A stretch of DNA of 64,000 bases, from positions 248,001-312,000 of the forward strand of contig NZ_PVBT01000006.1 in NCBI RefSeq assembly GCF_002980555.1, written 5' to 3'. This document shows, piece by piece, positions 1-64,000 of this stretch. Under the pieces are notes generated by a model. That model was not told where the DNA came from, did not search any database, and saw only the letters and a program-made list of their open reading frames with translations. Origin of the DNA: Phyllobacterium myrsinacearum. GTDB lineage: Bacteria > Pseudomonadota > Alphaproteobacteria > Rhizobiales > Rhizobiaceae. Position numbers and translations under genes: made by a program. How positions within the stretch are numbered: position 1 is the first letter of the stretch; each line of letters starts with the position of its first letter.

Positions 1-923
1 TTGATGAACGTCACCTCGGGCACCTCGGACTCGACGTTCGATGCCATCGAGCATTCGGTGACGAGAAGCACCTTTGCTGGCTTGCGGTCCTTCACATAAT
101 TGATCATGCCGCTGGTGGAACCGGTATAATCGGCAATGGCCACGACTTCCGGCGGGCATTCCGGGTGGGCAATGATCTGGATATCCGGGTCGGCCGCCCT
201 GTAGGCGAGAAGCTCATCGGCGGTAAAACGCTCATGCACTTCGCAATGGCCCTTCCAGGTGAGAATCTTGACATCGGTCTGCGCGGCAACGTTCTGCGCC
301 AGGAATTCATCGGGGATGCACAGAACCCGGTCAACGCCAAAGCTTTCGACCACCTGAACGGCATTGGCCGAGGTGCAGCAGATATCGCTTTCCGCCTTCA
401 CCTCGGCTGAGGTGTTGACATAGGTGACAATCGGCACGCCCGGATAAGTTTCCCGCAGCAGGCGGACATCGGCGCCGGTGATGGATTCAGCCAGCGAGCA
501 GCCTGCTCTCATGTCGGGAATGAGGATGGTTTTCTGCGGGTTCAGCAATTTCGAGGTCTCGGCCATGAAATGCACGCCGCACTGGACGATGATTTCCGCA
601 TCGACACGCGTGGCTTCGCGGGCCAGTTGCAGGGAGTCCCCGACGATGTCGGCGACGCAATGGAAAATTTCCGGCGTCTGGTAATTGTGCGCGAGAATGA
701 CGGCATTGCGCTGCTTCTTCACCCGGTTGATCGCCGCCACATAGGGCGCGTAAACCGGCCATTCGATGCGCGGAATATGATGCGCAACCCGCTGGTAGAG
801 GTGTTCGGTTTCCGCCGCCACTTCCGGGGTGAAAGACAGGTCCGGCATGGTGAGAACGCCGAAACGTTCCGCTGCGGATGGGCCGGAGACAGGGCCGGTT
901 ACGGTGCGCGCAGTGCTGGTCAT
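1..923 (-). CDS. nadA: Quinolinate synthase NadA (3' end cut off by window edge)
   Basis: The reverse complement from an ATG at 923 encodes at least 307 residues starting [14 protein letters not shown] and runs off the window at base 1, so the C-terminus is missing. NadA condenses iminoaspartate with dihydroxyacetone phosphate to make quinolinate, the first committed NAD precursor. Visible family motifs are [24 protein letters not shown] (first cluster cysteine) and VTECSM (second cluster cysteine). The third 4Fe-4S cysteine lies beyond the edge. In many alphaproteobacteria nadB and nadC follow, which would be outside the window. A palindrome about 50 bases upstream of the start could be its operator. 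Confidence 0.95.
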
Positions 924-973
924 CGTCTTTTCCTCCAAGGGCAACCTCCTCAGATTGCCTGCTGCCGATCATT

Positions 974-992
974 TATACTCAATATGAGCATA
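974..992. promoter_or_regulatory. Inverted repeat upstream of nadA, candidate NAD-repressor operator
   Basis: The sequence TATACTCAATATGAGCATA has arms TATACTC and GAGCATA around a 5-base centre, with one mismatch. It lies about 50 bases upstream of the nadA ATG in an otherwise non-coding stretch. Rhizobiales nadABC genes are known to be controlled by the repressor NadQ, so this is a natural candidate site. Assignment to NadQ is inference; the repeat itself is seen. Confidence 0.5.
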
Positions 993-1208
993 TTTGTGAT
1001 CAAAAGAAAAACGGCAAGGCCGTCGCTGAATACATAGGCCAATATTTCCGCCGCTTCAAGGGGCAGATTTTCAACAATCGGCTAAAGATTGCGGGAGGAA
1101 TGAACCTGCCAGGGACAATCCGGCGCGGGTTTTCCCTGTGTCACGCGCAAGGTGCGGGCCAGTGGAAACGCCCGGTTCAAGGGCATTTCCTCGATTTGTT
1201 TCATGGGG

Positions 1209-1424
1209 TTAGTAGGTGGTGCCCCGATGGCGGTAGAAGTTGCGATCCTGCCGGTCGCGTTTGGCCGGGCTGTCACCGCCCAGGCGCGGTGTGCAATCGG
1301 TGAAAATTTTTGCGTTGAAATCCGACGGCCGGTCGCAAAAGACCAGGGGGCTCACCCGGCCCGAATTGGCGCAACCGGCCAGCGTCATGGTGGTCAAAGC
1401 CAGAAGTGGCAGAAGAAATCGCAT
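1209..1424 (-). CDS. Small predicted lipoprotein of unknown function
   Basis: 71 residues beginning MRFLLPLLALTTMTLAGCANSG. This is a typical type II signal peptide with lipobox LAGC, so the mature chain should be lipidated at Cys17 and anchored in the envelope. The mature part is about 55 residues, polar, rich in Arg and Asp, with two further cysteines (VFCDRP and TDCTPR). An in-frame ATG 19 codons upstream would bury the signal peptide, so the start at 1424 is preferred. No domain is recognised. It is transcribed divergently from the MFS gene. Confidence 0.7.
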   Translation of the reverse strand: MRFLLPLLALTTMTLAGCANSGRVSPLVFCDRPSDFNAKIFTDCTPRLGGDSPAKRDRQDRNFYRHRGTTY

Positions 1425-1475
1425 CGGGGAAGCCTTTATCTGTATGTGCGGCAGGAAATGGAAGGACCCATAACG

Positions 1476-1492
1476 TATCAACTGCGTTGATA
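1476..1492. promoter_or_regulatory. Perfect palindrome in the lipoprotein/MFS divergent region
   Basis: TATCAAC-TGC-GTTGATA is a perfect inverted repeat with 7-base arms and a 3-base spacer, lying 75 bases upstream of the MFS start and 52 bases upstream of the lipoprotein start. That size and symmetry suits a dimeric regulator such as a GntR- or LacI-type protein. The regulator is not in the window next to it. Confidence 0.5.
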
Positions 1493-1566
1493 TGCCAATT
1501 CACATCTATTCAATTGATTGAGAGTATAAATAGGGTAATTCTTTCCTGGATTTAAGGGGAGAGATC

Positions 1567-2799
1567 ATGATTCAATCGAGCACAGCAAAGCCGTCGGGCA
1601 TACCATGGCTGATCATCATCGCCGGTTGCCTCATCGCGGTCATGACATTCGGCCCGCGCTCGTCCATGGGTCTCTTTCAGTTGCCGCTGCTGCACGACAA
1701 GGGCTGGGACCGCACCACATTCGGCATGGCGATCGCCCTGCAGAATCTGTTCTGGGGCATCGGCCAGCCCTTCTTCGGCGCCATCGCCGACAAATTCGGC
1801 ACATGGCGGGTCCTGCTGATGTCGGCGATCCTCTACGGCGCCGGGCTCATCCTTATGGCATGGGCGTCCACACCGGGAATGCTCTATGCCGGCGGCGGCC
1901 TTCTCGTCGGCCTCGGCATTGCCTCCGGTTCGTTCGGAACGATCCTTTCCGCATTTGCCCGCAATGTTTCGGCGGAAAAGCGTACCTTCGTCTTCGGCCT
2001 CGGCACGGCAGCGGGCTCTGCCGGCATGTTCGTGTTTTCGCCGCTCAGCCTTGCGCTGATCGAGCGTTTCGGCTGGTCCGATGCGCTTGTTTATCTCGGC
2101 ATCGCCATGCTGATCGTGCCGCTGCTGGCCATCCCGCTGCGCGGCAACTCTTCGAGCGGGCGCATCAGCGAGGCCCAGTACAAGCAATCCATGGGCGAAG
2201 CCCTGCGTGAAGCGCTTGGGCACAGGAGCTATGTGCTGCTGACGACAGGCTTTTTTGTCTGCGGCTTCCAGCTGGCGTTCATCACCGCGCATTTTCCCGC
2301 CTATATCAGCGATATCGGCATCGATGCCAAATATGCGGTGCTGGCGCTGGCCCTGATCGGTTTTTTCAACGTGATCGGTTCGCTGGCATCCGGCGTCATC
2401 AGCCAGCGCTATTCCAAGCCGAAATTCCTCACCTATCTCTATATCGGCCGCTCGGTGCTGGTGGCGGCGTTCCTGCTGCTGCCGCAGACCGGCGCCTCGG
2501 TCGTGGTGTTTGCCATCGTGATGGGGCTGATGTGGCTTTCAACCGTGCCGCCGACCAATGCGCTCGTCGCCATCATGTTCGGCACGCGCTATCTCGGCAT
2601 GCTCGGCGGCATCGTGTTCTTGTCGCACCAGATCGGCTCCTTCCTCGGCGTCTGGCTGGGCGGCTATCTCTACGATCACTTCGGCAGCTACAACCCTGTG
2701 TGGTGGCTGAGTGTCGTCCTCGGGATTTTCGCCGCCATCGTGCATTGGCCGATTGAAGAACGCCAGGCGGACCGCCCTGCCCTGCAACCGGCCGAATAG
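1567..2799 (+). CDS. MFS transporter (12-TM, OFA/monocarboxylate-like)
   Basis: 410 residues, the normal MFS length, with about twelve hydrophobic segments and no signal peptide. It should be an inner-membrane secondary carrier. The loop AIADKFGTWRVLL after TM2 is the family A motif (GxxxDRxGxR-like). The overall pattern (early MGLFQLPLL, central loop GRISEAQYKQSMGEAL, second half opening LLTTGFFVCGFQLAFI) resembles oxalate/formate-type and YbfB-type MFS proteins; the substrate cannot be told. The start follows an AAGGGGAGA ribosome-binding site. It ends 6 bases before the convergent GH5 gene, with a palindromic operator candidate upstream. Confidence 0.85.
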   Translation: MIQSSTAKPSGIPWLIIIAGCLIAVMTFGPRSSMGLFQLPLLHDKGWDRTTFGMAIALQNLFWGIGQPFFGAIADKFGTWRVLLMSAILYGAGLILMAWASTPGMLYAGGGLLVGLGIASGSFGTILSAFARNVSAEKRTFVFGLGTAAGSAGMFVFSPLSLALIERFGWSDALVYLGIAMLIVPLLAIPLRGNSSSGRISEAQYKQSMGEALREALGHRSYVLLTTGFFVCGFQLAFITAHFPAYISDIGIDAKYAVLALALIGFFNVIGSLASGVISQRYSKPKFLTYLYIGRSVLVAAFLLLPQTGASVVVFAIVMGLMWLSTVPPTNALVAIMFGTRYLGMLGGIVFLSHQIGSFLGVWLGGYLYDHFGSYNPVWWLSVVLGIFAAIVHWPIEERQADRPALQPAE

Positions 2800-2805
2800 G
2801 CCGCA

Positions 2806-3984
2806 TCAGGGCTGCAGGCGCTTGCGGATGGGCTCGAATTCCGGTGTAGCCTTGCGCTTGACCGGGTCCGGCTCGTTCGTATCGATGGCTTCCCAGTATT
2901 TCCAGTTCACCTTGCTTGAACCCAGTTCGTAGTCCATGCCGTCCCAGCTGTCTTCGCGGAAGCTGTAGAAGGCCCAGTGCAGAGCGTCCCTGTCGAGCAC
3001 CGTCAAGACATCCTCGAGATAGGCCTTGCAGCCGGGCAGCATGCGCATGCAGCCAAATTCACCCGCCACCAGCCGGTTGAGCGGTACTCCATGCGCCTTG
3101 GCCCAATCGACCGGCTTGGCCAAATATTCCGCCACCTTCTGCGCATTCCATGTCACCGTTGATCCGGCATAGGGAACGTCGCCCGGATAGGCAAAGGGCG
3201 TCTTGCGTTTGATATTCGGCGCGCTCGTTGCTTCGTAGGGCTCGTACATATGGAAGCTGTAGACCACCTTCGTGTCATCGAGCGGCGCCGGCCAGTAGCT
3301 GAAGGCATCGGCAGCCGCATACCACCCGGCATCCGCCATGACAGGCGTTGCGGGATCGGCCTTGCGGATTTCGGCTATCACCATGTTGTAGAAGGCGATG
3401 AGGTCGCGCGCGCCGCCCTTCTGCCTGCCGTACCAGGCCTGCATATCCGCTGCACTGGCATGTTCGGCAATGCCGCCCATCTTTTCCGGTGCGGGCTCGT
3501 TGATGATGTTGTAGGCGGCAATGGCCGGATGATCCTTCAGGGCCGTTGCCAGATCACGCCAGAATTGTGCGGCCTCCTGCCATTTTGCCTTGTCCTGCCA
3601 GAGCCGGTCGTCGAACCTGCCATTGTTGTTCTGCGACCAGCGCATGGATGGCAGGGACAGCGGCGTGATGACGACCTTGAGCCCTGCCTTATCGGCGCGG
3701 TCGAGCGTTGCCTTCAGCGTGGCAAGATCGGACGGAGGGATGCCCTCGTAATGATCGGCATCGCCGATGAGAAAATCCCGTCTGGCGGGTTTCCATTTAT
3801 CATAGGAGAGCCGCACCCAGCTTGCGCCATATTTTTTCAAGGCGTCGAAATAGGCCTGATCCGGCGGCAAACGATTGAAACTGTTGCCGCCATGCTGGGG
3901 CGTGTCCCAGAAGGTGATGAGATCGGCGGCATTGGCGGCGCAGCTCATGGTGAGAGACAGGAACAGGGTCGTCGCGATGCGCAT
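2806..3984 (-). CDS. Secreted glycoside hydrolase family 5 (cellulase-like)
   Basis: 392 residues starting MRIATTLFLSLTMSCAANAAD, a Sec signal peptide, so it should be periplasmic or secreted. The GH5 signature is present: NIINEP carries the acid/base Glu (about residue 163) and LVAGEFGC the nucleophile Glu (about 309), with the His-x-Tyr of SFHMYEP between. The substrate may be cellulose, beta-mannan or another beta-glucan and cannot be fixed from sequence. The ATG at 3984 is preferred over the GTG two codons earlier because AAGGAG sits 5 bases before it. It is convergent with the MFS gene. Confidence 0.88.
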   Translation of the reverse strand: MRIATTLFLSLTMSCAANAADLITFWDTPQHGGNSFNRLPPDQAYFDALKKYGASWVRLSYDKWKPARRDFLIGDADHYEGIPPSDLATLKATLDRADKAGLKVVITPLSLPSMRWSQNNNGRFDDRLWQDKAKWQEAAQFWRDLATALKDHPAIAAYNIINEPAPEKMGGIAEHASAADMQAWYGRQKGGARDLIAFYNMVIAEIRKADPATPVMADAGWYAAADAFSYWPAPLDDTKVVYSFHMYEPYEATSAPNIKRKTPFAYPGDVPYAGSTVTWNAQKVAEYLAKPVDWAKAHGVPLNRLVAGEFGCMRMLPGCKAYLEDVLTVLDRDALHWAFYSFREDSWDGMDYELGSSKVNWKYWEAIDTNEPDPVKRKATPEFEPIRKRLQP

Positions 3985-4082
3985 GGGCACTCCTTCGGAT
4001 CAATGGACAGAGCGACAATTGACGGGATACTGCGGCAGCAATGGGCCGGGTTTTACCCGGCAGGACGGTTATAAACAGAAAC

Positions 4083-4109
4083 CGCCGCCTGACGGGTCAG
4101 ACGGCGGCG
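4083..4109 (-). terminator. Rho-independent terminator of the PTS operon
   Basis: On the minus strand the arms CGCCGCC and GGCGGCG enclose a nested TGAC/GTCA stem, and the hairpin is followed by GGTTTCTGTTT. It lies 28 bases after the IIB stop codon. Confidence 0.65.
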
Positions 4110-4136
4110 ATTTGCAGCGATATGGTAAGCAGAACG

Positions 4137-4424
4137 TTAACGGCGCAGAACAGCCTCGATCTTGTCGAGCGCTTCCGCCTTGCCGATGCCGGTCAGGAAA
4201 GCCAGCGTGGTGATCACCGGCTTGCCGAGGTCCTTCGGCAACTGGGTGGTGGAGACGACGAGGTCGACATCGTCGATCTGCCCGGCCACCTCGGTTGCCT
4301 TGCACTGGCGTGAATGGAACGTAATGCCGCGTTCCTTCAGTGCGTCCTCCACCGCGTGAGCGACGACGGTCGACGTGGCGATACCGGTTCCGCAGGCGAA
4401 AAGTACAGTCTTTTGTTTGGTCAT
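4137..4424 (-). CDS. PTS galactitol-family EIIB component
   Basis: 95 residues, the usual length of a GatB-type IIB. The N-terminal P-loop-like motif LFACGTGIATSTVV holds the phosphorylated cysteine (Cys11). IIB takes phosphate from the IIA histidine and passes it to the polyol or sugar as it enters through IIC. It is last in a three-gene minus-strand operon, 27 bases after IIA, with a terminator downstream. Galactitol-family membership comes from the motif and the IIC partner; the substrate (galactitol or another polyol/sugar) is not proven. Confidence 0.88.
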   Translation of the reverse strand: MTKQKTVLFACGTGIATSTVVAHAVEDALKERGITFHSRQCKATEVAGQIDDVDLVVSTTQLPKDLGKPVITTLAFLTGIGKAEALDKIEAVLRR

Positions 4425-4451
4425 TGGTCCCTCTTCATCCCGGATGGCGCA

Positions 4452-4913
4452 TCAGGCCAGGAGCCGGGTTACATCTTCTACGCTATTGGATTGCATCAAG
4501 GCGGTGATCGTGTCGGCGGACTGAATGGTCAAGGCGATCTCCTGCAGCATTTCGATCTGCTGGTCCTTGTCATTGAGCGCCATGAGAAAAACCACGCTGA
4601 CCTGCAGCCTTTCCTCCGGGTCCTCCATGTTGCAGAAGGCCACCGGCCTGCACAGCGTCGCCATGGCGAGGCCCGGCTTCAGCACATGTTCCGGGTCCGT
4701 ATGGGGAATGGCAACATTGTTGTCCAACCCCAGCGGCAAACCGGTGGGCAGCGCTGCCTCGCGGGCAAGCACCGCCGCGGCAAAGCTTGGCTTCACATAA
4801 CCCAGGCTGTGCAGACGATCGGAAAGGATCCGGATCACATCCTGATCATTCCCGGCCTCGACCCCAAGGATAATCGCCCCGGGATCGAGATAGTTCATCA
4901 GGGCTTTCGCCAT
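4452..4913 (-). CDS. PTS fructose/mannitol/galactitol-family EIIA component
   Basis: 153 residues, the normal size of the PTS_EIIA_2 domain. The phosphorylation motif NNVAIPHTDPEHV places the active His at about residue 71. It accepts phosphate from HPr and hands it to IIB. It lies 37 bases after IIC and 27 before IIB in the same operon. It lacks the signature of the nitrogen-regulatory PtsN and belongs with the transport genes around it. No HPr or EI gene is visible in the window. Confidence 0.88.
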   Translation of the reverse strand: MAKALMNYLDPGAIILGVEAGNDQDVIRILSDRLHSLGYVKPSFAAAVLAREAALPTGLPLGLDNNVAIPHTDPEHVLKPGLAMATLCRPVAFCNMEDPEERLQVSVVFLMALNDKDQQIEMLQEIALTIQSADTITALMQSNSVEDVTRLLA

Positions 4914-4950
4914 TCACTTACTCCAATATGCATCGTGTCAGGCAGTCTTA

Positions 4951-6342
4951 TCAGGCGTTCTCATCGGCACCGGCGGCACGTTCCCATGCGGCGGTGTTGC
5001 GGTGATAGGCCCAGAAGGCACCGGCGATGATGACGGCAATGACGCCAAGACCGGCTGCGCCGAGACCGCGGATCGCAGCGATCACCGCATAGGACACCCA
5101 CAGGAACCCGTCGACGACACTGGTGATCTGTACCGCATTGGCCGGCATCTTGAAGCCCGACGACTGGGCCGCACTGGTGAACAGCGGTGCCAGCGCGTTG
5201 GCAACGTAGAAGCCGACAGCCAGCGTGAAGGCGCCGACAATGACCATGCGGAAGACATTCCCCTTCAACAGCGGCGCTGTCATGGCAACGATGAACGGAA
5301 TGACCGCGAGATCAGCAAAAAGAATGACGCGGTTGCCCGGCAGGATCACCGAGAGGACGATGGCAATCGGCACCAGGATCAGCGCCGAGGAAATCGCCGC
5401 GGGGTGGCCGATGAGAATGGCCGAATCGAGCCCGACCAGCAATTCCCTGTCGCCGGTCCGCTTCTTGACGAAGGCCTGCGCCGCATCGGAAACCGGCAAA
5501 AGCCCTTCCATCAATATCTTGACCATGCGCGGCAGCAGCAGCATCACGGCGGCCAGCGTCATGCCGGTCTGCAGCACCTTGCTGAGAACCACGCCGAAAT
5601 CACCGGCATTGTAGTAGGCGATCACGCCGAGCACGAGACCGATGATCAGGCCGAGAATGACCGGCTCGCCGAACACGCCGAAGCGCTTTTCGAAGGTTTC
5701 GGTGTTGATCTCGATCTTGTTGATGCCGGGAATCCGGTCGATGATCCAGTTCAGGACGATGGCAATCGGCAGGATTTGCGCGGAGGCCAGATGCGGCACG
5801 GAAATGCCGGGAATGCCGTAGAACTGCTGCACGGCCTTGGCCGACCAGTCGGCAAAGAGCAGGCAGAGCGCCACCATCAGCGCGGCGACGATCAGGCCAT
5901 AGGCCAGGCTGCCGGTGGCCGCGACGGCGAGCGAACCGATAAAGGCAAAGTGCCAGAAGTTCCACACGTCGACGTTCAGCGTGCGGGTCAGGCGCGTGAG
6001 CAGCAGCACGATATTGACGGCGATGCCGATGGGAATCACCCACAGGCCGACGGACGAGCCGAAGGCGATGGCGGCGGCCGACGGCCAGCCCACATCGACG
6101 ATATCGCGCTGAATGCCCGTGTTGGTGACGATCGCCTTGGCGACGTCGCCGATCGATGTCAGCATCAGTCCGAGCACCAGATTGATGCCGATAAAGGCAA
6201 CGCCGATGGTGACGGCTGCGCGGAAGGCGCGCCCCACCTTGGCGCCAAGCACCACGGCAATGATGAAAATAACGATGGGCAAGAGAACCGTCGGCCCCAT
6301 CGTGTCGACGGCAGCCTTCAGGCCCGTCAAGAAACTGTCCAT
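4951..6342 (-). CDS. PTS galactitol-family EIIC permease
   Basis: 463 residues, close to E. coli GatC (about 450), with roughly ten hydrophobic segments. Family landmarks are the opening TMGPTVLLPIVIFIIAVVLGAKVGRAF, GINLVLGLM, and the loop GIPGISVPHLASAQ. It should form the inner-membrane channel that delivers the polyol for phosphorylation by IIB. It is the first gene of the IIC-IIA-IIB operon. The substrate is inferred only to family level. No polyol-phosphate dehydrogenase or aldolase lies next to it, so the catabolic genes must be elsewhere. Confidence 0.9.
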   Translation of the reverse strand: MDSFLTGLKAAVDTMGPTVLLPIVIFIIAVVLGAKVGRAFRAAVTIGVAFIGINLVLGLMLTSIGDVAKAIVTNTGIQRDIVDVGWPSAAAIAFGSSVGLWVIPIGIAVNIVLLLTRLTRTLNVDVWNFWHFAFIGSLAVAATGSLAYGLIVAALMVALCLLFADWSAKAVQQFYGIPGISVPHLASAQILPIAIVLNWIIDRIPGINKIEINTETFEKRFGVFGEPVILGLIIGLVLGVIAYYNAGDFGVVLSKVLQTGMTLAAVMLLLPRMVKILMEGLLPVSDAAQAFVKKRTGDRELLVGLDSAILIGHPAAISSALILVPIAIVLSVILPGNRVILFADLAVIPFIVAMTAPLLKGNVFRMVIVGAFTLAVGFYVANALAPLFTSAAQSSGFKMPANAVQITSVVDGFLWVSYAVIAAIRGLGAAGLGVIAVIIAGAFWAYHRNTAAWERAAGADENA

Positions 6343-6435
6343 TTCAACCTCCCCAGCAACCGTCCCGGCTGCGCATACCCCAAACGCTGTTTTTGCGTCG
6401 CGCCAATGTTTGACAGGATATGCGGGAAAAACTAG

Positions 6436-6561
6436 CGGATTTTCCGAAAATTCGACGGGAATTCACACTTGTCCGTAACGATTTCGCTGCAATTTCCCAG
6501 TCCTTGAGCAGATTTTCACAATGCGGGGGAAACCGCCTTATATTCCGGATAATAAAATCCG
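6436..6561. promoter_or_regulatory. Two CGGA...TCCG inverted repeats upstream of the PTS operon
   Basis: CGGATTTTCCG (6436-6446) and CGGATAATAAAATCCG (6546-6561) are both inverted repeats, and both are flanked by the shared string ATTTTCGGA on the minus strand. They lie 94-220 bases upstream of the PTS IIC start, between it and the end of the upstream membrane-protein gene. They may be operators for a PTS regulator. The second could instead be a weak terminator of the upstream gene, although it has no T-run. Confidence 0.3.
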
Positions 6562-6572
6562 AAAATGTGCGT

Positions 6573-7079
6573 TCATGGTGCCTCGGCAACCGGTAGCCCT
6601 TGCTGGTCACGATACCGCAGCGCGAGATTGACATTGCGCCCGGCGGTCATGCCGAGAAACCACGCCCAGACACCGGCAGCGAGCGGCTGGACCGGCCAGC
6701 CCGCGACCCATACGGCACGGGATTCGATACCGTAATGCAAGGCAAATTCGAAGGCGAAGCTGCCAAGGATGATTGCGAACATCATCACATCACCCGGCAC
6801 GGTGATCTGTCCGGCCTGCCTGTCGATTGCAATCGTCCAGCGGCGGGCGTGATGCCAGCCGAGCGCCAGCCCGACAGCAAGTCCCAGCAGCGCGGCAAGA
6901 ACGTCCCGATCCGCCGGATGCGGAAACAGGCCGAAGAACCCGCGAAAACCGAGGGCCGCAAACAACAGGGGCATGACGAGAAGCCGCCGGATGCGGATCG
7001 TACGCCGGAAGCAGCGTGTAATCCCGACCCACAGCAGTGCAATGAAGATAAAATAGACGTAGACCGGGATATGTGACAT
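6573..7079 (-). CDS. Predicted inner-membrane protein of unknown function
   Basis: 168 residues starting MSHIPVYVYFIFIALLWVG, with four to five hydrophobic segments and no signal peptide. A basic loop CFRRTIRIRRLL separates TM1 from TM2. It resembles the small DUF6622-like membrane proteins of proteobacteria, but that match is from memory. The start at 7079 is chosen because residues upstream of it add nothing hydrophobic and overlap the divergent promoter. It faces a TetR gene across about 75 bases, so it is the likely target of that regulator. Confidence 0.65.
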   Translation of the reverse strand: MSHIPVYVYFIFIALLWVGITRCFRRTIRIRRLLVMPLLFAALGFRGFFGLFPHPADRDVLAALLGLAVGLALGWHHARRWTIAIDRQAGQITVPGDVMMFAIILGSFAFEFALHYGIESRAVWVAGWPVQPLAAGVWAWFLGMTAGRNVNLALRYRDQQGLPVAEAP

Positions 7080-7119
7080 GGCAAAATCCGTTCTCATTGT
7101 CAGCTCATCTCAAATAAAC

Positions 7120-7140
7120 TACAATCCTAACACTGTAAAG
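7120..7140. promoter_or_regulatory. Possible TetR operator between divergent genes
   Basis: The region contains ACACTGT (7130-7136), a short palindrome within AACACTGTAAAG, and TACA-N10-TGTA (7120-7137). These resemble TTACACTGTAA-type TetR sites, with a degraded left half. A minus-strand -35 (TTTACA) would overlap it. Weak evidence. Confidence 0.3.
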
Positions 7141-7155
7141 ATAGTCTGGATACAT

Positions 7156-7749
7156 ATGGACGAACAGGATCATCCCCCCGCCGGTTATCACCACGGCAAT
7201 CTGCGCCAGGCGCTGCTCGCTGCCGCCCGTGAGTTGCTTGAAGAACGCGGCCCCGGCGCCTTGGGTTTGCGTGAGATCGCCCGCCGGGTCGGCGTATCCG
7301 CACCTTCGGCCTATCATCACTTCGCCAGTCTTGACGCCATTGCCGCATCGCTGGCCGAGCAGGGTTTCACCGAGTTCGCCGAACAGCTGGAGGCCGCCCC
7401 GACCAATGCCGGGGGCATGCTGGCACCGACGGGCGAGGCCTACATCGCCTTTGCCCGCGCCAATCCGGCGCTTTACCGCCTGATGTTCGGTGAAGGATTG
7501 CGTGGTGCGTCGAGGGAAAGCAAGGCCGTGCGTGCCCTGCGCCAGCGGGCCTATGAGAAGGTCAAGGCCGGCCTCCGCAAGAGGCTGCCGGCGGACGAGG
7601 TTCCCGCAGCGGCTTTGTTTCTATGGTCGCTGACCCATGGGCTGGCATTGCTGATGATCGACGGGCAAGTCGACGCCGGGGCTGATGCCAGCGCTTTGAT
7701 CCGTCAGGTCCTAAAACTATCGGGAACCGGATTGCCGAGCGCCGGGTAG
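7156..7749 (+). CDS. TetR/AcrR family transcriptional regulator
   Basis: 197 residues starting MDEQDHPPAGYHHGNLRQALL. The N-terminal helix-turn-helix reads GLREIARRVGVSAPSAYHHFAS, a canonical TetR DNA-binding region. The C-terminal ligand domain holds FARANPALYRLMFGEGL, typical of the WHG-type TetR C-terminal domain. An upstream in-frame ATG would add 26 residues without family support, so the ATG at 7156 is used. It is divergent from the membrane-protein gene it probably represses. It ends 26 bases before the convergent thioesterase gene. Confidence 0.85.
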   Translation: MDEQDHPPAGYHHGNLRQALLAAARELLEERGPGALGLREIARRVGVSAPSAYHHFASLDAIAASLAEQGFTEFAEQLEAAPTNAGGMLAPTGEAYIAFARANPALYRLMFGEGLRGASRESKAVRALRQRAYEKVKAGLRKRLPADEVPAAALFLWSLTHGLALLMIDGQVDAGADASALIRQVLKLSGTGLPSAG

Positions 7750-7775
7750 CAAGGTCTGATGTGCCGTCAAAAGCC

Positions 7776-8294
7776 TCAGCCGCCGCGCATAAAGCTTTCG
7801 AGCGGGAAAATCGCGCAGGTCTCGGTACCGTGGGCGAGCAGCTTGCCGTTGGCGTCGCGCAGGAAGGCTTCCGAAGTTGCCAGCGTGCGCCCGCGATGCA
7901 CGAGCTTGCCCTCGCAGAAGACAGGGCCGGTATCGGGGGACAGCGGGCGGACCAGATTCACCTTGAACTCCACCGTCGTATAGGCTTCGCCCGGCTTCAG
8001 GGTCGTCATCACGCAGCAGGCCAGCGCCGAATCCATCAGCGTCGCCACCCAGCCGCCATGAATGCCGCCCAGCGGATTGAGATGCTCCTGCGCCGGGACG
8101 CCCTTGAAGACAACCCGGTCCGGCTCGACCGCGTGCAGGGTGAAGGACAGGGTTTTGGCCATGGGCGGGGCGGGATAGTCCCCGCGCAGCATCGCCTGCA
8201 GGATGTCGAGACCGCTGCGCTTTGCCAGGTCGGCAAGCGGCAGCGTACCGATGCCACCGGGAAACGCGATGGCGGGCATGGTATCTGAACTCAT
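7776..8294 (-). CDS. PaaI-family hotdog-fold acyl-CoA thioesterase
   Basis: 172 residues with the hotdog motif LNPLGGIHGGWVATLMDSALACCV, where the HGG region forms the catalytic/substrate turn. TVEFKVNLVRPLSPDTG then gives the central strand. Enzymes of this type hydrolyse acyl- or aryl-CoA thioesters in the cytosol; the natural substrate is unknown. The ATG at 8294 overlaps the recO stop by four bases (ATGA), so it is translationally coupled as the last gene of the lepB-rnc-era-recO block. Read-through of the reading frame upstream would run out of frame over recO, so that longer start is rejected. Confidence 0.85.
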   Translation of the reverse strand: MSSDTMPAIAFPGGIGTLPLADLAKRSGLDILQAMLRGDYPAPPMAKTLSFTLHAVEPDRVVFKGVPAQEHLNPLGGIHGGWVATLMDSALACCVMTTLKPGEAYTTVEFKVNLVRPLSPDTGPVFCEGKLVHRGRTLATSEAFLRDANGKLLAHGTETCAIFPLESFMRGG

Positions 8295-9067
8295 GATTGT
8301 GCTGACCTTTCCTGCACGGCCTGACCCTGCCCTGCCGCCTTTGATACCGATCGCGATACAGCCGTCAAAAATCCGTCGCGCGATTCCGGCGCCTTCAGCG
8401 CCCGCGGTTCCCAGACATGGCGGGTGAAGAAGAAACTGGTCAGACGGAAGGCATCCGTCAGTTCGGCGAGCGACGCCGCCCGCACCTTCGAACTGATCAT
8501 GAACGGCGGCATCACCAGCAGCTTGTCGGCCCAGGGCGCACCGGCATCGCGCGACACGGCCCGGCCGGATTTCGGTGAGACATAGGCAAGATTGTCGCCG
8601 CTGCCCGTCGCCGCGCAGCGTTTCAGATCGAGGCCGAAGCCCAGCTCCTCCAGCATCATCACCTCGAAGCGCAGGATGAGTTCGCCCGCAATCAGCGGGT
8701 CGTCGCAATGTTCGAGGATGATGGCAAGTGTCTCGAAAAGCCCCTGATGCGGATCCCGCTCCGGCAGGAGGCGCAGATGCGCGGCAGCCAGCTGCAGGGC
8801 ATAGAGGCCGACGGGCTGTTCGATCAGCCGGGCAGCGGCGAAGGAGACCGGCTCGACCTGCATCATGCCGAGATGCTCGTCGATGCGCGCGCGCCAGATC
8901 ACATCCACCCGGTTTCCCGGCTGCAGCAGCGGCTGCATGCGGCGGGAGCGGCCGCCGCGCACCAGCCCCATATGGCGGCCATGCGCGCGCGTCATCAGTT
9001 CGAGGATCGCACTGGTTTCCCCGTGCCGCCTCGTTCCGAGTATGATTCCTTCATCCCGCCATTCCAT
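8291..9067 (-). CDS. recO: DNA repair protein RecO
   Basis: 258 residues, the usual size. The N-terminal OB-fold opens MEWRDEGIILGTRRHGETSAILELMTR, typical of alphaproteobacterial RecO. The C-terminal helical domain follows (LRFEVMMLEELGFGLDLKRCAATG). RecO works with RecF and RecR to load RecA on SSB-coated gaps. It sits in the conserved order rnc-era-recO, starting 26 bases after era. Its stop overlaps the start of the thioesterase gene. Confidence 0.93.
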   Translation of the reverse strand: MEWRDEGIILGTRRHGETSAILELMTRAHGRHMGLVRGGRSRRMQPLLQPGNRVDVIWRARIDEHLGMMQVEPVSFAAARLIEQPVGLYALQLAAAHLRLLPERDPHQGLFETLAIILEHCDDPLIAGELILRFEVMMLEELGFGLDLKRCAATGSGDNLAYVSPKSGRAVSRDAGAPWADKLLVMPPFMISSKVRAASLAELTDAFRLTSFFFTRHVWEPRALKAPESRDGFLTAVSRSVSKAAGQGQAVQERSAQS

Positions 9068-9093
9068 GAGAGCCTCTTCCGGCGAGACTCGCG

Positions 9094-10032
9094 CTATCCG
9101 TGCGGGAATTCAAGGCCCATTTCGCGGTAGCGCTCGGGATCATTGCCCCAATTGTCACGCACCTTGACGAACAGGAACAGATGGACCTTCTGTTCGAGGA
9201 TTTCCATCAGCTCCTTGCGGGCAGCCTGGCCGATGGCCTTGATCGCCTGCCCCTCGTGCCCGAGCACGATCTTCTTCTGGCTGTCGCGCTCGACATAGAT
9301 CACCTGCTGGATGCGGACGGAGCCATCCGGCTTCTCCTCCCAGCTTTCGGTCTCGATGGTCGACGAATACGGCAACTCGTTGTGCAGGCGCAAATAAAGC
9401 TTTTCCCGGGTGATTTCCGCCGCCAGCATGCGCATCGGCATATCGGAAATCTGGTCTTCCGGATAATACCACGGACCTTCCGGCAGGTTGTCGGCGAGAT
9501 ATTTCACCAGATCCTTGCAGCCATAGCCCTTCAGCGCCGAAATCATGAACGTCTTGTCGAAATTGATCTTCTCGTTGGCGCGCTGCGCCAGTTCCAGAAG
9601 TTTCGGCGCTTCGATGCGGTCGACCTTGTTGAGGACGAGAATGACCTTGCGCTTCTTCTCGTGCAGGCTGCCGAGAATGGCTTCCGCCTCCTCGTTGATG
9701 CCCTCTTCCACATCGATCAGCACCAGAATGATATCCGCATCCTTGGCGCCGCCCCAGGCTGTCGTCACCATGGCGCGGTCGAGCCGGCGCTTGGGCTTGA
9801 AAATACCGGGTGTGTCGACCAGCACCATCTGCGTGCGGTCGTGGATGACGATGCCGCGCACCAGCGCGCGTGTTGTCTGGACCTTGTGGGTGACAATCGA
9901 AACCTTGCTGCCGACCAGCTGGTTGACCAGCGTCGACTTGCCGGCATTCGGCGCGCCGATCAAGGCGATGAAGCCCGAACGCGTCGGGCCTTCGGGCTGT
10001 GTCACTTCCGGTGTTGTGTCCTGGTCGGTCAT
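9094..10032 (-). CDS. era: GTPase Era
   Basis: 312 residues from MTDQDTTPEVTQPEGPTRSG. The G domain carries G1 GAPNAGKST, G3 DTPGI and G4 NKVD. The C-terminal KH domain contains VIYVERDSQKKIVLGHEGQAIKAIG. Era binds the 3' end of 16S rRNA and helps 30S maturation. The start at 10032 overlaps the rnc stop by four bases, so the two are coupled. A longer in-frame start inside rnc is ignored. Confidence 0.96.
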   Translation of the reverse strand: MTDQDTTPEVTQPEGPTRSGFIALIGAPNAGKSTLVNQLVGSKVSIVTHKVQTTRALVRGIVIHDRTQMVLVDTPGIFKPKRRLDRAMVTTAWGGAKDADIILVLIDVEEGINEEAEAILGSLHEKKRKVILVLNKVDRIEAPKLLELAQRANEKINFDKTFMISALKGYGCKDLVKYLADNLPEGPWYYPEDQISDMPMRMLAAEITREKLYLRLHNELPYSSTIETESWEEKPDGSVRIQQVIYVERDSQKKIVLGHEGQAIKAIGQAARKELMEILEQKVHLFLFVKVRDNWGNDPERYREMGLEFPHG

Positions 10033-10742
10033 GCCTGTCCTTCTTCCTGCGTCTTCTGACGGACGCCTTCCCGGTAAAGCAGGGCAACGGCCGCTTCCTG
10101 CTCGGCAATGCGCTTGGAGCGCCCCATGCCGGTGGCAGGCGCAAAACCCTTCACCTCTACCTTCACCGTAAACTGTGGATCGTGGTCCGGGCCGGTGCGC
10201 TCGACCACGCTGTATATGGGCTGGGCACCATCCTGCTGGTGGGCCCATTCCTGCAATTCGGTCTTGGGATCACGCTGCGCCGAGTTGATCTCGCGCGAGC
10301 GGGCATCCCAATACCGCTGGATGAAAGGTTGCGCCGCTTCCAGCCCGCCGTCCAGATAAATCGTGGCGATCAGCGATTCCACCACGTCGGCGCGCAGGCT
10401 TTTCAGCCGCTTGTCCGCCAGCCCCTTCACATCGGAGCCGGTACGGATGAATTCGTGCAGGCCGATTTCATCGGCCACGGCAGCGCACGTATCGGCATTG
10501 ACCAGCGAATTCAGGCGCAGCGACAATTCCCCTTCGCTTGCGGTCGGATAGGCGCGAAAGAGCATTTCGGCAATGACCAGCCCGAGAACGCGATCGCCGA
10601 GGAATTCGAGCCGTTCATAATCCGATCCGACCGACTGACGGGCACTGGCATGGGTCAGCGCGCGCTCCAGGCGGGCGAGATCGCGAAATGTGTGGCTCGT
10701 CTGCTCCTCCAGTCTGCGAACGGCGTCAGCGGACAGGGTCAT
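10029..10742 (-). CDS. rnc: Ribonuclease III
   Basis: 237 residues. The RNase III signature ERLEFLGDRVLGL lies near residue 43, carrying the metal-binding Glu/Asp. The catalytic domain continues to about residue 150, and a C-terminal double-stranded RNA-binding domain ends in SKRIAEQEAAVALLYREG. It processes rRNA and cleaves structured RNAs. It lies 7 bases after lepB and overlaps era by four bases, the standard alphaproteobacterial arrangement. Confidence 0.96.
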   Translation of the reverse strand: MTLSADAVRRLEEQTSHTFRDLARLERALTHASARQSVGSDYERLEFLGDRVLGLVIAEMLFRAYPTASEGELSLRLNSLVNADTCAAVADEIGLHEFIRTGSDVKGLADKRLKSLRADVVESLIATIYLDGGLEAAQPFIQRYWDARSREINSAQRDPKTELQEWAHQQDGAQPIYSVVERTGPDHDPQFTVKVEVKGFAPATGMGRSKRIAEQEAAVALLYREGVRQKTQEEGQA

Positions 10743-10749
10743 GGGCGGC

Positions 10750-11532
10750 TCATTGGCTCTTCGGGGTGAAAGAGGTTCCGTTCACGCTGTGAAGCAGACG
10801 GTCAAAACGCAGTTCCGACGGCCAGCGCCACAGTTCCAGCGGGCTTGCCTTGCCGGCAATGGAGAAGAAGATGATGTTGGCACGGCCGATAAAATTCTCG
10901 AAGGGCACGTAGCCGACGTCAAAGCGGCTGTCGGCGGAATTGTCGCGATTGTCGCCCATCATGAAATAATGGCCGGCAGGCACAACGAACTCCCGCGTAT
11001 CGTCGCCGATGCCATTGGGGGTCAGATCGAGCGTGTCATAGGTTACGCCGTTCGGCAGCGTCTCGCGGTAGACATCCACGGGGCGGTTGACTTCGGTGAC
11101 ATCGGGATTGTTGATCTGGCCGACCTTGACGCGCGGCACGGCCACGTCGTTGAGGTAAAGCACGCCGCCACGCATCTGCACGCGGTCACCGGGAAGGCCG
11201 ACCACACGCTTGATGAAATCCAGCGACGTATCATTTGGCTTGCGGAACACAGCGATATCGCCGCGCTGCGGCTCGCTGGCCCAGATGCGCCCGGAAAACA
11301 GGTTCGGCGCAAAGGGAATCGAATATTTCGAAAACCCGTAGGAGAATTTCGAAACGAAGAGATAATCGCCCTCAAGCAGGGTCGGGCGCATCGAACCGGA
11401 CGGAATGTTGAACGGCTGGAACAGCACGGTGCGGATCACCAGAGCGAGCAGCAGGGCCTGCACGACAACACTGATCGTCTCGCCAAGACCGCCAGATTTT
11501 TTCACAACAGATTTGTCGCTCACGCTCGTCAT
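10750..11532 (-). CDS. lepB: Signal peptidase I
   Basis: 260 residues. One N-terminal membrane segment (TISVVVQALLLALVIRTVLF) precedes box B NIPSGSMRPTL with the catalytic Ser. Box D FIKRVVGLPGDRV holds the catalytic Lys, and box E is GDNRDNSADSR. The enzyme removes signal peptides on the periplasmic side of the inner membrane and would act on the many secreted proteins in this window. It is first of the tightly packed lepB-rnc-era-recO genes; about 90 bases separate it from acpS upstream. Confidence 0.96.
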   Translation of the reverse strand: MTSVSDKSVVKKSGGLGETISVVVQALLLALVIRTVLFQPFNIPSGSMRPTLLEGDYLFVSKFSYGFSKYSIPFAPNLFSGRIWASEPQRGDIAVFRKPNDTSLDFIKRVVGLPGDRVQMRGGVLYLNDVAVPRVKVGQINNPDVTEVNRPVDVYRETLPNGVTYDTLDLTPNGIGDDTREFVVPAGHYFMMGDNRDNSADSRFDVGYVPFENFIGRANIIFFSIAGKASPLELWRWPSELRFDRLLHSVNGTSFTPKSQ

Positions 11533-11621
11533 ATCTCCAAATTTCTTAGCTGCACCCTCTTAACCGCTGAAACAGCAGGGAGCAATGCTACATAGGCCCG
11601 CTTCATGGCGTTTGATTGCGG

Positions 11622-12026
11622 CTATTCCACGATTTTCAGCGCCTCGATAATCACGAATGCTTGCGCAAGCGGAAAATCGTCGGTGATCGTCACATGGATG
11701 CGCGCGGTATGTCCGGCCGGCAGAATCGCCTCAAGCCGACGGGCGGCACCATTGGTCAGCCGCATCGTCGGCGCGCCGCTCGGAAGGTTGATCACCCCCA
11801 TGTCACGCCAGAAAACGCCTTCGGATAACCCCGTCCCGAGCGCCTTGGCACAGGCTTCCTTGGCGGCGAAACGCTTGGCATAGGAGGCGGCACGCAGCTT
11901 GCGCCGTTCGGAACGGGCCTGCTCGACCGGCGTATAGACGCGATCGATGAAGCGCTGGCCATGCCGCTCCAATGTCTTTTCAATGCGTCTTATATCAATC
12001 AGGTCACTGCCGATCCCGATGATCAT
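11622..12026 (-). CDS. acpS: Holo-[acyl-carrier-protein] synthase AcpS
   Basis: 134 residues starting [16 protein letters not shown], with the metal-binding Asp in GSDLIDI. The catalytic-site motif [15 protein letters not shown] includes the conserved Glu and Lys. AcpS attaches 4'-phosphopantetheine from CoA to acyl carrier protein. The ATG at 12026 overlaps the stop of the DUF2062 gene by four bases, so a longer in-frame start inside that gene is rejected. Confidence 0.95.
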
Positions 12027-12583
12027 GAGGGTTCGGCCACCTTTTCCAGGGCGTAACCGGCCTTGCGGCGGTTCTGGAAGCTGGCAACGATCCAGCGGGT
12101 CGGGAAATAGACCACCAGGGCGGCGATGAAACCGAGGGGTACCGCACCGATCAGCATCGGCTTGACAATCGGCCCCCACAATTCAGCGAAATCCAGATGC
12201 CGCAGCATATGGCCGAGGTGGTGCGGGAAAGGCTCGTCGCTGGGACCGCCGCTCAGAATGAACCGTCCGGCCTCCAGCGTCGCGCCCCAGATAAACGGCA
12301 GGAACAGCGGATTGCCGAGCGTCGTGCCAAGGATGGCGGCGGCGATGTTGCCGCCGATGATCCAGGCAATCGCCAGCGCCACGGCGATATGCACGCCGAG
12401 GATGGGGATGAACGAGGAAAAAATACCGGCGGCAAGTCCCGCGGCAATGGCGTGCGGGGTTGCCCGCAGCCGCAGGACGCGCTTGCCGAAATAGCGCAGC
12501 GACCGGCCGACCGAGCGGCGCGGCCATAGCGCAGTACGCATCCGTTCACGGAAGCCCGGTTTGATACGCCGTTTGAAGAGCAT
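12023..12583 (-). CDS. DUF2062 membrane protein
   Basis: 186 residues with a basic N-terminus and the DUF2062 core: [23 protein letters not shown] followed by further hydrophobic helices and [17 protein letters not shown]. Probably three to four membrane segments. The function is unknown; the family is often encoded beside acpS and lepB in Rhizobiales, as here. It overlaps acpS by four bases and lies about 70 bases after pyrE. Confidence 0.85.
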
Positions 12584-12654
12584 TGGTATTCAAGTCCCTC
12601 GACGCTGGGGCCAGCGAGTGCGCAACTGGCTCAGCGCTCACGTCTTTTGGTTAA

Positions 12655-13233
12655 TCAAATATTACGACTACCAGGCTTAACGGGCGGAATTGCGGCAAGC
12701 TCCGGCGGTAATTGGTCAGCAGGATAGGCCGGGACTTCATATTCCGCCAGTGCAATCAGCGGCACGCCGACATCTGTCTTGCCGGCAGAACGATCGATGA
12801 TGCAGGCAGCGGCCAGAACCTCGGCACCCAGTTCCTGCAAGGTGGTGACCGTTTCGCGGATCGACAAGCCCGTCGACACGATATCTTCGACAATGACGAC
12901 GCGCGCGCCCTTGGCAATTTCGAAGCGGCGCAGGCGGAACACGCCGTTTTCCCGTTCGACCCAGATGGCCGGAACGCCGAGATGGCGCGATGTCTCATAG
13001 GCCGGGATGATGCCGCCGATCGCCGGTCCAACCACATAGTCGATCGGGCCAAGACCGGCACTCCTGATCTTGTCGGCCAGCGCACGGCACACGCGCTCGG
13101 TCTTGTCGGCGTGCATGAACACACGGGCCTTTTGCAGGAATGTCGGGCTGCGCAAACCCGATGTCAGGATAAAATGCCCTTCCAGCACTGCCCCCGCTTC
13201 GCGAAATACCTGCAGAACTTCATCCGTATTCAT
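12655..13233 (-). CDS. pyrE: Orotate phosphoribosyltransferase
   Basis: 192 residues, the short form of PyrE. The PRPP-binding loop [14 protein letters not shown] is intact, and [20 protein letters not shown] gives the orotate/PP-binding segment. It converts orotate and PRPP to OMP in pyrimidine synthesis. It starts 10 bases after the rsh stop, so the two are very likely co-transcribed, an arrangement common in Rhizobiales. Confidence 0.95.
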
Positions 13234-13243
13234 GTGTGCCCCT

Positions 13244-15466
13244 CTATCCGTTCACGCGCTGTGCGTCGCTGACGCACTTGCTTTCCTTGAGTTTCGACAG
13301 GATCCGGTTGAGATGTTTCAGATCCCATACCTCCAGGTCGACGATCATCTGCGTAAAGTCAGGCGCCGTGCGGACCATGGAGAGATTGTGAATATTGGTT
13401 TCGTTGGCGGCAATGATCTGGGCGATCTCGGCCAGGGAACCCGGCGCATTGATCGCCGAAATGTTGATGCGGGCCGGAAACCGGTCGCGCCTGCTCTCGT
13501 CGATATCCCAGCGCACGTCGATCCAGCGCTCCGGCTGGTCGTCATAGGCCATCAGCGCCGATGACTGGATGGGGTAGATGGTCATGCCTGCGCCGGGCTG
13601 GAGAATGCCGACGATGCGGTCGCCCGGCACTGCGCCCTCCGGCGAGAAGTGCACGGGCATGTCGGGGCTCGCGCCGCGGATCGGCAGGGCGTGCGGGCCG
13701 CCCGGCTCCCATCCCGCCGTGCCGTCGCTGCCTTCCGGCATCTTGAAAATCATGCCCGACGTGTTGCGGAAATTGACCCAGCCTTCCTCGCGCTCGCTCT
13801 GTGTCGGCTTGGGCTTGGAGTCCTGATATTCCGGATAGACTGCCTTCATGACGTCGGAGGACGGCAGTTCCCCGCGCCCGACGGCGGCCAGAACATCGTC
13901 GATCTCCTTGCGTGCCAGACGCGGCAGGCCTTTCTTGAGTTCATCACGCGAATAGACTTTCCCGGCCCGCTCGAAAGCCCGCTCGAGAATCTGCGTGCCG
14001 AGGCCGGAATACTGCTTGCGCACGGCAATGCGCGTGGCACGGCGGATGGCGGCGCGCGCCTTGCCGGTGACGACGACCGATTCCCAGGCGGCCGGCGGTG
14101 TCTGCGCCTTGGAGCGGATGATCTCGACTTCGTCGCCATTATGCAGTTCGGTCATCAGCGGCATGATGCGGCCATTGACCTTGGCGCCAACGCAGCTATC
14201 GCCGATATTGGTGTGCACCGCATAGGCGAAATCGATCGGCGTTGCCCCGCGCGGCAGGGCGATGAGCCGGCCTTTCGGCGTGAAGCAGAAAACCTGGTCC
14301 TGAAACAGCTCCAGCTTGGTGTGTTCGAGAAACTCTTCCGGATTATCGCCTTCCGCCAGGGCTTCGATGGTTTGCCGCAACCAGGCATAGGCGTTGGTTT
14401 CCGTCGAAATGACATGCGGATTCTGGGCGCTGCCGCGATCCTTGTAGATCGAATGGGCGGCGACGCCGTATTCGGCAATGTCGTTCATTTCACGGGTGCG
14501 GATCTGCAGTTCGACACGCTGGCGCGATGGACCGACGATGGTGGTATGGATCGAACGGTAGTCGTTCTGCTTGGGCGTCGAGATATAGTCCTTGAAACGG
14601 CCGGGAACCATCGACCACGTCGTATGGATGATGCCGAGCGCATTATAGCAATCGGCGACCGTATCGACGACGACGCGGAAGCCGAAAATGTCGGAAAGCT
14701 GTTCGAAGGAGAGCCCCTTGCTCTCCATCTTGCGAAACACCGACCAGGCCTTCTTCTGCCGGCTTTTGACATTGGCCTTGATGCCGCGCTTTTCGAACAG
14801 GCTGGAAAGATCGGTTTCGATCTGTGTCAGCGTGCTGCGGTTCTTTTCCATCAGCTCGGCAAGCCGGTTGGTTACCGCGTTGAAAGCTTCGGGATTGATG
14901 TAGCGGAAGGCCAGCCCCTCCAGTTCCTCACGCATATCCTGCATGCCCATGCGCCCGGCGAGCGGCGCATAAATATCCATGGTTTCCTCGGAAATGCGCA
15001 AACGCTTGTCCGGCGGCACATGATGCAGCGTCCGCATATTGTGCAGGCGGTCGGCGAGCTTGACGAGGAGCACCCGCACATCGTCGGAAATGGCCAGGAG
15101 CAGCTTGCGCAGGTTTTCCGCCTGCACGGCCTTTTTCGAGACGAGATCCAGCTTCTTCAGCTTGGTCAGGCCCTCGACGAGCTTGCCGATATCGGGGCCG
15201 AACAGCGTGTCGATTTCCTGCCGGGTCGCCGAGGTATCCTCGATGGTGTCATGCAGCAGGGCAATGGCAATGGTCGCCTCGTCCAGATGCATGTCGGTGA
15301 GAATGGCGGCCACTTCGAGCGGATGGGAAAAATACGGATCGCCCGATGCGCGCTTCTGATGACCATGCTTCTGCATGGCATAGACATAGGCCTTGTTGAG
15401 CAGCGCCTCATTGACGTCAGGCTTGTAACGCTGAACACGCTCGACAAGCTCATACTGACGCATCAT
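13244..15466 (-). CDS. rsh: Bifunctional (p)ppGpp synthetase/hydrolase Rsh (RelA/SpoT)
   Basis: 740 residues. The N-terminal HD hydrolase carries HPLEVAAIL and LLHDTIEDT (His72-Asp73). The synthetase domain follows with [19 protein letters not shown] and [19 protein letters not shown] domain ([19 protein letters not shown]) and a C-terminal ACT domain ([19 protein letters not shown]) complete it. Both active sites look intact, so this is the single bifunctional stringent-response enzyme usual in Rhizobiales. A terminator and about 150 bases separate it from rpoZ, so it should have its own promoter; pyrE follows in the same transcript. Confidence 0.95.
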
Positions 15467-15544
15467 GGACGGAAGCCTCCAAACCCAAAACTCTAAATTA
15501 TCGAGCGATATATGGTAATTGCGTTACCAAGACGCAAAAATAAT

Positions 15545-15567
15545 GCGCCGCAGAAAAACTGCGACGC
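15545..15567 (-). terminator. Rho-independent terminator after rpoZ
   Basis: On the minus strand GCGTCGCAG-TTTTT-CTGCGGCGC forms a stem with one mismatch, followed by ATTATTTTTGC. It lies about 50 bases after the rpoZ stop and upstream of rsh, separating the two transcripts. Confidence 0.8.
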
Positions 15568-15618
15568 ATCACGATAGCCTGAACTGGCAATCAGTCGCGC
15601 TAAGAGCGCGACACTTGA

Positions 15619-16023
15619 TTAATAGTCGTCGCTTTTTTCCGGTGCTACCAGACCTTCGATGCCGGCCAGCAGTTCTTCTTCCGACATGCTGTCGAAGGAA
15701 ACATTGTCGTCTGCTTCGATCTCGACGATCTCGTTGCCTTCGCTGTCGGCTGATGTGACCTGCGGTACCACGGCAACGGCTTCCGGCTCATCGACTTCCA
15801 CATGCTTCTGCAGCGAATGGATCAGGTCTTCCTTGAGGTCGCCCGGCGAAAGCGTTTCCTCTGCGATTTCGCGCAGGGCAACAACCGGATTCTTATCATT
15901 GTCGCGATCGATGGTGATCGCTGCACCCTGTGAAATCAGGCGTGCGCGGTGACTGGCGAGCAAAACCAGTTCAAACCGGTTCTCGACTTTGTCAACGCAA
16001 TCTTCAACAGTGACGCGGGCCAT
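15619..16023 (-). CDS. rpoZ: RNA polymerase omega subunit
   Basis: 134 residues starting [30 protein letters not shown], the classic omega N-terminus. [21 protein letters not shown] closes the conserved part. The last 50 residues form the acidic tail usual in Rhizobiales omega subunits. It stabilises RNA polymerase assembly and helps form a ppGpp site, which fits its place beside rsh. A terminator follows. Confidence 0.96.
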
Positions 16024-16320
16024 GGACTGCCCCTTTCATTTTTAACTGAATTAGCGGATTAAGCGGGACATAACGCGGTTACACGGAAAAAACAAGCAAA
16101 AGCCGTAGGCAGGTTCGACACCGGCTGTTTAACAGTAAAAAACAATCACCATATAGTGAGCGTCCCGGTCCAAAATTCGGACAATTTTTCCACCCGGCTA
16201 TTGGCTTTTCACCGAACCCGACGTAGTAAATATGCTACTTTCGTATAAGATCAGATCGAGCTTTATTACCTCCTAGCTGATTTGAAATTGAAGCTCACCT
16301 TTTTGAAATGGAACCTTATT

Positions 16321-16893
16321 ATGTTTGATCCACGTGAAAAGATCGTTTTGTTTATCGATGGTGCAAATCTCTACGCAGCCTCAAAGGTACTGGGATTTGA
16401 TATTTACTATCGCAAACTTCTTGCCGCTTTCCAGAAGAGAGGCTATTTGCTTCGCGCATATTACTATACAGCGCTTGTAGAAGATCAGGAATACTCATCG
16501 ATACGCCCGCTGATCGATTGGCTTGATTACAACGGATATAAGGTTGTTACGAAGCCTGCAAAAGAATTTACCGATTCTGCTGGCCGCCGTAAGATCAAGG
16601 GCAACATGGACATTGAACTTGCTGTCGATGCCATGCAGTTGACGGACACGGTGGATCATTTTGTTATCTTCTCCGGCGACGGTGATTTCCGTTCCCTGGT
16701 GGAAGCCCTGCAGCGCAAGGGCCGCAAGGTCAGCGTCGTTTCGACGCTCTCGACCCAGCCGCCGATGATATCGGACGAACTGCGCCGTCAGGCGGATCAT
16801 TTCATTGATCTGACGTCGCTGCGCAGCGAAATCGGCCGTGAGGCCTCCGAGCGCGCACCGCGCCGCGTCGAAGAAGAACAGGTCGATTACTAA
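16321..16893 (+). CDS. NYN-domain (LabA/DUF88) putative RNase
   Basis: 190 residues starting MFDPREKIVLFIDGANLYAASK. The NYN (PIN-like) fold is marked by acidic residues in VLFIDGANL, KGNMDIELAVDAM and HFVIFSGDGDF, which would bind metal for RNA cleavage. The motif order is that of LabA/DUF88 proteins. Thirteen further in-frame codons lie upstream, but conservation starts at 16321. The first third of the gene is unusually AT-rich in codon choice for this window. A strong terminator follows, so it is probably monocistronic. RNA-degrading activity is inferred. Confidence 0.85.
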   Translation: MFDPREKIVLFIDGANLYAASKVLGFDIYYRKLLAAFQKRGYLLRAYYYTALVEDQEYSSIRPLIDWLDYNGYKVVTKPAKEFTDSAGRRKIKGNMDIELAVDAMQLTDTVDHFVIFSGDGDFRSLVEALQRKGRKVSVVSTLSTQPPMISDELRRQADHFIDLTSLRSEIGREASERAPRRVEEEQVDY

Positions 16894-16927
16894 TAATCGC
16901 TGATTGATATTTGTCGAAAGATTTGGA

Positions 16928-16964
16928 AATGCCGCATGGAAAACCGTGCGGCATTGTGCTTTTT
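16928..16964 (+). terminator. Rho-independent terminator after the NYN gene
   Basis: AATGCCGCATGG-AAAA-CCGTGCGGCATT pairs over twelve positions with one mismatch and is followed by GTGCTTTTT. Confidence 0.85.
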
Positions 16965-16972
16965 AGCGCCTC

Positions 16973-17623
16973 ATGAGTATTGAACCCTCCCCCGACTGCC
17001 CGATTTGCCCGCGACTGCATGATTTCATCGCCGGATGGCGCGTGAAAGAACCCGCATGGCACAATGCGCCGGTCCCTGCCTTCCTGCCCGCGGGCGGCAT
17101 CGAACAGGTTCAGCTCCTTATCATCGGGCTGGCGCCCGGCCTGCGCGGGGCCAACAGGACGGGCCGCCCGTTCACCGGCGATTATGCGGGGGATCTGCTC
17201 TATGGCACGCTTGCGCAGTTCGGCTTTTCCCGCGGCACATTCGCCGCCCGGCCGGATGACGGTCTGCAACTGCTCAATGCGGCGATCGTCAACGCCGTCC
17301 GCTGTGTTCCGCCGGAAAACAAGCCGGTCGGCAGCGAGATCAACAATTGCCGGCGGTTTCTCACGCCGACCATCCAGCAGTTCCGCAACCTGCGCGCCAT
17401 CGTGACCCTTGGCACCATCGCACACCAGTCGACGATCCGGTCGCTCAAGCAGCCGGTGGCGAAGTTTCCGTTCAGCCATGGCGGACAGTCCGATATCGGC
17501 GATATCCGCATTTTCTCCAGCTATCATTGTTCGCGCTACAACACGAATACCGGACGCCTGACCGAAACGATGTTCAAGAACGTGTTCGCTGCTGTGCGCG
17601 CGCATCTGGACGCGGTGGCTTAA
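16973..17623 (+). CDS. Uracil-DNA glycosylase, family 5 (UDGb-like)
   Basis: 216 residues. Motif A reads GLAPGLRGANRTGRPFTGD, the family 5 form (GLAPAxxGGNRTGR), without the Asp/Asn catalytic residue of family 1. CPICPRL near the N-terminus and downstream cysteines (VRCVPP, NNCRRF) fit a 4Fe-4S cluster. Motif B is probably SSYHCSRYNT. It should remove uracil and other deaminated bases from DNA. It starts just after the NYN terminator and is convergent with smpB, 17 bases away. Confidence 0.88.
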   Translation: MSIEPSPDCPICPRLHDFIAGWRVKEPAWHNAPVPAFLPAGGIEQVQLLIIGLAPGLRGANRTGRPFTGDYAGDLLYGTLAQFGFSRGTFAARPDDGLQLLNAAIVNAVRCVPPENKPVGSEINNCRRFLTPTIQQFRNLRAIVTLGTIAHQSTIRSLKQPVAKFPFSHGGQSDIGDIRIFSSYHCSRYNTNTGRLTETMFKNVFAAVRAHLDAVA

Positions 17624-17640
17624 CGGCGTATCCGGCGCAA

Positions 17641-18129
17641 TCAGCCGCGGTCGCGCAGCAGCCGTGACTTCTCACGATTCCAGTCGCGCTGCTTTTCCGT
17701 CTCGCGCTTGTCGTGCAGTTTCTTGCCGCGGGCAACGGCAAGCTCGAGCTTCGCCCGGCCCTGATCATTGAAATAGAGTTTCAGCGGCACGACGGTCATG
17801 CCTTCGCGGTCCACCGATTGCGCCAGCCGTGCCATTTCGCGCTTGCTGACCAGCAGCTTGCGGTGGCGGCGCGGCGCATGATTGAAACGGTTGGCCTGCA
17901 GATATTCCGGAATATAGGAATTGATCAGCCAGAACTCGCCGTTTTCTAGACTGGCATAGCTTTCGGCAATGTTGGACTGGTTGTTGCGCAGGGATTTGAC
18001 CTCGGTGCCCTGCAGCACAATGCCAGCCTCCATCGTGTCGAGAATCTCGAAATTGAATCGCGCTCTGCGGTTCTCGGCAATGACCTTGCGAACCGTTATG
18101 GGTTTTTTGGCAGCTTTGGGCTTATTCAT
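17641..18129 (-). CDS. smpB: SsrA-binding protein SmpB
   Basis: 162 residues. The OB-fold core includes [19 protein letters not shown] and [10 protein letters not shown]. The basic C-terminal tail ([18 protein letters not shown]) folds into the ribosomal decoding site. SmpB delivers tmRNA to stalled ribosomes. It lies 31 bases after dapA on the same strand, the usual Rhizobiales dapA-smpB pair. Confidence 0.95.
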
Positions 18130-18160
18130 GAGGCCTATATAATGCTTTGCAACTGAATTG

Positions 18161-19042
18161 TCAGTTGATCAAACCCGCATGTTTCATCGCCTGATCAATA
18201 CGGTCCGCAGTTGCGGCTTCAATCGGGACGAGCGGGGAACGCAGCGAATTGTTCATCTTGCCGAGCTTGGCCAGGGCATATTTCGGGCCTGTCGGATTGG
18301 GTTCGATAAAGAGCGCCTTGTGCAGCGGCATCAGACGGTCCTGAATGGCGAGTGCGCCGGCATAATCGCCCCGCAGGGTCGCAGCCTGGAACTCGGCACA
18401 CAGGCGCGGCGCGATGTTCGAGGTGACGGAGATGCAGCCGACACCGCCATGGGCATTGAAGCCGAGCGCAGTCGCGTCCTCACCGGAAAGCTGGATGAAA
18501 TCCAGCCCGCAGGTGATGCGCTGTTCCGAAACGCGCTCGATCTTGCCTGTCGCGTCCTTGACGCCGGCAATGTTCTTGAAGTCATGCGCCAGCTGACCCA
18601 TCGTCTCCGGCGTCATGTCGATGATCGACCGACCCGGAATGTTGTAGATGATGATCGGCAGCGAAACGGATTCGGCCACAGCCTTGTAGTGGGCATAGAG
18701 GCCGCGCTGGTTCGGCTTGTTGTAATAGGGCGTGACAACGAGAATGGCGTCCGCCCCGGCCTTTTCGGCATGCTGCGCCAGTTCGATGGCTTCGCGCGTA
18801 TTGTTGGAGCCCGCACCGGCAATCACCGGCACCTTGCCCTTGGCTTCCTCGATGCACACTTCAACCACGCGCTTGTGCTCGGCATGGGACAGCGTCGGCG
18901 ATTCGCCCGTCGTTCCGACAGGGACGAACCCATTGGTGCCTTCGGCAATCTGCCAGCCCAGGAATGCGCGAAAGGCTTTCTCGTCAAACGACCCGTTTTG
19001 GTCGAATGGCGTGACGAGAGCGGTGATTGAGCCTTTCAGCAT
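18161..19042 (-). CDS. dapA: 4-Hydroxy-tetrahydrodipicolinate synthase
   Basis: 293 residues, the standard length, starting [29 protein letters not shown] carries the active-site Tyr and [10 protein letters not shown] the Schiff-base Lys. [14 protein letters not shown] is the pyruvate-binding region. It condenses pyruvate and aspartate semialdehyde in the lysine/diaminopimelate pathway. A start four codons earlier is possible, but family alignment favours 19042. Confidence 0.95.
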
Positions 19043-19307
19043 GGTGAACTCCAAGAAAACAATATTAGATCATGGCCGGGCCAGTATGGCACCAACCAGG
19101 AGGTGGCGCACCATAGTCGTGCAACCTTCGCCGGGCAAGATGATTTCCTTGATGAAAAACAGCAAAGCAATTGATGTTTTGCGCAAAAGCAATGGCTCGT
19201 GCTAACCTTTCGTTAAGATTGCCTTCACACGTCCGCCATTATTATCTGATCCAACAGTTCTGGATCCGGGGCTGCGGTGTGATCCTTTCGATAAATTGGT
19301 TGCCTGA

Positions 19308-21404
19308 ATGCTGAGAACTTCTGTTTTGCGTCATGTTCTTCTCGCGTCATCGCTGCTGGTGACGACGGCTTCGCTCGCGCAAAATTCAACGCCGCCCATC
19401 CCGACCCTCAAACCGTTTGCCCCCACCCAGACGCGGATCAGCCCTGCAGCGCAGATCATGGCAAAGCCCGATCCGGTGACCACGGCGGGAATCGCCCAGC
19501 CGTCAAAGCCGTCGGCCATTGCGGGCAGCCTCAAAAGCGGCCTCGACGCCCTGTCGAGCGGTGACGTGCAGCAGGCTCTCGGCATCCGCAACGGACTACC
19601 CGCCGACGCGCTGGACCGGCATATCCTGACCTGGGCCATCGGCCTGTCAAACGCGCCCGGTGTTCCCAGCTCGGAAATCGCCCATGCGGCGGCCGAACTG
19701 CCGGGCTGGCCTGGCATGGCGACCTTCCGCAACAATTCGGAACGGGCGCTGTTCAAGGAGAATCCGCCGGCGGCAACGGTGATCAATGCCTTTGGCGGCA
19801 CCCCGCCGCAGACGGCCGAAGGCACCATCATCCTGGCCCGTGCCTTTGTCGCCACCGGCAATACCACCCGTGCCCGTCAGGTTCTCGGCCCCTTCTGGCG
19901 CACCAAAAAGCTGGACGATGCACAGGAAACGGCGATCCTGAAGGAATTTGCGCAGGTCATTCCGCGCGAAGACCATCTGGCGCGCATGCTGACCATGCTT
20001 TACGAAGGCAAGGCAAAATCGGCCGGACGCGTCGCCAAGCTTGCCAATGCGGACGTGCTCTATCAGGCCTTTGCCGCGGTTCTGCAGAAGTCGCCCGATG
20101 CCGCTCAGAAACTGGCTGCTGTCACCGGCTCCTGGCAGTCAAACCCGGCTTACATCTTTGCCAAGGCGCAGTATCTGCGCCGTCAGGAGCGCTTCAAGGA
20201 AGCGGCCGACGTTTTGGCCACCGCGCCGCGCGATGCGGCATCGCTTGTTGACCCGGACGCCTGGTGGGTGGAACGGCGCGTGCTGTCGCGGGAGCTGCTG
20301 GATATCGGCGATGCCAAGCGCGCCTACAAGATCGCGGCCATGCACAGCGCCGAAACCCCGTCGGTCGCCGCCGAGGCAGAATTCCATGCGGGCTGGTATG
20401 CCCTGCGCGCGCTCAAGGACCCGCAGACGGCACAGCGCCACTTTGCCCGCATCGCCGAGATTTCGTCGCGCCCCATGTCCGCATCGCGCGCCTATTACTG
20501 GCTGGGCCGTTCCGCTGAAGCGGGCGCGGGCGGCAATGCCAATGACTATTACAGCCGCGCGGCCCGTTATGGCACGACATTCTACGGCCAGCTGGCCGCC
20601 GCCAAGCTGGGACAGGCGAGCCTGCAACTGCCCTATCCGCGTCCGAGCGATGCGGATCGCGCCCGTTTTGCCCAGCGCGAAGCCGTGCGCGCCATCCAGC
20701 GCCTGGAAGACACCGGCTATGCGCAGCGCGCGGCCATTCTGTACACCAGCCTGAGCCAGGAACTCGACAGTCCCGGCGAGCTGGCGCTTCTGGCGGTCAT
20801 GGCGGAGCGCACGAACAATCACTTCGTCGCCCTGCGTGTCGGCAAGATTGCGGCACAGCGCGGCATCGATGTCGGCGCCCTGTCGCATCCCGTTGGCGCC
20901 ATTCCAGGCAATGCCAATATTTCCGGTTCCGGCGCCGCCCTCGCCTATGCCATCGCCCGGCAGGAGAGCGAGTTCAACGCCAGTGCCGTTTCAAGCGCGG
21001 GCGCGCGCGGCCTGCTGCAATTGCTGCCCGGCACGGCCAAGGATGTCGCCAAACGCGCGGGTATTTCCTATTCCAAGGACAGGCTGACCGGCGATGCCGC
21101 CTATAACGCCACCCTTGGCGCACGGTTCCTCGGCGAACAGATCGCCAAATTCGACGGTTCCTATGTCCTGACCTTTGCCGGATACAATGCCGGGCCCAAC
21201 CGCGCCAATGAGTGGGTTTCGCGTTACGGCGATCCGCGCGGCAAATCCGTCGACGAGGTCGTCGACTGGATCGAGCGCATTCCCTACACGGAAACCCGCA
21301 ATTACGTGCAGCGCGTCATGGAGAACTACGAGGTCTACAAATCGCGGCTCTATGGCAAGGCCCAGATCGAGAGCGATCTGACCGCCGGAAGGCTGCAGCG
21401 TTAA
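19308..21404 (+). CDS. Soluble lytic murein transglycosylase (Slt70-like)
   Basis: 698 residues with signal peptide MLRTSVLRHVLLASSLLVTTASLAQ, so periplasmic. A long alpha-superhelical region (about residues 70-530, TPR-like) leads to a C-terminal SLT domain. The catalytic Glu sits in IARQESEFN, followed by GARGLLQLLPGTA and FAGYNAGPNR, the three goose-lysozyme-like motifs. It cleaves peptidoglycan to 1,6-anhydromuropeptides. It is transcribed divergently from dapA across 265 bases and is followed after 32 bases by the hydrolase gene. Confidence 0.93.
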   Translation: MLRTSVLRHVLLASSLLVTTASLAQNSTPPIPTLKPFAPTQTRISPAAQIMAKPDPVTTAGIAQPSKPSAIAGSLKSGLDALSSGDVQQALGIRNGLPADALDRHILTWAIGLSNAPGVPSSEIAHAAAELPGWPGMATFRNNSERALFKENPPAATVINAFGGTPPQTAEGTIILARAFVATGNTTRARQVLGPFWRTKKLDDAQETAILKEFAQVIPREDHLARMLTMLYEGKAKSAGRVAKLANADVLYQAFAAVLQKSPDAAQKLAAVTGSWQSNPAYIFAKAQYLRRQERFKEAADVLATAPRDAASLVDPDAWWVERRVLSRELLDIGDAKRAYKIAAMHSAETPSVAAEAEFHAGWYALRALKDPQTAQRHFARIAEISSRPMSASRAYYWLGRSAEAGAGGNANDYYSRAARYGTTFYGQLAAAKLGQASLQLPYPRPSDADRARFAQREAVRAIQRLEDTGYAQRAAILYTSLSQELDSPGELALLAVMAERTNNHFVALRVGKIAAQRGIDVGALSHPVGAIPGNANISGSGAALAYAIARQESEFNASAVSSAGARGLLQLLPGTAKDVAKRAGISYSKDRLTGDAAYNATLGARFLGEQIAKFDGSYVLTFAGYNAGPNRANEWVSRYGDPRGKSVDEVVDWIERIPYTETRNYVQRVMENYEVYKSRLYGKAQIESDLTAGRLQR

Positions 21405-21436
21405 CCGGGCCCTACACTCAACAACAGGATTGCGGA

Positions 21437-22327
21437 TTGGCCGATTTATTTCGTGACATTCATTTCGACGCCCCGGATGGCCTGCATCTCTATATGAGAT
21501 TTTACCAGCCCGAGCACAAAAGCGACGGGCTGCCGGTCATCTGCCTGCCGGGACTGACCCGCAACAGCCGCGACTTTCACGATCTCGCACTGTCCTTGTC
21601 GCAGCACCCGCAGACGCCGCGCCCGGTCGTCAGCGTCGATTATCGCGGACGCGGATTGTCGGACTACGATCCGGACTGGACCCACTACAATATCGGGGTG
21701 GAAGCGGGCGACGTCATCGCCGGTCTTGCCCATCTGCAGATCGACCGGGCGATTTTCCTCGGCACATCCCGCGGCGGGCTGATCACGCATATCCTGGCGG
21801 CCATCGCGCCGCAGCTTCTCGCAGGCGTCATTCTCAATGATATCGGGCCGGAGATAACCGCCGCAGGCCTGCAGCAGATCAGCGCCTGTCTCAATGGCGC
21901 GCGTCAACCCAAAGACTGGAATGACGCGGCGGAACTGCAGCGGTCGGTGCACGCAGCAGCCTTCCCTGCCCTGACACAGGACGATTGGCAGCGTTTCGCC
22001 CGCATGATCTACCGCGAAGACAATGGTGTGATCCGCGCGGATTACGACCCCAATCTCCGCAAGACGATGGAAAATATCGACTATTCGCAAAAACTGCCGG
22101 ATTTATGGGCTCAGTTCGAGCTGATGAAGGACCTGCCGCTGCTGCTGATCCGGGGTGAAAACACCACTTTGCTGGCGCAGGAAACCGTTGACGAGATGGC
22201 GCGGCGGCACGGCGCACTGCAGGTGTTCAATGTCGCGGGTCAGGGCCATGCGCCGCTGCTGGAGACAGGCCGCATGCCCGAGCTGATCGCCGCGTTTTGC
22301 GCAGGCGTTGATTTGCGCGCGGACTAG
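21437..22327 (+). CDS. Alpha/beta-fold hydrolase
   Basis: 296 residues. The nucleophile elbow is GTSRGG (LGTSRGGLITHIL), with LPGLTRNSRDF as the oxyanion-hole strand and GQGHAPLLE supplying the His. This is a complete Ser-His-acid hydrolase. The start is probably TTG at 21437 (LADLFRDIHF), placed after the transglycosylase stop with an AGGA-type site. A longer in-frame start would overlap the transglycosylase by 190 bases. The substrate is unknown. Its stop codon overlaps, on the opposite strand, the stop of the HhH gene. Confidence 0.85.
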   Translation: MADLFRDIHFDAPDGLHLYMRFYQPEHKSDGLPVICLPGLTRNSRDFHDLALSLSQHPQTPRPVVSVDYRGRGLSDYDPDWTHYNIGVEAGDVIAGLAHLQIDRAIFLGTSRGGLITHILAAIAPQLLAGVILNDIGPEITAAGLQQISACLNGARQPKDWNDAAELQRSVHAAAFPALTQDDWQRFARMIYREDNGVIRADYDPNLRKTMENIDYSQKLPDLWAQFELMKDLPLLLIRGENTTLLAQETVDEMARRHGALQVFNVAGQGHAPLLETGRMPELIAAFCAGVDLRAD

Positions 22328-22983
22328 CCGCCCTTTGCCGGTTTTCTCGGCGCTGTCTTGGGCTTGGCCTTCACAGCAGCCTTTGCTTTTGCCGGCGCTT
22401 CGCCCGTCTGCTTGACCAGTCCGGCGGCCTGTTTCATCCAGTTTTCGCGGTGGGCACGGCCGGGGAAACCGATGGCCCGGCTTACCCAGGCGGCCTGATC
22501 GACATCCCAGCCCGCGATCTGGTCGAAATGAAACACGCCCAGAGCATAAAGTTCCGTCTGGATCACATTGCCGATTCCCTCGATATCCGACAGGCGATCC
22601 GGCTTTCCCCGCCGCGCATTTTTTAACAGCGCCGGACGGTGCGTCTCGTCCTGTTGCAGAGCAGCGCGGACAGTATCGCTTGCAGCGGTCTTGCGGGCCG
22701 GTGCCTTGGTCCTTGATCGCGCGGACGCGGGGGATGCCATTGCCGGGACCGGCTCTGCCGGCGGCACCATGGCCGGGCCGGACACCTGCTTGCCGACATC
22801 GTCATTGGCGGGCGTAACCGGCGGATGCGTTGCGGCGGCGAGACGCACATCGGCGGCGCGTGTCGATTCCTCAGAAACAGAATCGGTTTTCGGCGAGAAC
22901 CTTTTGAAAAAATGACCCAAAATGGCGCCGATAATGAACGCAGCTGAAATGAGCAAAAGCGCCTGAAGAAGAAAAATGACCAC
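22324..22983 (-). CDS. Membrane-anchored protein with C-terminal helix-hairpin-helix-like domain
   Basis: 219 residues in three parts. An N-terminal membrane anchor (FLLQALLLISAAFIIGAILG) is followed by a low-complexity Pro/Ala/Lys linker to about residue 125. Then comes a conserved block PDRLSDIEGIGNVIQTELYALGVFHFDQIAGW, an HhH-like fold also seen in Rhizobiales proteins loosely annotated as NADH dehydrogenase-related. The tail is Lys/Ala/Pro-rich. Function unknown. It is the last gene of a minus-strand cluster with a 31-residue peptide and a BON protein. Confidence 0.75.
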   Translation of the reverse strand: MVIFLLQALLLISAAFIIGAILGHFFKRFSPKTDSVSEESTRAADVRLAAATHPPVTPANDDVGKQVSGPAMVPPAEPVPAMASPASARSRTKAPARKTAASDTVRAALQQDETHRPALLKNARRGKPDRLSDIEGIGNVIQTELYALGVFHFDQIAGWDVDQAAWVSRAIGFPGRAHRENWMKQAAGLVKQTGEAPAKAKAAVKAKPKTAPRKPAKGG

Positions 22984-23010
22984 AGCTCGTTACCTCAGTT
23001 TCAACACAGA

Positions 23011-23106
23011 TCAGTTGCGCTTGCCGCCCTGGGTCGACCAGCCGACATAGAAACCGACCAGAGCGGCCACCAGCAGAAACAGCCATAGCTTGGTGATGAG
23101 ATACAT
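23011..23106 (-). CDS. 31-residue single-pass membrane peptide
   Basis: ATG at 23106 opens a 31-residue frame, MYLITKLWLFLLVAALVGFY then VGWSTQGGKRN. It is one hydrophobic helix with a basic C-terminal end. It lies 50 bases after the BON gene and 27 bases before the HhH gene on the same strand, which suggests a three-gene operon. Both neighbours also have N-terminal membrane anchors. The function is unknown. The clean helix and tight spacing are the support. Confidence 0.6.
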   Translation of the reverse strand: MYLITKLWLFLLVAALVGFYVGWSTQGGKRN

Positions 23107-23156
23107 GATTGTCCGCGCTCCCGTTGATTGCACTGAATCGGCACGCCCGCCGATGT

Positions 23157-23822
23157 TTACCCGGCATTGCCGGCGGACGGCGGCGCCAGCTTCACCGCGC
23201 CCACCCTACCATTACCCGGAAGTTGTGTCTTCAATGCGTTGGTCACGGCCTCATAGTCCGCGGCATTTGCCGCCGTTCCAGTGATGCTGTAGGTCTCCCC
23301 GGCAAGCCGCACCTCGCCACTGATCAGCTGCGATGCCTGCTGCAGGGCGAAATTGGCGAGGTCCGCAAATCCCTGCGGCGCGCCGCGTGCGACGGCCATC
23401 TCGTCGAGGATTTCAATGCCCGGCATGGCATTTTCAGCCGCGGCCAGAAGTTTGGCGCGCATATCGCCATAGGGAACATTGCCCGATAGCAGGATCCCCT
23501 GATCCGATTTCGTCACCACAAAGCTGAAAGGATCGACCAGCGGCAAAAGCGTCGCCGCGTTTTCGACGACGCGAATGCCATCGGTCGTATCAGCAATTTT
23601 CAGCGCCGACGCGAGCGCTTCTTCCGACGGCGCCACCCCTTTGAGGGTCAGATCGCGCCCGTCAACCTCGATGCTGGCCCAGCTGTTGTCCGCTTCCAGC
23701 GCTGCGGCGACGGTTTCGGTCAATTGCCGGTCCATCGGCTCGGCAAGGAACCAGCCGGCAAGCGTTGTCAGACACACAATGGTGATCAGACCGGGCCAGA
23801 ACCAGCTTTTAACAATGTGCAT
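23157..23822 (-). CDS. BON-domain membrane-anchored periplasmic protein
   Basis: 221 residues starting MHIVKSWFWPGLITIVCLTTLAGWFLAEP, one N-terminal membrane segment. Two BON-like repeats follow: about residues 35-105 (TVAAALEADNSWASIEVDGRDLTLKGVAPS) and about 110-190. The pattern matches the N-terminal part of Rhizobiales OmpA-family proteins, but the OmpA peptidoglycan-binding domain is absent, so this is a short form. BON domains bind phospholipid or other envelope components. It is first in a cluster with the 31-residue peptide and the HhH protein. Confidence 0.7.
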   Translation of the reverse strand: MHIVKSWFWPGLITIVCLTTLAGWFLAEPMDRQLTETVAAALEADNSWASIEVDGRDLTLKGVAPSEEALASALKIADTTDGIRVVENAATLLPLVDPFSFVVTKSDQGILLSGNVPYGDMRAKLLAAAENAMPGIEILDEMAVARGAPQGFADLANFALQQASQLISGEVRLAGETYSITGTAANAADYEAVTNALKTQLPGNGRVGAVKLAPPSAGNAG

Positions 23823-23943
23823 GGATGGCGTCTTCCCCTTGCGGCAATCGAACAGAATGCTGTCTTGCCCCATGTCGGTGGGAATATCAACACGATGCTG
23901 GCCGCCAGGCGGCGAAGAACGGAAAACGGAAGGCGGCGCAAAG

Positions 23944-23970
23944 AAAAACCCGGCAGCTTGCGCTGCCGGG
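23944..23970 (-). terminator. Rho-independent terminator of the first porin gene
   Basis: CCCGGCAGC-GCAA-GCTGCCGGG is a perfect 9-pair stem on the minus strand followed by TTTTT, 26 bases after the porin stop. Confidence 0.92.
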
Positions 23971-23996
23971 TCTTATGAACTCAAATCCTGAAAGGA

Positions 23997-25115
23997 TTAG
24001 AAGTTGCGCTGGAAGCGGATCATGCCACCGAATGCGTCGTCGTTGCCGCCGTTGAGGATCGATACATCCTTACGATGACCATCGAACTTGGTGTAGCTGA
24101 CTTCCGGAGTGATGGTGAAGCCAGGAACGAGCTCGTAAGCAACGTTCAAAGTACCAGCAACGGTGCCTTCGGATTCGTATGCAACCTGTGCATTGACAGT
24201 TGCCTTATCCGAAACCTTGGCGGACAGACCGCCCCAGACAGCCCAGTCGCCTTCCCAGCGGCCGAACCAGTTCAGGCTGCGTGTGTGGCCGATCGAGTAG
24301 TTGTCGTCGAAGTTGGACTGATAGCCACCCATGACGAATGCCTTGACGGTGTCGGTGATCTTGACGTCCAAACGAACCTTACCGGCCCACTCTTCGATAA
24401 CCGAGTCATAAGCTGCAACAGCCGAGATGCCGCCCCAACCCTGCTCGTACTTCACACCGCCGATGACATGCGGCATGTAATCGTTGATGCGGTAGTCGTG
24501 CGAAACGCCGTCGTTGTCGGTTTCGGTTTCGCCCTGTTCAGCAGCGATCATGGCCGAGAAGCCATTGCCAGCTGCGAATGTGTAGCTAACCTGGTTGGAT
24601 GTGCCGGACTGATAGTTGATCACGTCGTCGTTGATGACGTCGCCAGCATAACCGGTCCACGAACCGAAGATTTCGTCAGCAACACCGATGCGGAAGCCGC
24701 CGAGTTCGATGTAAGCCTGAGGAATGGAGGACTTGTTGTTGCCGTTCTGGTAGTTGAAACGTGTTTCAATGTACGAACGCAGTGTGCCGAGTTCGGTTTC
24801 CGAACGGGCATCAAAACGGATCGTTGCACGTGTCAGCTTGTCGTATGTGCCGTCGCCATCGGGATCGCTGCCCTGATTGACGTGGCCGCCGGTGTATACG
24901 CTGTCGCCGCCCTTGGCGTCATAACGCAGATAGCCGCCGATCTTCAGGCAGGTCTCGGTACCGGGAATGTAGAAGAAGCCCTTGCCGTATGCATCGCAAA
25001 CGCGAACATATTCGACAGCTTCTGGCTCAGCGACGACAACTGCATCGGCAGCGCGTGCGCCAGTGACTGCAACCAGGGCTGCAGCGGAGCCGAGTAGAAG
25101 GCTCTTGATGTTCAT
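23997..25115 (-). CDS. Omp2-like outer-membrane porin (copy 1)
   Basis: 372 residues. Signal peptide [22 protein letters not shown] leads to [20 protein letters not shown] and [19 protein letters not shown], the typical start of Brucella Omp2a/Omp2b-type porins. The chain ends in FQRNF, a C-terminal aromatic insertion signal. It should form a 16-strand trimeric channel. The two Cys in VCDAYG and TETCLK are conserved in the family. It pairs with a second porin at 25919-26977. The upstream ribosome-binding block is shared with that copy. Confidence 0.94.
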
Positions 25116-25183
25116 TTCTGACCTCCAGTCAAAGGTGACGGGAGGCCAGGGCATTCAACCGGCTTTGACCGGACTGCCTGACC

Positions 25184-25513
25184 CTAGTGTCCGACGGTTC
25201 CGGAGAACAGGTTGACGATGAGAACACCGGCGATAATCAGCGAAAGGCCGATGATTGCCGGCATATCGAGCGGCTGCTTGAACCAGAACCAGCCGATTGC
25301 GGCGATGAGCACGATCCCGGCGCCCGACCAGATGGCATAGACGATCCCGACCGGCATGGTCTTGACCAGGATGGAGAGGAAATAGAAGGCCGCTGCATAG
25401 CCGGCCAAGCAAATCAGCGATGGCCAAAGCCTTGTAAAACCATCCGCTTGCTTGAGCGCCGATGTGGCTGCCACCTCGAAAATTATGGCTACAAAGAGAT
25501 AGAAATAAGTCAT
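25184..25513 (-). CDS. Small multidrug resistance (SMR) family protein
   Basis: 109 residues, the exact SMR size, with four hydrophobic helices. The membrane-embedded Glu is Glu13 in FVAIIFEVAATSALK, as in EmrE Glu14. GIVYAIWSGAGIVLIAAIGWFWFKQP matches the EmrE/Gdx signature. It exports small cations; whether it is a drug pump or a guanidinium exporter cannot be decided here. No guanidine riboswitch was recognised upstream. It lies 68 bases upstream of porin copy 1 on the same strand, and porin copy 2 points the other way. Confidence 0.9.
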   Translation of the reverse strand: MTYFYLFVAIIFEVAATSALKQADGFTRLWPSLICLAGYAAAFYFLSILVKTMPVGIVYAIWSGAGIVLIAAIGWFWFKQPLDMPAIIGLSLIIAGVLIVNLFSGTVGH

Positions 25514-25918
25514 GGCAAACCACCTGTCAGAATCAGCGCGTGCCGCATTTGATTCGATGCGCACACCGCAAATATGCCTGCGATGCATGCCCGATTTCGA
25601 GTCAAATCGCCGTTCCGTTTCCGCCATCGATGGGTGGGAATTGATGAAAATCCGGTTACCTATATTAATGAGTGGTAAAGATTTTGCCGGGGTCGCGACG
25701 ATTTCGTGTCATTTGTGCAACAGGGATAAGGCATAGAGGCGCCGCAAGGTGTGCATGCCGACATTCATGGTTGAAACCCCGGAGATGGCGAGTATGTTCG
25801 GTCGCAGAAGAACGGCGTTGATCGCATTTCTTCTAGGACTTAGGGGATGGGGACAAGGTTGTCCTTCAGCCAAATTGGAATGCCCAGACCCATTTTTAAC
25901 TTTGACTGGAGGTCAGAA
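25514..25918. other. Intergenic region between SMR gene and porin copy 2
   Basis: 405 bases with no convincing gene. It must hold promoters for the SMR gene and for porin copy 2. Immediately before the porin ATG is TTTGACTGGAGGTCAGAA, identical to the block before porin copy 1 and carrying the GGAGG ribosome-binding site. Confidence 0.6.
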
Positions 25919-26977
25919 ATGAACATCAAGAGCCTTCTACTCGGCTCCGCTGCAGCGCTCGTTGCAGTCACTGGCGCACGCGCTGCCGATGCAGTTGTCG
26001 TCGCCGAACCGGAAGCTATCGACTATGTTCGCGTTTGCGATGCATACGGCAAGGGCTTCTTCTATATCCCCGGAACCGAGACATGCCTGAAAGTCAGCGG
26101 CCATGTGCGGGTAGATGTCAGGGGCGGCGATGATGTCTCCGGCGGCGGCAAACTCGGCACCTGGAAACTGAAATCGCGCGCCACCATCCGCTTCGATGCC
26201 CGTTCGGACACCGAACTCGGTGCCTTGCGCTCCTATGCCGAAACGCAGTTCAACAATGCCGACGGCGACACCAATGCGGCAATCCCCCACGCCTATATCT
26301 CGCTCGGCGGCTTCCGCATCGGCGTCACCGACTCGCTGTACGATACCTGGACCGGTTCTGCCGGCAACGTGATCAAAGACGGCATCATCGGTTATGCCGG
26401 CGATGGTGATAACCAGGTCAGCTATACGTTCACCGGCGGCAATGGTTTCTCGGCCCTCATCGGCCTGGAGCAGGGTGACAAGGACCATGTGATCACGGAC
26501 TACGTGCCGCATGTCATTGGTGGTGTGAAGTTCGAACAGGGTTGGGGCGGCGTCTCCGGCGTTGTCGGCTATGATTCGGTGGTTGAAGAATGGGGCGGCA
26601 AGCTGCGCCTGGACGTGAAGTTCACCGACACGCTCTCCGCCTTCGTTCTGGGCGGCTATCAGTCCGGTTATGGCGACCACGCCAAGGAAAAGCGCACCTC
26701 GTCCTATTACGGCCCGTGGAATGGCGACTGGGCGCTCTGGGGTGGTCTATCCGCCAAGGCTTCGGACAAGGCCACCGTCAACGCGCAGTTGGCCTATGAA
26801 TCCGAAGGCACCTATGCCGGCGCACTCAATGTCGCTTACGAACTGGTTCCCGGTTTCACCATCACACCCGAACTCGACTACACCAAGTTCGATGGTGCCC
26901 GTAAGACCAAATCCCTGGCCAATAAGGGCGGCGATCACGCGTTTGGCGGGTTCCTCCGCTTCCAGCGCAACTTCTAA
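25919..26977 (+). CDS. Omp2-like outer-membrane porin (copy 2)
   Basis: 352 residues with the same signal peptide and N-terminal block as copy 1, then a shorter, diverged barrel ending in FQRNF. The conserved [20 protein letters not shown] is present. The two genes are nearly identical over the first 180 bases, diverge in the surface-loop region, then become similar again (AQLAYESEGTYAGALNVAYE). This pattern is known for Brucella omp2a/omp2b, where gene conversion operates. A strong terminator follows. The ATG sits right after GGAGGTCAGAA. Confidence 0.93.
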   Translation: MNIKSLLLGSAAALVAVTGARAADAVVVAEPEAIDYVRVCDAYGKGFFYIPGTETCLKVSGHVRVDVRGGDDVSGGGKLGTWKLKSRATIRFDARSDTELGALRSYAETQFNNADGDTNAAIPHAYISLGGFRIGVTDSLYDTWTGSAGNVIKDGIIGYAGDGDNQVSYTFTGGNGFSALIGLEQGDKDHVITDYVPHVIGGVKFEQGWGGVSGVVGYDSVVEEWGGKLRLDVKFTDTLSAFVLGGYQSGYGDHAKEKRTSSYYGPWNGDWALWGGLSAKASDKATVNAQLAYESEGTYAGALNVAYELVPGFTITPELDYTKFDGARKTKSLANKGGDHAFGGFLRFQRNF

Positions 26978-26994
26978 TGTTGTGACGTGCATAA

Positions 26995-27024
26995 CCAACG
27001 CCGGAATTGACCGGCGTTGGATTT
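26995..27024 (+). terminator. Rho-independent terminator of porin copy 2
   Basis: CCAACGCCGG-AATTGA-CCGGCGTTGG is a perfect 10-pair stem followed by ATTTT. Confidence 0.9.
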
Positions 27025-27131
27025 TCCAAAATTCATTTTGACCGATCAATTTTCAGCGCCCGTTACCACAGCGCACAGACATTTAGCAGGGAAAGGATAG
27101 CAAAGCGGTCGCGGACCGAGGAGATATGGAC

Positions 27132-27296
27132 ATGTCGAGGCAAGATTGCTGGGGACTGGCTGTTGAGGGCGCTGTGCAACGCTTCCTCGAACGGGGTTTT
27201 ATTATCCTAAAGTTCTATACCCCACCCGATTGCGCTTTTCAGAAAGACGATTACAACTCGATGCATATTTTATTTATGCATATTTTTCTGATTTAG
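27132..27296 (+). CDS. Possible 54-residue protein preceding the integrase
   Basis: A frame from the ATG at 27132 (MSRQDCWGLAVEGAVQRFLE...) to TAG at 27296. A good ribosome-binding site GAGGAG lies 9 bases upstream. It ends 3 bases before the integrase start, so the two could be co-transcribed. The C-terminal third (MHILFMHIFLI) is encoded by an AT-rich direct repeat, which lowers confidence. An ATG two codons earlier is also possible. No family is recognised. The rest of the 26978-27299 gap holds only the porin terminator. Confidence 0.35.
   Translation: MSRQDCWGLAVEGAVQRFLERGFIILKFYTPPDCAFQKDDYNSMHILFMHIFLI
27261..27286. repeat. Direct repeat ATGCATATTTT in front of the integrase gene
   Basis: ATGCATATTTT occurs at 27261-27271 and again at 27276-27286, a 15-base period, in an AT-rich patch just upstream of the recombinase gene. 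It could be a recombinase arm site or an autoregulatory site. Confidence 0.4.
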
Positions 27297-27299
27297 AGC

Positions 27300-28235
27300 G
27301 TGATCCCTATGACAATTTCATCGATGGGTGCCAAACAGGCGGACACCGACTTCCCGGTTCGATTTCAGTACAGCGTGACCTACGCGGCGGCGGACCATAG
27401 GGGCAACCGTGTGGTCAGAGATCACTCGCTGGATGAGTTGACGGCGCGTTATATCGGGATTCTCTGGGACGACGGTTCGCACAAGGGCAATGTCAAATCC
27501 TTCCTGGGCGAAACCAGCGAGATACTGGCCGGCAACCGGTTCAGCGTTTTTACCCAGGACATGCTCGATTCCGTCATCAGCGCACTGCGCGAGCGCGGCA
27601 ACAGCAATGCAACCATCAACCGCAAAATGGCTGCCTTGAGCAAACTGCTTCGGAAAGCTTGCAAGATGGGCGATATTTACAACCTGCCCGAATTCCGGCG
27701 CCAGAAGGAAAGACAGGGCCGCATCCGCTTTCTCGAGCTGGAGGAGGAGGCGCGGCTGTTTTCGGCCATTCGCGCCAAATGCGAAGACAGCTACCGCCTG
27801 AGCATCTTTCTTGTCGACACGGGGTGCCGGCTCGGCGAGGCGATCGGGCTGAACTGGAACGACCTGCAGGGAAGCCGCTCGACATTCTGGCTGACAAAAT
27901 CCGGACGCAGCCGCACCGTGCCCCTGACCCGGCGCGCCCATGACGTCACCCAGATTCCGCGCGGGCGCTTGAAGGGCCCTTTTGCCATGCACGACCAGCC
28001 GCGATTCCGCGCCATCTGGAACGAAGCCAAGGCGGAGGTTGGATTGGGAGCGGATGATCAGGTCGTGCCGCATATCCTGCGCCATACCTGCGCGTCACGG
28101 CTGGTGCGCGGCGGCATCGATATCAGGCGCGTGCAAATCTGGCTCGGCCATCAGACATTGCAGATGACCATGCGTTACGCACATCTGGCCACGCATGATC
28201 TTGATCCCTGCGTGGCTGTGCTTGAGCAGGATTGA
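27300..28235 (+). CDS. Tyrosine site-specific recombinase (phage-type integrase)
   Basis: 311 residues. The N-terminal SAM-like core-binding domain covers about residues 50-125. The catalytic domain has all the usual residues: Arg in DTGCRLGEAIGL, Lys in TKSGRSRTVPL, HILRHTCASRL (HxxR), and LGHQTLQMTMRYAHL with the second His and the nucleophile Tyr. So it looks active. Start is GTG at 27300 or ATG at 27309. No excisionase, phage structural or transfer genes lie around it, so it is a solitary integrase, possibly a relic of an element or a domesticated recombinase. No att repeat was found. Confidence 0.88.
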   Translation: MIPMTISSMGAKQADTDFPVRFQYSVTYAAADHRGNRVVRDHSLDELTARYIGILWDDGSHKGNVKSFLGETSEILAGNRFSVFTQDMLDSVISALRERGNSNATINRKMAALSKLLRKACKMGDIYNLPEFRRQKERQGRIRFLELEEEARLFSAIRAKCEDSYRLSIFLVDTGCRLGEAIGLNWNDLQGSRSTFWLTKSGRSRTVPLTRRAHDVTQIPRGRLKGPFAMHDQPRFRAIWNEAKAEVGLGADDQVVPHILRHTCASRLVRGGIDIRRVQIWLGHQTLQMTMRYAHLATHDLDPCVAVLEQD

Positions 28236-28329
28236 TGACCGGCGATGGCGCGCCTGCTGTTCCCGCCTGTCCCTGCGCCGTCACGCGACCCGAGCCGTGT
28301 CCAGCCCGCACCCGGCCGGCGAAAAACCG

Positions 28330-28998
28330 TCAGAAGTGATAACGGATACCGACCGTATTGGCGTTTGATCCCTCGCCCATATTGCCGAAGGTTTCGCCGG
28401 CACCGGAGCGGTGATGCAATTGCCATGTCACTTCCAGATTGGGCGCGCCGCCCCAGCGAAATGAAAGTTCCGGCCCGAGAAAGCCCAGGAAGGACGCATC
28501 GCCGTCATAGCGAAGCTCGCGTTCCTTCTCGATCTGGGTCTCGCCCGTCACGGCACTGAAACCGGCGGTGAATGCCGGGGAGATCACGACATTGCCGATA
28601 ACGAGACCCTGGTGCTTCAGCCGGACGCCGGTCCAGACTTCGCCCGAGGTGTCGTCGTCCTCGCCAAAACGCAGCGCCACGCCGATGACGCCGCCAAGTT
28701 GAAATCCCGATCCGAGATCATAGACATCGCGACCATAGGTGACGCCGATCAGGCCGTTCCCGGTGTAGTCCACACCGAAGAGGTGAATGGCTCCGCCCGC
28801 CGTGTCGCGCGCAAACGGCCCGCCCAGCAGCGTGATGTCATTGCGCTTCGGCGCCTCTCCGGGTTGCAGGAACGGATCCGAGGTGGCAAAATAAATGAAG
28901 GGATGGGCCTTGCTGGCGGCCGTCACCGGGCCGGAAGAAAGTCCGAGAATCGCTGCGCTGACCAGCGCTCCAACACCAACCGAACGCCAAGATTTCAT
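28330..28998 (-). CDS. PagL-like lipid A deacylase / outer-membrane beta-barrel
   Basis: 222 residues. Signal peptide MKSWRSVGVGALVSAAILGLSSGPVTAA precedes a chain of alternating strands with many Gly and aromatic residues, ending in VGIRYHF, an outer-membrane C-terminus. The segment WQLHHRSGAGETFGNM GEG resembles the PagL active site (His-x-Ser plus an acidic residue near the C-terminus). PagL removes the 3-O-acyl chain of lipid A. The PagL assignment rests on this short motif and topology, so a generic barrel is the alternative. Convergent with the integrase. Confidence 0.6.
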   Translation of the reverse strand: MKSWRSVGVGALVSAAILGLSSGPVTAASKAHPFIYFATSDPFLQPGEAPKRNDITLLGGPFARDTAGGAIHLFGVDYTGNGLIGVTYGRDVYDLGSGFQLGGVIGVALRFGEDDDTSGEVWTGVRLKHQGLVIGNVVISPAFTAGFSAVTGETQIEKERELRYDGDASFLGFLGPELSFRWGGAPNLEVTWQLHHRSGAGETFGNMGEGSNANTVGIRYHF

Positions 28999-29144
28999 CT
29001 GTGCCCTCATGGTTCCTGAACAAACGAGTCTGGTGCACACGATACAAAAAACGACGGAAGAAGAAACACAAAATTAACCATAGGCTTTTTTGACCGCCGG
29101 CATGGGCGGCGCTTGACCGGTTTGGCACTGTATGACGGCTCCGG

Positions 29145-29181
29145 AAAAGACAGGGCCCGGCGCTGTTGCGCCAGGCCCTGT
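29145..29181 (-). terminator. Terminator hairpin, minus strand
   Basis: ACAGGGCCTGGCGC-AACA-GCGCCGGGCCCTGT pairs over 14 positions with one mismatch and is followed on the minus strand by CTTTT. It lies 38 bases after the stop of the small 29219-29401 frame, which supports that frame being expressed. Confidence 0.8.
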
Positions 29182-29218
29182 CCTTTCGACTTTTCGCTGT
29201 CATTCCCTCAGTTTCGCT

Positions 29219-29401
29219 TCAGGTTCGGATAATCTCCTCCTCAGCTTCTGATGGTATCAAGCGCACGTTGTCACCTTCGGGCAACGTGAGGCTCGGCAAT
29301 TCACCCCCCGATGATCCCCCCCTGCCGGGCCTCATTCCCGGCTTTGCACCACTGCCGGTCAAGTATACCCAGAGTTCCTGGCCTGACCTTGGCATGTTCA
29401 A
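29219..29401 (-). CDS. 60-residue protein of unknown function
   Basis: A frame MNMPRSGQELWVYLTGSGAK... ending GDNVRLIPSEAEEEIIRT. It is soluble, Gly/Pro-rich in the middle with an acidic C-terminal end, and has no signal peptide. A strong minus-strand terminator immediately downstream is the main support, because no other minus-strand gene would use it. No clear ribosome-binding site is visible. An ATG two codons further in is an alternative start. No family recognised. Confidence 0.45.
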   Translation of the reverse strand: MNMPRSGQELWVYLTGSGAKPGMRPGRGGSSGGELPSLTLPEGDNVRLIPSEAEEEIIRT

Positions 29402-29640
29402 ATTCGCCGTGAATCAATCGATATATTACGTCTCTCAAAAAAAATCACAAGACAAGAGGGCAGAACAAGTTACAGGCAAGAATTGCATTTCCTTGTCAGC
29501 ATATATGCCAAGAAAAAATTGCTCCGCCCCGTGCGGCAATACATCGATCGTACCCCACCACACTAATCCCCCTCTCCCCGCACTGGCGCCGGGATGCCGG
29601 CGGCCGCCCCCATTTTCGCAAGGTCTTGATTTCTGTCATA

Positions 29641-29660
29641 TCACGTAACATATTAAGTGA
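29641..29660. promoter_or_regulatory. Inverted repeat upstream of the methyltransferase gene
   Basis: TCACGTAACATATTAAGTGA has arms TCAC-x-TAA and TTA-x-GTGA around CATA, 54 bases before the methyltransferase ATG. It is a candidate regulator site. The rest of 29402-29713 shows no gene; it includes an AT-rich patch near 29430-29460. Confidence 0.4.
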
Positions 29661-29713
29661 CATGAAATGCGGATGTTCAAACCGGCGCCGCAGCAAGTGG
29701 AGACGCACACGCG

Positions 29714-30385
29714 ATGACCGCCTTTTCCGATCCGCAAGCCGTGGCGCGCTATGCCGATGGGCCGACCCGTTTCGTGCCTGGCTTTGATGCCATGCAACGC
29801 ATGACGACGCTGCTGCTGGCGGAGCGCGCGCCTGACGACGCCCGTGTGCTGGTGCTTGGGGCGGGCGGCGGATTGGAGCTGAAGGTGTTTGCCCAGGCAC
29901 ATCCGGGCTGGACTTTTGACGGCATCGATCCATCAGCAGAAATGCTCCAGCTGGCCGGACGGACGCTGGGGCCGCTGGCATCGCGGGCGCGGCTGCAGCA
30001 AGGCTACATCGGCGATGCGCCGGATGGCCCCTACGATGCGGCGGCCTGCCTCCTCACCCAGCATTTCATGGACGCGGCGGAGCGCCAGCGCACGGCGGCT
30101 GAAATCCACCGGCGGCTCAAGCCCGGCGCACCGTTCGTGACCGCCCATCTCAGTATCCCGCAAGGCGACGGGGCGCGTGCGGCATGGCTTTCACGCTACG
30201 CCGCCTTTGCGGTCGCGGCCGGGCTTGATCCTGAAAAGGCTGCCAACATGCAACGGGCTGTCGACACGAAGACCCACATTCTTGCGCCCGAGGAGGACGA
30301 GGCGATCCTGATCGGGGCCGGTTTTGCACAGGTCGAGCTGTTTTATGCTGCCTTCAGCTTCCGCGGCTGGGTCGCCCATGCCTGA
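29714..30385 (+). CDS. Class I SAM-dependent methyltransferase
   Basis: 223 residues. Motif I VLVLGAGGGLELKVFA and motif II WTFDGIDPSAEMLQLA give a complete SAM-binding Rossmann core. YDAAACLLTQHFMD is the post-II segment and HRRLKPGAPFVTAHLS the motif III region. The arrangement is that of small-molecule (UbiE/Tam-like) methyltransferases; the substrate is unknown. A candidate operator lies upstream. No partner gene follows on the strand. Confidence 0.85.
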   Translation: MTAFSDPQAVARYADGPTRFVPGFDAMQRMTTLLLAERAPDDARVLVLGAGGGLELKVFAQAHPGWTFDGIDPSAEMLQLAGRTLGPLASRARLQQGYIGDAPDGPYDAAACLLTQHFMDAAERQRTAAEIHRRLKPGAPFVTAHLSIPQGDGARAAWLSRYAAFAVAAGLDPEKAANMQRAVDTKTHILAPEEDEAILIGAGFAQVELFYAAFSFRGWVAHA

Positions 30386-30713
30386 CGGCCCGATCCGTGC
30401 CGCAAGCCACGCCATTCCCGGATTGGATAGGCTGCGCCGGGATACCGGGAGACAGGAGAATCAGATCAAGGGACGCGGCCATGTCGAATCAGCCTCTCCT
30501 CCCCCGCAACTCCGCCCGCCAGTTCCGGCCATTTCCATGGCGAAGCGAACGGCAGGCAGCAAAGTCGGCAGAAATGAGGTGGAAAAGGCCTGTCCCGCAG
30601 CGTTTGCCCGCCATTATTGATGTTTTCGGCGGGCTCACCGCTTGCACAAAATTTTGGATGAGGCCGAATAAAAGCCTTGCCAACAAAGGGTTTCCTCTTT
30701 AGTCAGCGTCCTT
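30386..30713. other. Intergenic region upstream of tRNA-Ser
   Basis: 328 bases without a convincing gene. A 73-residue frame at 30481-30702 exists but has arginine-rich, anonymous content and no ribosome-binding site. The last 80 bases should contain the tRNA promoter (TTGCAC near 30641 is a possible -35). Confidence 0.5.
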
Positions 30714-30804
30714 GGAGAGGTGGCCGAGTGGTCGAAGGCGCTCCCCTGCTAAGGGAGTAGGGCTCAAAAGGCTCTCGAGGGTTCGAATCCCTTCTTCTCC
30801 GCCA
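30714..30804 (+). tRNA. tRNA-Ser (anticodon GCU)
   Basis: A 91-base gene with encoded CCA. The acceptor GGAGAGG pairs with CTTCTCC (one G-U). The D-arm has GGCCGAGTGGTCGAAGGC. The anticodon stem CTCCC/GGGAG encloses loop CTGCTAA with anticodon GCT at 30748-30750. A long variable arm (GGGCTC...GAGG region) marks a class II serine tRNA, and the T-arm loop is GGTTCGAATCC. Reads AGC/AGU codons. Confidence 0.97.
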
Positions 30805-30914
30805 TTTTCACGCTTATTTTCAAAGACCGTTGTTCCGCAGTGCAGGCGCTCGGACACTGCTGGCTGCTGCAGGACGCCCAGGCGGCTGACCTGCAACAGG
30901 GCAACCGGCCATAG

Positions 30915-30938
30915 AAAAGGCGGCTCTCGCGAGCCGCC
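30915..30938 (-). terminator. Terminator after the Arg/Trp-rich secreted protein gene
   Basis: GGCGGCTC-GCGA-GAGCCGCC is a perfect 8-pair stem on the minus strand followed by TTTTC, about 30 bases after the 30968 stop. Confidence 0.85.
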
Positions 30939-30967
30939 CCTCTAGCGTTCAAGCGTTCCGATGGATA

Positions 30968-31315
30968 TCAGAGACGGAAAACACCCAGCGGATACCAGTA
31001 GCCATCGCTGTGACGGCGGTAGCCGCGGCGATATTCACGGTAGCCACGCTGATTCTTCCAATATCCCGGACGATAATCGCGGTTGTTGAAATGCGGACGG
31101 CGGCGTTCGTCACGGCGGTCCCAGCGACGGTCGTCGCGGCGATCCCAACGGCGATTGTCGTGGCGGCGCCGCTCAACATACTGCACCTGCTCGACATTGG
31201 ATACGACCGGCGTCTTCTGGGCCGATACCGGTGCCGCGTTCGAAGAAACGACCGAAGTCAATCCAACGAGAACCGCCAGCAAGCCAGCGGTAAACAGCGA
31301 AACAAGATTTTTCAT
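30968..31315 (-). CDS. Secreted Arg/Asp/Trp/Tyr-rich repeat protein
   Basis: 115 residues with Sec signal MKNLVSLFTAGLLAVLVGLTSVVSSNAA. The mature part holds a tandem repeat of RRWDRRD (NRRWDRRDDRRWDRRDERRR), then a Tyr/Arg-rich half (DYRPGYWKNQRGYREYRRGYRRHSDG) ending YPLGVFRL. Such basic-aromatic periplasmic proteins are common in Rhizobiales; some belong near the BA14K group, but the diagnostic BA14K end is not evident. Function unknown. A strong terminator follows. Confidence 0.7.
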   Translation of the reverse strand: MKNLVSLFTAGLLAVLVGLTSVVSSNAAPVSAQKTPVVSNVEQVQYVERRRHDNRRWDRRDDRRWDRRDERRRPHFNNRDYRPGYWKNQRGYREYRRGYRRHSDGYWYPLGVFRL

Positions 31316-31419
31316 AAGTCACTCCTATCGATTCACACCAGGGATAGGTGCGCCTTCAGTGATGAACAGAGTATGAACAGCGTTGCGTGCATCTCGTCCG
31401 CCGCCGCCCCGCGCACGGC

Positions 31420-31803
31420 TTATCCGGCTATCGCCGCAGGCCGGGGTCCCCGCAAACCGATACAGTTGCCCCAGGGATCGCGAACCTGACACATGGCAAG
31501 GCCATCCTGTATCGCCAGCGGCCCGCGATAGAGCGTGGCGCCCAGTTTTTCCATATGGGCGAGAGCCGCGTCAAAATCATCGACCGCCCAATAGACGACC
31601 GAGCCGAAGGGCCCCGCCCCCACCTGCGCGTCCGCAGGCACGATTTCAAGGCAGACGGAGCCGATCTGCAGGAACTCGAAATCAAACTCGTCGAGCCGCG
31701 TGCGGACAGCCTCAGGAAAACCGTGCTGATACCATGCGAGCCCGGCCTCGACATCGCTGACATGAACCAGAATTGCGGCGACGGGGTTTGCTGTCATGGG
31801 CAT
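31420..31803 (-). CDS. VOC-superfamily (glyoxalase/bleomycin-resistance-like) protein
   Basis: 127 residues, a single VOC domain of two beta-alpha-beta-beta-beta units: VAAILVHVSDVEAGLAWYQHGF and VVYWAVDDFDAALAHMEKLGATL, ending VRDPWGNCIGLRGP. Metal-site candidates are His in ILVHVSD and Glu in VCLEIVP. The substrate is unknown. The start may be the ATG at 31803 or two codons later. Confidence 0.8.
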   Translation of the reverse strand: MPMTANPVAAILVHVSDVEAGLAWYQHGFPEAVRTRLDEFDFEFLQIGSVCLEIVPADAQVGAGPFGSVVYWAVDDFDAALAHMEKLGATLYRGPLAIQDGLAMCQVRDPWGNCIGLRGPRPAAIAG

Positions 31804-32015
31804 GGGTGCGCGATCTTCCGAGTGCTCTGTACGCGGGGGATAGCCGAGGGCGGCCATGCTGGCAATGCCGGACCGCGCCGCCGCTAGACCGCAATACCTG
31901 CCACGAAAAATCTCACGACAATGTGAAATGCACCCGCTTGCTCCTCTAGTCACTAGAGATACTACACCGATTGCAACAGCATGCACTGTCCCTATGCACA
32001 ACAATGGAGACCAGA

Positions 32016-32357
32016 ATGGCAATTGTTCCGAACATTGGCAGCCCGGTGAAAGCCCAGGGGCTTGTCTGCCCCGCCTGCGGGATCAGCCTGCTGATGGGTG
32101 ACCGCCAGGGTGTTGCAGTCGATTTCTGCCCGCAGTGCCGGGGTGTCTGGCTCGAACGCGGCAAGCTGGACGACATCATCGAGCGCAGCGCGCGCTATGA
32201 AACGCGCGGCGCCCAGCAAACCATGCCGCAGGCACAACCGGTGCCGGCACCATGCCCGGAATCCGATGCATCGCACGGCTATCGCGACGGCGGGCACGGG
32301 TCGCATGGCGGGCGCCGCGGCAAGCACGGCTCCCTGCTCGGCCGCCTCTTCGACTGA
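32016..32357 (+). CDS. Zinc-ribbon (TFIIB-type zf) protein
   Basis: 113 residues. The zf-TFIIB pattern CPACGISLLMGDRQGVAVDF then CPQCRGVWLERGKLDDIIE is complete with four metal Cys. The rest is a His/Gly-rich tail (SHGYRDGGHGSHGGRRGKHG) ending LLGRLFD. The start at 32016 is chosen because GGAG lies 8 bases upstream. Function unknown; the family is widespread and cytosolic. The His-rich tail might bind metal. Confidence 0.82.
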   Translation: MAIVPNIGSPVKAQGLVCPACGISLLMGDRQGVAVDFCPQCRGVWLERGKLDDIIERSARYETRGAQQTMPQAQPVPAPCPESDASHGYRDGGHGSHGGRRGKHGSLLGRLFD

Positions 32358-32506
32358 CGCGGCGTCCTGCGGTATTGCTGCTTTCCCGCCGATATGACGG
32401 CCGTCGGATTTGGTTATCCGGGCGGCCTGGGTTAAGTCTTTCAGACGGCTGCAAGTGCCGGGCGGCGGCTTCCAAGCCAAACGCTTTTCTGCGAAAGGAA
32501 TGTTCA

Positions 32507-32917
32507 TTGAGACCCATCACACCAAAACTTGCGGTTGCCGCATTGGCTGTTCTGAGCATTGCAGCAGTTACGCCGGCATGGTCGGCCTGCCGCTTCAACA
32601 CAACCGTCATTGTCGAGGGACCGTCGAAGGCGCGCCTTCCGGCGGGATCGCAGCTCAGCCTGACGATTTTCGATGGCAATCTTGCTGACGCACCGATGTC
32701 GATGACCGCCGTCGCCACGGTTGAAAAGCGCGTTTCCGGCCAGCGTTTTCCGCTGCGGGTACCGGTCAGCGTGCGCAGCGACAAGAAATGTCCGGTCTGG
32801 CCTTCGCTTTCCGCCCGCATCGAACAGCGCGGCAAGCTGGCATTTCTCAACGATACCCAGACCCGCGTTCATCCGGGCAAGCGCACTCTTGTCAAGCTGA
32901 TCGCTGTCAGCCGCTAA
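32507..32917 (+). CDS. Secreted YbaY-like protein
   Basis: 136 residues from a TTG at 32507, with AAGGA 8 bases upstream. Signal peptide MRPITPKLAVAALAVLSIAAVTPAWSAC leads to a YbaY-type domain: NTTVIVEGPSKARLPAGSQLSLTIFDG ... RFPLRVPVSV ... YbaY proteins are usually lipoproteins. Here there is Ala-Cys at the cleavage site but no clear lipobox, so it may be soluble periplasmic. Function unknown. Confidence 0.7.
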   Translation: MRPITPKLAVAALAVLSIAAVTPAWSACRFNTTVIVEGPSKARLPAGSQLSLTIFDGNLADAPMSMTAVATVEKRVSGQRFPLRVPVSVRSDKKCPVWPSLSARIEQRGKLAFLNDTQTRVHPGKRTLVKLIAVSR

Positions 32918-32936
32918 AAACGCGCCCTTGCCCCGG

Positions 32937-33137
32937 TCACGGCTGTTTGCAGGCCGTGGCCAGCAGCGCATTGATTGTTGCTATGCGCTCATCGGCAATG
33001 TCGCAGACATATTGAATTGCCGATTGCTGCCGCTTATTGCCGATATCGGCGGCTGCCATGAACAGCACTTCGACGAGATACTTCACTTCGGTCAGACGGT
33101 TTTGAGCATCAATGATTTTGCTTGATTCATGGCTCAT
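32937..33137 (-). CDS. 66-residue helical protein of unknown function
   Basis: MSHESSKIIDAQNRLTEVKY... ending LLATACKQP, soluble and strongly helical. GAGG lies upstream of the ATG. It is divergent from the XRE regulator gene across 172 bases, which suggests a regulator/target pair. No family recognised; residue composition and the divergent context support a real gene. Confidence 0.55.
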   Translation of the reverse strand: MSHESSKIIDAQNRLTEVKYLVEVLFMAAADIGNKRQQSAIQYVCDIADERIATINALLATACKQP

Positions 33138-33309
33138 GATAGGGCCTCAATAGGATTGAAAATTAATCTAAAAATGTTTCAGACAAACATAATAGACACC
33201 CAAGCAATAAGGCTGGGCGTCACTGTTTCAGCGGCAAAAAATCGCAACAGTGATACGGTACAGCCCCACTAGGAATGGCGTCAACAAAAATCATAACCGT
33301 GTAGCGAAA

Positions 33310-33546
33310 ATGATCGATTTGCAATGCAAGATGGCCCGTGCGGCCTTGGGACTTGGGGTGCGTGATCTCGCGGCTCGTGCCCGCGTGTCGACGGATACAA
33401 TCGCCCGGTTGGAACGGGGTGAGAAACTCAAGCCAGCGACCATCACGGCTATCGCAGCGGCGCTTGAAAAAGCGGGGGTTATATTTGAAGCGGATGGTGA
33501 GATGGTGAATGGCGGTCCGGGCGTAAGACTGCGGATGGATGAATGA
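33310..33546 (+). CDS. Small XRE-family DNA-binding protein
   Basis: 78 residues from MIDLQCKMARAALGLGVRDL. The whole protein is one HTH_3 domain: ARAALGLGVRDLAARARVSTDTIARLERGEKLKP, with the recognition helix at STDTIARLE. ALEKAGVIFEADGE and GPGVRLR match the C-terminal end often seen in Rhizobiales one-domain XRE regulators. An in-frame ATG 20 codons upstream is less likely. It is divergent from the 66-residue gene. Confidence 0.8.
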   Translation: MIDLQCKMARAALGLGVRDLAARARVSTDTIARLERGEKLKPATITAIAAALEKAGVIFEADGEMVNGGPGVRLRMDE

Positions 33547-33580
33547 CCCTGCCCTCAGCTTTTCCCGCAAGAGGCTGACG

Positions 33581-34270
33581 CTAGTCTCCCGCCTCCCTTC
33601 TGATCTCCGCCGCTGCCGCCTCCAGCCCGGCCAGGGCAAAGCGCTGGAAATGGGCGATGATGGCGGTTTGCGGGCCGGGTTCCGGCGACTGAAGCTCCGG
33701 CAGCACCTGTGACAGCAATTGCCGGTTGCCGACCAGCAGGATGGCAAAGGGCGCCACGATGTTGAGCAGGCACCGCCCCACCGCCGGATGCTCCACCGGA
33801 ACGCCGAGAATATCGGCGACAAGCCCGGCCACCACCTGTTTCTTCGGCAGAACTTCCTGCTGCAACAGCACGGGAAAGGCCTGGGATGGCGCAAGAATCT
33901 CGCGGCTCAGCACCCGCAGCACCCATGAGGACGACGCTGGCGCCGTGATTGTCCCGGCAATCAGCCCGATGAGGATTTTCAGCTTGTCGATGGAAGCCCC
34001 CGGCCCTTGTGCCAGCGCCACCAGCCGGTCGTAGGTCAGGAGCCGCCGGTGCGCCTCGACCAGCACCTCGGCATACAGTCCTTCAATGCCGCCATAATAA
34101 TAATTCACCGCGGCGGAATTGCTCCCGGCCCGCCCGGCAATCTCCTTGCCCGTAGCGCGGTCAAAGCCTTTTTCGGCAAAAATTTCGCCCGCCGCTTCCA
34201 AAATCTGGGCCTTGGTCGAAGCGCCGTCTTCGCGCCGTCCAGGAAGTTTTCGAGGTGTTTTGCGTATCAT
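33581..34270 (-). CDS. TetR-family regulator, CecR (YbiH)-like
   Basis: 229 residues. The N-terminal HTH is KAQILEAAGEIFAEKGFDRATGKEIAGRAGSNSAAVNYYYGG. The C-terminal domain runs VEAHRRLLTYDRL to the end (about residues 90-225), typical of DUF1956 in CecR. In E. coli CecR controls ybhG-ybhFSR and rhlE, and here the divergent operon is exactly YbhG-YbhF-YbhS-YbhR, which strengthens the call. The start at 34270 is used because the upstream reading frame would cross the divergent gene. An operator candidate lies at 34308-34329. Confidence 0.88.
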   Translation of the reverse strand: MIRKTPRKLPGRREDGASTKAQILEAAGEIFAEKGFDRATGKEIAGRAGSNSAAVNYYYGGIEGLYAEVLVEAHRRLLTYDRLVALAQGPGASIDKLKILIGLIAGTITAPASSSWVLRVLSREILAPSQAFPVLLQQEVLPKKQVVAGLVADILGVPVEHPAVGRCLLNIVAPFAILLVGNRQLLSQVLPELQSPEPGPQTAIIAHFQRFALAGLEAAAAEIRREAGD

Positions 34271-34307
34271 GCCAGCACAGTAACCCAGATTTGAAAGGAT
34301 TAAAAGT

Positions 34308-34355
34308 TCAAATTGAAATTCAAATTTGACATAATGTACGGGCGGCCTGTATGAT
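34308..34355 (+). promoter_or_regulatory. Promoter and operator of the YbhG-F-S-R operon (predicts a leaderless mRNA)
   Basis: TCAAATT-N8-AATTTGA (34308-34329) is an inverted repeat with 7-base arms, and TTGAAATTCAA lies within it. It overlaps the -35 TTGACA (34326-34331), followed after 18 bases by -10 TATGAT (34350-34355). Transcription should start at about 34361-34362, which is the ATG of the first gene, and no Shine-Dalgarno is visible. The operator position fits repression by the divergent CecR-like protein. Confidence 0.6.
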
Positions 34356-34360
34356 GGCGC

Positions 34361-35389
34361 ATGAGCAAAATTCTTCGCATTCTCATTTCGCTGATCCTCA
34401 TTGCCGGCCTTGGCGGAGCAGCCTGGTGGTACTACCGCCCCTCGTCCGGCAATGACGCACTGACGCTGTACGGCAATGTCGACCTGCGGCAGGCATCGCT
34501 TGCCTTCAACGGATCGGAGCGGATTGCCGAGGTGCTGGCCGAAGAAGGCGATGTGGTGGGCAAGGGCCAGGTGCTGGCGCGGCTCGATACCAGCCGCCTT
34601 GCCCCGCAGGTGCAGCAGGCGGAGGCAACGGTTGCCGCCCAGCAGGCCGCGCTGCTCCAGCTGAAAAATGGCAGCCGGCCCGAGGAAATCGCCCAGGCAC
34701 GCGCCAATCTGGCGTCGGCGCAGGCCGATGCGCTGAACGCCAAGGCGCAGTTCGAGCGCCAGAGCGTACTGACGGCGAACGCCACCGCCAGCAAGCAGGA
34801 CCTTGATACGGCGCGCGCGGCGGCAGCGGTTGCCAACGCCAAGGTGGACGTGGCGCAAAGTGCGCTGGCGCTGGCCATCGCCGGGCCGCGCGTCGAGGAA
34901 ATCAGCCAGAGCGAGGCGCAGTTGCGCGGCAGCGAGGCGCAACTGGCGCTCATGCGCCAGCAGCTTGCCGATGCGCAGCTGTTTGCGCCATTTGAGGGTG
35001 TCGTGCGCTCGCGGCTGATGGAACCGGGCGAGATCGCCGCGCCCGGCAAGCCGGTGTTTTCACTGGCAACGCGTGGCACGAAATGGGTGCGCGCCTATGT
35101 CTCCGAAACCAATCTCGGCCATCTGCGCCCCGGCATGCGGGCCAGGATCACCACGGACAGTTTTCCCGATCAGCCGCTGGACGGCTGGGTCGGCTTCATC
35201 TCGCCGGTGGCGGAGTTCACCCCGAAAACGGTGGAGACGACGGACCTGCGCACCAGCCTCGTCTATGAGGTGCGTGTCTTTGTCGAGGACCGGAAGGATG
35301 TGCTGCGGCTCGGCATGCCCGCCACGGTGCAACTGCTGCCGGAGGCCGCGCCGCACACGGCGGCACCCGAAACGGACACAAAACCATGA
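34361..35389 (+). CDS. HlyD/YbhG-family periplasmic adaptor
   Basis: 342 residues: an N-terminal membrane anchor (RILISLILIAGLGGAAWWYY), a lipoyl half-motif (LAFNGSERIAEVLAEEGDVVGKGQVLARLD), a long coiled-coil hairpin (about residues 80-200, ASAQADALNAKAQFERQ), then the second lipoyl half (FAPFEGVVRSRLMEPGEIAAPGKPVF) and beta domains. It should link the inner-membrane ABC transporter to the outer membrane or periplasm. It overlaps the ATPase gene by four bases. Confidence 0.9.
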   Translation: MSKILRILISLILIAGLGGAAWWYYRPSSGNDALTLYGNVDLRQASLAFNGSERIAEVLAEEGDVVGKGQVLARLDTSRLAPQVQQAEATVAAQQAALLQLKNGSRPEEIAQARANLASAQADALNAKAQFERQSVLTANATASKQDLDTARAAAAVANAKVDVAQSALALAIAGPRVEEISQSEAQLRGSEAQLALMRQQLADAQLFAPFEGVVRSRLMEPGEIAAPGKPVFSLATRGTKWVRAYVSETNLGHLRPGMRARITTDSFPDQPLDGWVGFISPVAEFTPKTVETTDLRTSLVYEVRVFVEDRKDVLRLGMPATVQLLPEAAPHTAAPETDTKP

Positions 35390-37158
35390 CCGCCGCCGCG
35401 CCAGCCTCCCCCGTCACGGCGCGGTCCATCCACAAGACGTTCCACCGCGATACCGGCGAAACGGTCAAGGCGCTCGACGATGTCTCGTTTGAAGCGAGGC
35501 ACGGGACGGTGACCGCCCTTGTCGGGCCCGACGGCGCGGGCAAGACGACGGTCCTGCGCCTGATGGCCGGGCTGATGGCGGCGGAAAGCGGCGAACTCAA
35601 GGTGCTCGGCATCGATGTCGCCGCCGATCCGCAGGCGGTGCAGAACCGTATCGGCTACATGCCGCAGAAATTCGGGCTCTATGAGGATCTGAGCGTTCAG
35701 CAAAATCTCGATCTTTATGCGGAGCTGCACGGCATCACCCCGGACCAGCGCCGCGCGATTTATCCGCGGCTGATGGACATGACCAATCTTGGCCGCTTCA
35801 CCGACCGGCTGGCGGGAAAGCTCTCCGGCGGCATGAAGCAGAAGCTCGGCCTTGCCTGTACGCTGGTGCGCTCGCCCGAGCTGCTGCTGCTCGATGAGCC
35901 GACCGTCGGCGTCGATCCGCTGTCGCGGCGGGAATTGTGGGAGATCGTGCTCAAACTGGTGCGCGAAGACGGACTGACAGTCATCGTCAGCACCTCCTAT
36001 CTCGACGAAGCCGAGTTCTGCGACCATGCGGTCGTCATGCATCTGGGCAAGGTGCTGGCGCAGGGCAAGCCCGACGAGATCACCGCCCGCGCGAAAGGCA
36101 ATGTGTTCATCGCCGCGCCGCAGGACGGCATGAATGCCCGCTCGCTGCAGGCGCGGCTTTTCCGCCATGACGGCGTGGTGGATGCCGTGCCGGAGGCAGG
36201 CAAGGTGCGCATCGTCCGGCAGCCGGGTTTCAAGGGTAAACTCAGCGTCGACGGCCGGCCGGTGGCACTGACCGCAACGCCGCCGCGCTTCGAGGACGGC
36301 TTCATGGTGCTGTTCAGCGCCGTGGCGGGCGAAGGCCATTCCAGCAGCCTGGAGCTGCAGCGCTCGGCAGACCCGGCACGCAGGGACGAAATCTCCGTCG
36401 AAGTGCATGATCTCGTGCGCATGTTCGGCGATTTTGCCGCCGTGAACCACGTCAGTTTCCAGGTGAAGCGCGGCGAGATCTATGGGCTGCTCGGCCCGAA
36501 CGGCGCGGGCAAGAGCACGACATTCCGTATGCTGTGCGGACTGATTCCTGCAACCAGCGGAACATTGCAGGTTGCAGGCGCGGATTTGCGCACGGCGCGG
36601 GCGCAAGCGCGGCAGAATCTGGGCTATGTCGCGCAGAAATTCTCGCTCTATGGCGACCTCTCGGTGGACGAAAACCTGGATTTCTTCGCCAGCGCCTATG
36701 GCCTGCGCGGTGCGAAAAAGCGCGAGCGCATCGACTGGTCGAAGCAACAGTTTGAACTCGGTGAACTGGCGACACTGCCGAGCGGCCAGTTGCCCGGCGG
36801 GTTCAAGCAGCGGCTGGCCATGGCCGCTGCGCTGTTGCACGAACCGGATATCCTGTTCCTCGACGAGGCGACGAGCGGCGCCGATCCCCTCGCCCGGCGC
36901 GAATTCTGGGGGCGCATCACCGCGCTGTCGGAGCAGGGCGTGACGGTCATCGTCACCACCCATTTCATGGAGGAAGCGGAATATTGCGACCGGATCATGA
37001 TCATGGACGCCGGGCGCAACCTTGCCGAGGGAACGCCCGCAGACATTCGCGCCCACGCCAAGCCGCAGGCCGGACGCGAGCCGAATATGGAGGATGCGTT
37101 CATCGCCATTGTCGAGGAATCGCGCAGCGCCGCTGAAGTAAGGGGCAAGGCCGCATGA
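35386..37158 (+). CDS. Fused double-ATPase of ABC exporter (YbhF-like)
   Basis: 590 residues holding two nucleotide-binding domains. NBD1 has Walker A GPDGAGKTT (Asp where Asn is usual), signature LSGGMKQK and Walker B LLLLDEPTVGVDP. NBD2 has Walker A GPNGAGKST, a variant signature LPGGFKQR and Walker B ILFLDEATSGADP. YbhF shows the same fusion. It drives the YbhS/YbhR permease pair. Start and stop overlap both neighbours by four bases (ATGA), so translation is coupled. Confidence 0.92.
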   Translation: MTAAAPASPVTARSIHKTFHRDTGETVKALDDVSFEARHGTVTALVGPDGAGKTTVLRLMAGLMAAESGELKVLGIDVAADPQAVQNRIGYMPQKFGLYEDLSVQQNLDLYAELHGITPDQRRAIYPRLMDMTNLGRFTDRLAGKLSGGMKQKLGLACTLVRSPELLLLDEPTVGVDPLSRRELWEIVLKLVREDGLTVIVSTSYLDEAEFCDHAVVMHLGKVLAQGKPDEITARAKGNVFIAAPQDGMNARSLQARLFRHDGVVDAVPEAGKVRIVRQPGFKGKLSVDGRPVALTATPPRFEDGFMVLFSAVAGEGHSSSLELQRSADPARRDEISVEVHDLVRMFGDFAAVNHVSFQVKRGEIYGLLGPNGAGKSTTFRMLCGLIPATSGTLQVAGADLRTARAQARQNLGYVAQKFSLYGDLSVDENLDFFASAYGLRGAKKRERIDWSKQQFELGELATLPSGQLPGGFKQRLAMAAALLHEPDILFLDEATSGADPLARREFWGRITALSEQGVTVIVTTHFMEEAEYCDRIMIMDAGRNLAEGTPADIRAHAKPQAGREPNMEDAFIAIVEESRSAAEVRGKAA

Positions 37159-38300
37159 GCACGCCCGCCCCGGTCCAGCATCATGGCAGCCTGCGGCGCA
37201 TTCTGGCGCTGGTGCGCAAGGAGTCCTGGCAGGTGATCCGCGATCCCAGCAGCATTGCGGTCGGCATTGTCATGCCGATGATGCTGCTGATCCTGTTCGG
37301 CTACGGCCTGTCGTTCGATCTGAAGAACCTGCCGGTTGCCCTTGTCATGGAAGACAATTCGGCAGAGGCGCGCGGCGCGGTGTCGGGGTTCGAGCTTTCG
37401 GACTATTTCCAGACCCATCCGGTCAAGACCATGGCGGAAGCCGAGCGGCTGCTCAAGGACAAGACCGTCAGCGGCATCGTGCGCATTCCGCCGCAATTTG
37501 CCCGAAACGTTGCGCTGGGCAATGGCGACATCCAGATCGTCGTCAACGGCACCGACGCCAATACGGCACGCATCTCGCTGGCCTATGCGCAAGGGGCGGT
37601 TGCCACGTGGCTGGCGCGGCAGGCGGCGGAAGGCAGGATCACAGGCAATGGCGCTTCCGTGGATATACAAACACGTCTCTGGTTCAACGAAGCCAATGAA
37701 AGCAGCTATTTCCTCGTGCCGGGGCTGATCGTGCTGGTCATGACGCTGATCGGCGCGCTCCTGACCGCGCTCGTCATGGCACGGGAGTGGGAGCGCGGCA
37801 CTTTCGAAGCCCTGTTCGTTACACCGGTGCGGCCCGTCGAAATCCTGCTCGGCAAGATCATTCCCTATTTCATTCTCGGTATGCTCGGGCTGGCATTGTC
37901 CGTCGCCGGCAGCCAGATCCTGTTCCATGTGCCGCTGCGCGGCTCACTGTGGATACTCGTCATCGTCTCGATGCTCTATCTGATCGTGGCGCTCGGCATC
38001 GGCCTGCTGATCTCGTCGGTGACCAAGAGCCAGTTCGTCGCCAGTCAGGTCACCCTCGTCGTCACCTTCCTGCCTGCAATGATGCTGTCCGGCTTCATGT
38101 TCGACATCCGTAGCATGCCGCTCGTCATCCAGTGCATCACCTATATTTTCCCTGGCCGCTATTTCGTCAGCGTGCTGCAGACCCTGTTTCTCGCCGGCGA
38201 TATCTGGGGGGTGATCCTGCCCAACGCCGCGGTGCTCGCGGTGATGGCAACGGTGCTGATGGCCGCGTCCGTGCGGGCAACACGCAAGAAACTCGGGTGA
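37155..38300 (+). CDS. ABC-2 type permease, YbhS-like
   Basis: 381 residues. One N-terminal membrane helix (VGIVMPMMLLILFGYGLSF), a large periplasmic domain (about residues 60-170), and a cluster of five helices after it (GLIVLVMTLIGALLTALVMAREWERGTFEALFVTPV contains the ABC-2 EAA-like coupling helix region). It pairs with the downstream YbhR-like permease. It overlaps the ATPase gene by four bases. Confidence 0.9.
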   Translation: MSTPAPVQHHGSLRRILALVRKESWQVIRDPSSIAVGIVMPMMLLILFGYGLSFDLKNLPVALVMEDNSAEARGAVSGFELSDYFQTHPVKTMAEAERLLKDKTVSGIVRIPPQFARNVALGNGDIQIVVNGTDANTARISLAYAQGAVATWLARQAAEGRITGNGASVDIQTRLWFNEANESSYFLVPGLIVLVMTLIGALLTALVMAREWERGTFEALFVTPVRPVEILLGKIIPYFILGMLGLALSVAGSQILFHVPLRGSLWILVIVSMLYLIVALGIGLLISSVTKSQFVASQVTLVVTFLPAMMLSGFMFDIRSMPLVIQCITYIFPGRYFVSVLQTLFLAGDIWGVILPNAAVLAVMATVLMAASVRATRKKLG

Positions 38301-38307
38301 GGCAGCC

Positions 38308-39429
38308 ATGATCCAGTCGCTCTTCCGCATCATCGCCCTTATCCGCAAGGAACTGCTGGCCATGCTGAAAGACCCCAAGAGCCGCATCGTTTTGGTGGTG
38401 CCGCCCATCATGCAATGCCTCGTGTTCGGCTATGCCGCAAGCTACGACCTCAACGATGTGCCCTACGCCCTTCTCGATCATGATCACAGCGCCGCCTCCA
38501 TCGCGCTGGCCGCACGGTTCGATGGTTCCGCCACCTTCACCCGTGTGGCGACGCTGCAGCGGACAGGCGATATCGCCGGTTACATCAACAACAGGCGCGT
38601 TCTATTGGTGCTCGTCATCGATCAGGATTTTGAAAAGAACCTGATGGCCGGAAAACCCGCCCAGTTGCAGGTTATCGCCGACGGGCGCAATTCCAACACG
38701 GCGGGCACGGCGCAGGGCTATGTCAGCGCCATCGTGACCGATTTCACCCATCGCTGGCGCGCGGAGAACGGCCAGGCCGCCAATACCGGAATCACCGTGA
38801 CGACACGCGCCTGGTACAATCCGAGCCTCGAGACGCGCTGGAACATGATCCCCTCGCTGATCGGCACCATCACCATGATGATGACGATGATGCTGACGGC
38901 CATGTCCGTGGCGCGCGAGCGCGAGGCGGGGACGCTCGACCAGTTGCTGGTGACGCCCTTCCGCCCCTCCGAAATCATGGTGGGCAAGGCCCTGCCGTCG
39001 ATGATGGTGGGAACCACCCAGGCGACGCTCATCCTGCTCGTCGCGCAGCTGTGGTTCCAGATACCCTTCGCCGGGTCCTATCTCATCCTCTATATGGGAT
39101 TGATCCTGTTTCTGGCGGCGGCCGTCGGCATCGGGCTTTTCCTGTCATCGCTGGCCGCCAACATGCAGCAGGCGATGATCTTTTCCTTCGTACTCCTGAT
39201 GCCATTCATGCTGCTGTCGGGCCTGACAGCCCCCATCGGCAACATGCCGGATATCCTGCAGTATTTCACGCTGATCAATCCGCTGCGCTATGCCATCAGC
39301 ATCACGCATCAGGTCTATCTGGAAGGCGCGGGCATTCGCCAGCTCCTGCCGGAAATGCTGGCACTCATCGGCATTTCGGTGGTGACACTGCCGGTTTCGT
39401 CGTGGCTGTTCCGCCACCGTCTGGTTTAG
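38308..39429 (+). CDS. ABC-2 type permease, YbhR-like
   Basis: 373 residues with the same topology as its neighbour: one N-terminal helix, a periplasmic domain (about residues 50-180), then five helices with MSVAREREAGTLDQLLVTPFRPSEIMVGK as the coupling region. It completes a four-gene export system (adaptor, double ATPase, two permeases). In E. coli the homologue affects sensitivity to cefoperazone and chloramphenicol and has been linked to Na+/Li+ export. It starts 7 bases after YbhS and ends 5 bases before a convergent TetR gene. Confidence 0.9.
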   Translation: MIQSLFRIIALIRKELLAMLKDPKSRIVLVVPPIMQCLVFGYAASYDLNDVPYALLDHDHSAASIALAARFDGSATFTRVATLQRTGDIAGYINNRRVLLVLVIDQDFEKNLMAGKPAQLQVIADGRNSNTAGTAQGYVSAIVTDFTHRWRAENGQAANTGITVTTRAWYNPSLETRWNMIPSLIGTITMMMTMMLTAMSVAREREAGTLDQLLVTPFRPSEIMVGKALPSMMVGTTQATLILLVAQLWFQIPFAGSYLILYMGLILFLAAAVGIGLFLSSLAANMQQAMIFSFVLLMPFMLLSGLTAPIGNMPDILQYFTLINPLRYAISITHQVYLEGAGIRQLLPEMLALIGISVVTLPVSSWLFRHRLV

Positions 39430-39434
39430 GTGCT

Positions 39435-40022
39435 TTAGCCCGGCCAGCAGCGCATGGCGATATCAATCAGCCTGTAAAGCTCTTCCCGCGCGGTTCCGCT
39501 CGATGCCTGTACCGCGGTACCTTGGGATATGGTCATGATGAACCGGGCGATGTCTTCCGCATCGCACTCGGTTTTGAGGTCACCCTCGCGCTTCGCCCGG
39601 GCAAAACGCCGCGCCAGCGCCTTCTGGCCCATATTGCGCTTTTCGATGATGGTCTTCTGGATGGCGGCGGCGGCATCGCTGCAGCCCATGGCCGCATTGA
39701 TTCCCAGGCACCCCGAGGGGTTGCAATCGCAGGTCTGCGCGTCGGCAAAGCCGTGCAGAATATCCATGGCGACGGTGCGTGCATCCGGTTGTTCCAGCGC
39801 TTTCCAGAAAAACGCCATGTAATTCTGCTCATAGCGCTCGAGCGCCATGCGGAACAGTTCTTCCTTGTTGCCGAAGGCGCCATAGAGACTTGGCTTGGTG
39901 ATACCCATGCCGTCGGTCAGGTCTGTGATGGATGTGCCCTCGTAGCCCTTGCGCCAAAAAAGTTCGAGCGCAGTCTGCAGTGCCTCATCGGCATCAAATT
40001 CCCTCGGCCGTCCCATGGACAA
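39435..40022 (-). CDS. TetR-family repressor of the RND efflux operon
   Basis: 195 residues. The N-terminal HTH is FDADEALQTALELFWRKGYEGTSITDLTDGMGITKPSLYGAFGNKEEL. A cysteine-rich stretch in the ligand domain (TCDCNPSGCLGINAAMGC) is seen in a TetR subgroup often adjacent to RND pumps. Cysteines could sense thiol stress or a ligand, but that is inference. It is divergent from the RND operon, with two palindromic operators between them. Confidence 0.9.
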   Translation of the reverse strand: MSMGRPREFDADEALQTALELFWRKGYEGTSITDLTDGMGITKPSLYGAFGNKEELFRMALERYEQNYMAFFWKALEQPDARTVAMDILHGFADAQTCDCNPSGCLGINAAMGCSDAAAAIQKTIIEKRNMGQKALARRFARAKREGDLKTECDAEDIARFIMTISQGTAVQASSGTAREELYRLIDIAMRCWPG

Positions 40023-40038
40023 GACTCCCTAGAAGAAA

Positions 40039-40113
40039 TATACCGCTCGGTATAAAATCCAATTGACAGCCGCTGTACCGCAGCCTTATATCTCGTTTTA
40101 TACCGATCGGTAT
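40039..40113 (+). promoter_or_regulatory. RND-pump promoter flanked by two TetR operators
   Basis: TATACCGCTCGGTATA (40039-40054) and ATACCGATCGGTAT (40100-40113) are palindromes of the classic TACCGnnCGGTA type. Between them sit -35 TTGACA (40063-40068) and -10 TTATAT (40086-40091) with a 17-base spacer. Operator 2 covers the start site (about 40098) and operator 1 lies just upstream of -35, so a bound TetR dimer pair could shut off both directions. The start to the first codon gives a leader of about 87 bases. Confidence 0.85.
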
Positions 40114-40184
40114 CGATCGTCAACGATCGAATTTGGTTTAGCCACTCCCAATGGCGATACAACTTTCAAAGCAGGATGACCACG

Positions 40185-41405
40185 ATGTCAATCAGCACTT
40201 ATAAAAGATCACTCTATGCCGGCGGCTTTATTGTGGCGCTCGCAGCCGCGGGCTCCACCCAGCTGTTCGACCTTGGCAAGAGCCATGCCGAAACCAGCAA
40301 ACAGGCTGCTCCCGTTGCAACCCCGGTTTCCGTTGCCATTGTCCAGCCGAAGCTCATCACCCGGTGGAGTGAATTCTCCGGACGTCTCGAAGCCATTGAC
40401 CATGTCGAGCTGCGCTCGCGCGTCGCCGGGGCGATCCAGTCCGTCGCTTTCAAGGAAGGCGCTCTGGTCAAGCAGGGCGATCTTCTCGTCAAGATCGATC
40501 CGGCGCCCTATGAAGCAGAGGTCGCCCGGGCAAAGGCCGCCGTCAGCGCCGCCGAATCAAAACTGTCCTTCGCCAAGAACGAACTGGAACGCGGCAAGCG
40601 CCTGATTGATTCGCGCACCGTGTCCCAGAGCGATTATGACCAGCGCAGCAATGTGCAGAGCGGCGCTCAGGCCGATCTCGAAGCCGCTCAGGCCGGTCTC
40701 AAGACCGCCATGCTCAACCTCGGTTACACCGAAATCCGCGCGCCCATCAGCGGCCGCGTCGGACGCATCGAAATCACCGCCGGCAATCTGATCGCCTCCG
40801 GCCCCAGCTCGCCGCTTTTGACAACCATCGTCTCGATCAGCCCGATCTATGCCAGCTTCGAAGCCAATGAGAACACCGTGGCCCAGGCCCTTGCCGACCT
40901 GCCGCAGGGTCTCAACAGCCGCGATTTCTCCGACCGCATCCCCGTCGTCATGGACGTGTATGGCCAGAACGACGTGAAGGGCAAGCTGCAGCTGATCAAC
41001 AACAGCGTCGATGTCGCCAGCGGCACGGTCAAGGTGCGGGCGGTGTTTGACAATGCGGACGGCAAGTTCATGCCGGGCCAGTTTGCCAAGCTGCGCATGG
41101 GCACGGCCAATGAGAAGCAGGAACTGCTTGTCGATGAAAAGGCCGTCGGCACCGACCAGAGCAAGAAGTTCGTCATGGTGGTCAATGACAAGAACATCGT
41201 CGAATACCGCGAGATTTCGCTCGGGGCACCGGCAGAAGGCCTGCGCATCGTCACCAGCGGCCTGCAGCCGGAGGAAAAGATCGTCGTCAACGGCCTGCAG
41301 CGGATTCGTCCCGGTTCGCTCGTCGCTCCTGAAATGGTCGCCATGGGCACTGCAGCGCACAATTTGCAGGCCTTGGCCACCGATCCGGCCAAGACACAAC
41401 AGTAA
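40185..41405 (+). CDS. RND efflux adaptor (MexE/AcrA-like membrane fusion protein)
   Basis: 406 residues. An N-terminal signal/anchor (LYAGGFIVALAAAGSTQLFDL) has no lipobox, so it is not lipidated like AcrA. Lipoyl half-motifs are VELRSRVAGAIQSVAFKEGALVKQGDLLVKIDP and LGYTEIRAPISGRVGRIEI, bracketing a short coiled-coil. The start at 40185 is chosen because AGGA lies 8 bases upstream. It is followed by the RND pump in one operon. No outer-membrane factor gene follows, so a TolC-type protein from elsewhere should complete it. Confidence 0.92.
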   Translation: MSISTYKRSLYAGGFIVALAAAGSTQLFDLGKSHAETSKQAAPVATPVSVAIVQPKLITRWSEFSGRLEAIDHVELRSRVAGAIQSVAFKEGALVKQGDLLVKIDPAPYEAEVARAKAAVSAAESKLSFAKNELERGKRLIDSRTVSQSDYDQRSNVQSGAQADLEAAQAGLKTAMLNLGYTEIRAPISGRVGRIEITAGNLIASGPSSPLLTTIVSISPIYASFEANENTVAQALADLPQGLNSRDFSDRIPVVMDVYGQNDVKGKLQLINNSVDVASGTVKVRAVFDNADGKFMPGQFAKLRMGTANEKQELLVDEKAVGTDQSKKFVMVVNDKNIVEYREISLGAPAEGLRIVTSGLQPEEKIVVNGLQRIRPGSLVAPEMVAMGTAAHNLQALATDPAKTQQ

Positions 41406-41443
41406 TCGCATCAAAGCCCCGCAACGGGCAGGCGGATAGTGAT

Positions 41444-44400
41444 ATGAATATCTCCAATTTCTTCATCGACCGCCCGGTCTTCGCGGGCGTTCTGTCTTTC
41501 GTGATTTTCCTTGGCGGCCTGATCGCGCTGACGGCCATGCCGGTTTCGGAATATCCGGATGTCGTGCCGCCATCCATCGTGGTGCGGGCGCAATATCCGG
41601 GTGCCAACCCGAAGGTCATTGCCGAAACCGTGGCGACGCCCATCGAGGAACAAATCAACGGCGTCGAAGGCATGCTCTATATGGGCAGCCAGGCCACGAC
41701 CGACGGCCAGATGACCCTGACCGTGACCTTCGCCATCGGCACCGACCCCGACAAGGCACAGCAGCTGGTGCAGAACCGTGTGTCGCAGGCGGAACCCCGC
41801 CTGCCCCAGGAGGTGCGCAGCCTCGGCATCACCACGGTGAAGAGTTCACCGGACCTGATGCTGGTGGTCAATCTCATCTCGCCCAACAACCGCTATGACA
41901 TCACCTATCTGCGCAATTACGCGCTGATCAACATCAAGGACCGGCTCGCTCGCATCAATGGTGTCGGCGACGTGCAGCTGTTCGGTTCGGGCGACTATTC
42001 CATGCGCGTGTGGCTCGATCCGCAGAAAACAGCGGAACTCGGCCTTTCGGCAACGGATGTCCTCAACGAAATCCGGGCGCAGAACGTCCAGGCCGCCGCC
42101 GGCGTCATCGGCGCCTCCCCTAGCCCCAACGGCGTCGACCTGCAATTGTCGGTCAATGCGCAGGGCCGCCTGCAGACCGAGGAAGAATTCGGCCAGATCA
42201 TCGTCAAGACCGCTGCCAATGGCGCCATCACGCATCTGCGCGATATCGCCCGCATCGAGCTTGGCGCTGCCCAGTATTCCCTGCGTTCGCTGCTCGACAA
42301 CAAGCAGGCCGTCGCCATCCCCGTTTTCCAGGCGCCGGGCTCCAACGCCATTCAGATCGCCGACCAGGTGCGTGCGGTCATGGACGAGATGAAGCTGACC
42401 ATGCCGGAAGGCGTCAGCTACGAGATCGTCTATGATACGACGCAGTTCGTCCGTGCTTCCATCGAGGCCGTCGTGCATACGCTGCTGGAAGCCGTGGTGC
42501 TCGTCGTTCTCGTGGTCATCCTGTTCCTGCAGACATGGCGCGCCTCGATCATTCCGCTGATTGCGGTTCCAATCTCGATCATCGGCACATTCGCCGTCAT
42601 GCATCTCTTCGGCTTCTCGGTGAATGCGCTGAGCCTGTTCGGCCTGGTGCTCGCCATCGGTATCGTCGTGGATGATGCCATCGTGGTGGTGGAGAACGTC
42701 GAACGCAACATCGAAAACGGCCTGGCGCCACGCGCGGCGACCGTTCAGGCAATGCGCGAAGTGTCGGGTCCGATCATTGCCATCGCGCTGGTGCTGGTTG
42801 CGGTTTTCGTGCCGCTGGCCTTCATCAGCGGCCTGACCGGGCAATTCTACCGGCAGTTTGCGCTGACCATTGCCATCTCGACCGTCATCTCCGCCTTCAA
42901 CTCGCTGACCCTGTCCCCGGCCCTCGCCGCCCTGCTTCTGAAAGGCCATGACGAGCCGAAGGATGCGCTGACGCGGTTCATGGACAAGACGCTGGGCTGG
43001 CTGTTCCGCGGCTTCAATGCGGTGTTCACGCGCGGCGCCAACGGCTACAGCCGCGGCGTGACCGCGGTCATCTCGCGCAAGACCGTGATGATGGGCATCT
43101 ATATCCTGCTGATCGGTGCGACGGCCTTCATGTTCAAGAGTGTTCCCGGCGGGTTCGTGCCGCCGCAGGACAAGCAGTATCTCGTCGGCTTCACCCAGCT
43201 GCCGGATGGTGCAACGCTTGACCGCACGGAAGCTGTCGTTCGCCGCATCGGTGACATCGCCCTGAAGATTCCGGGCGTGCAGAGCACCATTGCCTTCCCC
43301 GGCCTGTCGATCAACGGCTTCACCAACAGTTCCAATGCCGGTATCGTCTTTGTCTCGCTCAAGCCATTCGAGGAGCGCAAGACGCCGGACCTGAGCGCCG
43401 GTGCGATTGCCAAGGCGCTGAACATGCAGTTGTTCGGCATCAAGGAATCGTTCAGTGCTGTCTTCCCGCCGCCACCCGTGCAGGGCCTGGGCGCCATTGG
43501 CGGCTTCAAGTTCCAGATCGAAGACCGCAATGGCCTCGGCTATCAGGCGCTGGACGATGCCACCAAGGCATTCCTTGCCAAGGCGGCCACCGCTCCGGAA
43601 CTCACCGGCCTGTTCTCCAGCTATCAGATCAATGTTCCTCAGCTTTACGCCGATGTGGACCGTGCCAAGGCACGCCAGCTCAACGTTTCGCTGCCGGAAA
43701 TCTTCAACACGCTGCAGATCTATCTCGGTTCCGTCTATGTCAACGACTTCAACAAGTTCGGCCGCACCTATTCGGTCCGCATGCAGGCCGATTCCGGCTT
43801 CCGGGCGAAGGCGGAAGACATTGGCGACCTGAAGGTCCGCTCGGGGTCGGGTGAAATGATCCCGCTATCGGCCCTGCTCAAGGTGGAGTCGAGCGCTGGA
43901 CCCGACCGCGCCATGCGTTACAACGGCTTCCTTGCCGCCGATGTGAACGGCAACGCAGCGCCTGGTTTCTCTTCCGGACAGGCGCGTGCTGCCGTCGAAC
44001 GCATCGCCGCCGAGACCTTCCCGGCCGGCATCGGCTATGAATGGACGGAGCTGACCTATCAGGAGATCATTGCCGGCAATTCCGCCTATCTGATCTTCCC
44101 GCTGTCGATCCTGCTGGTGTTCCTGGTGCTGTCGGCCCAATACGAAAGCCTGTCCCTGCCGCTGTCGATCATCATGATCGTTCCGCTCGGTTTGCTTGCC
44201 GCCCTCTTCGGCGTCTGGCTGACGGCCGGTGACAACAACGTCTTCACGCAGATCGGGCTAATCGTGCTTGTGGGTCTCTCCGCCAAGAATGCCATCCTGA
44301 TCGTGGAATTCGCGCGGGAACTGGAGTTCGCGGGATCGACGCCGTTCAAGGCGGTGATCGAAGCCAGCCGCCTGCGGCTGCGCCCGATCCTGATGACCTC

Positions 44401-44665
44401 GCTTGCCTTCATCATGGGCGTGGTTCCGCTGGTCACGTCGACGGGTGCAGGTTCGGAAATGCGCAGCGCCATGGGCGTGGCGGTATTCTCGGGCATGATC
44501 GGCGTGACGCTGTTCGGCCTGTTCATGACACCGGTCTTCTACGTGCTCGTTCGCGCGATGACCGGCAACCGGCCGCTCAAGCATGCGAGTCAGGGAAGCC
44601 ACTTCGATGGCGAATCGGGCCACAATTCGGCCACGGTTCATCCCGCCCCGGTTCCGGCCGAGTAG
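41444..44665 (+). CDS. RND multidrug efflux pump, HAE1 family (MexF-like)
   Basis: 1073 residues, full length. MNISNFFIDRPVFAGVLSF and ISEYPDVVPPSIVVRAQYPGA correspond to the MexF-type N-terminus, SEYPDV being canonical. The proton relay is in GIVVDDAIVVVENVER (two Asp in TM4). TM7-12 repeats the first half. Two large periplasmic loops provide the porter domain. It exports drugs by proton antiport. It starts 38 bases after the adaptor. Drug range is unknown; MexF in Pseudomonas exports chloramphenicol and quinolones. Confidence 0.94.
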   Translation: MNISNFFIDRPVFAGVLSFVIFLGGLIALTAMPVSEYPDVVPPSIVVRAQYPGANPKVIAETVATPIEEQINGVEGMLYMGSQATTDGQMTLTVTFAIGTDPDKAQQLVQNRVSQAEPRLPQEVRSLGITTVKSSPDLMLVVNLISPNNRYDITYLRNYALINIKDRLARINGVGDVQLFGSGDYSMRVWLDPQKTAELGLSATDVLNEIRAQNVQAAAGVIGASPSPNGVDLQLSVNAQGRLQTEEEFGQIIVKTAANGAITHLRDIARIELGAAQYSLRSLLDNKQAVAIPVFQAPGSNAIQIADQVRAVMDEMKLTMPEGVSYEIVYDTTQFVRASIEAVVHTLLEAVVLVVLVVILFLQTWRASIIPLIAVPISIIGTFAVMHLFGFSVNALSLFGLVLAIGIVVDDAIVVVENVERNIENGLAPRAATVQAMREVSGPIIAIALVLVAVFVPLAFISGLTGQFYRQFALTIAISTVISAFNSLTLSPALAALLLKGHDEPKDALTRFMDKTLGWLFRGFNAVFTRGANGYSRGVTAVISRKTVMMGIYILLIGATAFMFKSVPGGFVPPQDKQYLVGFTQLPDGATLDRTEAVVRRIGDIALKIPGVQSTIAFPGLSINGFTNSSNAGIVFVSLKPFEERKTPDLSAGAIAKALNMQLFGIKESFSAVFPPPPVQGLGAIGGFKFQIEDRNGLGYQALDDATKAFLAKAATAPELTGLFSSYQINVPQLYADVDRAKARQLNVSLPEIFNTLQIYLGSVYVNDFNKFGRTYSVRMQADSGFRAKAEDIGDLKVRSGSGEMIPLSALLKVESSAGPDRAMRYNGFLAADVNGNAAPGFSSGQARAAVERIAAETFPAGIGYEWTELTYQEIIAGNSAYLIFPLSILLVFLVLSAQYESLSLPLSIIMIVPLGLLAALFGVWLTAGDNNVFTQIGLIVLVGLSAKNAILIVEFARELEFAGSTPFKAVIEASRLRLRPILMTSLAFIMGVVPLVTSTGAGSEMRSAMGVAVFSGMIGVTLFGLFMTPVFYVLVRAMTGNRPLKHASQGSHFDGESGHNSATVHPAPVPAE

Positions 44666-44672
44666 AAAAACA

Positions 44673-44710
44673 CGCGCGGTGTGCAGGTTTTCCCGCCTGT
44701 GCACCGCGCG
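44673..44710 (+). terminator. Hairpin after the RND pump gene
   Basis: CGCGCGGTGTGCAGG and CCTGTGCACCGCGCG pair over 13 of 15 positions around TTTTCCCG. It lies 7 bases after the pump stop. No T-run follows, so it may stall or protect the mRNA end rather than being a classical terminator. Confidence 0.55.
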
Positions 44711-44926
44711 AATCAAGTCACTGAAACCACATTGTTTTCTTCTGCATTGACCGGCAAAAACCCCACCAAATGGGCCGTTCACAAAGACGTTTGGCACCGG
44801 AAAGTGCTTTTTGGGGTGACAAAAAGTTTCAAACTGTTACAGTTGCGTGACCAAGCCGACTATCGGCACTGACGAGCATGACCGGGTTTCGCGTTCCGCG
44901 GAGGTCGTTTAAATCAGGAGCAGACT

Positions 44927-45052
44927 TTGACAAGCGTTGCACCAGCCAATGACAACAGAAAGATCAGCGACGGGTTCTTCCCTCTGGTCGTGTTCCTTGT
45001 GGTCACCGAAATTGCAGCCACGGTGCTGCTGACTTTGCCAAATTGGTATTGA
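44927..45052 (+). CDS. 41-residue single-pass membrane protein
   Basis: A TTG at 44927 with AGGAG 6 bases upstream opens a 41-residue frame: polar N-terminus TSVAPANDNRKISDG, then a hydrophobic helix FFPLVVFLVVTEIAATVLLTLP and end NWY. One transmembrane segment. The good ribosome-binding site and clean topology make it likely to be translated. No family is recognised. A second micro-ORF starts 23 bases later. The 44711-44926 stretch before it contains no other gene. Confidence 0.6.
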   Translation: MTSVAPANDNRKISDGFFPLVVFLVVTEIAATVLLTLPNWY

Positions 45053-45075
45053 AACCCAAACCGGCGGAAACCAAC

Positions 45076-45144
45076 ATGTCCATCCTGCCCCTGCTGGCAG
45101 GAATGATCATTATCGTGATGCTCGCCGGGGTCCTCGTCATCTGA
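45076..45144 (+). CDS. 22-residue hydrophobic peptide
   Basis: ATG at 45076 gives MSILPLLAGMIIIVMLAGVL then VI and stop, almost entirely one membrane helix. It is preceded by CGGAAA, a weak ribosome-binding site. It follows the 41-residue membrane protein by 23 bases on the same strand. Such very short frames arise by chance, so confidence is limited. Confidence 0.4.
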   Translation: MSILPLLAGMIIIVMLAGVLVI

Positions 45145-45300
45145 TTGAGCCTTCTTTTTCAGGGTATTTCGTTTATCCGGCAATTCCTCCATGCAATCAA
45201 TCAATTGGGATAACACGGGCGGGTGCTCTGTGATAATCTCGGTGCATTGAATTGATTTGGTCGCCGTCTTTCACCTCATAACGGCGACATGGAGAGCCCG

Positions 45301-45558
45301 ATGAAACGTGCAACCTGTTCCGTGTTGCTTCTCATTCTGTTCGTTGCCGGATGCCAGACCATTACCCCGGAAGAGCGCCGCGCCATCGATGGCCGGACCT
45401 GTTCGTCCTATGGTTTCAAGCGGGGAACGGACGCCTTTTCCCGCTGCCTGCTCGACCTGGAGCTGGACCGCCGCGCCACAAACCGGGCCCAATTCGACGA
45501 CATGCGGTTCAATTCGCCACCCCTGATTATCTATGGGGGCCGCCATTACCGCTGGTAA
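45301..45558 (+). CDS. Small lipoprotein of unknown function
   Basis: 85 residues starting MKRATCSVLLLILFVAGCQT. The lipobox VAGC predicts a lipidated Cys18. The mature chain has two more cysteines (TCSSYGFKRGTDAFSRCLLDLE), likely a disulfide, and ends YGGRHYRW. The CSSYGF...FSxC pattern is common in small Rhizobiales lipoproteins. Start is after GGAG, 6 bases upstream. Confidence 0.75.
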   Translation: MKRATCSVLLLILFVAGCQTITPEERRAIDGRTCSSYGFKRGTDAFSRCLLDLELDRRATNRAQFDDMRFNSPPLIIYGGRHYRW

Positions 45559-45669
45559 GATATAAACAGGGACAGCGATGTCCCTTGACGGGTTTTGAAA
45601 CTTCACGAAAAGGTCGTGAACTCTTTTGGCACCCGTCAAAACACAGACGAATCAAAAAGGACATTATTG

Positions 45670-45984
45670 ATGCGAAGCCTGTTTTTTGCCGTAGCGGTGG
45701 CTGCGGGTCTTTTTGCTGCTGAAAGCCAGGCACAAGGTACGCCCAATGCCACTGCCCCCGCTGCCAACACCCCGAGTGCCACTGCGCCAGGCGCCAATGC
45801 CCAGGCCACACGCTCCCGCTCCGAACAGGATGCCATGTCCACGCGCATCCGCAAGAACCGCCCCGCCAAGCGGACCTATGCGCGCGAAGAAAGCCGGCGG
45901 CAGCTGACGGCGGAATATAATCGCCGCGCCCGGGTTTTTGGCCGGGCCAGCGCCGACCGCTGGCTGGCGACCCAGCGCCCCTGA
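45670..45984 (+). CDS. Small secreted Ala/Thr/Pro-rich protein
   Basis: 104 residues with signal MRSLFFAVAVAAGLFAAESQAQ. A low-complexity stretch GTPNATAPAANTPSATAPGA follows, then a charged C-terminal half (RIRKNRPAKRTYAREESRRQLTAEYNRR). AAGGA lies 9 bases before the start. No domain recognised. The simple-sequence segment could be a linker or cell-wall-associated tether. Confidence 0.6.
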   Translation: MRSLFFAVAVAAGLFAAESQAQGTPNATAPAANTPSATAPGANAQATRSRSEQDAMSTRIRKNRPAKRTYAREESRRQLTAEYNRRARVFGRASADRWLATQRP

Positions 45985-46157
45985 CCACCATTGCCTCCCG
46001 CGCATCTGCCGGCCCCCCGCCGGCGGATTTTTTGTGTTGCCGGCCCGTCTTGACAAAGGCCGCCCGTTCGCACGACTATTGCCGGGCTGCGTAGGGCGCA
46101 TCGGCACGAGGCCGAAAGGGCAATGCCCGCCTGCGTCAATTGACAACAGATGCGCCA

Positions 46158-46805
46158 ATGCCGAACCTCGAAAACCTCAGAAAGCAAGCCAAGCAGTATC
46201 TGCGCTGGCATCGTGAACGGTATCATCCCGTTGCCGCCGAAATTCGGGCCGCCCTGCCGCGGTTCCGGCATCTCGATGACAATGATGTGCTGGATGCGCC
46301 ATTCAGGCTCAGCGATGCGCAGGAACTTGTGGCACGCCAGCGGGGTTTCGAAGGGTGGCAGGCGCTCCTATCAGGAGCCCAGACCATGAGCACACCCAGC
46401 CAACAACCCGCGCCGCGCGCCGTCCTCAGTTCCATCGCTGCCCAGCTTTTCGTCGCCGATATCCAGCGGTCATGCGACTTCTATACCGGCAAGCTCGGCT
46501 TCGCCGTTGATTTCCTCTATGGCGAACCACCCTTCTACGGACAGCTCGGCCGCGACCGGGCCAAGCTTGCCTTGCGGCTGGTCTGCGAGCCCGTCTTTAA
46601 CGGCGATATCCGCAGCCGGGAACATCTGCTTTCCGCCGCCATCGCCGTCGACAGCGCCGCCGAGATCAAGCAGCTCTTTCTCGATTTCCAGGCGGCGGGC
46701 GTGTCCTTTCACCAGACGCTGAAGAAGGAACCGTGGGGCGCGCGAAACTTCATCGTGTCCGACCCGGACGGCAACCTCATTCTGTTTGCCGGCCCGGCAG
46801 ACTGA
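46158..46805 (+). CDS. VOC-family (bleomycin-resistance-like) protein with N-terminal helical domain
   Basis: 215 residues from the ATG at 46158 (MPNLENLRKQAKQYLRWHRE); an ATG six codons earlier is also in frame. The first 80 residues are a helical domain ending FRLSDAQELVARQRGFEGWQAL, a segment that often precedes ankyrin repeats. A single VOC domain follows (SSIAAQLFVADIQRSCDFYTGKLGF ... GARNFIVSDPDGNLILFAGP). The combination recurs in proteobacteria. The substrate is unknown; one VOC module usually dimerises. Confidence 0.78.
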   Translation: MPNLENLRKQAKQYLRWHRERYHPVAAEIRAALPRFRHLDDNDVLDAPFRLSDAQELVARQRGFEGWQALLSGAQTMSTPSQQPAPRAVLSSIAAQLFVADIQRSCDFYTGKLGFAVDFLYGEPPFYGQLGRDRAKLALRLVCEPVFNGDIRSREHLLSAAIAVDSAAEIKQLFLDFQAAGVSFHQTLKKEPWGARNFIVSDPDGNLILFAGPAD

Positions 46806-46915
46806 GCGGCGGGATGGCCTGCTCCACATATCCCGGCATTTTCACGGCTTGTTGTCTTGTCAGCGCCGGATTCCTGTGGATGTAAGGAACCATGTGATCA
46901 GGGAAAAGCAGCGGC

Positions 46916-47773
46916 GTGAGCAAGTTTCCATGGAATGACCGGGCAGGAAAACTGTCGGCCATCAAAATCGCAGCCCTCCTTGCTGCCTTTATCCCCCTGG
47001 TGTTCATCACCACGGGCTATAAGGTCAATATTCTCGGACCGCGGCCCATCACGGAAGCCATCCACCAGACCGGTGACTGGGCGATCCGCTTTTTCCTGAT
47101 CTCGCTCGCCATAACGCCGCTGCGCCATATCACCCGCTGGAACAGGCTTATCCTGATCCGGCGTATCCTTGGCCTCACCGCCCTCGCCTATGCGGCCCTG
47201 CATTTTTCGCTCTATATCGCCGACCAGAACGGCAATCTGCTGCGGGTGGCCAGCGAGATCTGGCTGCGCATCTACCTGTTGATCGGCTTCACCGCATTGC
47301 TTGGCCTGGTTGCGCTCGGCGTGACCTCCACCGATGGCATGGTCCGCCGCATGGGCAGGAACTGGAACCGGCTGCACGCGCTCGCCTATCCGCTGGCGGC
47401 GCTCGGCGTCCTGCATTTTTTTATGCAGTCGAAGGCGGATGTCACGCAGGCAACGCTGATGGCGGGTTTTCTCATTGTGCTTCTGCTCTACCGCTTTGCC
47501 CATGCGCGGGGGTTTGCCCTGTCTTCGCCGTGGACGCTGCTTGCCATTGCCGTGCTGGCTGCGCTTGCAACCGCGCTTGCCGAATATGCATGGTTCGCGC
47601 TCGCCACCCGAATTCCGCCGACGCGGGTGCTGCTGGCCAACCTTTCCTTCGCCTATTCGATCCGCCCGATGTGGTGGGTGCTGGCGGCGGCGCTGCTTCC
47701 GGCCCTATGGGTTGGCATAAAGCCGGCGGCAGACCGGCAGGCGCGCAAACTCAATCCTGTTACACCGAAATAA
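46916..47773 (+). CDS. msrQ: Heme-binding membrane subunit MsrQ (YedZ-like)
   Basis: 285 residues from a GTG at 46916, about six membrane helices of the ferric-reductase-like fold. Heme-ligand candidates are His in EAIHQTGDW, AALHFSLY, NRLHALAYP and VLHFFMQ. MsrQ passes electrons from the quinone pool to the periplasmic methionine-sulfoxide reductase MsrP. Usually msrP sits directly upstream; here no molybdopterin gene is adjacent. The extended C-terminus (after about 200) is typical of alphaproteobacterial MsrQ. Confidence 0.85.
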   Translation: MSKFPWNDRAGKLSAIKIAALLAAFIPLVFITTGYKVNILGPRPITEAIHQTGDWAIRFFLISLAITPLRHITRWNRLILIRRILGLTALAYAALHFSLYIADQNGNLLRVASEIWLRIYLLIGFTALLGLVALGVTSTDGMVRRMGRNWNRLHALAYPLAALGVLHFFMQSKADVTQATLMAGFLIVLLLYRFAHARGFALSSPWTLLAIAVLAALATALAEYAWFALATRIPPTRVLLANLSFAYSIRPMWWVLAAALLPALWVGIKPAADRQARKLNPVTPK

Positions 47774-47822
47774 CAGACAGGTTTTGCTTTTCACCGCCGG
47801 AAAAACTGCTATCGCTGTGGCC

Positions 47823-48923
47823 ATGGAACCGCAGCTTACACCCCTGATTGAATCGCTCCCCTCCACCGTGCCCTTCGTCGGACCGGAAACCCTGGAACGC
47901 CAGCGCAACCGGCCGTTCCGCGCCCGGCTTGGCGCCAATGAAAACGGGTTTGGACCGGCACCATCGGTGATCGCAGCCATGCGCGACGCGGCGCCGGAGG
48001 TGTGGAAATATTGCGACCCGGAGAATTTCGACCTGAAGGCGGCACTCGCCGCCCATCTCGCCGTCACCCCGCGCAATATCGTGGTCGGCGAAGGCGTCGA
48101 CACCCTGCTGGGGCTGACCGTTCGCCAGTATGTGCGCGAGGGAACGCCGGTTGTCACCTCGCTCGGCGCCTATCCCACCTTCAACTTTCACGTGGCCGGG
48201 TTCGGCGGGCGGCTTGTGACGGTTCCCTACCGGAATGACCGGGAAGACCTCGATGCCCTGCTGGATGCCGTCATTCGCGAAAAGGCGCCGCTGGTCTATT
48301 TCTCCAATCCCGACAACCCCATGGGAACATGGCACACGGCATCGGAAATCAGCGCCTTCATCGCCGCCCTGCCCGAAACCACCCTGCTGATTCTTGACGA
48401 AGCCTATGGCGAGACCGCCCCGGCTTCCGCCCTGCCCGCCATCGACGTCTCGCGGCCCAATGTGCTGCGCATGCGCACCTTCTCCAAAGCCTATGGCCTC
48501 GCCGGCATGCGCTGCGGCTACGCCATTGGCGGGGAGCGCCAGATCACCGCCTTCGACAAGATCCGCAACCATTTCGGCATGAACCGTATGGTGCAGATCG
48601 CAGCGCTGGCCGCCCTTGCCGACCAACCCTATCTCAATGCGGTGGTGGCGCGGATCATTGCCGGGCGCGACCGCATCGCCGCCATCGCCGCCAGGAACGG
48701 CCTCGCTGCCATTCCGTCCGCCACCAATTTCGTCACCATCGATTGCGGACGCGATGGCACCTATGCCGCCAGCGTGCTGAGCGGCCTCATCGAGCGCGAC
48801 ATTTTCGTCCGCAAGCCCATGGCCCCCGTGCTTGACCGCTGCATTCGTGTCAGTGTCGGATTGGACGAGGAACTGGGCCTGTTCGAGGAAAAGCTCACCG
48901 AGACACTGGCTGCACTGAAGTAA
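47823..48923 (+). CDS. PLP-dependent aminotransferase, HisC-like
   Basis: 366 residues of fold type I. The Schiff-base Lys is in RTFSKAYGLAGMRCGYAIG, the PLP-binding Asp/Tyr region is LLILDEAYGE, and NPDNPMGT is the NPxNPTG-type motif. The sequence matches histidinol-phosphate aminotransferases, but free-standing HisC paralogues act on other amino acids, so the exact substrate is open. It follows msrQ by 49 bases; no his genes are nearby. Start chosen at 47823, where homology begins. Confidence 0.8.
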   Translation: MEPQLTPLIESLPSTVPFVGPETLERQRNRPFRARLGANENGFGPAPSVIAAMRDAAPEVWKYCDPENFDLKAALAAHLAVTPRNIVVGEGVDTLLGLTVRQYVREGTPVVTSLGAYPTFNFHVAGFGGRLVTVPYRNDREDLDALLDAVIREKAPLVYFSNPDNPMGTWHTASEISAFIAALPETTLLILDEAYGETAPASALPAIDVSRPNVLRMRTFSKAYGLAGMRCGYAIGGERQITAFDKIRNHFGMNRMVQIAALAALADQPYLNAVVARIIAGRDRIAAIAARNGLAAIPSATNFVTIDCGRDGTYAASVLSGLIERDIFVRKPMAPVLDRCIRVSVGLDEELGLFEEKLTETLAALK

Positions 48924-48983
48924 ATCTGGATCGCAGACTGCGAGAGCAGATCAGAACTGCACCGACATGGACTGGAACCGAAT

Positions 48984-49400
48984 ATGGCTTTGAATGGCGA
49001 TACCCGCCCTGGTGATACCAACAGCGGCACCCCACACCGGTACGCGATCAACCGGACATTCGCGGCCCTTGGCGGCCTGATCGGCGCCGCCGGCATCGCC
49101 GCCTATGCCGCCGCCGCACACAGCGCCAGCGCCCATATGAGCACGATTGCGCCCATCTTGTTCATCCATGCCCCGGCTTTCCTCGCCCTTGCAATCCTGG
49201 CGAAAATCAGCCGCGCGGCCTATGGCGGCGGCCTCGCGCTTTTGCTCGGCCTCATCCTGTTCATCGGTGATCTCGCTTCCCGCGACATCACCGGCGACCG
49301 CCTGTTCCCCGGCGCCGCACCCGCAGGCGGCACACTGCTCATCCTTGGCTGGCTGCTCATCGCCGCCACGGGTTTCCGGGCTCTCGATTTCAAGCGGTAA
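48984..49400 (+). CDS. DUF423-like membrane protein
   Basis: 138 residues with four hydrophobic helices: TFAALGGLIGAAGIAAYAAAAH, IAPILFIHAPAFLALAILA, AYGGGLALLLGLILFIGDLASRD and AGGTLLILGWLLIAATGF. The pattern AAGIAAYAAAAH...GxxLFxGDL corresponds to DUF423. The function is unknown. It is preceded by a small polar N-terminal extension. Confidence 0.8.
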   Translation: MALNGDTRPGDTNSGTPHRYAINRTFAALGGLIGAAGIAAYAAAAHSASAHMSTIAPILFIHAPAFLALAILAKISRAAYGGGLALLLGLILFIGDLASRDITGDRLFPGAAPAGGTLLILGWLLIAATGFRALDFKR

Positions 49401-49441
49401 TCGCCTGTCTGTCCGCGCTCAACCTGGCCGAGCCGGGCAGA

Positions 49442-49906
49442 TCACGTCGTCCCCTTCAGCCTGGCATTGCAAAGCTTGTAGTAACCACCGCCTTTCTCGA
49501 TCCAGCGCATGCCGCCGAGTGTGTTGTTGTCCTTGTTGATGTGATACTGCTCCAGGCACGTATGCATACGCGCCCTGGCCGGTTTCTCCGCCGCGAACTT
49601 GCTTGAGACAGCGCTTGGAAACACCGGCGACTTCGTCACCCCGGCCGTCTCGCTGCCCTTTGGCGCGGCCTGCGTACCGGCCCCCTGCGCCTCATCCCCC
49701 ACCGCCGCAAATGGCGCTTTCGCGCATTCCTCCTTGCGGAATTCGTTCCAGCTTTTCGCGCTGCCCGCCGCTTGTGCGGCTTTGTACTTTGCGCTGCATT
49801 CCTTCATTGAAACAGCCTGCGCCGGCACACCCCCTGCCAGCAGAACAATTGCAGCGGCCAGCGCAGGCAACAGATGTTTGAATTCTCGACCAACCATGGA
49901 TTTCAA
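49442..49906 (-). CDS. Secreted cysteine-containing protein of unknown function
   Basis: 154 residues with a signal peptide (EFKHLLPALAAAIVLLAGGVPAQA). Two Cys-bearing segments flank a Pro/Ala linker: MKECSAKYKAAQAAGSAKSW NEFRKEECAK and HTCLEQYHINKDNNTLGGMRW ending KLCNARLKG. The first resembles PsiF-type repeats. Start may be 49906 or three codons later. It is convergent with the DUF423 gene, 41 bases away. Confidence 0.6.
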   Translation of the reverse strand: MKSMVGREFKHLLPALAAAIVLLAGGVPAQAVSMKECSAKYKAAQAAGSAKSWNEFRKEECAKAPFAAVGDEAQGAGTQAAPKGSETAGVTKSPVFPSAVSSKFAAEKPARARMHTCLEQYHINKDNNTLGGMRWIEKGGGYYKLCNARLKGTT

Positions 49907-49940
49907 CTCTCAGTCTTTTGAAAAACGCTATTCAATCAAA

Positions 49941-49982
49941 GGCATATTGAAGACTGGCAAAGGCATAGTGAAGACTGGCAAT
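49941..49982. repeat. 21-base tandem repeat in the regulatory region
   Basis: GGCATATTGAAGACTGGCAAA (49941-49961) is followed at once by GGCATAGTGAAGACTGGCAAT (49962-49982), 19 of 21 bases alike. It sits between the secreted-protein gene and the TetR gene. It may be a direct-repeat binding site or a simple duplication. Confidence 0.6.
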
Positions 49983-50096
49983 AAACTGAATCTACCCGAT
50001 TTTGCGCCGCGCCACCACCAGGCGCCTCTCATCACTTCGTCTGATATCCTTCCCCTCGCAGTTGTGAAAACCGGTACCGGCAGTTGAATTTCCCGC

Positions 50097-50125
50097 TTGA
50101 ATGAATTGAACGATCGTTTTATTAA
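50097..50125 (+). promoter_or_regulatory. Promoter with internal TetR operator (predicts a leaderless mRNA)
   Basis: -35 TTGAAT (50097-50102), 17-base spacer, -10 TATTAA (50120-50125). Inside the spacer is the perfect palindrome AACGATCGTT (50109-50118). The expected start is about 7 bases after -10, near 50132, exactly the A of the TetR ATG, and no ribosome-binding site exists. This fits tight autorepression by the encoded TetR protein of a leaderless transcript. Confidence 0.65.
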
Positions 50126-50131
50126 TGCCAC

Positions 50132-50752
50132 ATGGCGCGAACAATCGGCTCAGACGGCGAAAAGACTCAGGCAGCGATTCATACCGCGGCACGGCGGCTG
50201 ATTGCCAAGGTGGGTTATGAGGCCATGTCGATGCGCCAGCTGGCGGAGAAAGTCGGCGTGCAGCCTGCCGCCCTCTACCGCTATCACCCCACCAAGCAGG
50301 ACCTGCTCTTTGCCGTGATGCGCGACCACATGGACCGGCTGCTGGCGGCCTGGCAGGCCGAAAGCCGGGACGTGACAGTGCCGCTCGAACGTCTTGCCGC
50401 CTTCATCCGCTTTCACATCCGCTACCATGTGGAGCGCCGCGACGATGTACACATTGCCAATATGGAACTGCGCAGCCTGCAGGGGATGAAGCTGGCCATA
50501 CTGGTGGCGCTGCGGGCGGTCTATGAGAACGAGCTGCGGCTGATCCTCGAGGCGGGCAGCACATCCGGTCAATTCGATATCGACGATATTCCGCTGACGA
50601 CCCGGGCCATCATCGCCATGACCACCGGGGTGAATGTCTGGTTTCGCCCGGACGACAGGCTTACTGTCACGCAGATTGCGGAAAAATACGTCACTATGGG
50701 ATTGCGCCTTGTGGGCGCCAAGAACTTCACGACAAAGGACATGGGAGATTAG
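50132..50752 (+). CDS. TetR-family regulator of the leucine-catabolic operon (LiuQ-like role)
   Basis: 206 residues. The HTH is [41 protein letters not shown]. The C-terminal domain ([29 protein letters not shown]) is TetR_C_41-like. It ends one base before the isovaleryl-CoA dehydrogenase start region, so it is the first gene of the operon it probably controls. TetR proteins called LiuQ regulate leucine genes in other proteobacteria. The likely effector is a branched acyl-CoA, by analogy. Confidence 0.85.
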
Positions 50753-50753
50753 G

Positions 50754-51917
50754 ATGTATCAGTCAGGTCTGCGATTTGGACTTTCGGACGATCTTGAAGC
50801 GCTGCGCGAGACAGTGCACCGGTTCGCGCAGGAACGCATTGCGCCGCTTGCCGCCGAAACCGACCGGTCCAACCAGTTCCCCATGCATCTCTGGCAGGAA
50901 ATGGGCGCGCTCGGCCTGCTCGGCATGACGGCAAACCCGGATTTCGGCGGCTCGGGCCTCGGCTATCTCGCCCATGCCATTGCCGTGGAGGAGATTTCCC
51001 GCGCATCGGCGTCCGTCGGCCTGTCCTACGGCGCGCATTCCAACCTCTGCGTGAACCAGATCAACCGCTGGGGCACGGACGCGCAGAAGGCGAAATACCT
51101 GCCAAAGCTGTGTTCGGGCGAGCATGTGGGGTCACTCGCCATGTCCGAACCCGGTGCCGGTTCCGATGTCGTGTCGATGAAGCTGCGGGCCGACAAGAAG
51201 AATGACCGCTATGTGCTGAACGGCAACAAGATGTGGATCACCAACGGTCCCGATGCCGATACGCTTGTCGTCTACGCCAAGACCGATCCCGCCGCCGGAT
51301 CGCGCGGCATGACGGCGTTTCTGGTCGAGAAAGGCGTCAAGGGTTTTAGCACGGCGCAAAAGCTCGACAAGCTCGGCATGCGCGGCTCCAACACCTGCGA
51401 ACTGGTGTTCGAGGATTGCGAGATCCCGTTCGAGAACGTGCTCGGCGAAGAGGGCAAGGGCGTGCGCATCCTCATGTCCGGCCTCGATTATGAACGGGTC
51501 GTGCTCGCCGGCGGTCCGCTCGGCATCATGGCCGCCTGCCTCGATGTGGTGGTGCCCTATGTGCATGAGCGCAAGCAGTTCGGCCAGCCGATCGGCGAAT
51601 TCCAGCTGATGCAGGGCAAGCTTGCCGACATGTACACGACGATGAATGCCTCGCGCGCCTATGTCTATGCGGTTGCTGCGGCCTGCGACCGCGGCGAGAC
51701 CACACGCAAGGATGCGGCCGGCTGCATTCTCTATGCGGCTGAGAAGGCCACCTGGTGTGCGCTCGAAGCCATCCAGGCGCTCGGCGGCAATGGCTACATC
51801 AATGATTACCCGACCGGACGGCTGCTGCGCGACGCCAAACTTTACGAAATCGGCGCGGGCACCAGTGAAATCCGCCGCATGCTGATCGGGCGCGAAATGT
51901 TCGGGGAGAGCGCGTGA
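50754..51917 (+). CDS. liuA: Isovaleryl-CoA dehydrogenase
   Basis: 387 residues, full length for the acyl-CoA dehydrogenase fold. FAD-binding loops SEPGAGSDV and WITNGPDAD are present. The catalytic base is Glu247 in [13 protein letters not shown], the isovaleryl-specific position in this family (human Glu254), rather than the C-terminal Glu of other acyl-CoA dehydrogenases. It oxidises isovaleryl-CoA to 3-methylcrotonyl-CoA. AGG and a 3-base gap separate it from the TetR stop. Downstream, a toxin-antitoxin pair interrupts the usual link to mccB. Confidence 0.93.
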
Positions 51918-51947
51918 ATGGCATGAATTCTATTTTATGTCATTCTT

Positions 51948-51991
51948 TGGTAGAATTGCCATGTTTTATGAATGATGGCAGATTTCTGCCA
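51948..51991 (+). promoter_or_regulatory. Two palindromes upstream of the antitoxin gene (autoregulatory operator candidates)
   Basis: TGGTAGAATTGCCA (51948-51961) is an imperfect palindrome, and TGGCAGATTTCTGCCA (51976-51991) has perfect 7-base arms TGGCAGA/TCTGCCA. They lie 25-68 bases before the antitoxin ATG in an AT-rich insert between the dehydrogenase and the antitoxin. Shared TGGYA/TGCCA half-sites suggest one regulator, most simply the AbrB-type antitoxin. Confidence 0.6.
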
Positions 51992-52015
51992 TTGTTCTCA
52001 AAAAGGTCTTCAACA

Positions 52016-52405
52016 ATGGCACGCAAGAAGAATGAAGGTTTCCGTGAGGAACCGCAAGCGTTTGACCACGATGCCGACACCTCAAAGGCACCGTTTTCCT
52101 GGGCTGTGACAGCGACGATAGGTGATGGCGGCCGATTGGTTATCCCGGCCGAGATGCGCAAGCTCATGGATGTGAAGCCGGGCGACACCGTCGCCCTGCG
52201 CATGGTCGATGGTTATCTTCAGGTTGCCTCACAGAGTGCGACGTTGAAAAAGATCTGGGAGAGCGCCGAAAAGCTCAAAAGACCGGGTGTCAGCCTGGTG
52301 GATGAATTCATTGCGGATAGACTGGCCGAACAACGTGCATCCGATGCGCGGTTTGACCGGCTGGCACGCGAAGCTGCTGAAATTGGCAAGGCGCAGAAGA
52401 AATGA
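52016..52405 (+). CDS. AbrB/MazE-type antitoxin (VapB)
   Basis: 129 residues from ATG 52016. The central SpoVT/AbrB swapped-hairpin is AVTATIGDGGRLVIPAEMRKLMDVKPGDTVALRMVDG YLQV (about residues 35-75). The N-terminal 30 residues are charged and unusual, and the C-terminal 45 residues (EFIADRLAEQRASDARFDRLAREAAEI) would wrap the toxin. The stop overlaps the toxin start by four bases. It most likely represses its own promoter through the palindromes upstream. Confidence 0.85.
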   Translation: MARKKNEGFREEPQAFDHDADTSKAPFSWAVTATIGDGGRLVIPAEMRKLMDVKPGDTVALRMVDGYLQVASQSATLKKIWESAEKLKRPGVSLVDEFIADRLAEQRASDARFDRLAREAAEIGKAQKK

Positions 52406-52785
52406 CCACGGTGGTGCTTGATGCCTCGGCGGTGCTGGCGGTTCTTCTGCAGGAGCCAGGGGCGGAGCGCGCGCACGCCTGCCTTTCCGGTGCGCTCTGC
52501 ACGACTGTCAACCTGGCAGAGATCTTGGCCGCCTGTGCCGACAAGGGGCTTTCTCTCACGGTTCCCGATGCACTGATGACCGGACACAGTGTCCGGTATG
52601 TTGATTTCGACAAGGATCTCGCGCTGACCGCCGCATTGCTCCGTCCGGCAACCCGTCACAAGGGTCTTTCGCTCGGCGACCGTGCCTGCCTTGCTCTTGC
52701 CATACGGGAAGGCGCCACTGCCATCACCACCGACCGCGCCTGGGCTGACCTTGATGTCGGCTGCCACATCGAAGTGATCCGATAG
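52402..52785 (+). CDS. VapC-type PIN-domain toxin
   Basis: 127 residues, the normal VapC size. The acidic metal-binding residues are Asp7 ([11 protein letters not shown]), Glu40 (VNLAEIL), Asp93 ([12 protein letters not shown]) and Asp111 (TTDRAWADL), all in place, so it should be an active endoribonuclease. VapC toxins usually cut initiator tRNA or rRNA. Its stop is 8 bases before mccB and the mccB ribosome-binding site overlaps the end of the toxin gene, so the pair is embedded in the leucine operon. Confidence 0.9.
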
Positions 52786-52793
52786 GAGAATAC

Positions 52794-54401
<1,608 letters not shown>

Positions 54402-54411
54402 GGAGAAAACC

Positions 54412-56430
54412 ATGACAAAAATGTTCTCCAGAATCCTCATTGCCAATCGCGGTGAAATTGCCTGCCGGGTCATCCGCACGGCACAGAAGATGGGCATCGG
54501 CACCGTCGCCGTCTATTCCGACGCCGATGCCGATGCGCTGCATGTGGCGATGGCCGACGAGGCCGTGCATATCGGCGGCTCCTCCGTATCGGATAGCTAT
54601 CTGCGCGCCGACCGCATCATTCAGGCGGCCATCGATACGGGCGCCGAAGCCATTCATCCCGGCTATGGATTCCTGTCGGAAAACCCCGGCTTTGTCGATG
54701 CCGTGGTCAAGGCCGGCCTCGTCTTCATCGGTCCCTCGGCGGATTCCATCCGTGCCATGGGCTTGAAGGATGCTGCCAAGCGGCTGATGGAAAAGGCTGG
54801 CGTGCCTGTCGTTCCCGGCTATCACGGCGAAGCGCAGGAACTGGTCGTGCTCGCCTCCAAGGCGCGCGAGATCGGCTATCCCGTGCTGATCAAGGCGCGG
54901 GCGGGCGGCGGCGGCAAGGGCATGCGCAAGGTCGACAGCCCCGATGATTTCGCCGAGGCGCTGGGCAGCGCGCGGCGCGAAGCCAAGAGCGCTTTTGGCG
55001 ACGACCGGGTGCTGGTGGAAAAATACGTCGCCAAGCCGCGCCATATCGAAGTGCAGGTGTTCGGCGACAATCACGGCAATGCGGTGCATCTCTACGAGCG
55101 CGACTGCTCGCTGCAGCGCCGCCACCAGAAGGTGATCGAGGAAGCCCCTGCTCCCGACATCACGCCGGAGATGCGCGCGGCGATGACCGATGCTGCCGTG
55201 AAGGCGGCCAAGGCCATCCACTATTCCGGCGCGGGCACGATCGAGTTCATCGTCGATGCCAGTCAGGGGCTGCGCCCGGACGGTTTCTGGTTCATGGAAA
55301 TGAACACGCGCCTGCAGGTCGAGCATCCCGTGACCGAAATGATCACCGGGCTTGATCTGGTGGAATGGCAGTTGCGCGTGGCGGCAGGCGAACCCCTGCC
55401 GCTGACGCAGGCGCAGATTCCGCTGAATGGCCATGCCGTCGAAGCACGGCTTTATGCGGAAGACCCGGCCAAGGGCTTTCTGCCGGCCATCGGCACGCTG
55501 CATCACCTCACCTTCCCCGCCGCTGTCCGAGAAGGTACGGTGCGCATCGAAACCGGCGTTCGTCCGGGCGATACCATTTCCCCCTATTACGATCCGATGA
55601 TTGCCAAGATCGTCGTCCACGCGAACGATCGTGCGAGCGCCCTGCGTGCCATGGAAGATGCCCTCCTGCACACGGAGATTGCCGGAACGGTCACCAATGC
55701 GGCGTTTCTGGCCGCACTGGCACGCCATCCGGGCTTTGCCGCCGGGGATGTCGATACAGGGTTGATCGACCGCGACCTTCACAGCCTTGTCGTTCCCGTG
55801 GCCATGCCCGCGGGCGCCCGGGAATTGGCCGTGCTTTATGCCAGCGGCCTCCTGACAAAGGTCGTCTCCGACGATCCCTGGACAGCCCTGCGCGGCTACA
55901 GCCATCTCGCGCCATCGCAATATCCGGTGACGCTGGGCGAGCCCGGCCATATCACCCGCTATGGCATTGCGGTTCTGGGCGATGACCGTTTCGAGGTCAC
56001 CGCGCCCGATGACACCCTTGACCTGCGGGTCCGGCGCGATGGGAATGGCTGGCATATCACCGGCAAGGGCATCAACCTGCGCGCGAAAACCGCTGCAATC
56101 CCGCAAGGCATCGCAATCATCGCCAGGGGCGTCGTGGCAACCTTCGCGGTGCCGGATCCCCTGCAGCAGGCCGAAGAGGCGGGCGGCGCGGGCGACCGGC
56201 TGACCGCACCCATGCCGGGTCTGGTGAAATCCGTCCGGGTCTCCGCCGGCGATCTCGTCAAGAAGGGGCAGGTTCTCCTGGTGCTGGAGGCCATGAAAAT
56301 GGAACACTCCATCACCGCCCCGCATGACGGCAGGATCGCCGAGATCGTCAGCGAGGGATCGCAGGTCAAGGAGAAGACAGCCCTTGTCCGCTTTGAAGAG
56401 ACGGAAGCTGCCGTGTTGACCAAGATTTGA
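54412..56430 (+). CDS. mccA: 3-Methylcrotonyl-CoA carboxylase, biotin-containing (alpha) subunit
   Basis: 672 residues: biotin carboxylase domain with ATP-grasp loop GGGGKGMRKV and EMNTRLQVEHPVTEMITG, then a linker and C-terminal biotinyl domain with LVLEAMKMEHS (biotin-Lys at about residue 629). It carboxylates its own biotin with ATP and bicarbonate. The ATG at 54412 follows AAGGAGAAAACC. The next pathway genes (3-methylglutaconyl-CoA hydratase, HMG-CoA lyase) are not in the window. Confidence 0.95.
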   Translation: MTKMFSRILIANRGEIACRVIRTAQKMGIGTVAVYSDADADALHVAMADEAVHIGGSSVSDSYLRADRIIQAAIDTGAEAIHPGYGFLSENPGFVDAVVKAGLVFIGPSADSIRAMGLKDAAKRLMEKAGVPVVPGYHGEAQELVVLASKAREIGYPVLIKARAGGGGKGMRKVDSPDDFAEALGSARREAKSAFGDDRVLVEKYVAKPRHIEVQVFGDNHGNAVHLYERDCSLQRRHQKVIEEAPAPDITPEMRAAMTDAAVKAAKAIHYSGAGTIEFIVDASQGLRPDGFWFMEMNTRLQVEHPVTEMITGLDLVEWQLRVAAGEPLPLTQAQIPLNGHAVEARLYAEDPAKGFLPAIGTLHHLTFPAAVREGTVRIETGVRPGDTISPYYDPMIAKIVVHANDRASALRAMEDALLHTEIAGTVTNAAFLAALARHPGFAAGDVDTGLIDRDLHSLVVPVAMPAGARELAVLYASGLLTKVVSDDPWTALRGYSHLAPSQYPVTLGEPGHITRYGIAVLGDDRFEVTAPDDTLDLRVRRDGNGWHITGKGINLRAKTAAIPQGIAIIARGVVATFAVPDPLQQAEEAGGAGDRLTAPMPGLVKSVRVSAGDLVKKGQVLLVLEAMKMEHSITAPHDGRIAEIVSEGSQVKEKTALVRFEETEAAVLTKI

Positions 56431-56532
56431 AGCAGAAATGACAAACAGTCGTGTTAGTCGTATATCTGTAACCAGCACCAGCCGCCTACTCAAGTCGCAG
56501 GAATTTCCCGTTCACAGCAGAGGAGATCGACC

Positions 56533-57060
56533 ATGGCTACCAAATCACTGCAGACGATCAAACGCGCGCCCACCGCAACCCCCAGTGACCTCGGAGCAGA
56601 GGCAACCCGTGACATCGCAGCCGCCGTCAACGCGCTGCTTGCCGATACATTCGCCCTCTATCTGAAGACGAAGAATTTCCATTGGCACATGAGCGGCCCG
56701 CATTTCCGCGACTACCATCTGCTGCTGGACGAACAGGCCGCGCAGATTTTTGACATGACCGATGTCCTGGCCGAGCGCGTGCGCAAGATCGGCGGGACAA
56801 CCCTGCGTTCCATCGGGCAGATTTCCGCCCAGCAGCGCCTGCTCGACAATGACGCCAATTTCGTCACGCCGGAGGACATGCTGGCCGAGCTGCGCGACGA
56901 TACCAAGAGTTTCATCGGCTATCTGCGCCAGGTGCACGAGCTTTGCAGCGACTACCATGACAGTGCCACAACCAGCATCATCGAGAATTACATCGATGAA
57001 TCCGAGCGCCGCCACTGGTTCCTGTTCGAAGCAACCCGCACGGGTCCCGCCAGCGTCTGA
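56533..57060 (+). CDS. dps: Dps-family ferritin-like DNA-protection protein
   Basis: 175 residues. The ferroxidase motif KTKNFHWHMSGPHFRDYHLLLDEQ is intact, giving the inter-subunit His/Asp/Glu iron site. A basic N-terminal tail (MATKSLQTIKRAPTATP) may bind DNA. It forms a 12-mer that stores iron and protects DNA from peroxide. AGAGGAGA precedes the ATG. A 17-base-arm hairpin lies 77 bases downstream. Confidence 0.95.
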   Translation: MATKSLQTIKRAPTATPSDLGAEATRDIAAAVNALLADTFALYLKTKNFHWHMSGPHFRDYHLLLDEQAAQIFDMTDVLAERVRKIGGTTLRSIGQISAQQRLLDNDANFVTPEDMLAELRDDTKSFIGYLRQVHELCSDYHDSATTSIIENYIDESERRHWFLFEATRTGPASV

Positions 57061-57137
57061 TCGCAGAAAAGAGAAGATTGGCCTGAACAAACGGCATGGA
57101 CCCCGCCCTCGCGGGCAAACGGCCGCATGCCGTTTCA

Positions 57138-57185
57138 AGCCTTTGCTGCTTCAATGGAACCAGTTCTGTTGAAGCAGCAAAGGCT
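57138..57185. terminator. Long perfect hairpin between dps and the 69-residue gene
   Basis: AGCCTTTGCTGCTTCAA (57138-57154) pairs perfectly with TTGAAGCAGCAAAGGCT (57169-57185) over 17 bases around a 14-base loop. The second arm abuts the stop codon of the minus-strand gene. There is no T-run either side, so it may be a bidirectional stalling/processing hairpin or an sRNA-like stem rather than a textbook terminator. Confidence 0.6.
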
Positions 57186-57395
57186 CTAATCGTTCGCCTT
57201 GGTCATTTTCGCGCGCTTGTCGCGGTTCTGCGTATCGGCGATAAGGGCTTCCACGGCGGAAATATTCAACGCCAGCGTGGCTATCCTTCTCAGGGTGTTA
57301 TTGTCAGGAAAACTATTGGTCTTTGCAGTCAAAATTATCAACTCTTTTTGAGCATGGCTCAACTTTGATAATAATGCCCCAAGCTCGTCCTGCAT
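57186..57395 (-). CDS. 69-residue helical protein of unknown function
   Basis: MQDELGALLSKLSHAQKELI... ending RDKRAKMTKAND. Helical, amphipathic, basic at the C-terminus, no signal peptide. Codon choice is more AT-rich than the neighbours and its promoter must lie in the very AT-rich island at 57480-57720. This suggests foreign origin. GAAGAAGA precedes the ATG on the minus strand. No family recognised. Confidence 0.55.
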   Translation of the reverse strand: MQDELGALLSKLSHAQKELIILTAKTNSFPDNNTLRRIATLALNISAVEALIADTQNRDKRAKMTKAND

Positions 57396-57479
57396 AACTT
57401 CCCCGTCTTCTTCAAGAATCAGAAAATTCCATAAACCGTTTACTTAACTGATATCCCAGTGTTCGCAACCCCTAAGAGT

Positions 57480-57720
57480 TGCGAAAGACTCACTAAAAAA
57501 CCACATTAATTCGAATTAACTATCATAACTTTCATGACAAGTTTAATCATAGCATCTCACAGAAATTCACGCCACAAAGATAAAATAAACTAGATAATAA
57601 TATTTAATACATAATCAATTCTATAAATAATAATAACTAATATATTTTAATCTATATATTCTTTAATATTTACAATAAAAATTCAATAATTACCTTAAGT
57701 TCATAAAGCACATCTCTTGC
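57480..57720. other. AT-rich island without genes
   Basis: About 240 bases dominated by A and T, with runs such as ATAATAATATTTAATACATA, in a GC-rich genome. The whole 57396-57920 gap holds no reliable gene. The island may be foreign DNA, a nucleoid-protein binding site or a promoter/UP-element region for the adjacent genes. Confidence 0.7.
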
Positions 57721-57920
57721 CCCTCATTTTGCACCCCTCCTCGATTAAAGCACAGCAATTCAAAACGTGCTGGGTTGCAACGACACCCTGCGAACAACGA
57801 TATGCCACATCGCGACGCAGTCTAACGGCTAGGTTGCAATCAATCCGATAATCTCGTCCTGATTGCGTCAATAATGTGGAAATCGCAAAGAAGAGTGTGA
57901 GTGCCGGTCCGGCTGCGCCG

Positions 57921-58133
57921 TCAGCGATGACGTCTGTTCCCGCGCAGCAGGTATGCCCGCAGCCGTTTCAGGCGATAATAGCGGGCGATCCCGGCCACGT
58001 CCTGCCGCGTGACGCCAGCATCGCGCAGCAAATGTTCGTCCGGCTTGCACGACAGGGCCGCGAGTTGGCGCGCTTCCCGATCAGCGCTTTGCACAACCTT
58101 CCAAAGATTTGAAATCAGGCGGAAAACCGGCAT
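57921..58133 (-). CDS. Small DUF1127 protein
   Basis: 70 residues starting MPVFRLISNLWKVVQSADRE. The C-terminal half is a DUF1127 domain: LAALSCKPDEHLLRDAGVTRQDVAGI then RRxR-type basic end (YYRLKRLRAYLLRGNRRHR). Short DUF1127 proteins in Rhizobiales bind RNA or respond to stress. It is divergent from a LysR gene across about 110 bases, and DUF1127 plus LysR is a recurrent pair. Confidence 0.8.
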   Translation of the reverse strand: MPVFRLISNLWKVVQSADREARQLAALSCKPDEHLLRDAGVTRQDVAGIARYYRLKRLRAYLLRGNRRHR

Positions 58134-58242
58134 GGCACTGGTCTCGAATGGTGAACGACCACCATGCTTGACCCAAGCATTGACATACATCAAACGAATA
58201 GAAATTATGCCTGTCATTCGAAATTTTAATCACAGGTGCCGC

Positions 58243-59103
58243 ATGAATCCTCCGCTTGACAGTGACCTGCTGCGCACATTCCTGGCCGTGGCGACGGCCG
58301 GCAATGTCACCCGCGCGGCGGAAAAGATCGGACGCACGCAATCGGCCGTAAGCATTCAGATCAAGCGGCTTGAAGAGGTTCTGGGCGAAAGCGTTTTTGC
58401 CCGCGGCTCACGCGGCGTTGCGCTGACCGCCCAGGGCGAAGCGCTGCTCGTCAACGCGCAGCGCATCGTCGCGCTGCTGGATGAAACCATGGCGGCGATC
58501 CGGGCCAAGCCGCTTGGCGGCCCGGTGCGGATCGGCATTCCCGAAGAATATGGCTACACGGTGCTGCCGCGCGCGCTTGCCGCCTTTGCCAGCCAGCATC
58601 CGCAGGTGGAGGTAACGGTCAAATGCGGATATTCGGCGCAGCAACTGGCCGCGCTGGATGCCGATCAGCTTGACCTTGCCGTCATCTTCAACTGGGAGCC
58701 GCCGACAACCGGTGAGGTTTTGTTTGTCGACCCCACCGTCTGGGTCACGTCGGAGGTGCATTGCGTGCATGAAATCGCGCCCGTACCCATCGCGATCTAC
58801 GAGCGCTCGGACTGGTGCCGGAAATTCGCCATCGGATCGCTGGAGCGCAACAGGATCGATTATCGCGTGGCCTATAGCTGCGATACGGGCGGTGGGCTGA
58901 AAATAGCCGCGGTTTCTGGCCTTGCTATCGCCCCGCTGGCGCGCAGCAATATTCCGCCGGGCTGCCGTGAACTGACCGATGCGGAGGGTTTCCCGGTCAT
59001 TGATTCATCAAATGTGGTGCTGCGCCGCAATCCGCGGATGACGAGCCCGGCAATTGACGGCATGGCCAAGGTGATCCGCGATGCGTTCCAGCCCATGGGG
59101 TGA
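58243..59103 (+). CDS. LysR-family regulator next to a DUF1127 gene
   Basis: 286 residues. The N-terminal winged HTH is LLRTFLAVATAGNVTRAAEKIGRTQSAVSIQIKRLEEVLG. The effector-binding domain starts near GPVRIGIPEEYG. Cysteine-containing KCGYSAQQL and SEVHCVHEIA lie in the ligand region. The ATG at 58243 is chosen at the HTH start; a longer frame would cross the divergent DUF1127 gene. It probably controls the divergent gene and itself. Confidence 0.85.
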   Translation: MNPPLDSDLLRTFLAVATAGNVTRAAEKIGRTQSAVSIQIKRLEEVLGESVFARGSRGVALTAQGEALLVNAQRIVALLDETMAAIRAKPLGGPVRIGIPEEYGYTVLPRALAAFASQHPQVEVTVKCGYSAQQLAALDADQLDLAVIFNWEPPTTGEVLFVDPTVWVTSEVHCVHEIAPVPIAIYERSDWCRKFAIGSLERNRIDYRVAYSCDTGGGLKIAAVSGLAIAPLARSNIPPGCRELTDAEGFPVIDSSNVVLRRNPRMTSPAIDGMAKVIRDAFQPMG

Positions 59104-59166
59104 GCAATTCCCTAGGGAACCACTCTCTCGTGTCGAACCACGCAACGCGCGCCAATCATCGGCCAT

Positions 59167-59433
59167 TCAGTGCGTGGTCATCCATTCGCGGGCTTCGCGC
59201 ATGGCGGTCGCCAGATCGGCCTTGGTCATGGTTTTCACCAGTTCGGCCCGCAGCTCCGCAGCCCGTTCGCTGCCTTTGATTGCAGCGATGTTGAACCATT
59301 TGTGTGCGGCGACATGATCAACGGCGCAGTCACGGCCCGTGGCATACATGATGCCCATTTCGAAAAGGATGTCCGTTTCCGCGGTGCCGCCGACATGTCC
59401 GGCATCGATATTCTGAAGATCAAAGCGTGCCAT
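59167..59433 (-). CDS. Small Sel1-repeat-like protein
   Basis: 88 residues from MARFDLQNIDAGHVGGTAET. One Sel1-like unit LFEMGIMYATGRDCAVDHVAAHKWFNIAAIKGSERAAELR is followed by an amphipathic tail with AREWMTTH. Longer upstream start codons add basic, non-conserved sequence. Such one-repeat cytosolic proteins are common in Brucellaceae. Function unknown. Between 59434 and 59904 no gene was found except the palindrome at 59829. Confidence 0.75.
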   Translation of the reverse strand: MARFDLQNIDAGHVGGTAETDILFEMGIMYATGRDCAVDHVAAHKWFNIAAIKGSERAAELRAELVKTMTKADLATAMREAREWMTTH

Positions 59434-59828
59434 TTTACCGAGTCCCTGTTTAAACCGATAAGCCCTGTTAGACTTCTGAGAACCGCCTGATTTGTTTGTT
59501 TTGGCGTGCTCTTTCGATGTTTTCGAGAATGCCACACAGCCCTCAAATTGCTGTTAAGGGGCATGATTAACTGGAGCCAAACAAAACAAAAACAACTGGT
59601 AAACTTCGGAATTCATTAAATATATCGCCCCAGCAATTGCAGGCATTTGGATCAAATTCGCTTAAAATGCCGTTATCCGATTTCAAGCCTTTGCTAACCA
59701 AGGCGCAGCTTCTTTTTGCCGGGCTTGCCTCCGTTCAGGCTTCAATCTCCCCACCGTTCCACGCCGCCCGGATGCAAAAAACCCCGGCCGCGAGCGCGCA
59801 CAAGGCTTCCTTTCACGGTTTTTTTGAA

Positions 59829-59842
59829 TTACGTTTACGTAA
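59829..59842. promoter_or_regulatory. Perfect palindrome upstream of the DUF2147 gene
   Basis: TTACGT-TT-ACGTAA, 14 bases with 6-base arms, 63 bases before the DUF2147 ATG. MerR-type regulators of branched-chain/fatty acid genes in proteobacteria recognise similar TTACGT-like repeats, but no convincing -35/-10 pair brackets it here. Candidate site only. Confidence 0.4.
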
Positions 59843-59904
59843 GGGACATGCAGATGGACGAGGAGAGATCCCATTTGCCGCACAACCCTTATCGGGAGGA
59901 ACAT

Positions 59905-60252
59905 ATGAATCGCAAACTCTTATTGGCATGCGCCGGCGTCGTATTGATGGCAGGTCCGGCACTGGCCCAAGAACCGATCGTCGGAACGTGGAAGCGGCCG
60001 ACCGGCACGCTTATCCAATACTCGTCCTGCGGAGCGGACAAGTATTGCGGCACGGTGCTGACCGGTGAATACAAAGGCAAGTCCATCGGTGAAATGTCCG
60101 GCAAGGGCGGAACCTATAAGGGGCAGGTCAACAAGCTCGACGAGGGCAAGACCTATAATGGCAAGGCCAGCGTCAGCGGCAACACCCTGTCACTGTCCGG
60201 CTGCGTTCTGGGCGGGCTCATCTGCAAGAGCGAAAGCCTGACACGCCAGTAA
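59905..60252 (+). CDS. Secreted DUF2147 protein
   Basis: 115 residues with signal MNRKLLLACAGVVLMAGPALA. The mature part is a single DUF2147 lipocalin-like domain: PIVGTWKRPTGTLIQYSSCG ... GKSIGEMSGKGGTYKGQV ... YNGKASVSGNTLSLSGCVLGGLICK. Three Cys may form disulfides. GGGAGGA is 6 bases upstream of the ATG. Function unknown; the family is periplasmic. A strong terminator follows. Confidence 0.85.
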   Translation: MNRKLLLACAGVVLMAGPALAQEPIVGTWKRPTGTLIQYSSCGADKYCGTVLTGEYKGKSIGEMSGKGGTYKGQVNKLDEGKTYNGKASVSGNTLSLSGCVLGGLICKSESLTRQ

Positions 60253-60267
60253 TTTTCAAACCACTGC

Positions 60268-60306
60268 CCCCTGCGGGAGCGCACGGCTCCCGCAGGGGTT
60301 TGTTTG
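60268..60306 (+). terminator. Rho-independent terminator after DUF2147
   Basis: CCCCTGCGGGAGC-GCACG-GCTCCCGCAGGGG is a perfect 13-pair stem followed by TTTGTTTG. It may also serve the convergent beta-lactamase gene. Confidence 0.88.
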
Positions 60307-60312
60307 TCCGTG

Positions 60313-61197
60313 TCAGATATGGTCCGCAACGAGGCGCGCCACCTTCTGATGAATGAGGTTGCGGCTGTCCGGCGTCCCCTTGGGATCATAGAGATAGACG
60401 GTCAGCACAATGGGCTTGCGATCAGGCGGCCAGATCACCGCAACGTCATTGGCCATGCCGCTGTCGCTGGTTCCAGTCTTGTCGCCGACCTTCCAGTCTT
60501 TTGGCAGCCCTGCCCGCAGACGCTTGTCACCAACCTTGTTGCCGACCAGCCAATCGGTGAGCTGCTTGCGCGACGGTTCCGACAGGGCGGTCCCGAGAAC
60601 GGTCTTTTCCAGATTTTCACGCATGGCGGCGGGCGTCGTTGTATCTCTCGGATCGCCGGGTTTGGCTTCATTGAGTTCAGGCTCGCGCCGGTCCAGCCGG
60701 CTGATCGTATCACCCAGACTGCGCGCATAATCCGTCATCCCCTGCGATCCGCCCAGCGCATCGAGCATCAGGTTTCCAGCAGCATTGTCGCTCCAGGTGA
60801 TGGCCGCCTCGCAAATAGCCGAAAGCGTCATGCCGTCGGCCACATGCTTTTCGGTAACGGGTGAATAGGTCACAAGATCGGACTTCCCATATCGGATGAC
60901 CCGGTCGAGTTTCTCCTTCTTCTGATCCACCCGTGAAAGAATGGCAGCGGCGGCAAAGAACTTGAACGTGCTGCACATGGCAAACAACTCTTTCTCGCGG
61001 TAGCCGATGCGTTTACCGCTGCCCGTATCGTGCACCGAAACCCCAAGGCGCGCACCGCTTGCCTTCTCCAGGTCTTTGAACGCGGTTTCGAAATCCCATT
61101 CCTGCGCCGCGCCGGCCGACCTGATCGGCAGCGACAGAGCCGGAACAACCAGCATCGACCCAACAAGTGCAGCGCGGCGTGTAATATGACCTGACAT
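60313..61197 (-). CDS. Class A beta-lactamase
   Basis: 294 residues. A twin-arginine-like signal ITRRAALVGSMLVVPALSLP precedes the mature enzyme. All class A motifs are present: S76-TFK in MCSTFKF (Ambler 70-73), SDN at 136-138, EPELN with Glu172 (Ambler 166) and KTGT at 240-243. So it should hydrolyse beta-lactams. The residue after KTGT is Ser, not Cys, so the carbapenemase disulfide with the Cys before the active Ser is absent. No AmpR-type regulator is adjacent; it is probably chromosomal and intrinsic. Confidence 0.93.
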   Translation of the reverse strand: MSGHITRRAALVGSMLVVPALSLPIRSAGAAQEWDFETAFKDLEKASGARLGVSVHDTGSGKRIGYREKELFAMCSTFKFFAAAAILSRVDQKKEKLDRVIRYGKSDLVTYSPVTEKHVADGMTLSAICEAAITWSDNAAGNLMLDALGGSQGMTDYARSLGDTISRLDRREPELNEAKPGDPRDTTTPAAMRENLEKTVLGTALSEPSRKQLTDWLVGNKVGDKRLRAGLPKDWKVGDKTGTSDSGMANDVAVIWPPDRKPIVLTVYLYDPKGTPDSRNLIHQKVARLVADHI

Positions 61198-61346
61198 GCT
61201 TCATCTCCATCTCCGACATCGTGAATCGCAAGGCGGTCCTTGCCGGAGCGGAAACTGATGCCAGATGTGGCGCTTTCCAAGGAAAATGTGTGACGCAAAA
61301 AAGTGAGCCCCGGCAATGTTGACCTTGGCAAAATCAAAGTGTAATA

Positions 61347-61374
61347 AACCATCAGGTTATTTAACCTATCAGTT
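61347..61374. promoter_or_regulatory. Two ArsR-type operator repeats upstream of the SRPBCC operon
   Basis: AACC-ATCA-GGTT (61347-61358) and AACC-TATC-AGTT (61363-61374), 16 bases apart, in a compact AT-rich promoter zone 38-65 bases before the SRPBCC ATG. Sites of the form AACCnnnnGGTT are typical of ArsR repressors that pair with SRPBCC genes. No ArsR gene is next to it. Confidence 0.5.
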
Positions 61375-61411
61375 ATGAGCAAACGGTTCGCCACAGGGAG
61401 CAAGAGCAATC

Positions 61412-61888
61412 ATGACCGCAGCGCTGGCCCGCAGAGACAATGATCACGAACTGACAATCGTCCGGATCCTCGATGCACCTGTAGCGCTTGTCTTCAAGGC
61501 ATGGTCGCAGCCGGAACATGTCATGCGCTGGTGGGGACCGAAGAATTTCACCTGCCCGAGCTGCCAGATGGATTTCAAAGAGGGCGGCGCCTATCGCTCG
61601 TCCATCCGCTCTCCCGATGGCGAGGAGGCCTGGATGGTCGGCCACTACACGCAAATCGTCGAGCCGGAGCGGATCGTCTTCACCTTTGCCTGGGAGGACA
61701 CCGACGGACTGCAGGGGCCGCAGACACTGGTGACGGTCACCCTGAGCGCACAGGGACAACGCACAAAGCTCGTCTTCCACCAGGCACCGTTCGATTCCGC
61801 CGAAGATCGGGATTCGCATCAGAATGGCTGGACCGAATGCATGCAGCGCCTGGAAGCCTATGTCGAGCCGCTGGGCCGCCCCCACTGA
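61412..61888 (+). CDS. SRPBCC (AHSA1-like) protein
   Basis: 158 residues of one START/Bet v1-like fold: ELTIVRILDAPVALVFKAWSQPEHVMRWWGPKNFTC, GGAYRSSIRSPDGEEAWMVGHYTQIVEPERIVFTFAWED, ending NGWTECMQRLEAYV. This is the AHSA1 type that usually sits in operons with ArsR regulators, although no ArsR gene is present here. Ligand unknown. It is first of three genes (SRPBCC, DUF899, GFA). Confidence 0.85.
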   Translation: MTAALARRDNDHELTIVRILDAPVALVFKAWSQPEHVMRWWGPKNFTCPSCQMDFKEGGAYRSSIRSPDGEEAWMVGHYTQIVEPERIVFTFAWEDTDGLQGPQTLVTVTLSAQGQRTKLVFHQAPFDSAEDRDSHQNGWTECMQRLEAYVEPLGRPH

Positions 61889-61947
61889 CGGACATATACC
61901 CTGCCTATGGACTGATTATCGCTGGAGCCAATATCGAGGAGGAAACG

Positions 61948-62736
61948 ATGAACACCCATGCAACCCCTGACGGCCGCAAGGTCGTTTCCCGCGCCGAGTG
62001 GGACAAGGCCAGAAAGGCCTTTCTGCTGAAGGAAAAGGCGTTCACCAGACAGCGCGATGCCCTGAACCGCGAGCGCCGTGCGCTTCCGATGGTGCAGATC
62101 GAAAAGGATTATGTGTTCGAGGGGCCGGAGGGCAAACTTAGCCTGTCCGATCTCTTCGCGGGCCGCCGCCAGCTGATCGTCTATCATTTCATGCTGGGAC
62201 CGGGCGAAGGCCAAGGATGCCCCGGTTGCTCCTTCCTTGCCGACAGCATCGGCAATCTGGCGCACCTGCACGCCCGTGACACCACGCTGGTGGTTGTATC
62301 GCGCGCGCCCCTCGCCGAAATCGAAGCCTACAGGAAACGCATGGGCTGGACATTCCCGTGGGTGTCGTCTCACGGCAGCGATTTCAACTATGATTTTCAC
62401 GTGACATTGGATGAGGCCGTCATGCCGCCCGTCTACAACTACACAACGGCCGAGGAATATGAACGCAAGGGCATGCCCTGGTTCATGCGGGGCGAGCAGC
62501 CCGGAACAAGCGTCTTCCTGCGCGACGGCGATACGGTCTACCACACCTATTCAAGTTATGGCCGCGGCGGCGACCTGCAGCTGGGCACCTACAACTATCT
62601 CGACCTGACGCCGCTCGGCCGGCAGGAGGGCTGGGATGGCACGCCCGATCTCGACGGCCTCGGCAAGAACTGGGTCAAGCGCCATGACGAATATGCCGGC
62701 ACGGCCAAATCCGCCGATGACGCGTGCTGCCACTGA
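61948..62736 (+). CDS. DUF899 thioredoxin-like protein
   Basis: 262 residues from MNTHATPDGRKVVSRAEWDKARKAFLLKEKAFTRQRDALN. DUF899 hallmarks are LPMVQIEKDYVFEGPEGKLSLSDLF, YHFMLGPGEGQGCPGCSFLADSIGNL (CPGC redox-type motif) and GWTFPWVSSHGSDFNYDF. The fold is thioredoxin-like; redox activity at CPGC is inferred. AGGAGG lies 6 bases upstream of the ATG. It ends with two Cys and His (DDACCH), which might bind metal. Confidence 0.88.
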   Translation: MNTHATPDGRKVVSRAEWDKARKAFLLKEKAFTRQRDALNRERRALPMVQIEKDYVFEGPEGKLSLSDLFAGRRQLIVYHFMLGPGEGQGCPGCSFLADSIGNLAHLHARDTTLVVVSRAPLAEIEAYRKRMGWTFPWVSSHGSDFNYDFHVTLDEAVMPPVYNYTTAEEYERKGMPWFMRGEQPGTSVFLRDGDTVYHTYSSYGRGGDLQLGTYNYLDLTPLGRQEGWDGTPDLDGLGKNWVKRHDEYAGTAKSADDACCH

Positions 62737-62755
62737 TTTGCCCAGGAGCTATCCG

Positions 62756-63160
62756 ATGAAAAAAACCTATCATGGCAGCTGTCATTGCCAGGCCGTGCGT
62801 TTCGTATGCAGCATCGATCTCGATGCCGGTACGAGCAAATGCAATTGCTCGTTCTGCGGCAAGCTGCGGTTCTGGAAAGCCTTTATCGGCGGCGATGCGC
62901 TACAGATTCTCGCAGGGGCTGACAATCTCACGCAATATCAGTTCGGCAGCAAGACCATCACGCATTCCTTCTGCAGGACCTGCGGCGTCAAGCCGTTCGG
63001 ACAGGGCAATCTGGAGGTGATGGGCGGGCCGTTCTATGCCGTCAACCTGTCCGTTCTCGATGACCTTTCGCTGGAGGAGCTGCTGGCGGCCCCATTGGAA
63101 TATCAGGACGGCCTGCACGACAACTGGGAAGAGGCGCCGGCAGAAATCCGGCACCTGTAA
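62756..63160 (+). CDS. GFA-family (Mss4-like, CENP-V) zinc protein
   Basis: 134 residues. Cysteine pattern of the GFA domain: GSCHCQAV, CNCSFCG and FCRTCGVKPF, seven cysteines in the two zinc-binding clusters. Best-known members act on S-hydroxymethylglutathione; most have unknown function. It starts 19 bases after DUF899. AGGAG precedes the ATG. Convergent with the glutathione S-transferase gene through a shared terminator. Confidence 0.88.
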   Translation: MKKTYHGSCHCQAVRFVCSIDLDAGTSKCNCSFCGKLRFWKAFIGGDALQILAGADNLTQYQFGSKTITHSFCRTCGVKPFGQGNLEVMGGPFYAVNLSVLDDLSLEELLAAPLEYQDGLHDNWEEAPAEIRHL

Positions 63161-63169
63161 CATCATGAG

Positions 63170-63205
63170 AAATCCCCGGGATTGCAGCGGCAAATCCGGG
63201 GATTT
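63170..63205. terminator. Bidirectional terminator between GFA and GST genes
   Basis: AAATCCCCGG and CCGGGGATTT pair perfectly over 10 bases around a 16-base loop; A/T tracts border both sides (GATTTT follows on the plus strand). Confidence 0.7.
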
Positions 63206-63231
63206 GACGATTTTCTGCAGCTGCTTGCCGG

Positions 63232-63933
63232 TCAGCGCGCCCGTTGGCCGAACAGGATTTTCTGCGCTTCCTTGTCGTCGGCAAGATTACGGCGTGCTTC
63301 CTTGCCCAGATCCCTGCCCCTTTGAACAGCCGGCCGTGCAGCTACGGCCTCGAACCAGCGCTTGAGATTGGGAAAATCATTGAGATCCTGCCCCTGATTG
63401 GCGTAGGAGACAACCCAGCCGAATGACGCCATATCGGCGATGGAATAGTCACCGGCAAGATAGTCCCGGCCTTCCAGACGCCGGTTCATCACGCCATAAA
63501 GACGGTTGACCTCGTTGGTGTAGCGGTTGATGCCGTATTCGATCTTTTCAGGCGCATATTGCCGGAAATGATGTGCCTGCCCCGCCATCGGGCCGAGGCC
63601 GCCGACCTGCCAGAACAGCCACTCTTCCACGGCGACGCGCTTGCGCTCGTCCTGCGGATAGAACTTGCCGAACTTGCGGCCGAGATATTGCAGGATGGCA
63701 CCGGATTCAAACACGGAGATCGGCTCACCGCCCGGCCCTTCCGGGTCGATGATCGCGGGCATGCGATTGTTGGGCGCGATCTTGAGGAATGACGGTTCGA
63801 ATTGCTCGCCCTTGCCGATATTGACCAGCTTGAGATCGTAGGGAACCCCAAGCTCTTCCAGCATGATGGAAATTTTCCAGCCGTTGGGTGTCGGCCAATA
63901 ATAGAGTTCAATCGGCTTCGTCTGCGTCGTCAT
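63232..63933 (-). CDS. Glutathione S-transferase (YfcG/nu-class-like)
   Basis: 233 residues. The thioredoxin-like N-terminal domain reads IELYYWPTPNGWKISIMLEELGVPYDLKLVNIGKGEQF, with NGWK typical of YfcG/Ure2p-like GSTs. NRMPAIID and ESGAILQYLG form the glutathione site. The helical C-terminal domain includes GRDYLAGDYSIADMASFGWV (N-capping box). Such enzymes often have disulfide reductase activity. The start at 63933 is supported by a GGGAGAT site upstream. The last 67 bases of the window contain nothing identifiable. Confidence 0.92.
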   Translation of the reverse strand: MTTQTKPIELYYWPTPNGWKISIMLEELGVPYDLKLVNIGKGEQFEPSFLKIAPNNRMPAIIDPEGPGGEPISVFESGAILQYLGRKFGKFYPQDERKRVAVEEWLFWQVGGLGPMAGQAHHFRQYAPEKIEYGINRYTNEVNRLYGVMNRRLEGRDYLAGDYSIADMASFGWVVSYANQGQDLNDFPNLKRWFEAVAARPAVQRGRDLGKEARRNLADDKEAQKILFGQRAR

Positions 63934-64000
63934 ATCGATCTCCCGGGAGCAAAGTCTATCCGGTCAAACATAGGTGCCCGATGCCCGATCGCAATAGCCG

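Follow-up and report, generated by a model that had tools for sequence, protein, structure and literature searches.

The reason for the persistence of chromosomal toxin-antitoxin pairs has long been in question: they may serve a useful function, be maintained selfishly or be retained through the polar effects of their removal. In Sinorhizobium meliloti, NtrPR and other VapBC modules are linked to nitrogen metabolism. NtrPR and other modules of this member of the Rhizobiaceae are described as VapBC-type (PMC10945364). The VapBC complex of Shigella flexneri is reported to bind two operator sites overlapping the -10 and -35 elements (PMC3384007). The relBEF, mazEFG and yafNOP loci of E. coli are described as autoregulated and without a terminator, with a 3' gene that is cotranscribed or argued to be so, and as open to polar effects (PMC5120126), and in Thermus thermophilus HB8 an MNT-HEPN module is reported to be inserted in a lysine biosynthesis operon and to be absent from strain HB27 (PMC2701414). 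A search of open-licence PMC papers by title, terms and start of the abstract retrieved no report of VapBC in a leucine catabolic operon.

The pair considered here lies in the window, i.e. the whole 64,000-nucleotide stretch of Phyllobacterium myrsinacearum DNA that was analysed, and is, judged by its domains and gene order, a chromosomal type II VapBC (AbrB-type antitoxin, PIN toxin) between the genes for isovaleryl-CoA dehydrogenase (IVD) and the MccB subunit of methylcrotonyl-CoA carboxylase. It resembles S. flexneri VapBC in the fold of its PIN toxin, for which 5ecw is the best Foldseek match (E 1.2e-6), and in an antitoxin of the SpoVT/AbrB DNA-binding type, with 17-18% identity to the S. 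flexneri chains in fold alignments. In the window's antitoxin the AbrB domain begins near residue 32; in that of S. flexneri, according to PMC3384007, it lies within the first 45 residues. Unlike that system, the window has TGSCA elements 18-19 bp apart in a catabolic operon and then mccB without a terminator-like site. The lack of a terminator-like site before the 3' gene is shared with the three E. coli loci, as autoregulation, cotranscription of the 3' gene and openness to polar effects would be; the pair studied here differs in interrupting a catabolic operon that is contiguous apart from it, and in having its toxin stop overlapped by the ribosome-binding site of the next gene, mccB. As with the Thermus module, a toxin-antitoxin-like module is present or absent in a metabolic operon between close relatives; unlike that case, which concerns another toxin family and two strains, the liu site is filled in 49 of the 158 loci compared, and pairs there are both exchanged and degraded. 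The liu locus of S. meliloti differs from the window in lacking the pair: in one record, from one strain, IVD and mccB are separated by 27 bp, so that the liu order without the pair, taken as usual in an earlier sequence-only reading of this DNA, does exist.

A single type of pair is found again and again at one particular junction of a catabolic operon in dozens of species, and the occurrence of occupied, swapped, decayed and empty sites together in one genus amounts to a natural experiment in which polar-effect and addiction explanations of persistence are separable. Added to the sequence-only reading are three points drawn from comparison of genomes, namely that the pair is not a private insert, that a conserved putative promoter-operator is embedded with it, and that pairs turn over at the site.

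Gene order and protein families

The coordinates and Pfam matches (Table 1) agree with the earlier assignment of IVD, AbrB-type antitoxin, PIN toxin, mccB and mccA, in this order, to the plus strand, and place a TetR-family gene on the same strand 1 bp before IVD; many loci of the family also have a homologue of it 5' of IVD. The protein at the place of IVD in Pararhizobium qamdonense p2 is annotated as isovaleryl-CoA dehydrogenase. With IVD, both carboxylase subunits and an adjoining regulator gene, the gene content is that of a liu operon, and the IVD/mccBA cluster is probably one operon.

Table 1. Features of the liu locus and its embedded VapBC pair (positions within the window).
Feature	Position	Strand	Details
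TetR-family regulator	50132..50752	+	Pfam TetR_N 55.2 bits, TetR_C_24 91.1 bits
Isovaleryl-CoA dehydrogenase (IVD, liuA/ivd)	50754..51917	+	acyl-CoA dehydrogenase domains, well above cut-off
Putative operator sites, TGSCA	within 51919..51980		51919, 51957, 51976 (51938 = TGTCA); 18-19 bp period
Putative pair promoter	51956..51984	+	-35 TTGCCA (51956-51961), 17-bp spacer, -10 CAGATT (51979-51984)
AbrB/MazE-type antitoxin (VapB), 129 aa	52016..52405	+	Pfam PF04014 and TIGR01439 above cut-off; MazE/AbrB domain 26.5 bits (cut-off 24.7)
PIN-domain toxin (VapC), 127 aa	52402..52785	+	Pfam PIN 52.6 bits (cut-off 23.6)
mccB Shine-Dalgarno AGGAGA	52784..52789	+	core AGGAG begins within toxin stop codon; read directly
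mccB (liuB), methylcrotonyl-CoA carboxylase carboxyltransferase subunit	52794..54401	+	Pfam Carboxyl_trans 517 bits, well above cut-off
mccA (liuD), methylcrotonyl-CoA carboxylase biotin subunit	54412..56430	+	Pfam biotin carboxylase (well above cut-off) and biotinyl domains

The antitoxin gene lies directly 5' of the toxin gene with a 4-bp overlap, the arrangement of a VapBC pair; a scripted count found an overlap in 36 of 50 pairs, with the toxin start placed too far in for a few of them, the window's included. The antitoxin alignment comprised 29 sequences, and a comparison of the antitoxin profile with the PDB finds AbrB/SpoVT chains. In the toxin, D7, E40, D93 and D111, which we take to be the catalytic acidic set, are invariant in an alignment of 33 sequences, and D111 is nearly invariant in a larger one of 46 rows; a PIN domain together with these acidic residues is what characterizes a VapC toxin. 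In type II VapBC systems the toxin stops growth by cleaving RNA and is neutralised by its antitoxin, and the window's pair may act in this way. The best PDB fold matches of the toxin structure model (pLDDT 96.7) are VapC chains, and the toxin profile gave no match at 1e-3 against PDB sequences. Both genes are under purifying selection, with dN/dS of 0.06-0.13 among the three closest species.

The toxin-mccB junction

The toxin stop TAG (52783-52785) is followed by GAGAATAC (8 bases) and then by the mccB ATG, and direct reading confirms the claim that the mccB ribosome-binding site overlaps the toxin end. This arrangement is widespread: the toxin stop lies -1 to 16 bp 5' of mccB in 31/50 pairs, and among the 30 homologous toxins ending 0-16 bp before mccB, 25 have a Shine-Dalgarno-like core, which begins in the stop codon in 22. 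Overall, the distance from the toxin end to mccB is no more than 130 bp in 41 of the 50 pairs and exceeds 400 bp in nine; four pairs are near neither IVD nor mccB, and some loci have the pair beside IVD instead. A bias towards TAG stops (21/31 toxins near mccB) was rejected as a liu-specific mark, 10/41 non-liu relatives also having TAG. Tight spacing to the next ORF was found for 27/39 liu-linked toxins; at 18/41 for relatives outside liu, against 747/2400 for random stop triplets, it shows no clear excess and was rejected as a general habit of the non-liu relatives.

The sequence-only reading had itself named a terminator isolating mccB from the pair as evidence that would tell against it. 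The scan found no terminator-like site between IVD and the antitoxin and none between the toxin and mccB; across 49900-56700 five terminators were found against 5.3 expected, and two plus-strand terminator-like sites fall within the toxin gene.

A putative promoter-operator that accompanies the pair

Two palindromes at 51948-51991 had been read as operators of the antitoxin. Inverted repeats are indeed there, but the inverted-repeat score stands out in 9/49 loci (the window's own score is reached by 4/40 shuffles), and the conserved element is instead a periodic TGSCA; generic palindromes were accordingly set aside as the operator. A TGSCA pair 18 or 19 bp apart precedes the antitoxin in 36/49 homologous loci and is absent from the other 13; the window has off-period sites at 51987 and 52017 in addition. 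Such pairs occur in 21/39 liu-linked named loci vs 2/38 other VapBC relatives, 68 were counted in 49 gaps with VapBC vs four in 109 gaps without, and the operator hexamer occurs in 5/77 control gaps. These counts suggest that the operator travels with the pair and is largely confined to liu-linked pairs.

In the window, two TGSCA sites with a spacing of 19 bp are merged into the -35 and -10 elements of the putative promoter. The composite TTGSCA-N17-CANNNT recurs in 31/49 loci, and in 22 of 35 non-redundant representatives (mean 0.07 and maximum 1 in shuffles of these 35), at 48-92 bp and nearly always 51-62 bp before the antitoxin start; it is absent from 18/49 loci. The window's own -10, CAGATT, is weak (3/6 to consensus), and a generic promoter scan listed no plus-strand site at this position. 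Autoregulation at operator sites within the pair's own promoter is inferred from this layout, and the pattern offers a ready binding target.

Occurrence at the liu site

A VapBC pair between IVD and mccB was counted among 158 loci with both genes (21 from Phyllobacterium and 137 from elsewhere in the family). The 140 family regions were mostly taken from the top of the IVD match list, with some matches passed over, an IVD match being present in 231/297 genomes among the matches listed; L209 (without IVD) and L101 and L192 (without mccB in the fetched stretch) were dropped. L201-L210 were picked partly for an mccB or toxin/antitoxin match, and the family count of 43/137 becomes 39/128 without them. 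The remaining 109/158 loci, which include the near relatives L042/L043, lack an intact pair, a class that also takes in an antitoxin-only locus (L073) and loci with toxin remnants.

That the pair is a recent insertion private to P. myrsinacearum, without history, would fit the lack of an antitoxin match in four genomes of the same genus. This reading is practically untenable, being refuted by other Phyllobacterium species: two named ones carry a pair more than 90% identical at the same junction, three further ones have divergent pairs, and others have remnants.

The IVD-mccB gap ranges from -4 to 6460 bp, and 30 mechanical ORFs scanned from such gaps included HicB-like antitoxin, Fic, trypsin-like, PcfJ-like and FMN-reductase proteins. 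Both observations would suit a gap that merely tolerates insertions, in which VapBC is one cargo of many and its link to liu a by-product of homologous recombination within conserved flanking sequence. We consider this improbable: one VapBC group accounts for the 49 occupied gaps, with a common order and orientation and, for the most part, a common junction, the promoter-operator accompanies the pairs, and liu genes adjoin 39 of the best 80 named VapC relatives kept, a set ordered by similarity to the toxin of the window and so weighted towards liu-type pairs. On plasmid records, the nearest VapCs in 104 are nearly all less than 60% identical, the listed one from P. qamdonense lying in liu, and the antitoxin matched six records, in each case along no more than 80% of the protein.

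Exchange, loss and descent of the pair

The liu-linked VapCs cluster on the toxin tree, with 10 label changes vs a shuffled mean of 35 (0/500 as low). Constraining all 89 liu-linked toxins together gave a p-AU of 0.66 and a likelihood above that of the free quick search; one origin of liu linkage is therefore not rejected, although a higher likelihood does not prove a clade, and many independent origins are not established by this test. Within the site, some vertical inheritance is indicated by the trees because pair and host distances are correlated (Mantel r 0.43) and the six splits shared by pair and host trees exceed all permutations (maximum 3). Strict vertical inheritance from one ancestor was rejected as a complete account, since of the 24 strong splits in the pair tree 16 are at odds with strong host splits. 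The sister Phyllobacterium species L049 and L050 (SH-aLRT 99) carry pairs from different clades, and divergence of their flanks, in which an exchange tract would appear as a step, rises towards the junction, but does so for L040/L041 too; pairs of about 45% identity replace one another at the liu site. Loss with the toxin tail kept was found by profile at five loci (L048, L051, L056, L130, L194) and by eye at two (L059, L179), and the last toxin codons so kept overlap the mccB ribosome-binding site.

By these comparisons the history of the site is one of recurrent occupation, exchange and loss, and the pair seems to be a repeated occupant of the liu operon, not the product of a single insertion. 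The sequence-only reading had also allowed that related genomes might show this order to be ancestral and unregulated: the sequences do not bear out 'unregulated', and 'ancestral' gives way to the history above.

A resident pair with probable read-through into mccBA

The pair is probably a type II VapBC that controls its own promoter, resides in liu and lets transcription run on into mccBA; it probably maintains itself and is not a dedicated leucine regulator. The antitoxin, or the antitoxin-toxin complex, would bind the TGSCA sites and repress the pair promoter, and transcripts from this promoter and from the operon's own would both continue into mccBA. Loss of the antitoxin would then lead, by polarity, to a modest rise in mccBA; the pair would persist mainly as a module of the addiction type that its position keeps in place, and any influence on mccB would be a side effect. 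The earlier claim that the carboxylase depends partly on the pair promoter stands to this extent: a share of mccB expression from it is plausible because the pair is embedded, its promoter is conserved, no terminator-like site intervenes and the ribosome-binding site is overlapped. A conserved role that would couple leucine use to the state of the pair finds no such support, and the chain from stress through antitoxin loss to a rise in carboxylase remains an inference.

A stronger form of the sequence-only idea, in which adjusting the mccBA:IVD ratio has become the conserved function of the pair and stress that destroys the antitoxin raises the carboxylase, would account for the clustering and possible single origin of liu-linked VapCs, for paired TGSCA sites largely confined to them, for the overlap of the toxin end with the mccB ribosome-binding site, and for pairs that stay with mccB when IVD is about 10 kb away (G055) or on another contig (G004). 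Such a dedicated role is nevertheless unlikely, given that more than a hundred loci do without an intact pair, that pairs of such low mutual identity replace one another, against the host tree, that nine toxins end far from mccB, and that the operator goes with the pair.

A bolder reading, which we advance with low confidence, is that a VapBC lineage has become resident in liu and stays there by 'holding the ribosome-binding site', its last codons forming the mccB Shine-Dalgarno and its autorepressed promoter feeding mccBA. A careless deletion would then come at the price of leucine catabolism, the deletions that survive would be those retaining the end of the toxin, and new pairs would take the place of earlier ones at this junction. 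If so, the antitoxin level would set part of the carboxylase supply.

Genes beyond mccA

Genes for HMG-CoA lyase and enoyl-CoA hydratase, which are not strictly required in a liu cluster, do not come next after the window's mccA, and a search of its own genome for HMG-CoA lyase (E <= 1e-30) gave one match, 34% identical, on another contig. P. qamdonense and S. meliloti have both of these genes 3' of mccA. The gene after the window's mccA is, by eye, Dps-like.

Architecture of the locus and conservation of the toxin

The sequence-only reading had placed the genes in the order isovaleryl-CoA dehydrogenase (IVD), AbrB-type antitoxin, PIN toxin, mccB and mccA, all on the plus strand, and this order, with a TetR regulator gene before IVD on the same strand, was confirmed by reading the sequence and by domains above Pfam cut-offs, in a genome of 5.44 Mb and 44 contigs. 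The antitoxin and toxin genes overlap by 4 bp and mccB starts 8 bp after the toxin stop, a distance already noted in that reading, with AGGAGA beginning within the stop codon; no terminator-like sites were found between the pair and mccB. The PIN acidic residues D7, E40, D93 and D111 do not vary across 33 toxin sequences, and the toxin structure, predicted with high confidence (pLDDT 96.7), gives matches to VapC chains of Shigella and mycobacteria. Between the three closest species, dN/dS was 0.06-0.13 for the toxin and 0.07-0.11 for the antitoxin, compared with 0-0.01 for IVD and 0.03-0.05 for the compared part of mccB; toxin and antitoxin are both constrained, though less than IVD and that part of mccB.

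An HMG-CoA lyase gene was not found after mccA (window 54412-57060), and the genome has a single match at E <= 1e-30, only 34% identical; Phyllobacterium myrsinacearum may therefore complete leucine breakdown by a different final part of the pathway. An ORF on the minus strand at 60313-61197 resembles a class A beta-lactamase, its translation being judged by eye.

Recurrence of the pair between IVD and mccB

When the family's 297 genomes were searched with the antitoxin, 71 gave a match, including the genome of the window itself. Outside that genome, IVD and/or mccB fell inside the short flank in 28 of the 29 best-matching antitoxin loci (L010-L038); the exception, L036, still lies between the two genes, at distances of ~3 kb and 2.5 kb (seen in L193, same genome). 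From 140 family regions and 21 genus loci (the genus has 21 genomes), 158 loci with both IVD and mccB were obtained, and a VapBC pair stood between them in 49, i.e. 6/21 Phyllobacterium and 43/137 other loci; the latter count becomes 39/128 when the final ten regions, some of them selected on account of a match to a pair or mccB, are set aside. Most sampled liu operons lack the pair. A one-off insertion is ruled out by the presence of pairs at the same site in 49/158 loci. Named carriers include Pararhizobium qamdonense (plasmid p2), Aminobacter, Mesorhizobium, Nitratireductor, Aquibium, Hoeflea and Aurantimonas. Of the best 80 VapC relatives among the matches listed, 39 (named genomes) adjoin IVD or mccB, and the liu-linked ones include MAGs labelled Rhodobacteraceae, Paracoccaceae, Bradyrhizobiaceae and Betaproteobacteria; several of these loci carry a gene other than mccB after the toxin, such as a peptidase (L260), an aldo/keto reductase (L266) or an HTH protein (L274).

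The toxin stop lies -1 to 16 bp 5' of mccB in 31/50 toxins and the toxin end more than 400 bp 5' of it in 9/50. Thirty intact toxins end 0-16 bp 5' of mccB, and the Shine-Dalgarno core begins within the stop codon in 22 of them. Toxins near mccB stop with TAG in 21/31 cases and the other toxins in 6/19; for the IVD and mccB genes of the same loci the figures are 9/49 and 11/42. This would be expected if the mccB ribosome-binding site constrains the toxin stop.

Putative promoter-operator and its bearing on regulation

Upstream of the antitoxin, TGCCA/TGGCA (TGSCA) pentamers number 115 in 49 loci versus a shuffle mean of 21, with a spacing peak at 19 bp and multiples at 38 and 57; their orientation hardly matters because the opposite strand reads the same except for the middle base. 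TGSCA pairs at 18/19 bp occur in 36/49 loci, and in 24 of 35 representatives (loci below 70% toxin identity) against a shuffle mean of 0.12. A composite promoter-operator, TTGSCA-N17-CANNNT, is found in 31/49 loci, nearly always 51-62 bp before the start codon, and in 22/35 representatives (shuffle mean 0.07, maximum 1); this pattern was picked after some sequences had been viewed, so the shuffle figure gauges its strength and is no blind test. The related TTGNCA/CATNNT motif occurs in 17 representatives with a 17-bp spacer, in one with 16 bp and in none with the other spacers of 12-24 bp. Among the best 80 matches listed, 21/39 liu-linked named loci have the 18/19-bp pair versus 2/38 others, and the hexamer TGCCAT/ATGGCA is present in 5/77 pair-less gaps.

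The two TGSCA sites coincide with the predicted -35 and -10, and their spacing seems, from the sequences, to be due to promoter geometry. This resembles Shigella VapBC, where two operator sites overlap the -10 and -35 according to passages of PMC3384007. Both sites are kept in the two closest relatives; elsewhere in the 64 kb there are three more TGSCA pairs at 18/19 bp (206 sites), and a lone pair is therefore not rare by itself.

Putative promoter elements upstream of the antitoxin gene
Feature	Sequence	Position	Strand	Remark
Putative -35	TTGCCA	51956	+	
Putative -10	CAGATT	51979	+	weak match

Comparison of sequences documents the architecture, the promoter-operator conservation, the overlap of stop and ribosome-binding site, and exchange and loss of the pair. 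In the mechanism judged most likely, the antitoxin or the antitoxin-toxin complex would repress the pair's promoter, transcription would read through into mccBA, and antitoxin loss would bring derepression; the pair would persist by self-maintenance and because changes to it would carry a cost through mccB. That the pair is dedicated to controlling leucine use, a view to which the sequence-only reading leaned in tying leucine use to toxin-antitoxin state, is less likely because the paired sites are absent from 13/49 loci and the composite from 18/49, the species' own -10 is poor, and pair-less liu operons form the majority of the sample. Published excerpts argue for terminator absence and an influence on the downstream gene at E. 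coli TA loci (PMC5120126) and record a TA-like module inside a lysine operon (PMC2701414), so that the kind of arrangement is already known; searches of open-licence PMC papers turned up no description of repeated occupation of a liu site, of this promoter-operator motif, of pair exchange or of a retained toxin tail.

Exchange, loss and remnants

Pair and host distances are correlated (Mantel r 0.43, 0/5000 permutations as high), and their trees share only 6/46 splits (permutation maximum 3), with 16 of 24 well-supported pair splits clashing with well-supported host splits. The clearest case of exchange is provided by two sister Phyllobacterium loci, L049 and L050 (SH-aLRT 99): in the toxin tree L050 joins the window's toxin (98) and L049 those of other genera (99), and both pairs share the 8-bp toxin-mccB junction. 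L042 and L043, which in the tree stand beside the group of three species that includes the window, are without the pair; the 76 bp between IVD and mccB there still contain TGGCATTAT, interpreted here as resembling the -10/operator half. Toxin-tail remnants were detected by profile in five loci (L048, L051, L056, L130 and L194) and by eye in two (L059 and L179), and supply the sequence just 5' of mccB in all except L130. L073 has an antitoxin but not this toxin.

Other occupants of the gap and VapBC relatives elsewhere

Thirty mechanical ORFs were scanned from the IVD-mccB gaps, among them HicB-like antitoxin, Fic, trypsin-like, PcfJ-like and FMN-reductase proteins, and one locus, L173 (genome G195), holds two different VapBC pairs ~2.6 kb apart; on sequence grounds the gap is a more general insertion spot. 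Between the two L173 pairs lies a SnoaL-like ORF, and another ORF there falls in the same BLAST cluster as a PcfJ-like one. Two Phyllobacterium loci, L045 and L047, have a related gene filling the gap instead of the pair, with a signal-peptide-like start by eye and, in L045, a weak DUF1444 match.

VapBC relatives in three named Azospirillaceae loci (L261, L272, L277) extend 1-4 bp into the beginning of a RecF-like gene, and in L272 dnaN precedes the pair, placing VapBC between dnaN and recF. In all six loci from Caulobacter, Phenylobacterium and related MAGs (L225, L228, L237, L249, L275, L281), a related VapC is followed by a methyltransferase-domain gene at a spacing of -4 to +3 bp, and in a Devosia MAG (L256:4387-6525) glyS, for the glycyl-tRNA synthetase beta subunit, follows a related VapC by 2 bp.
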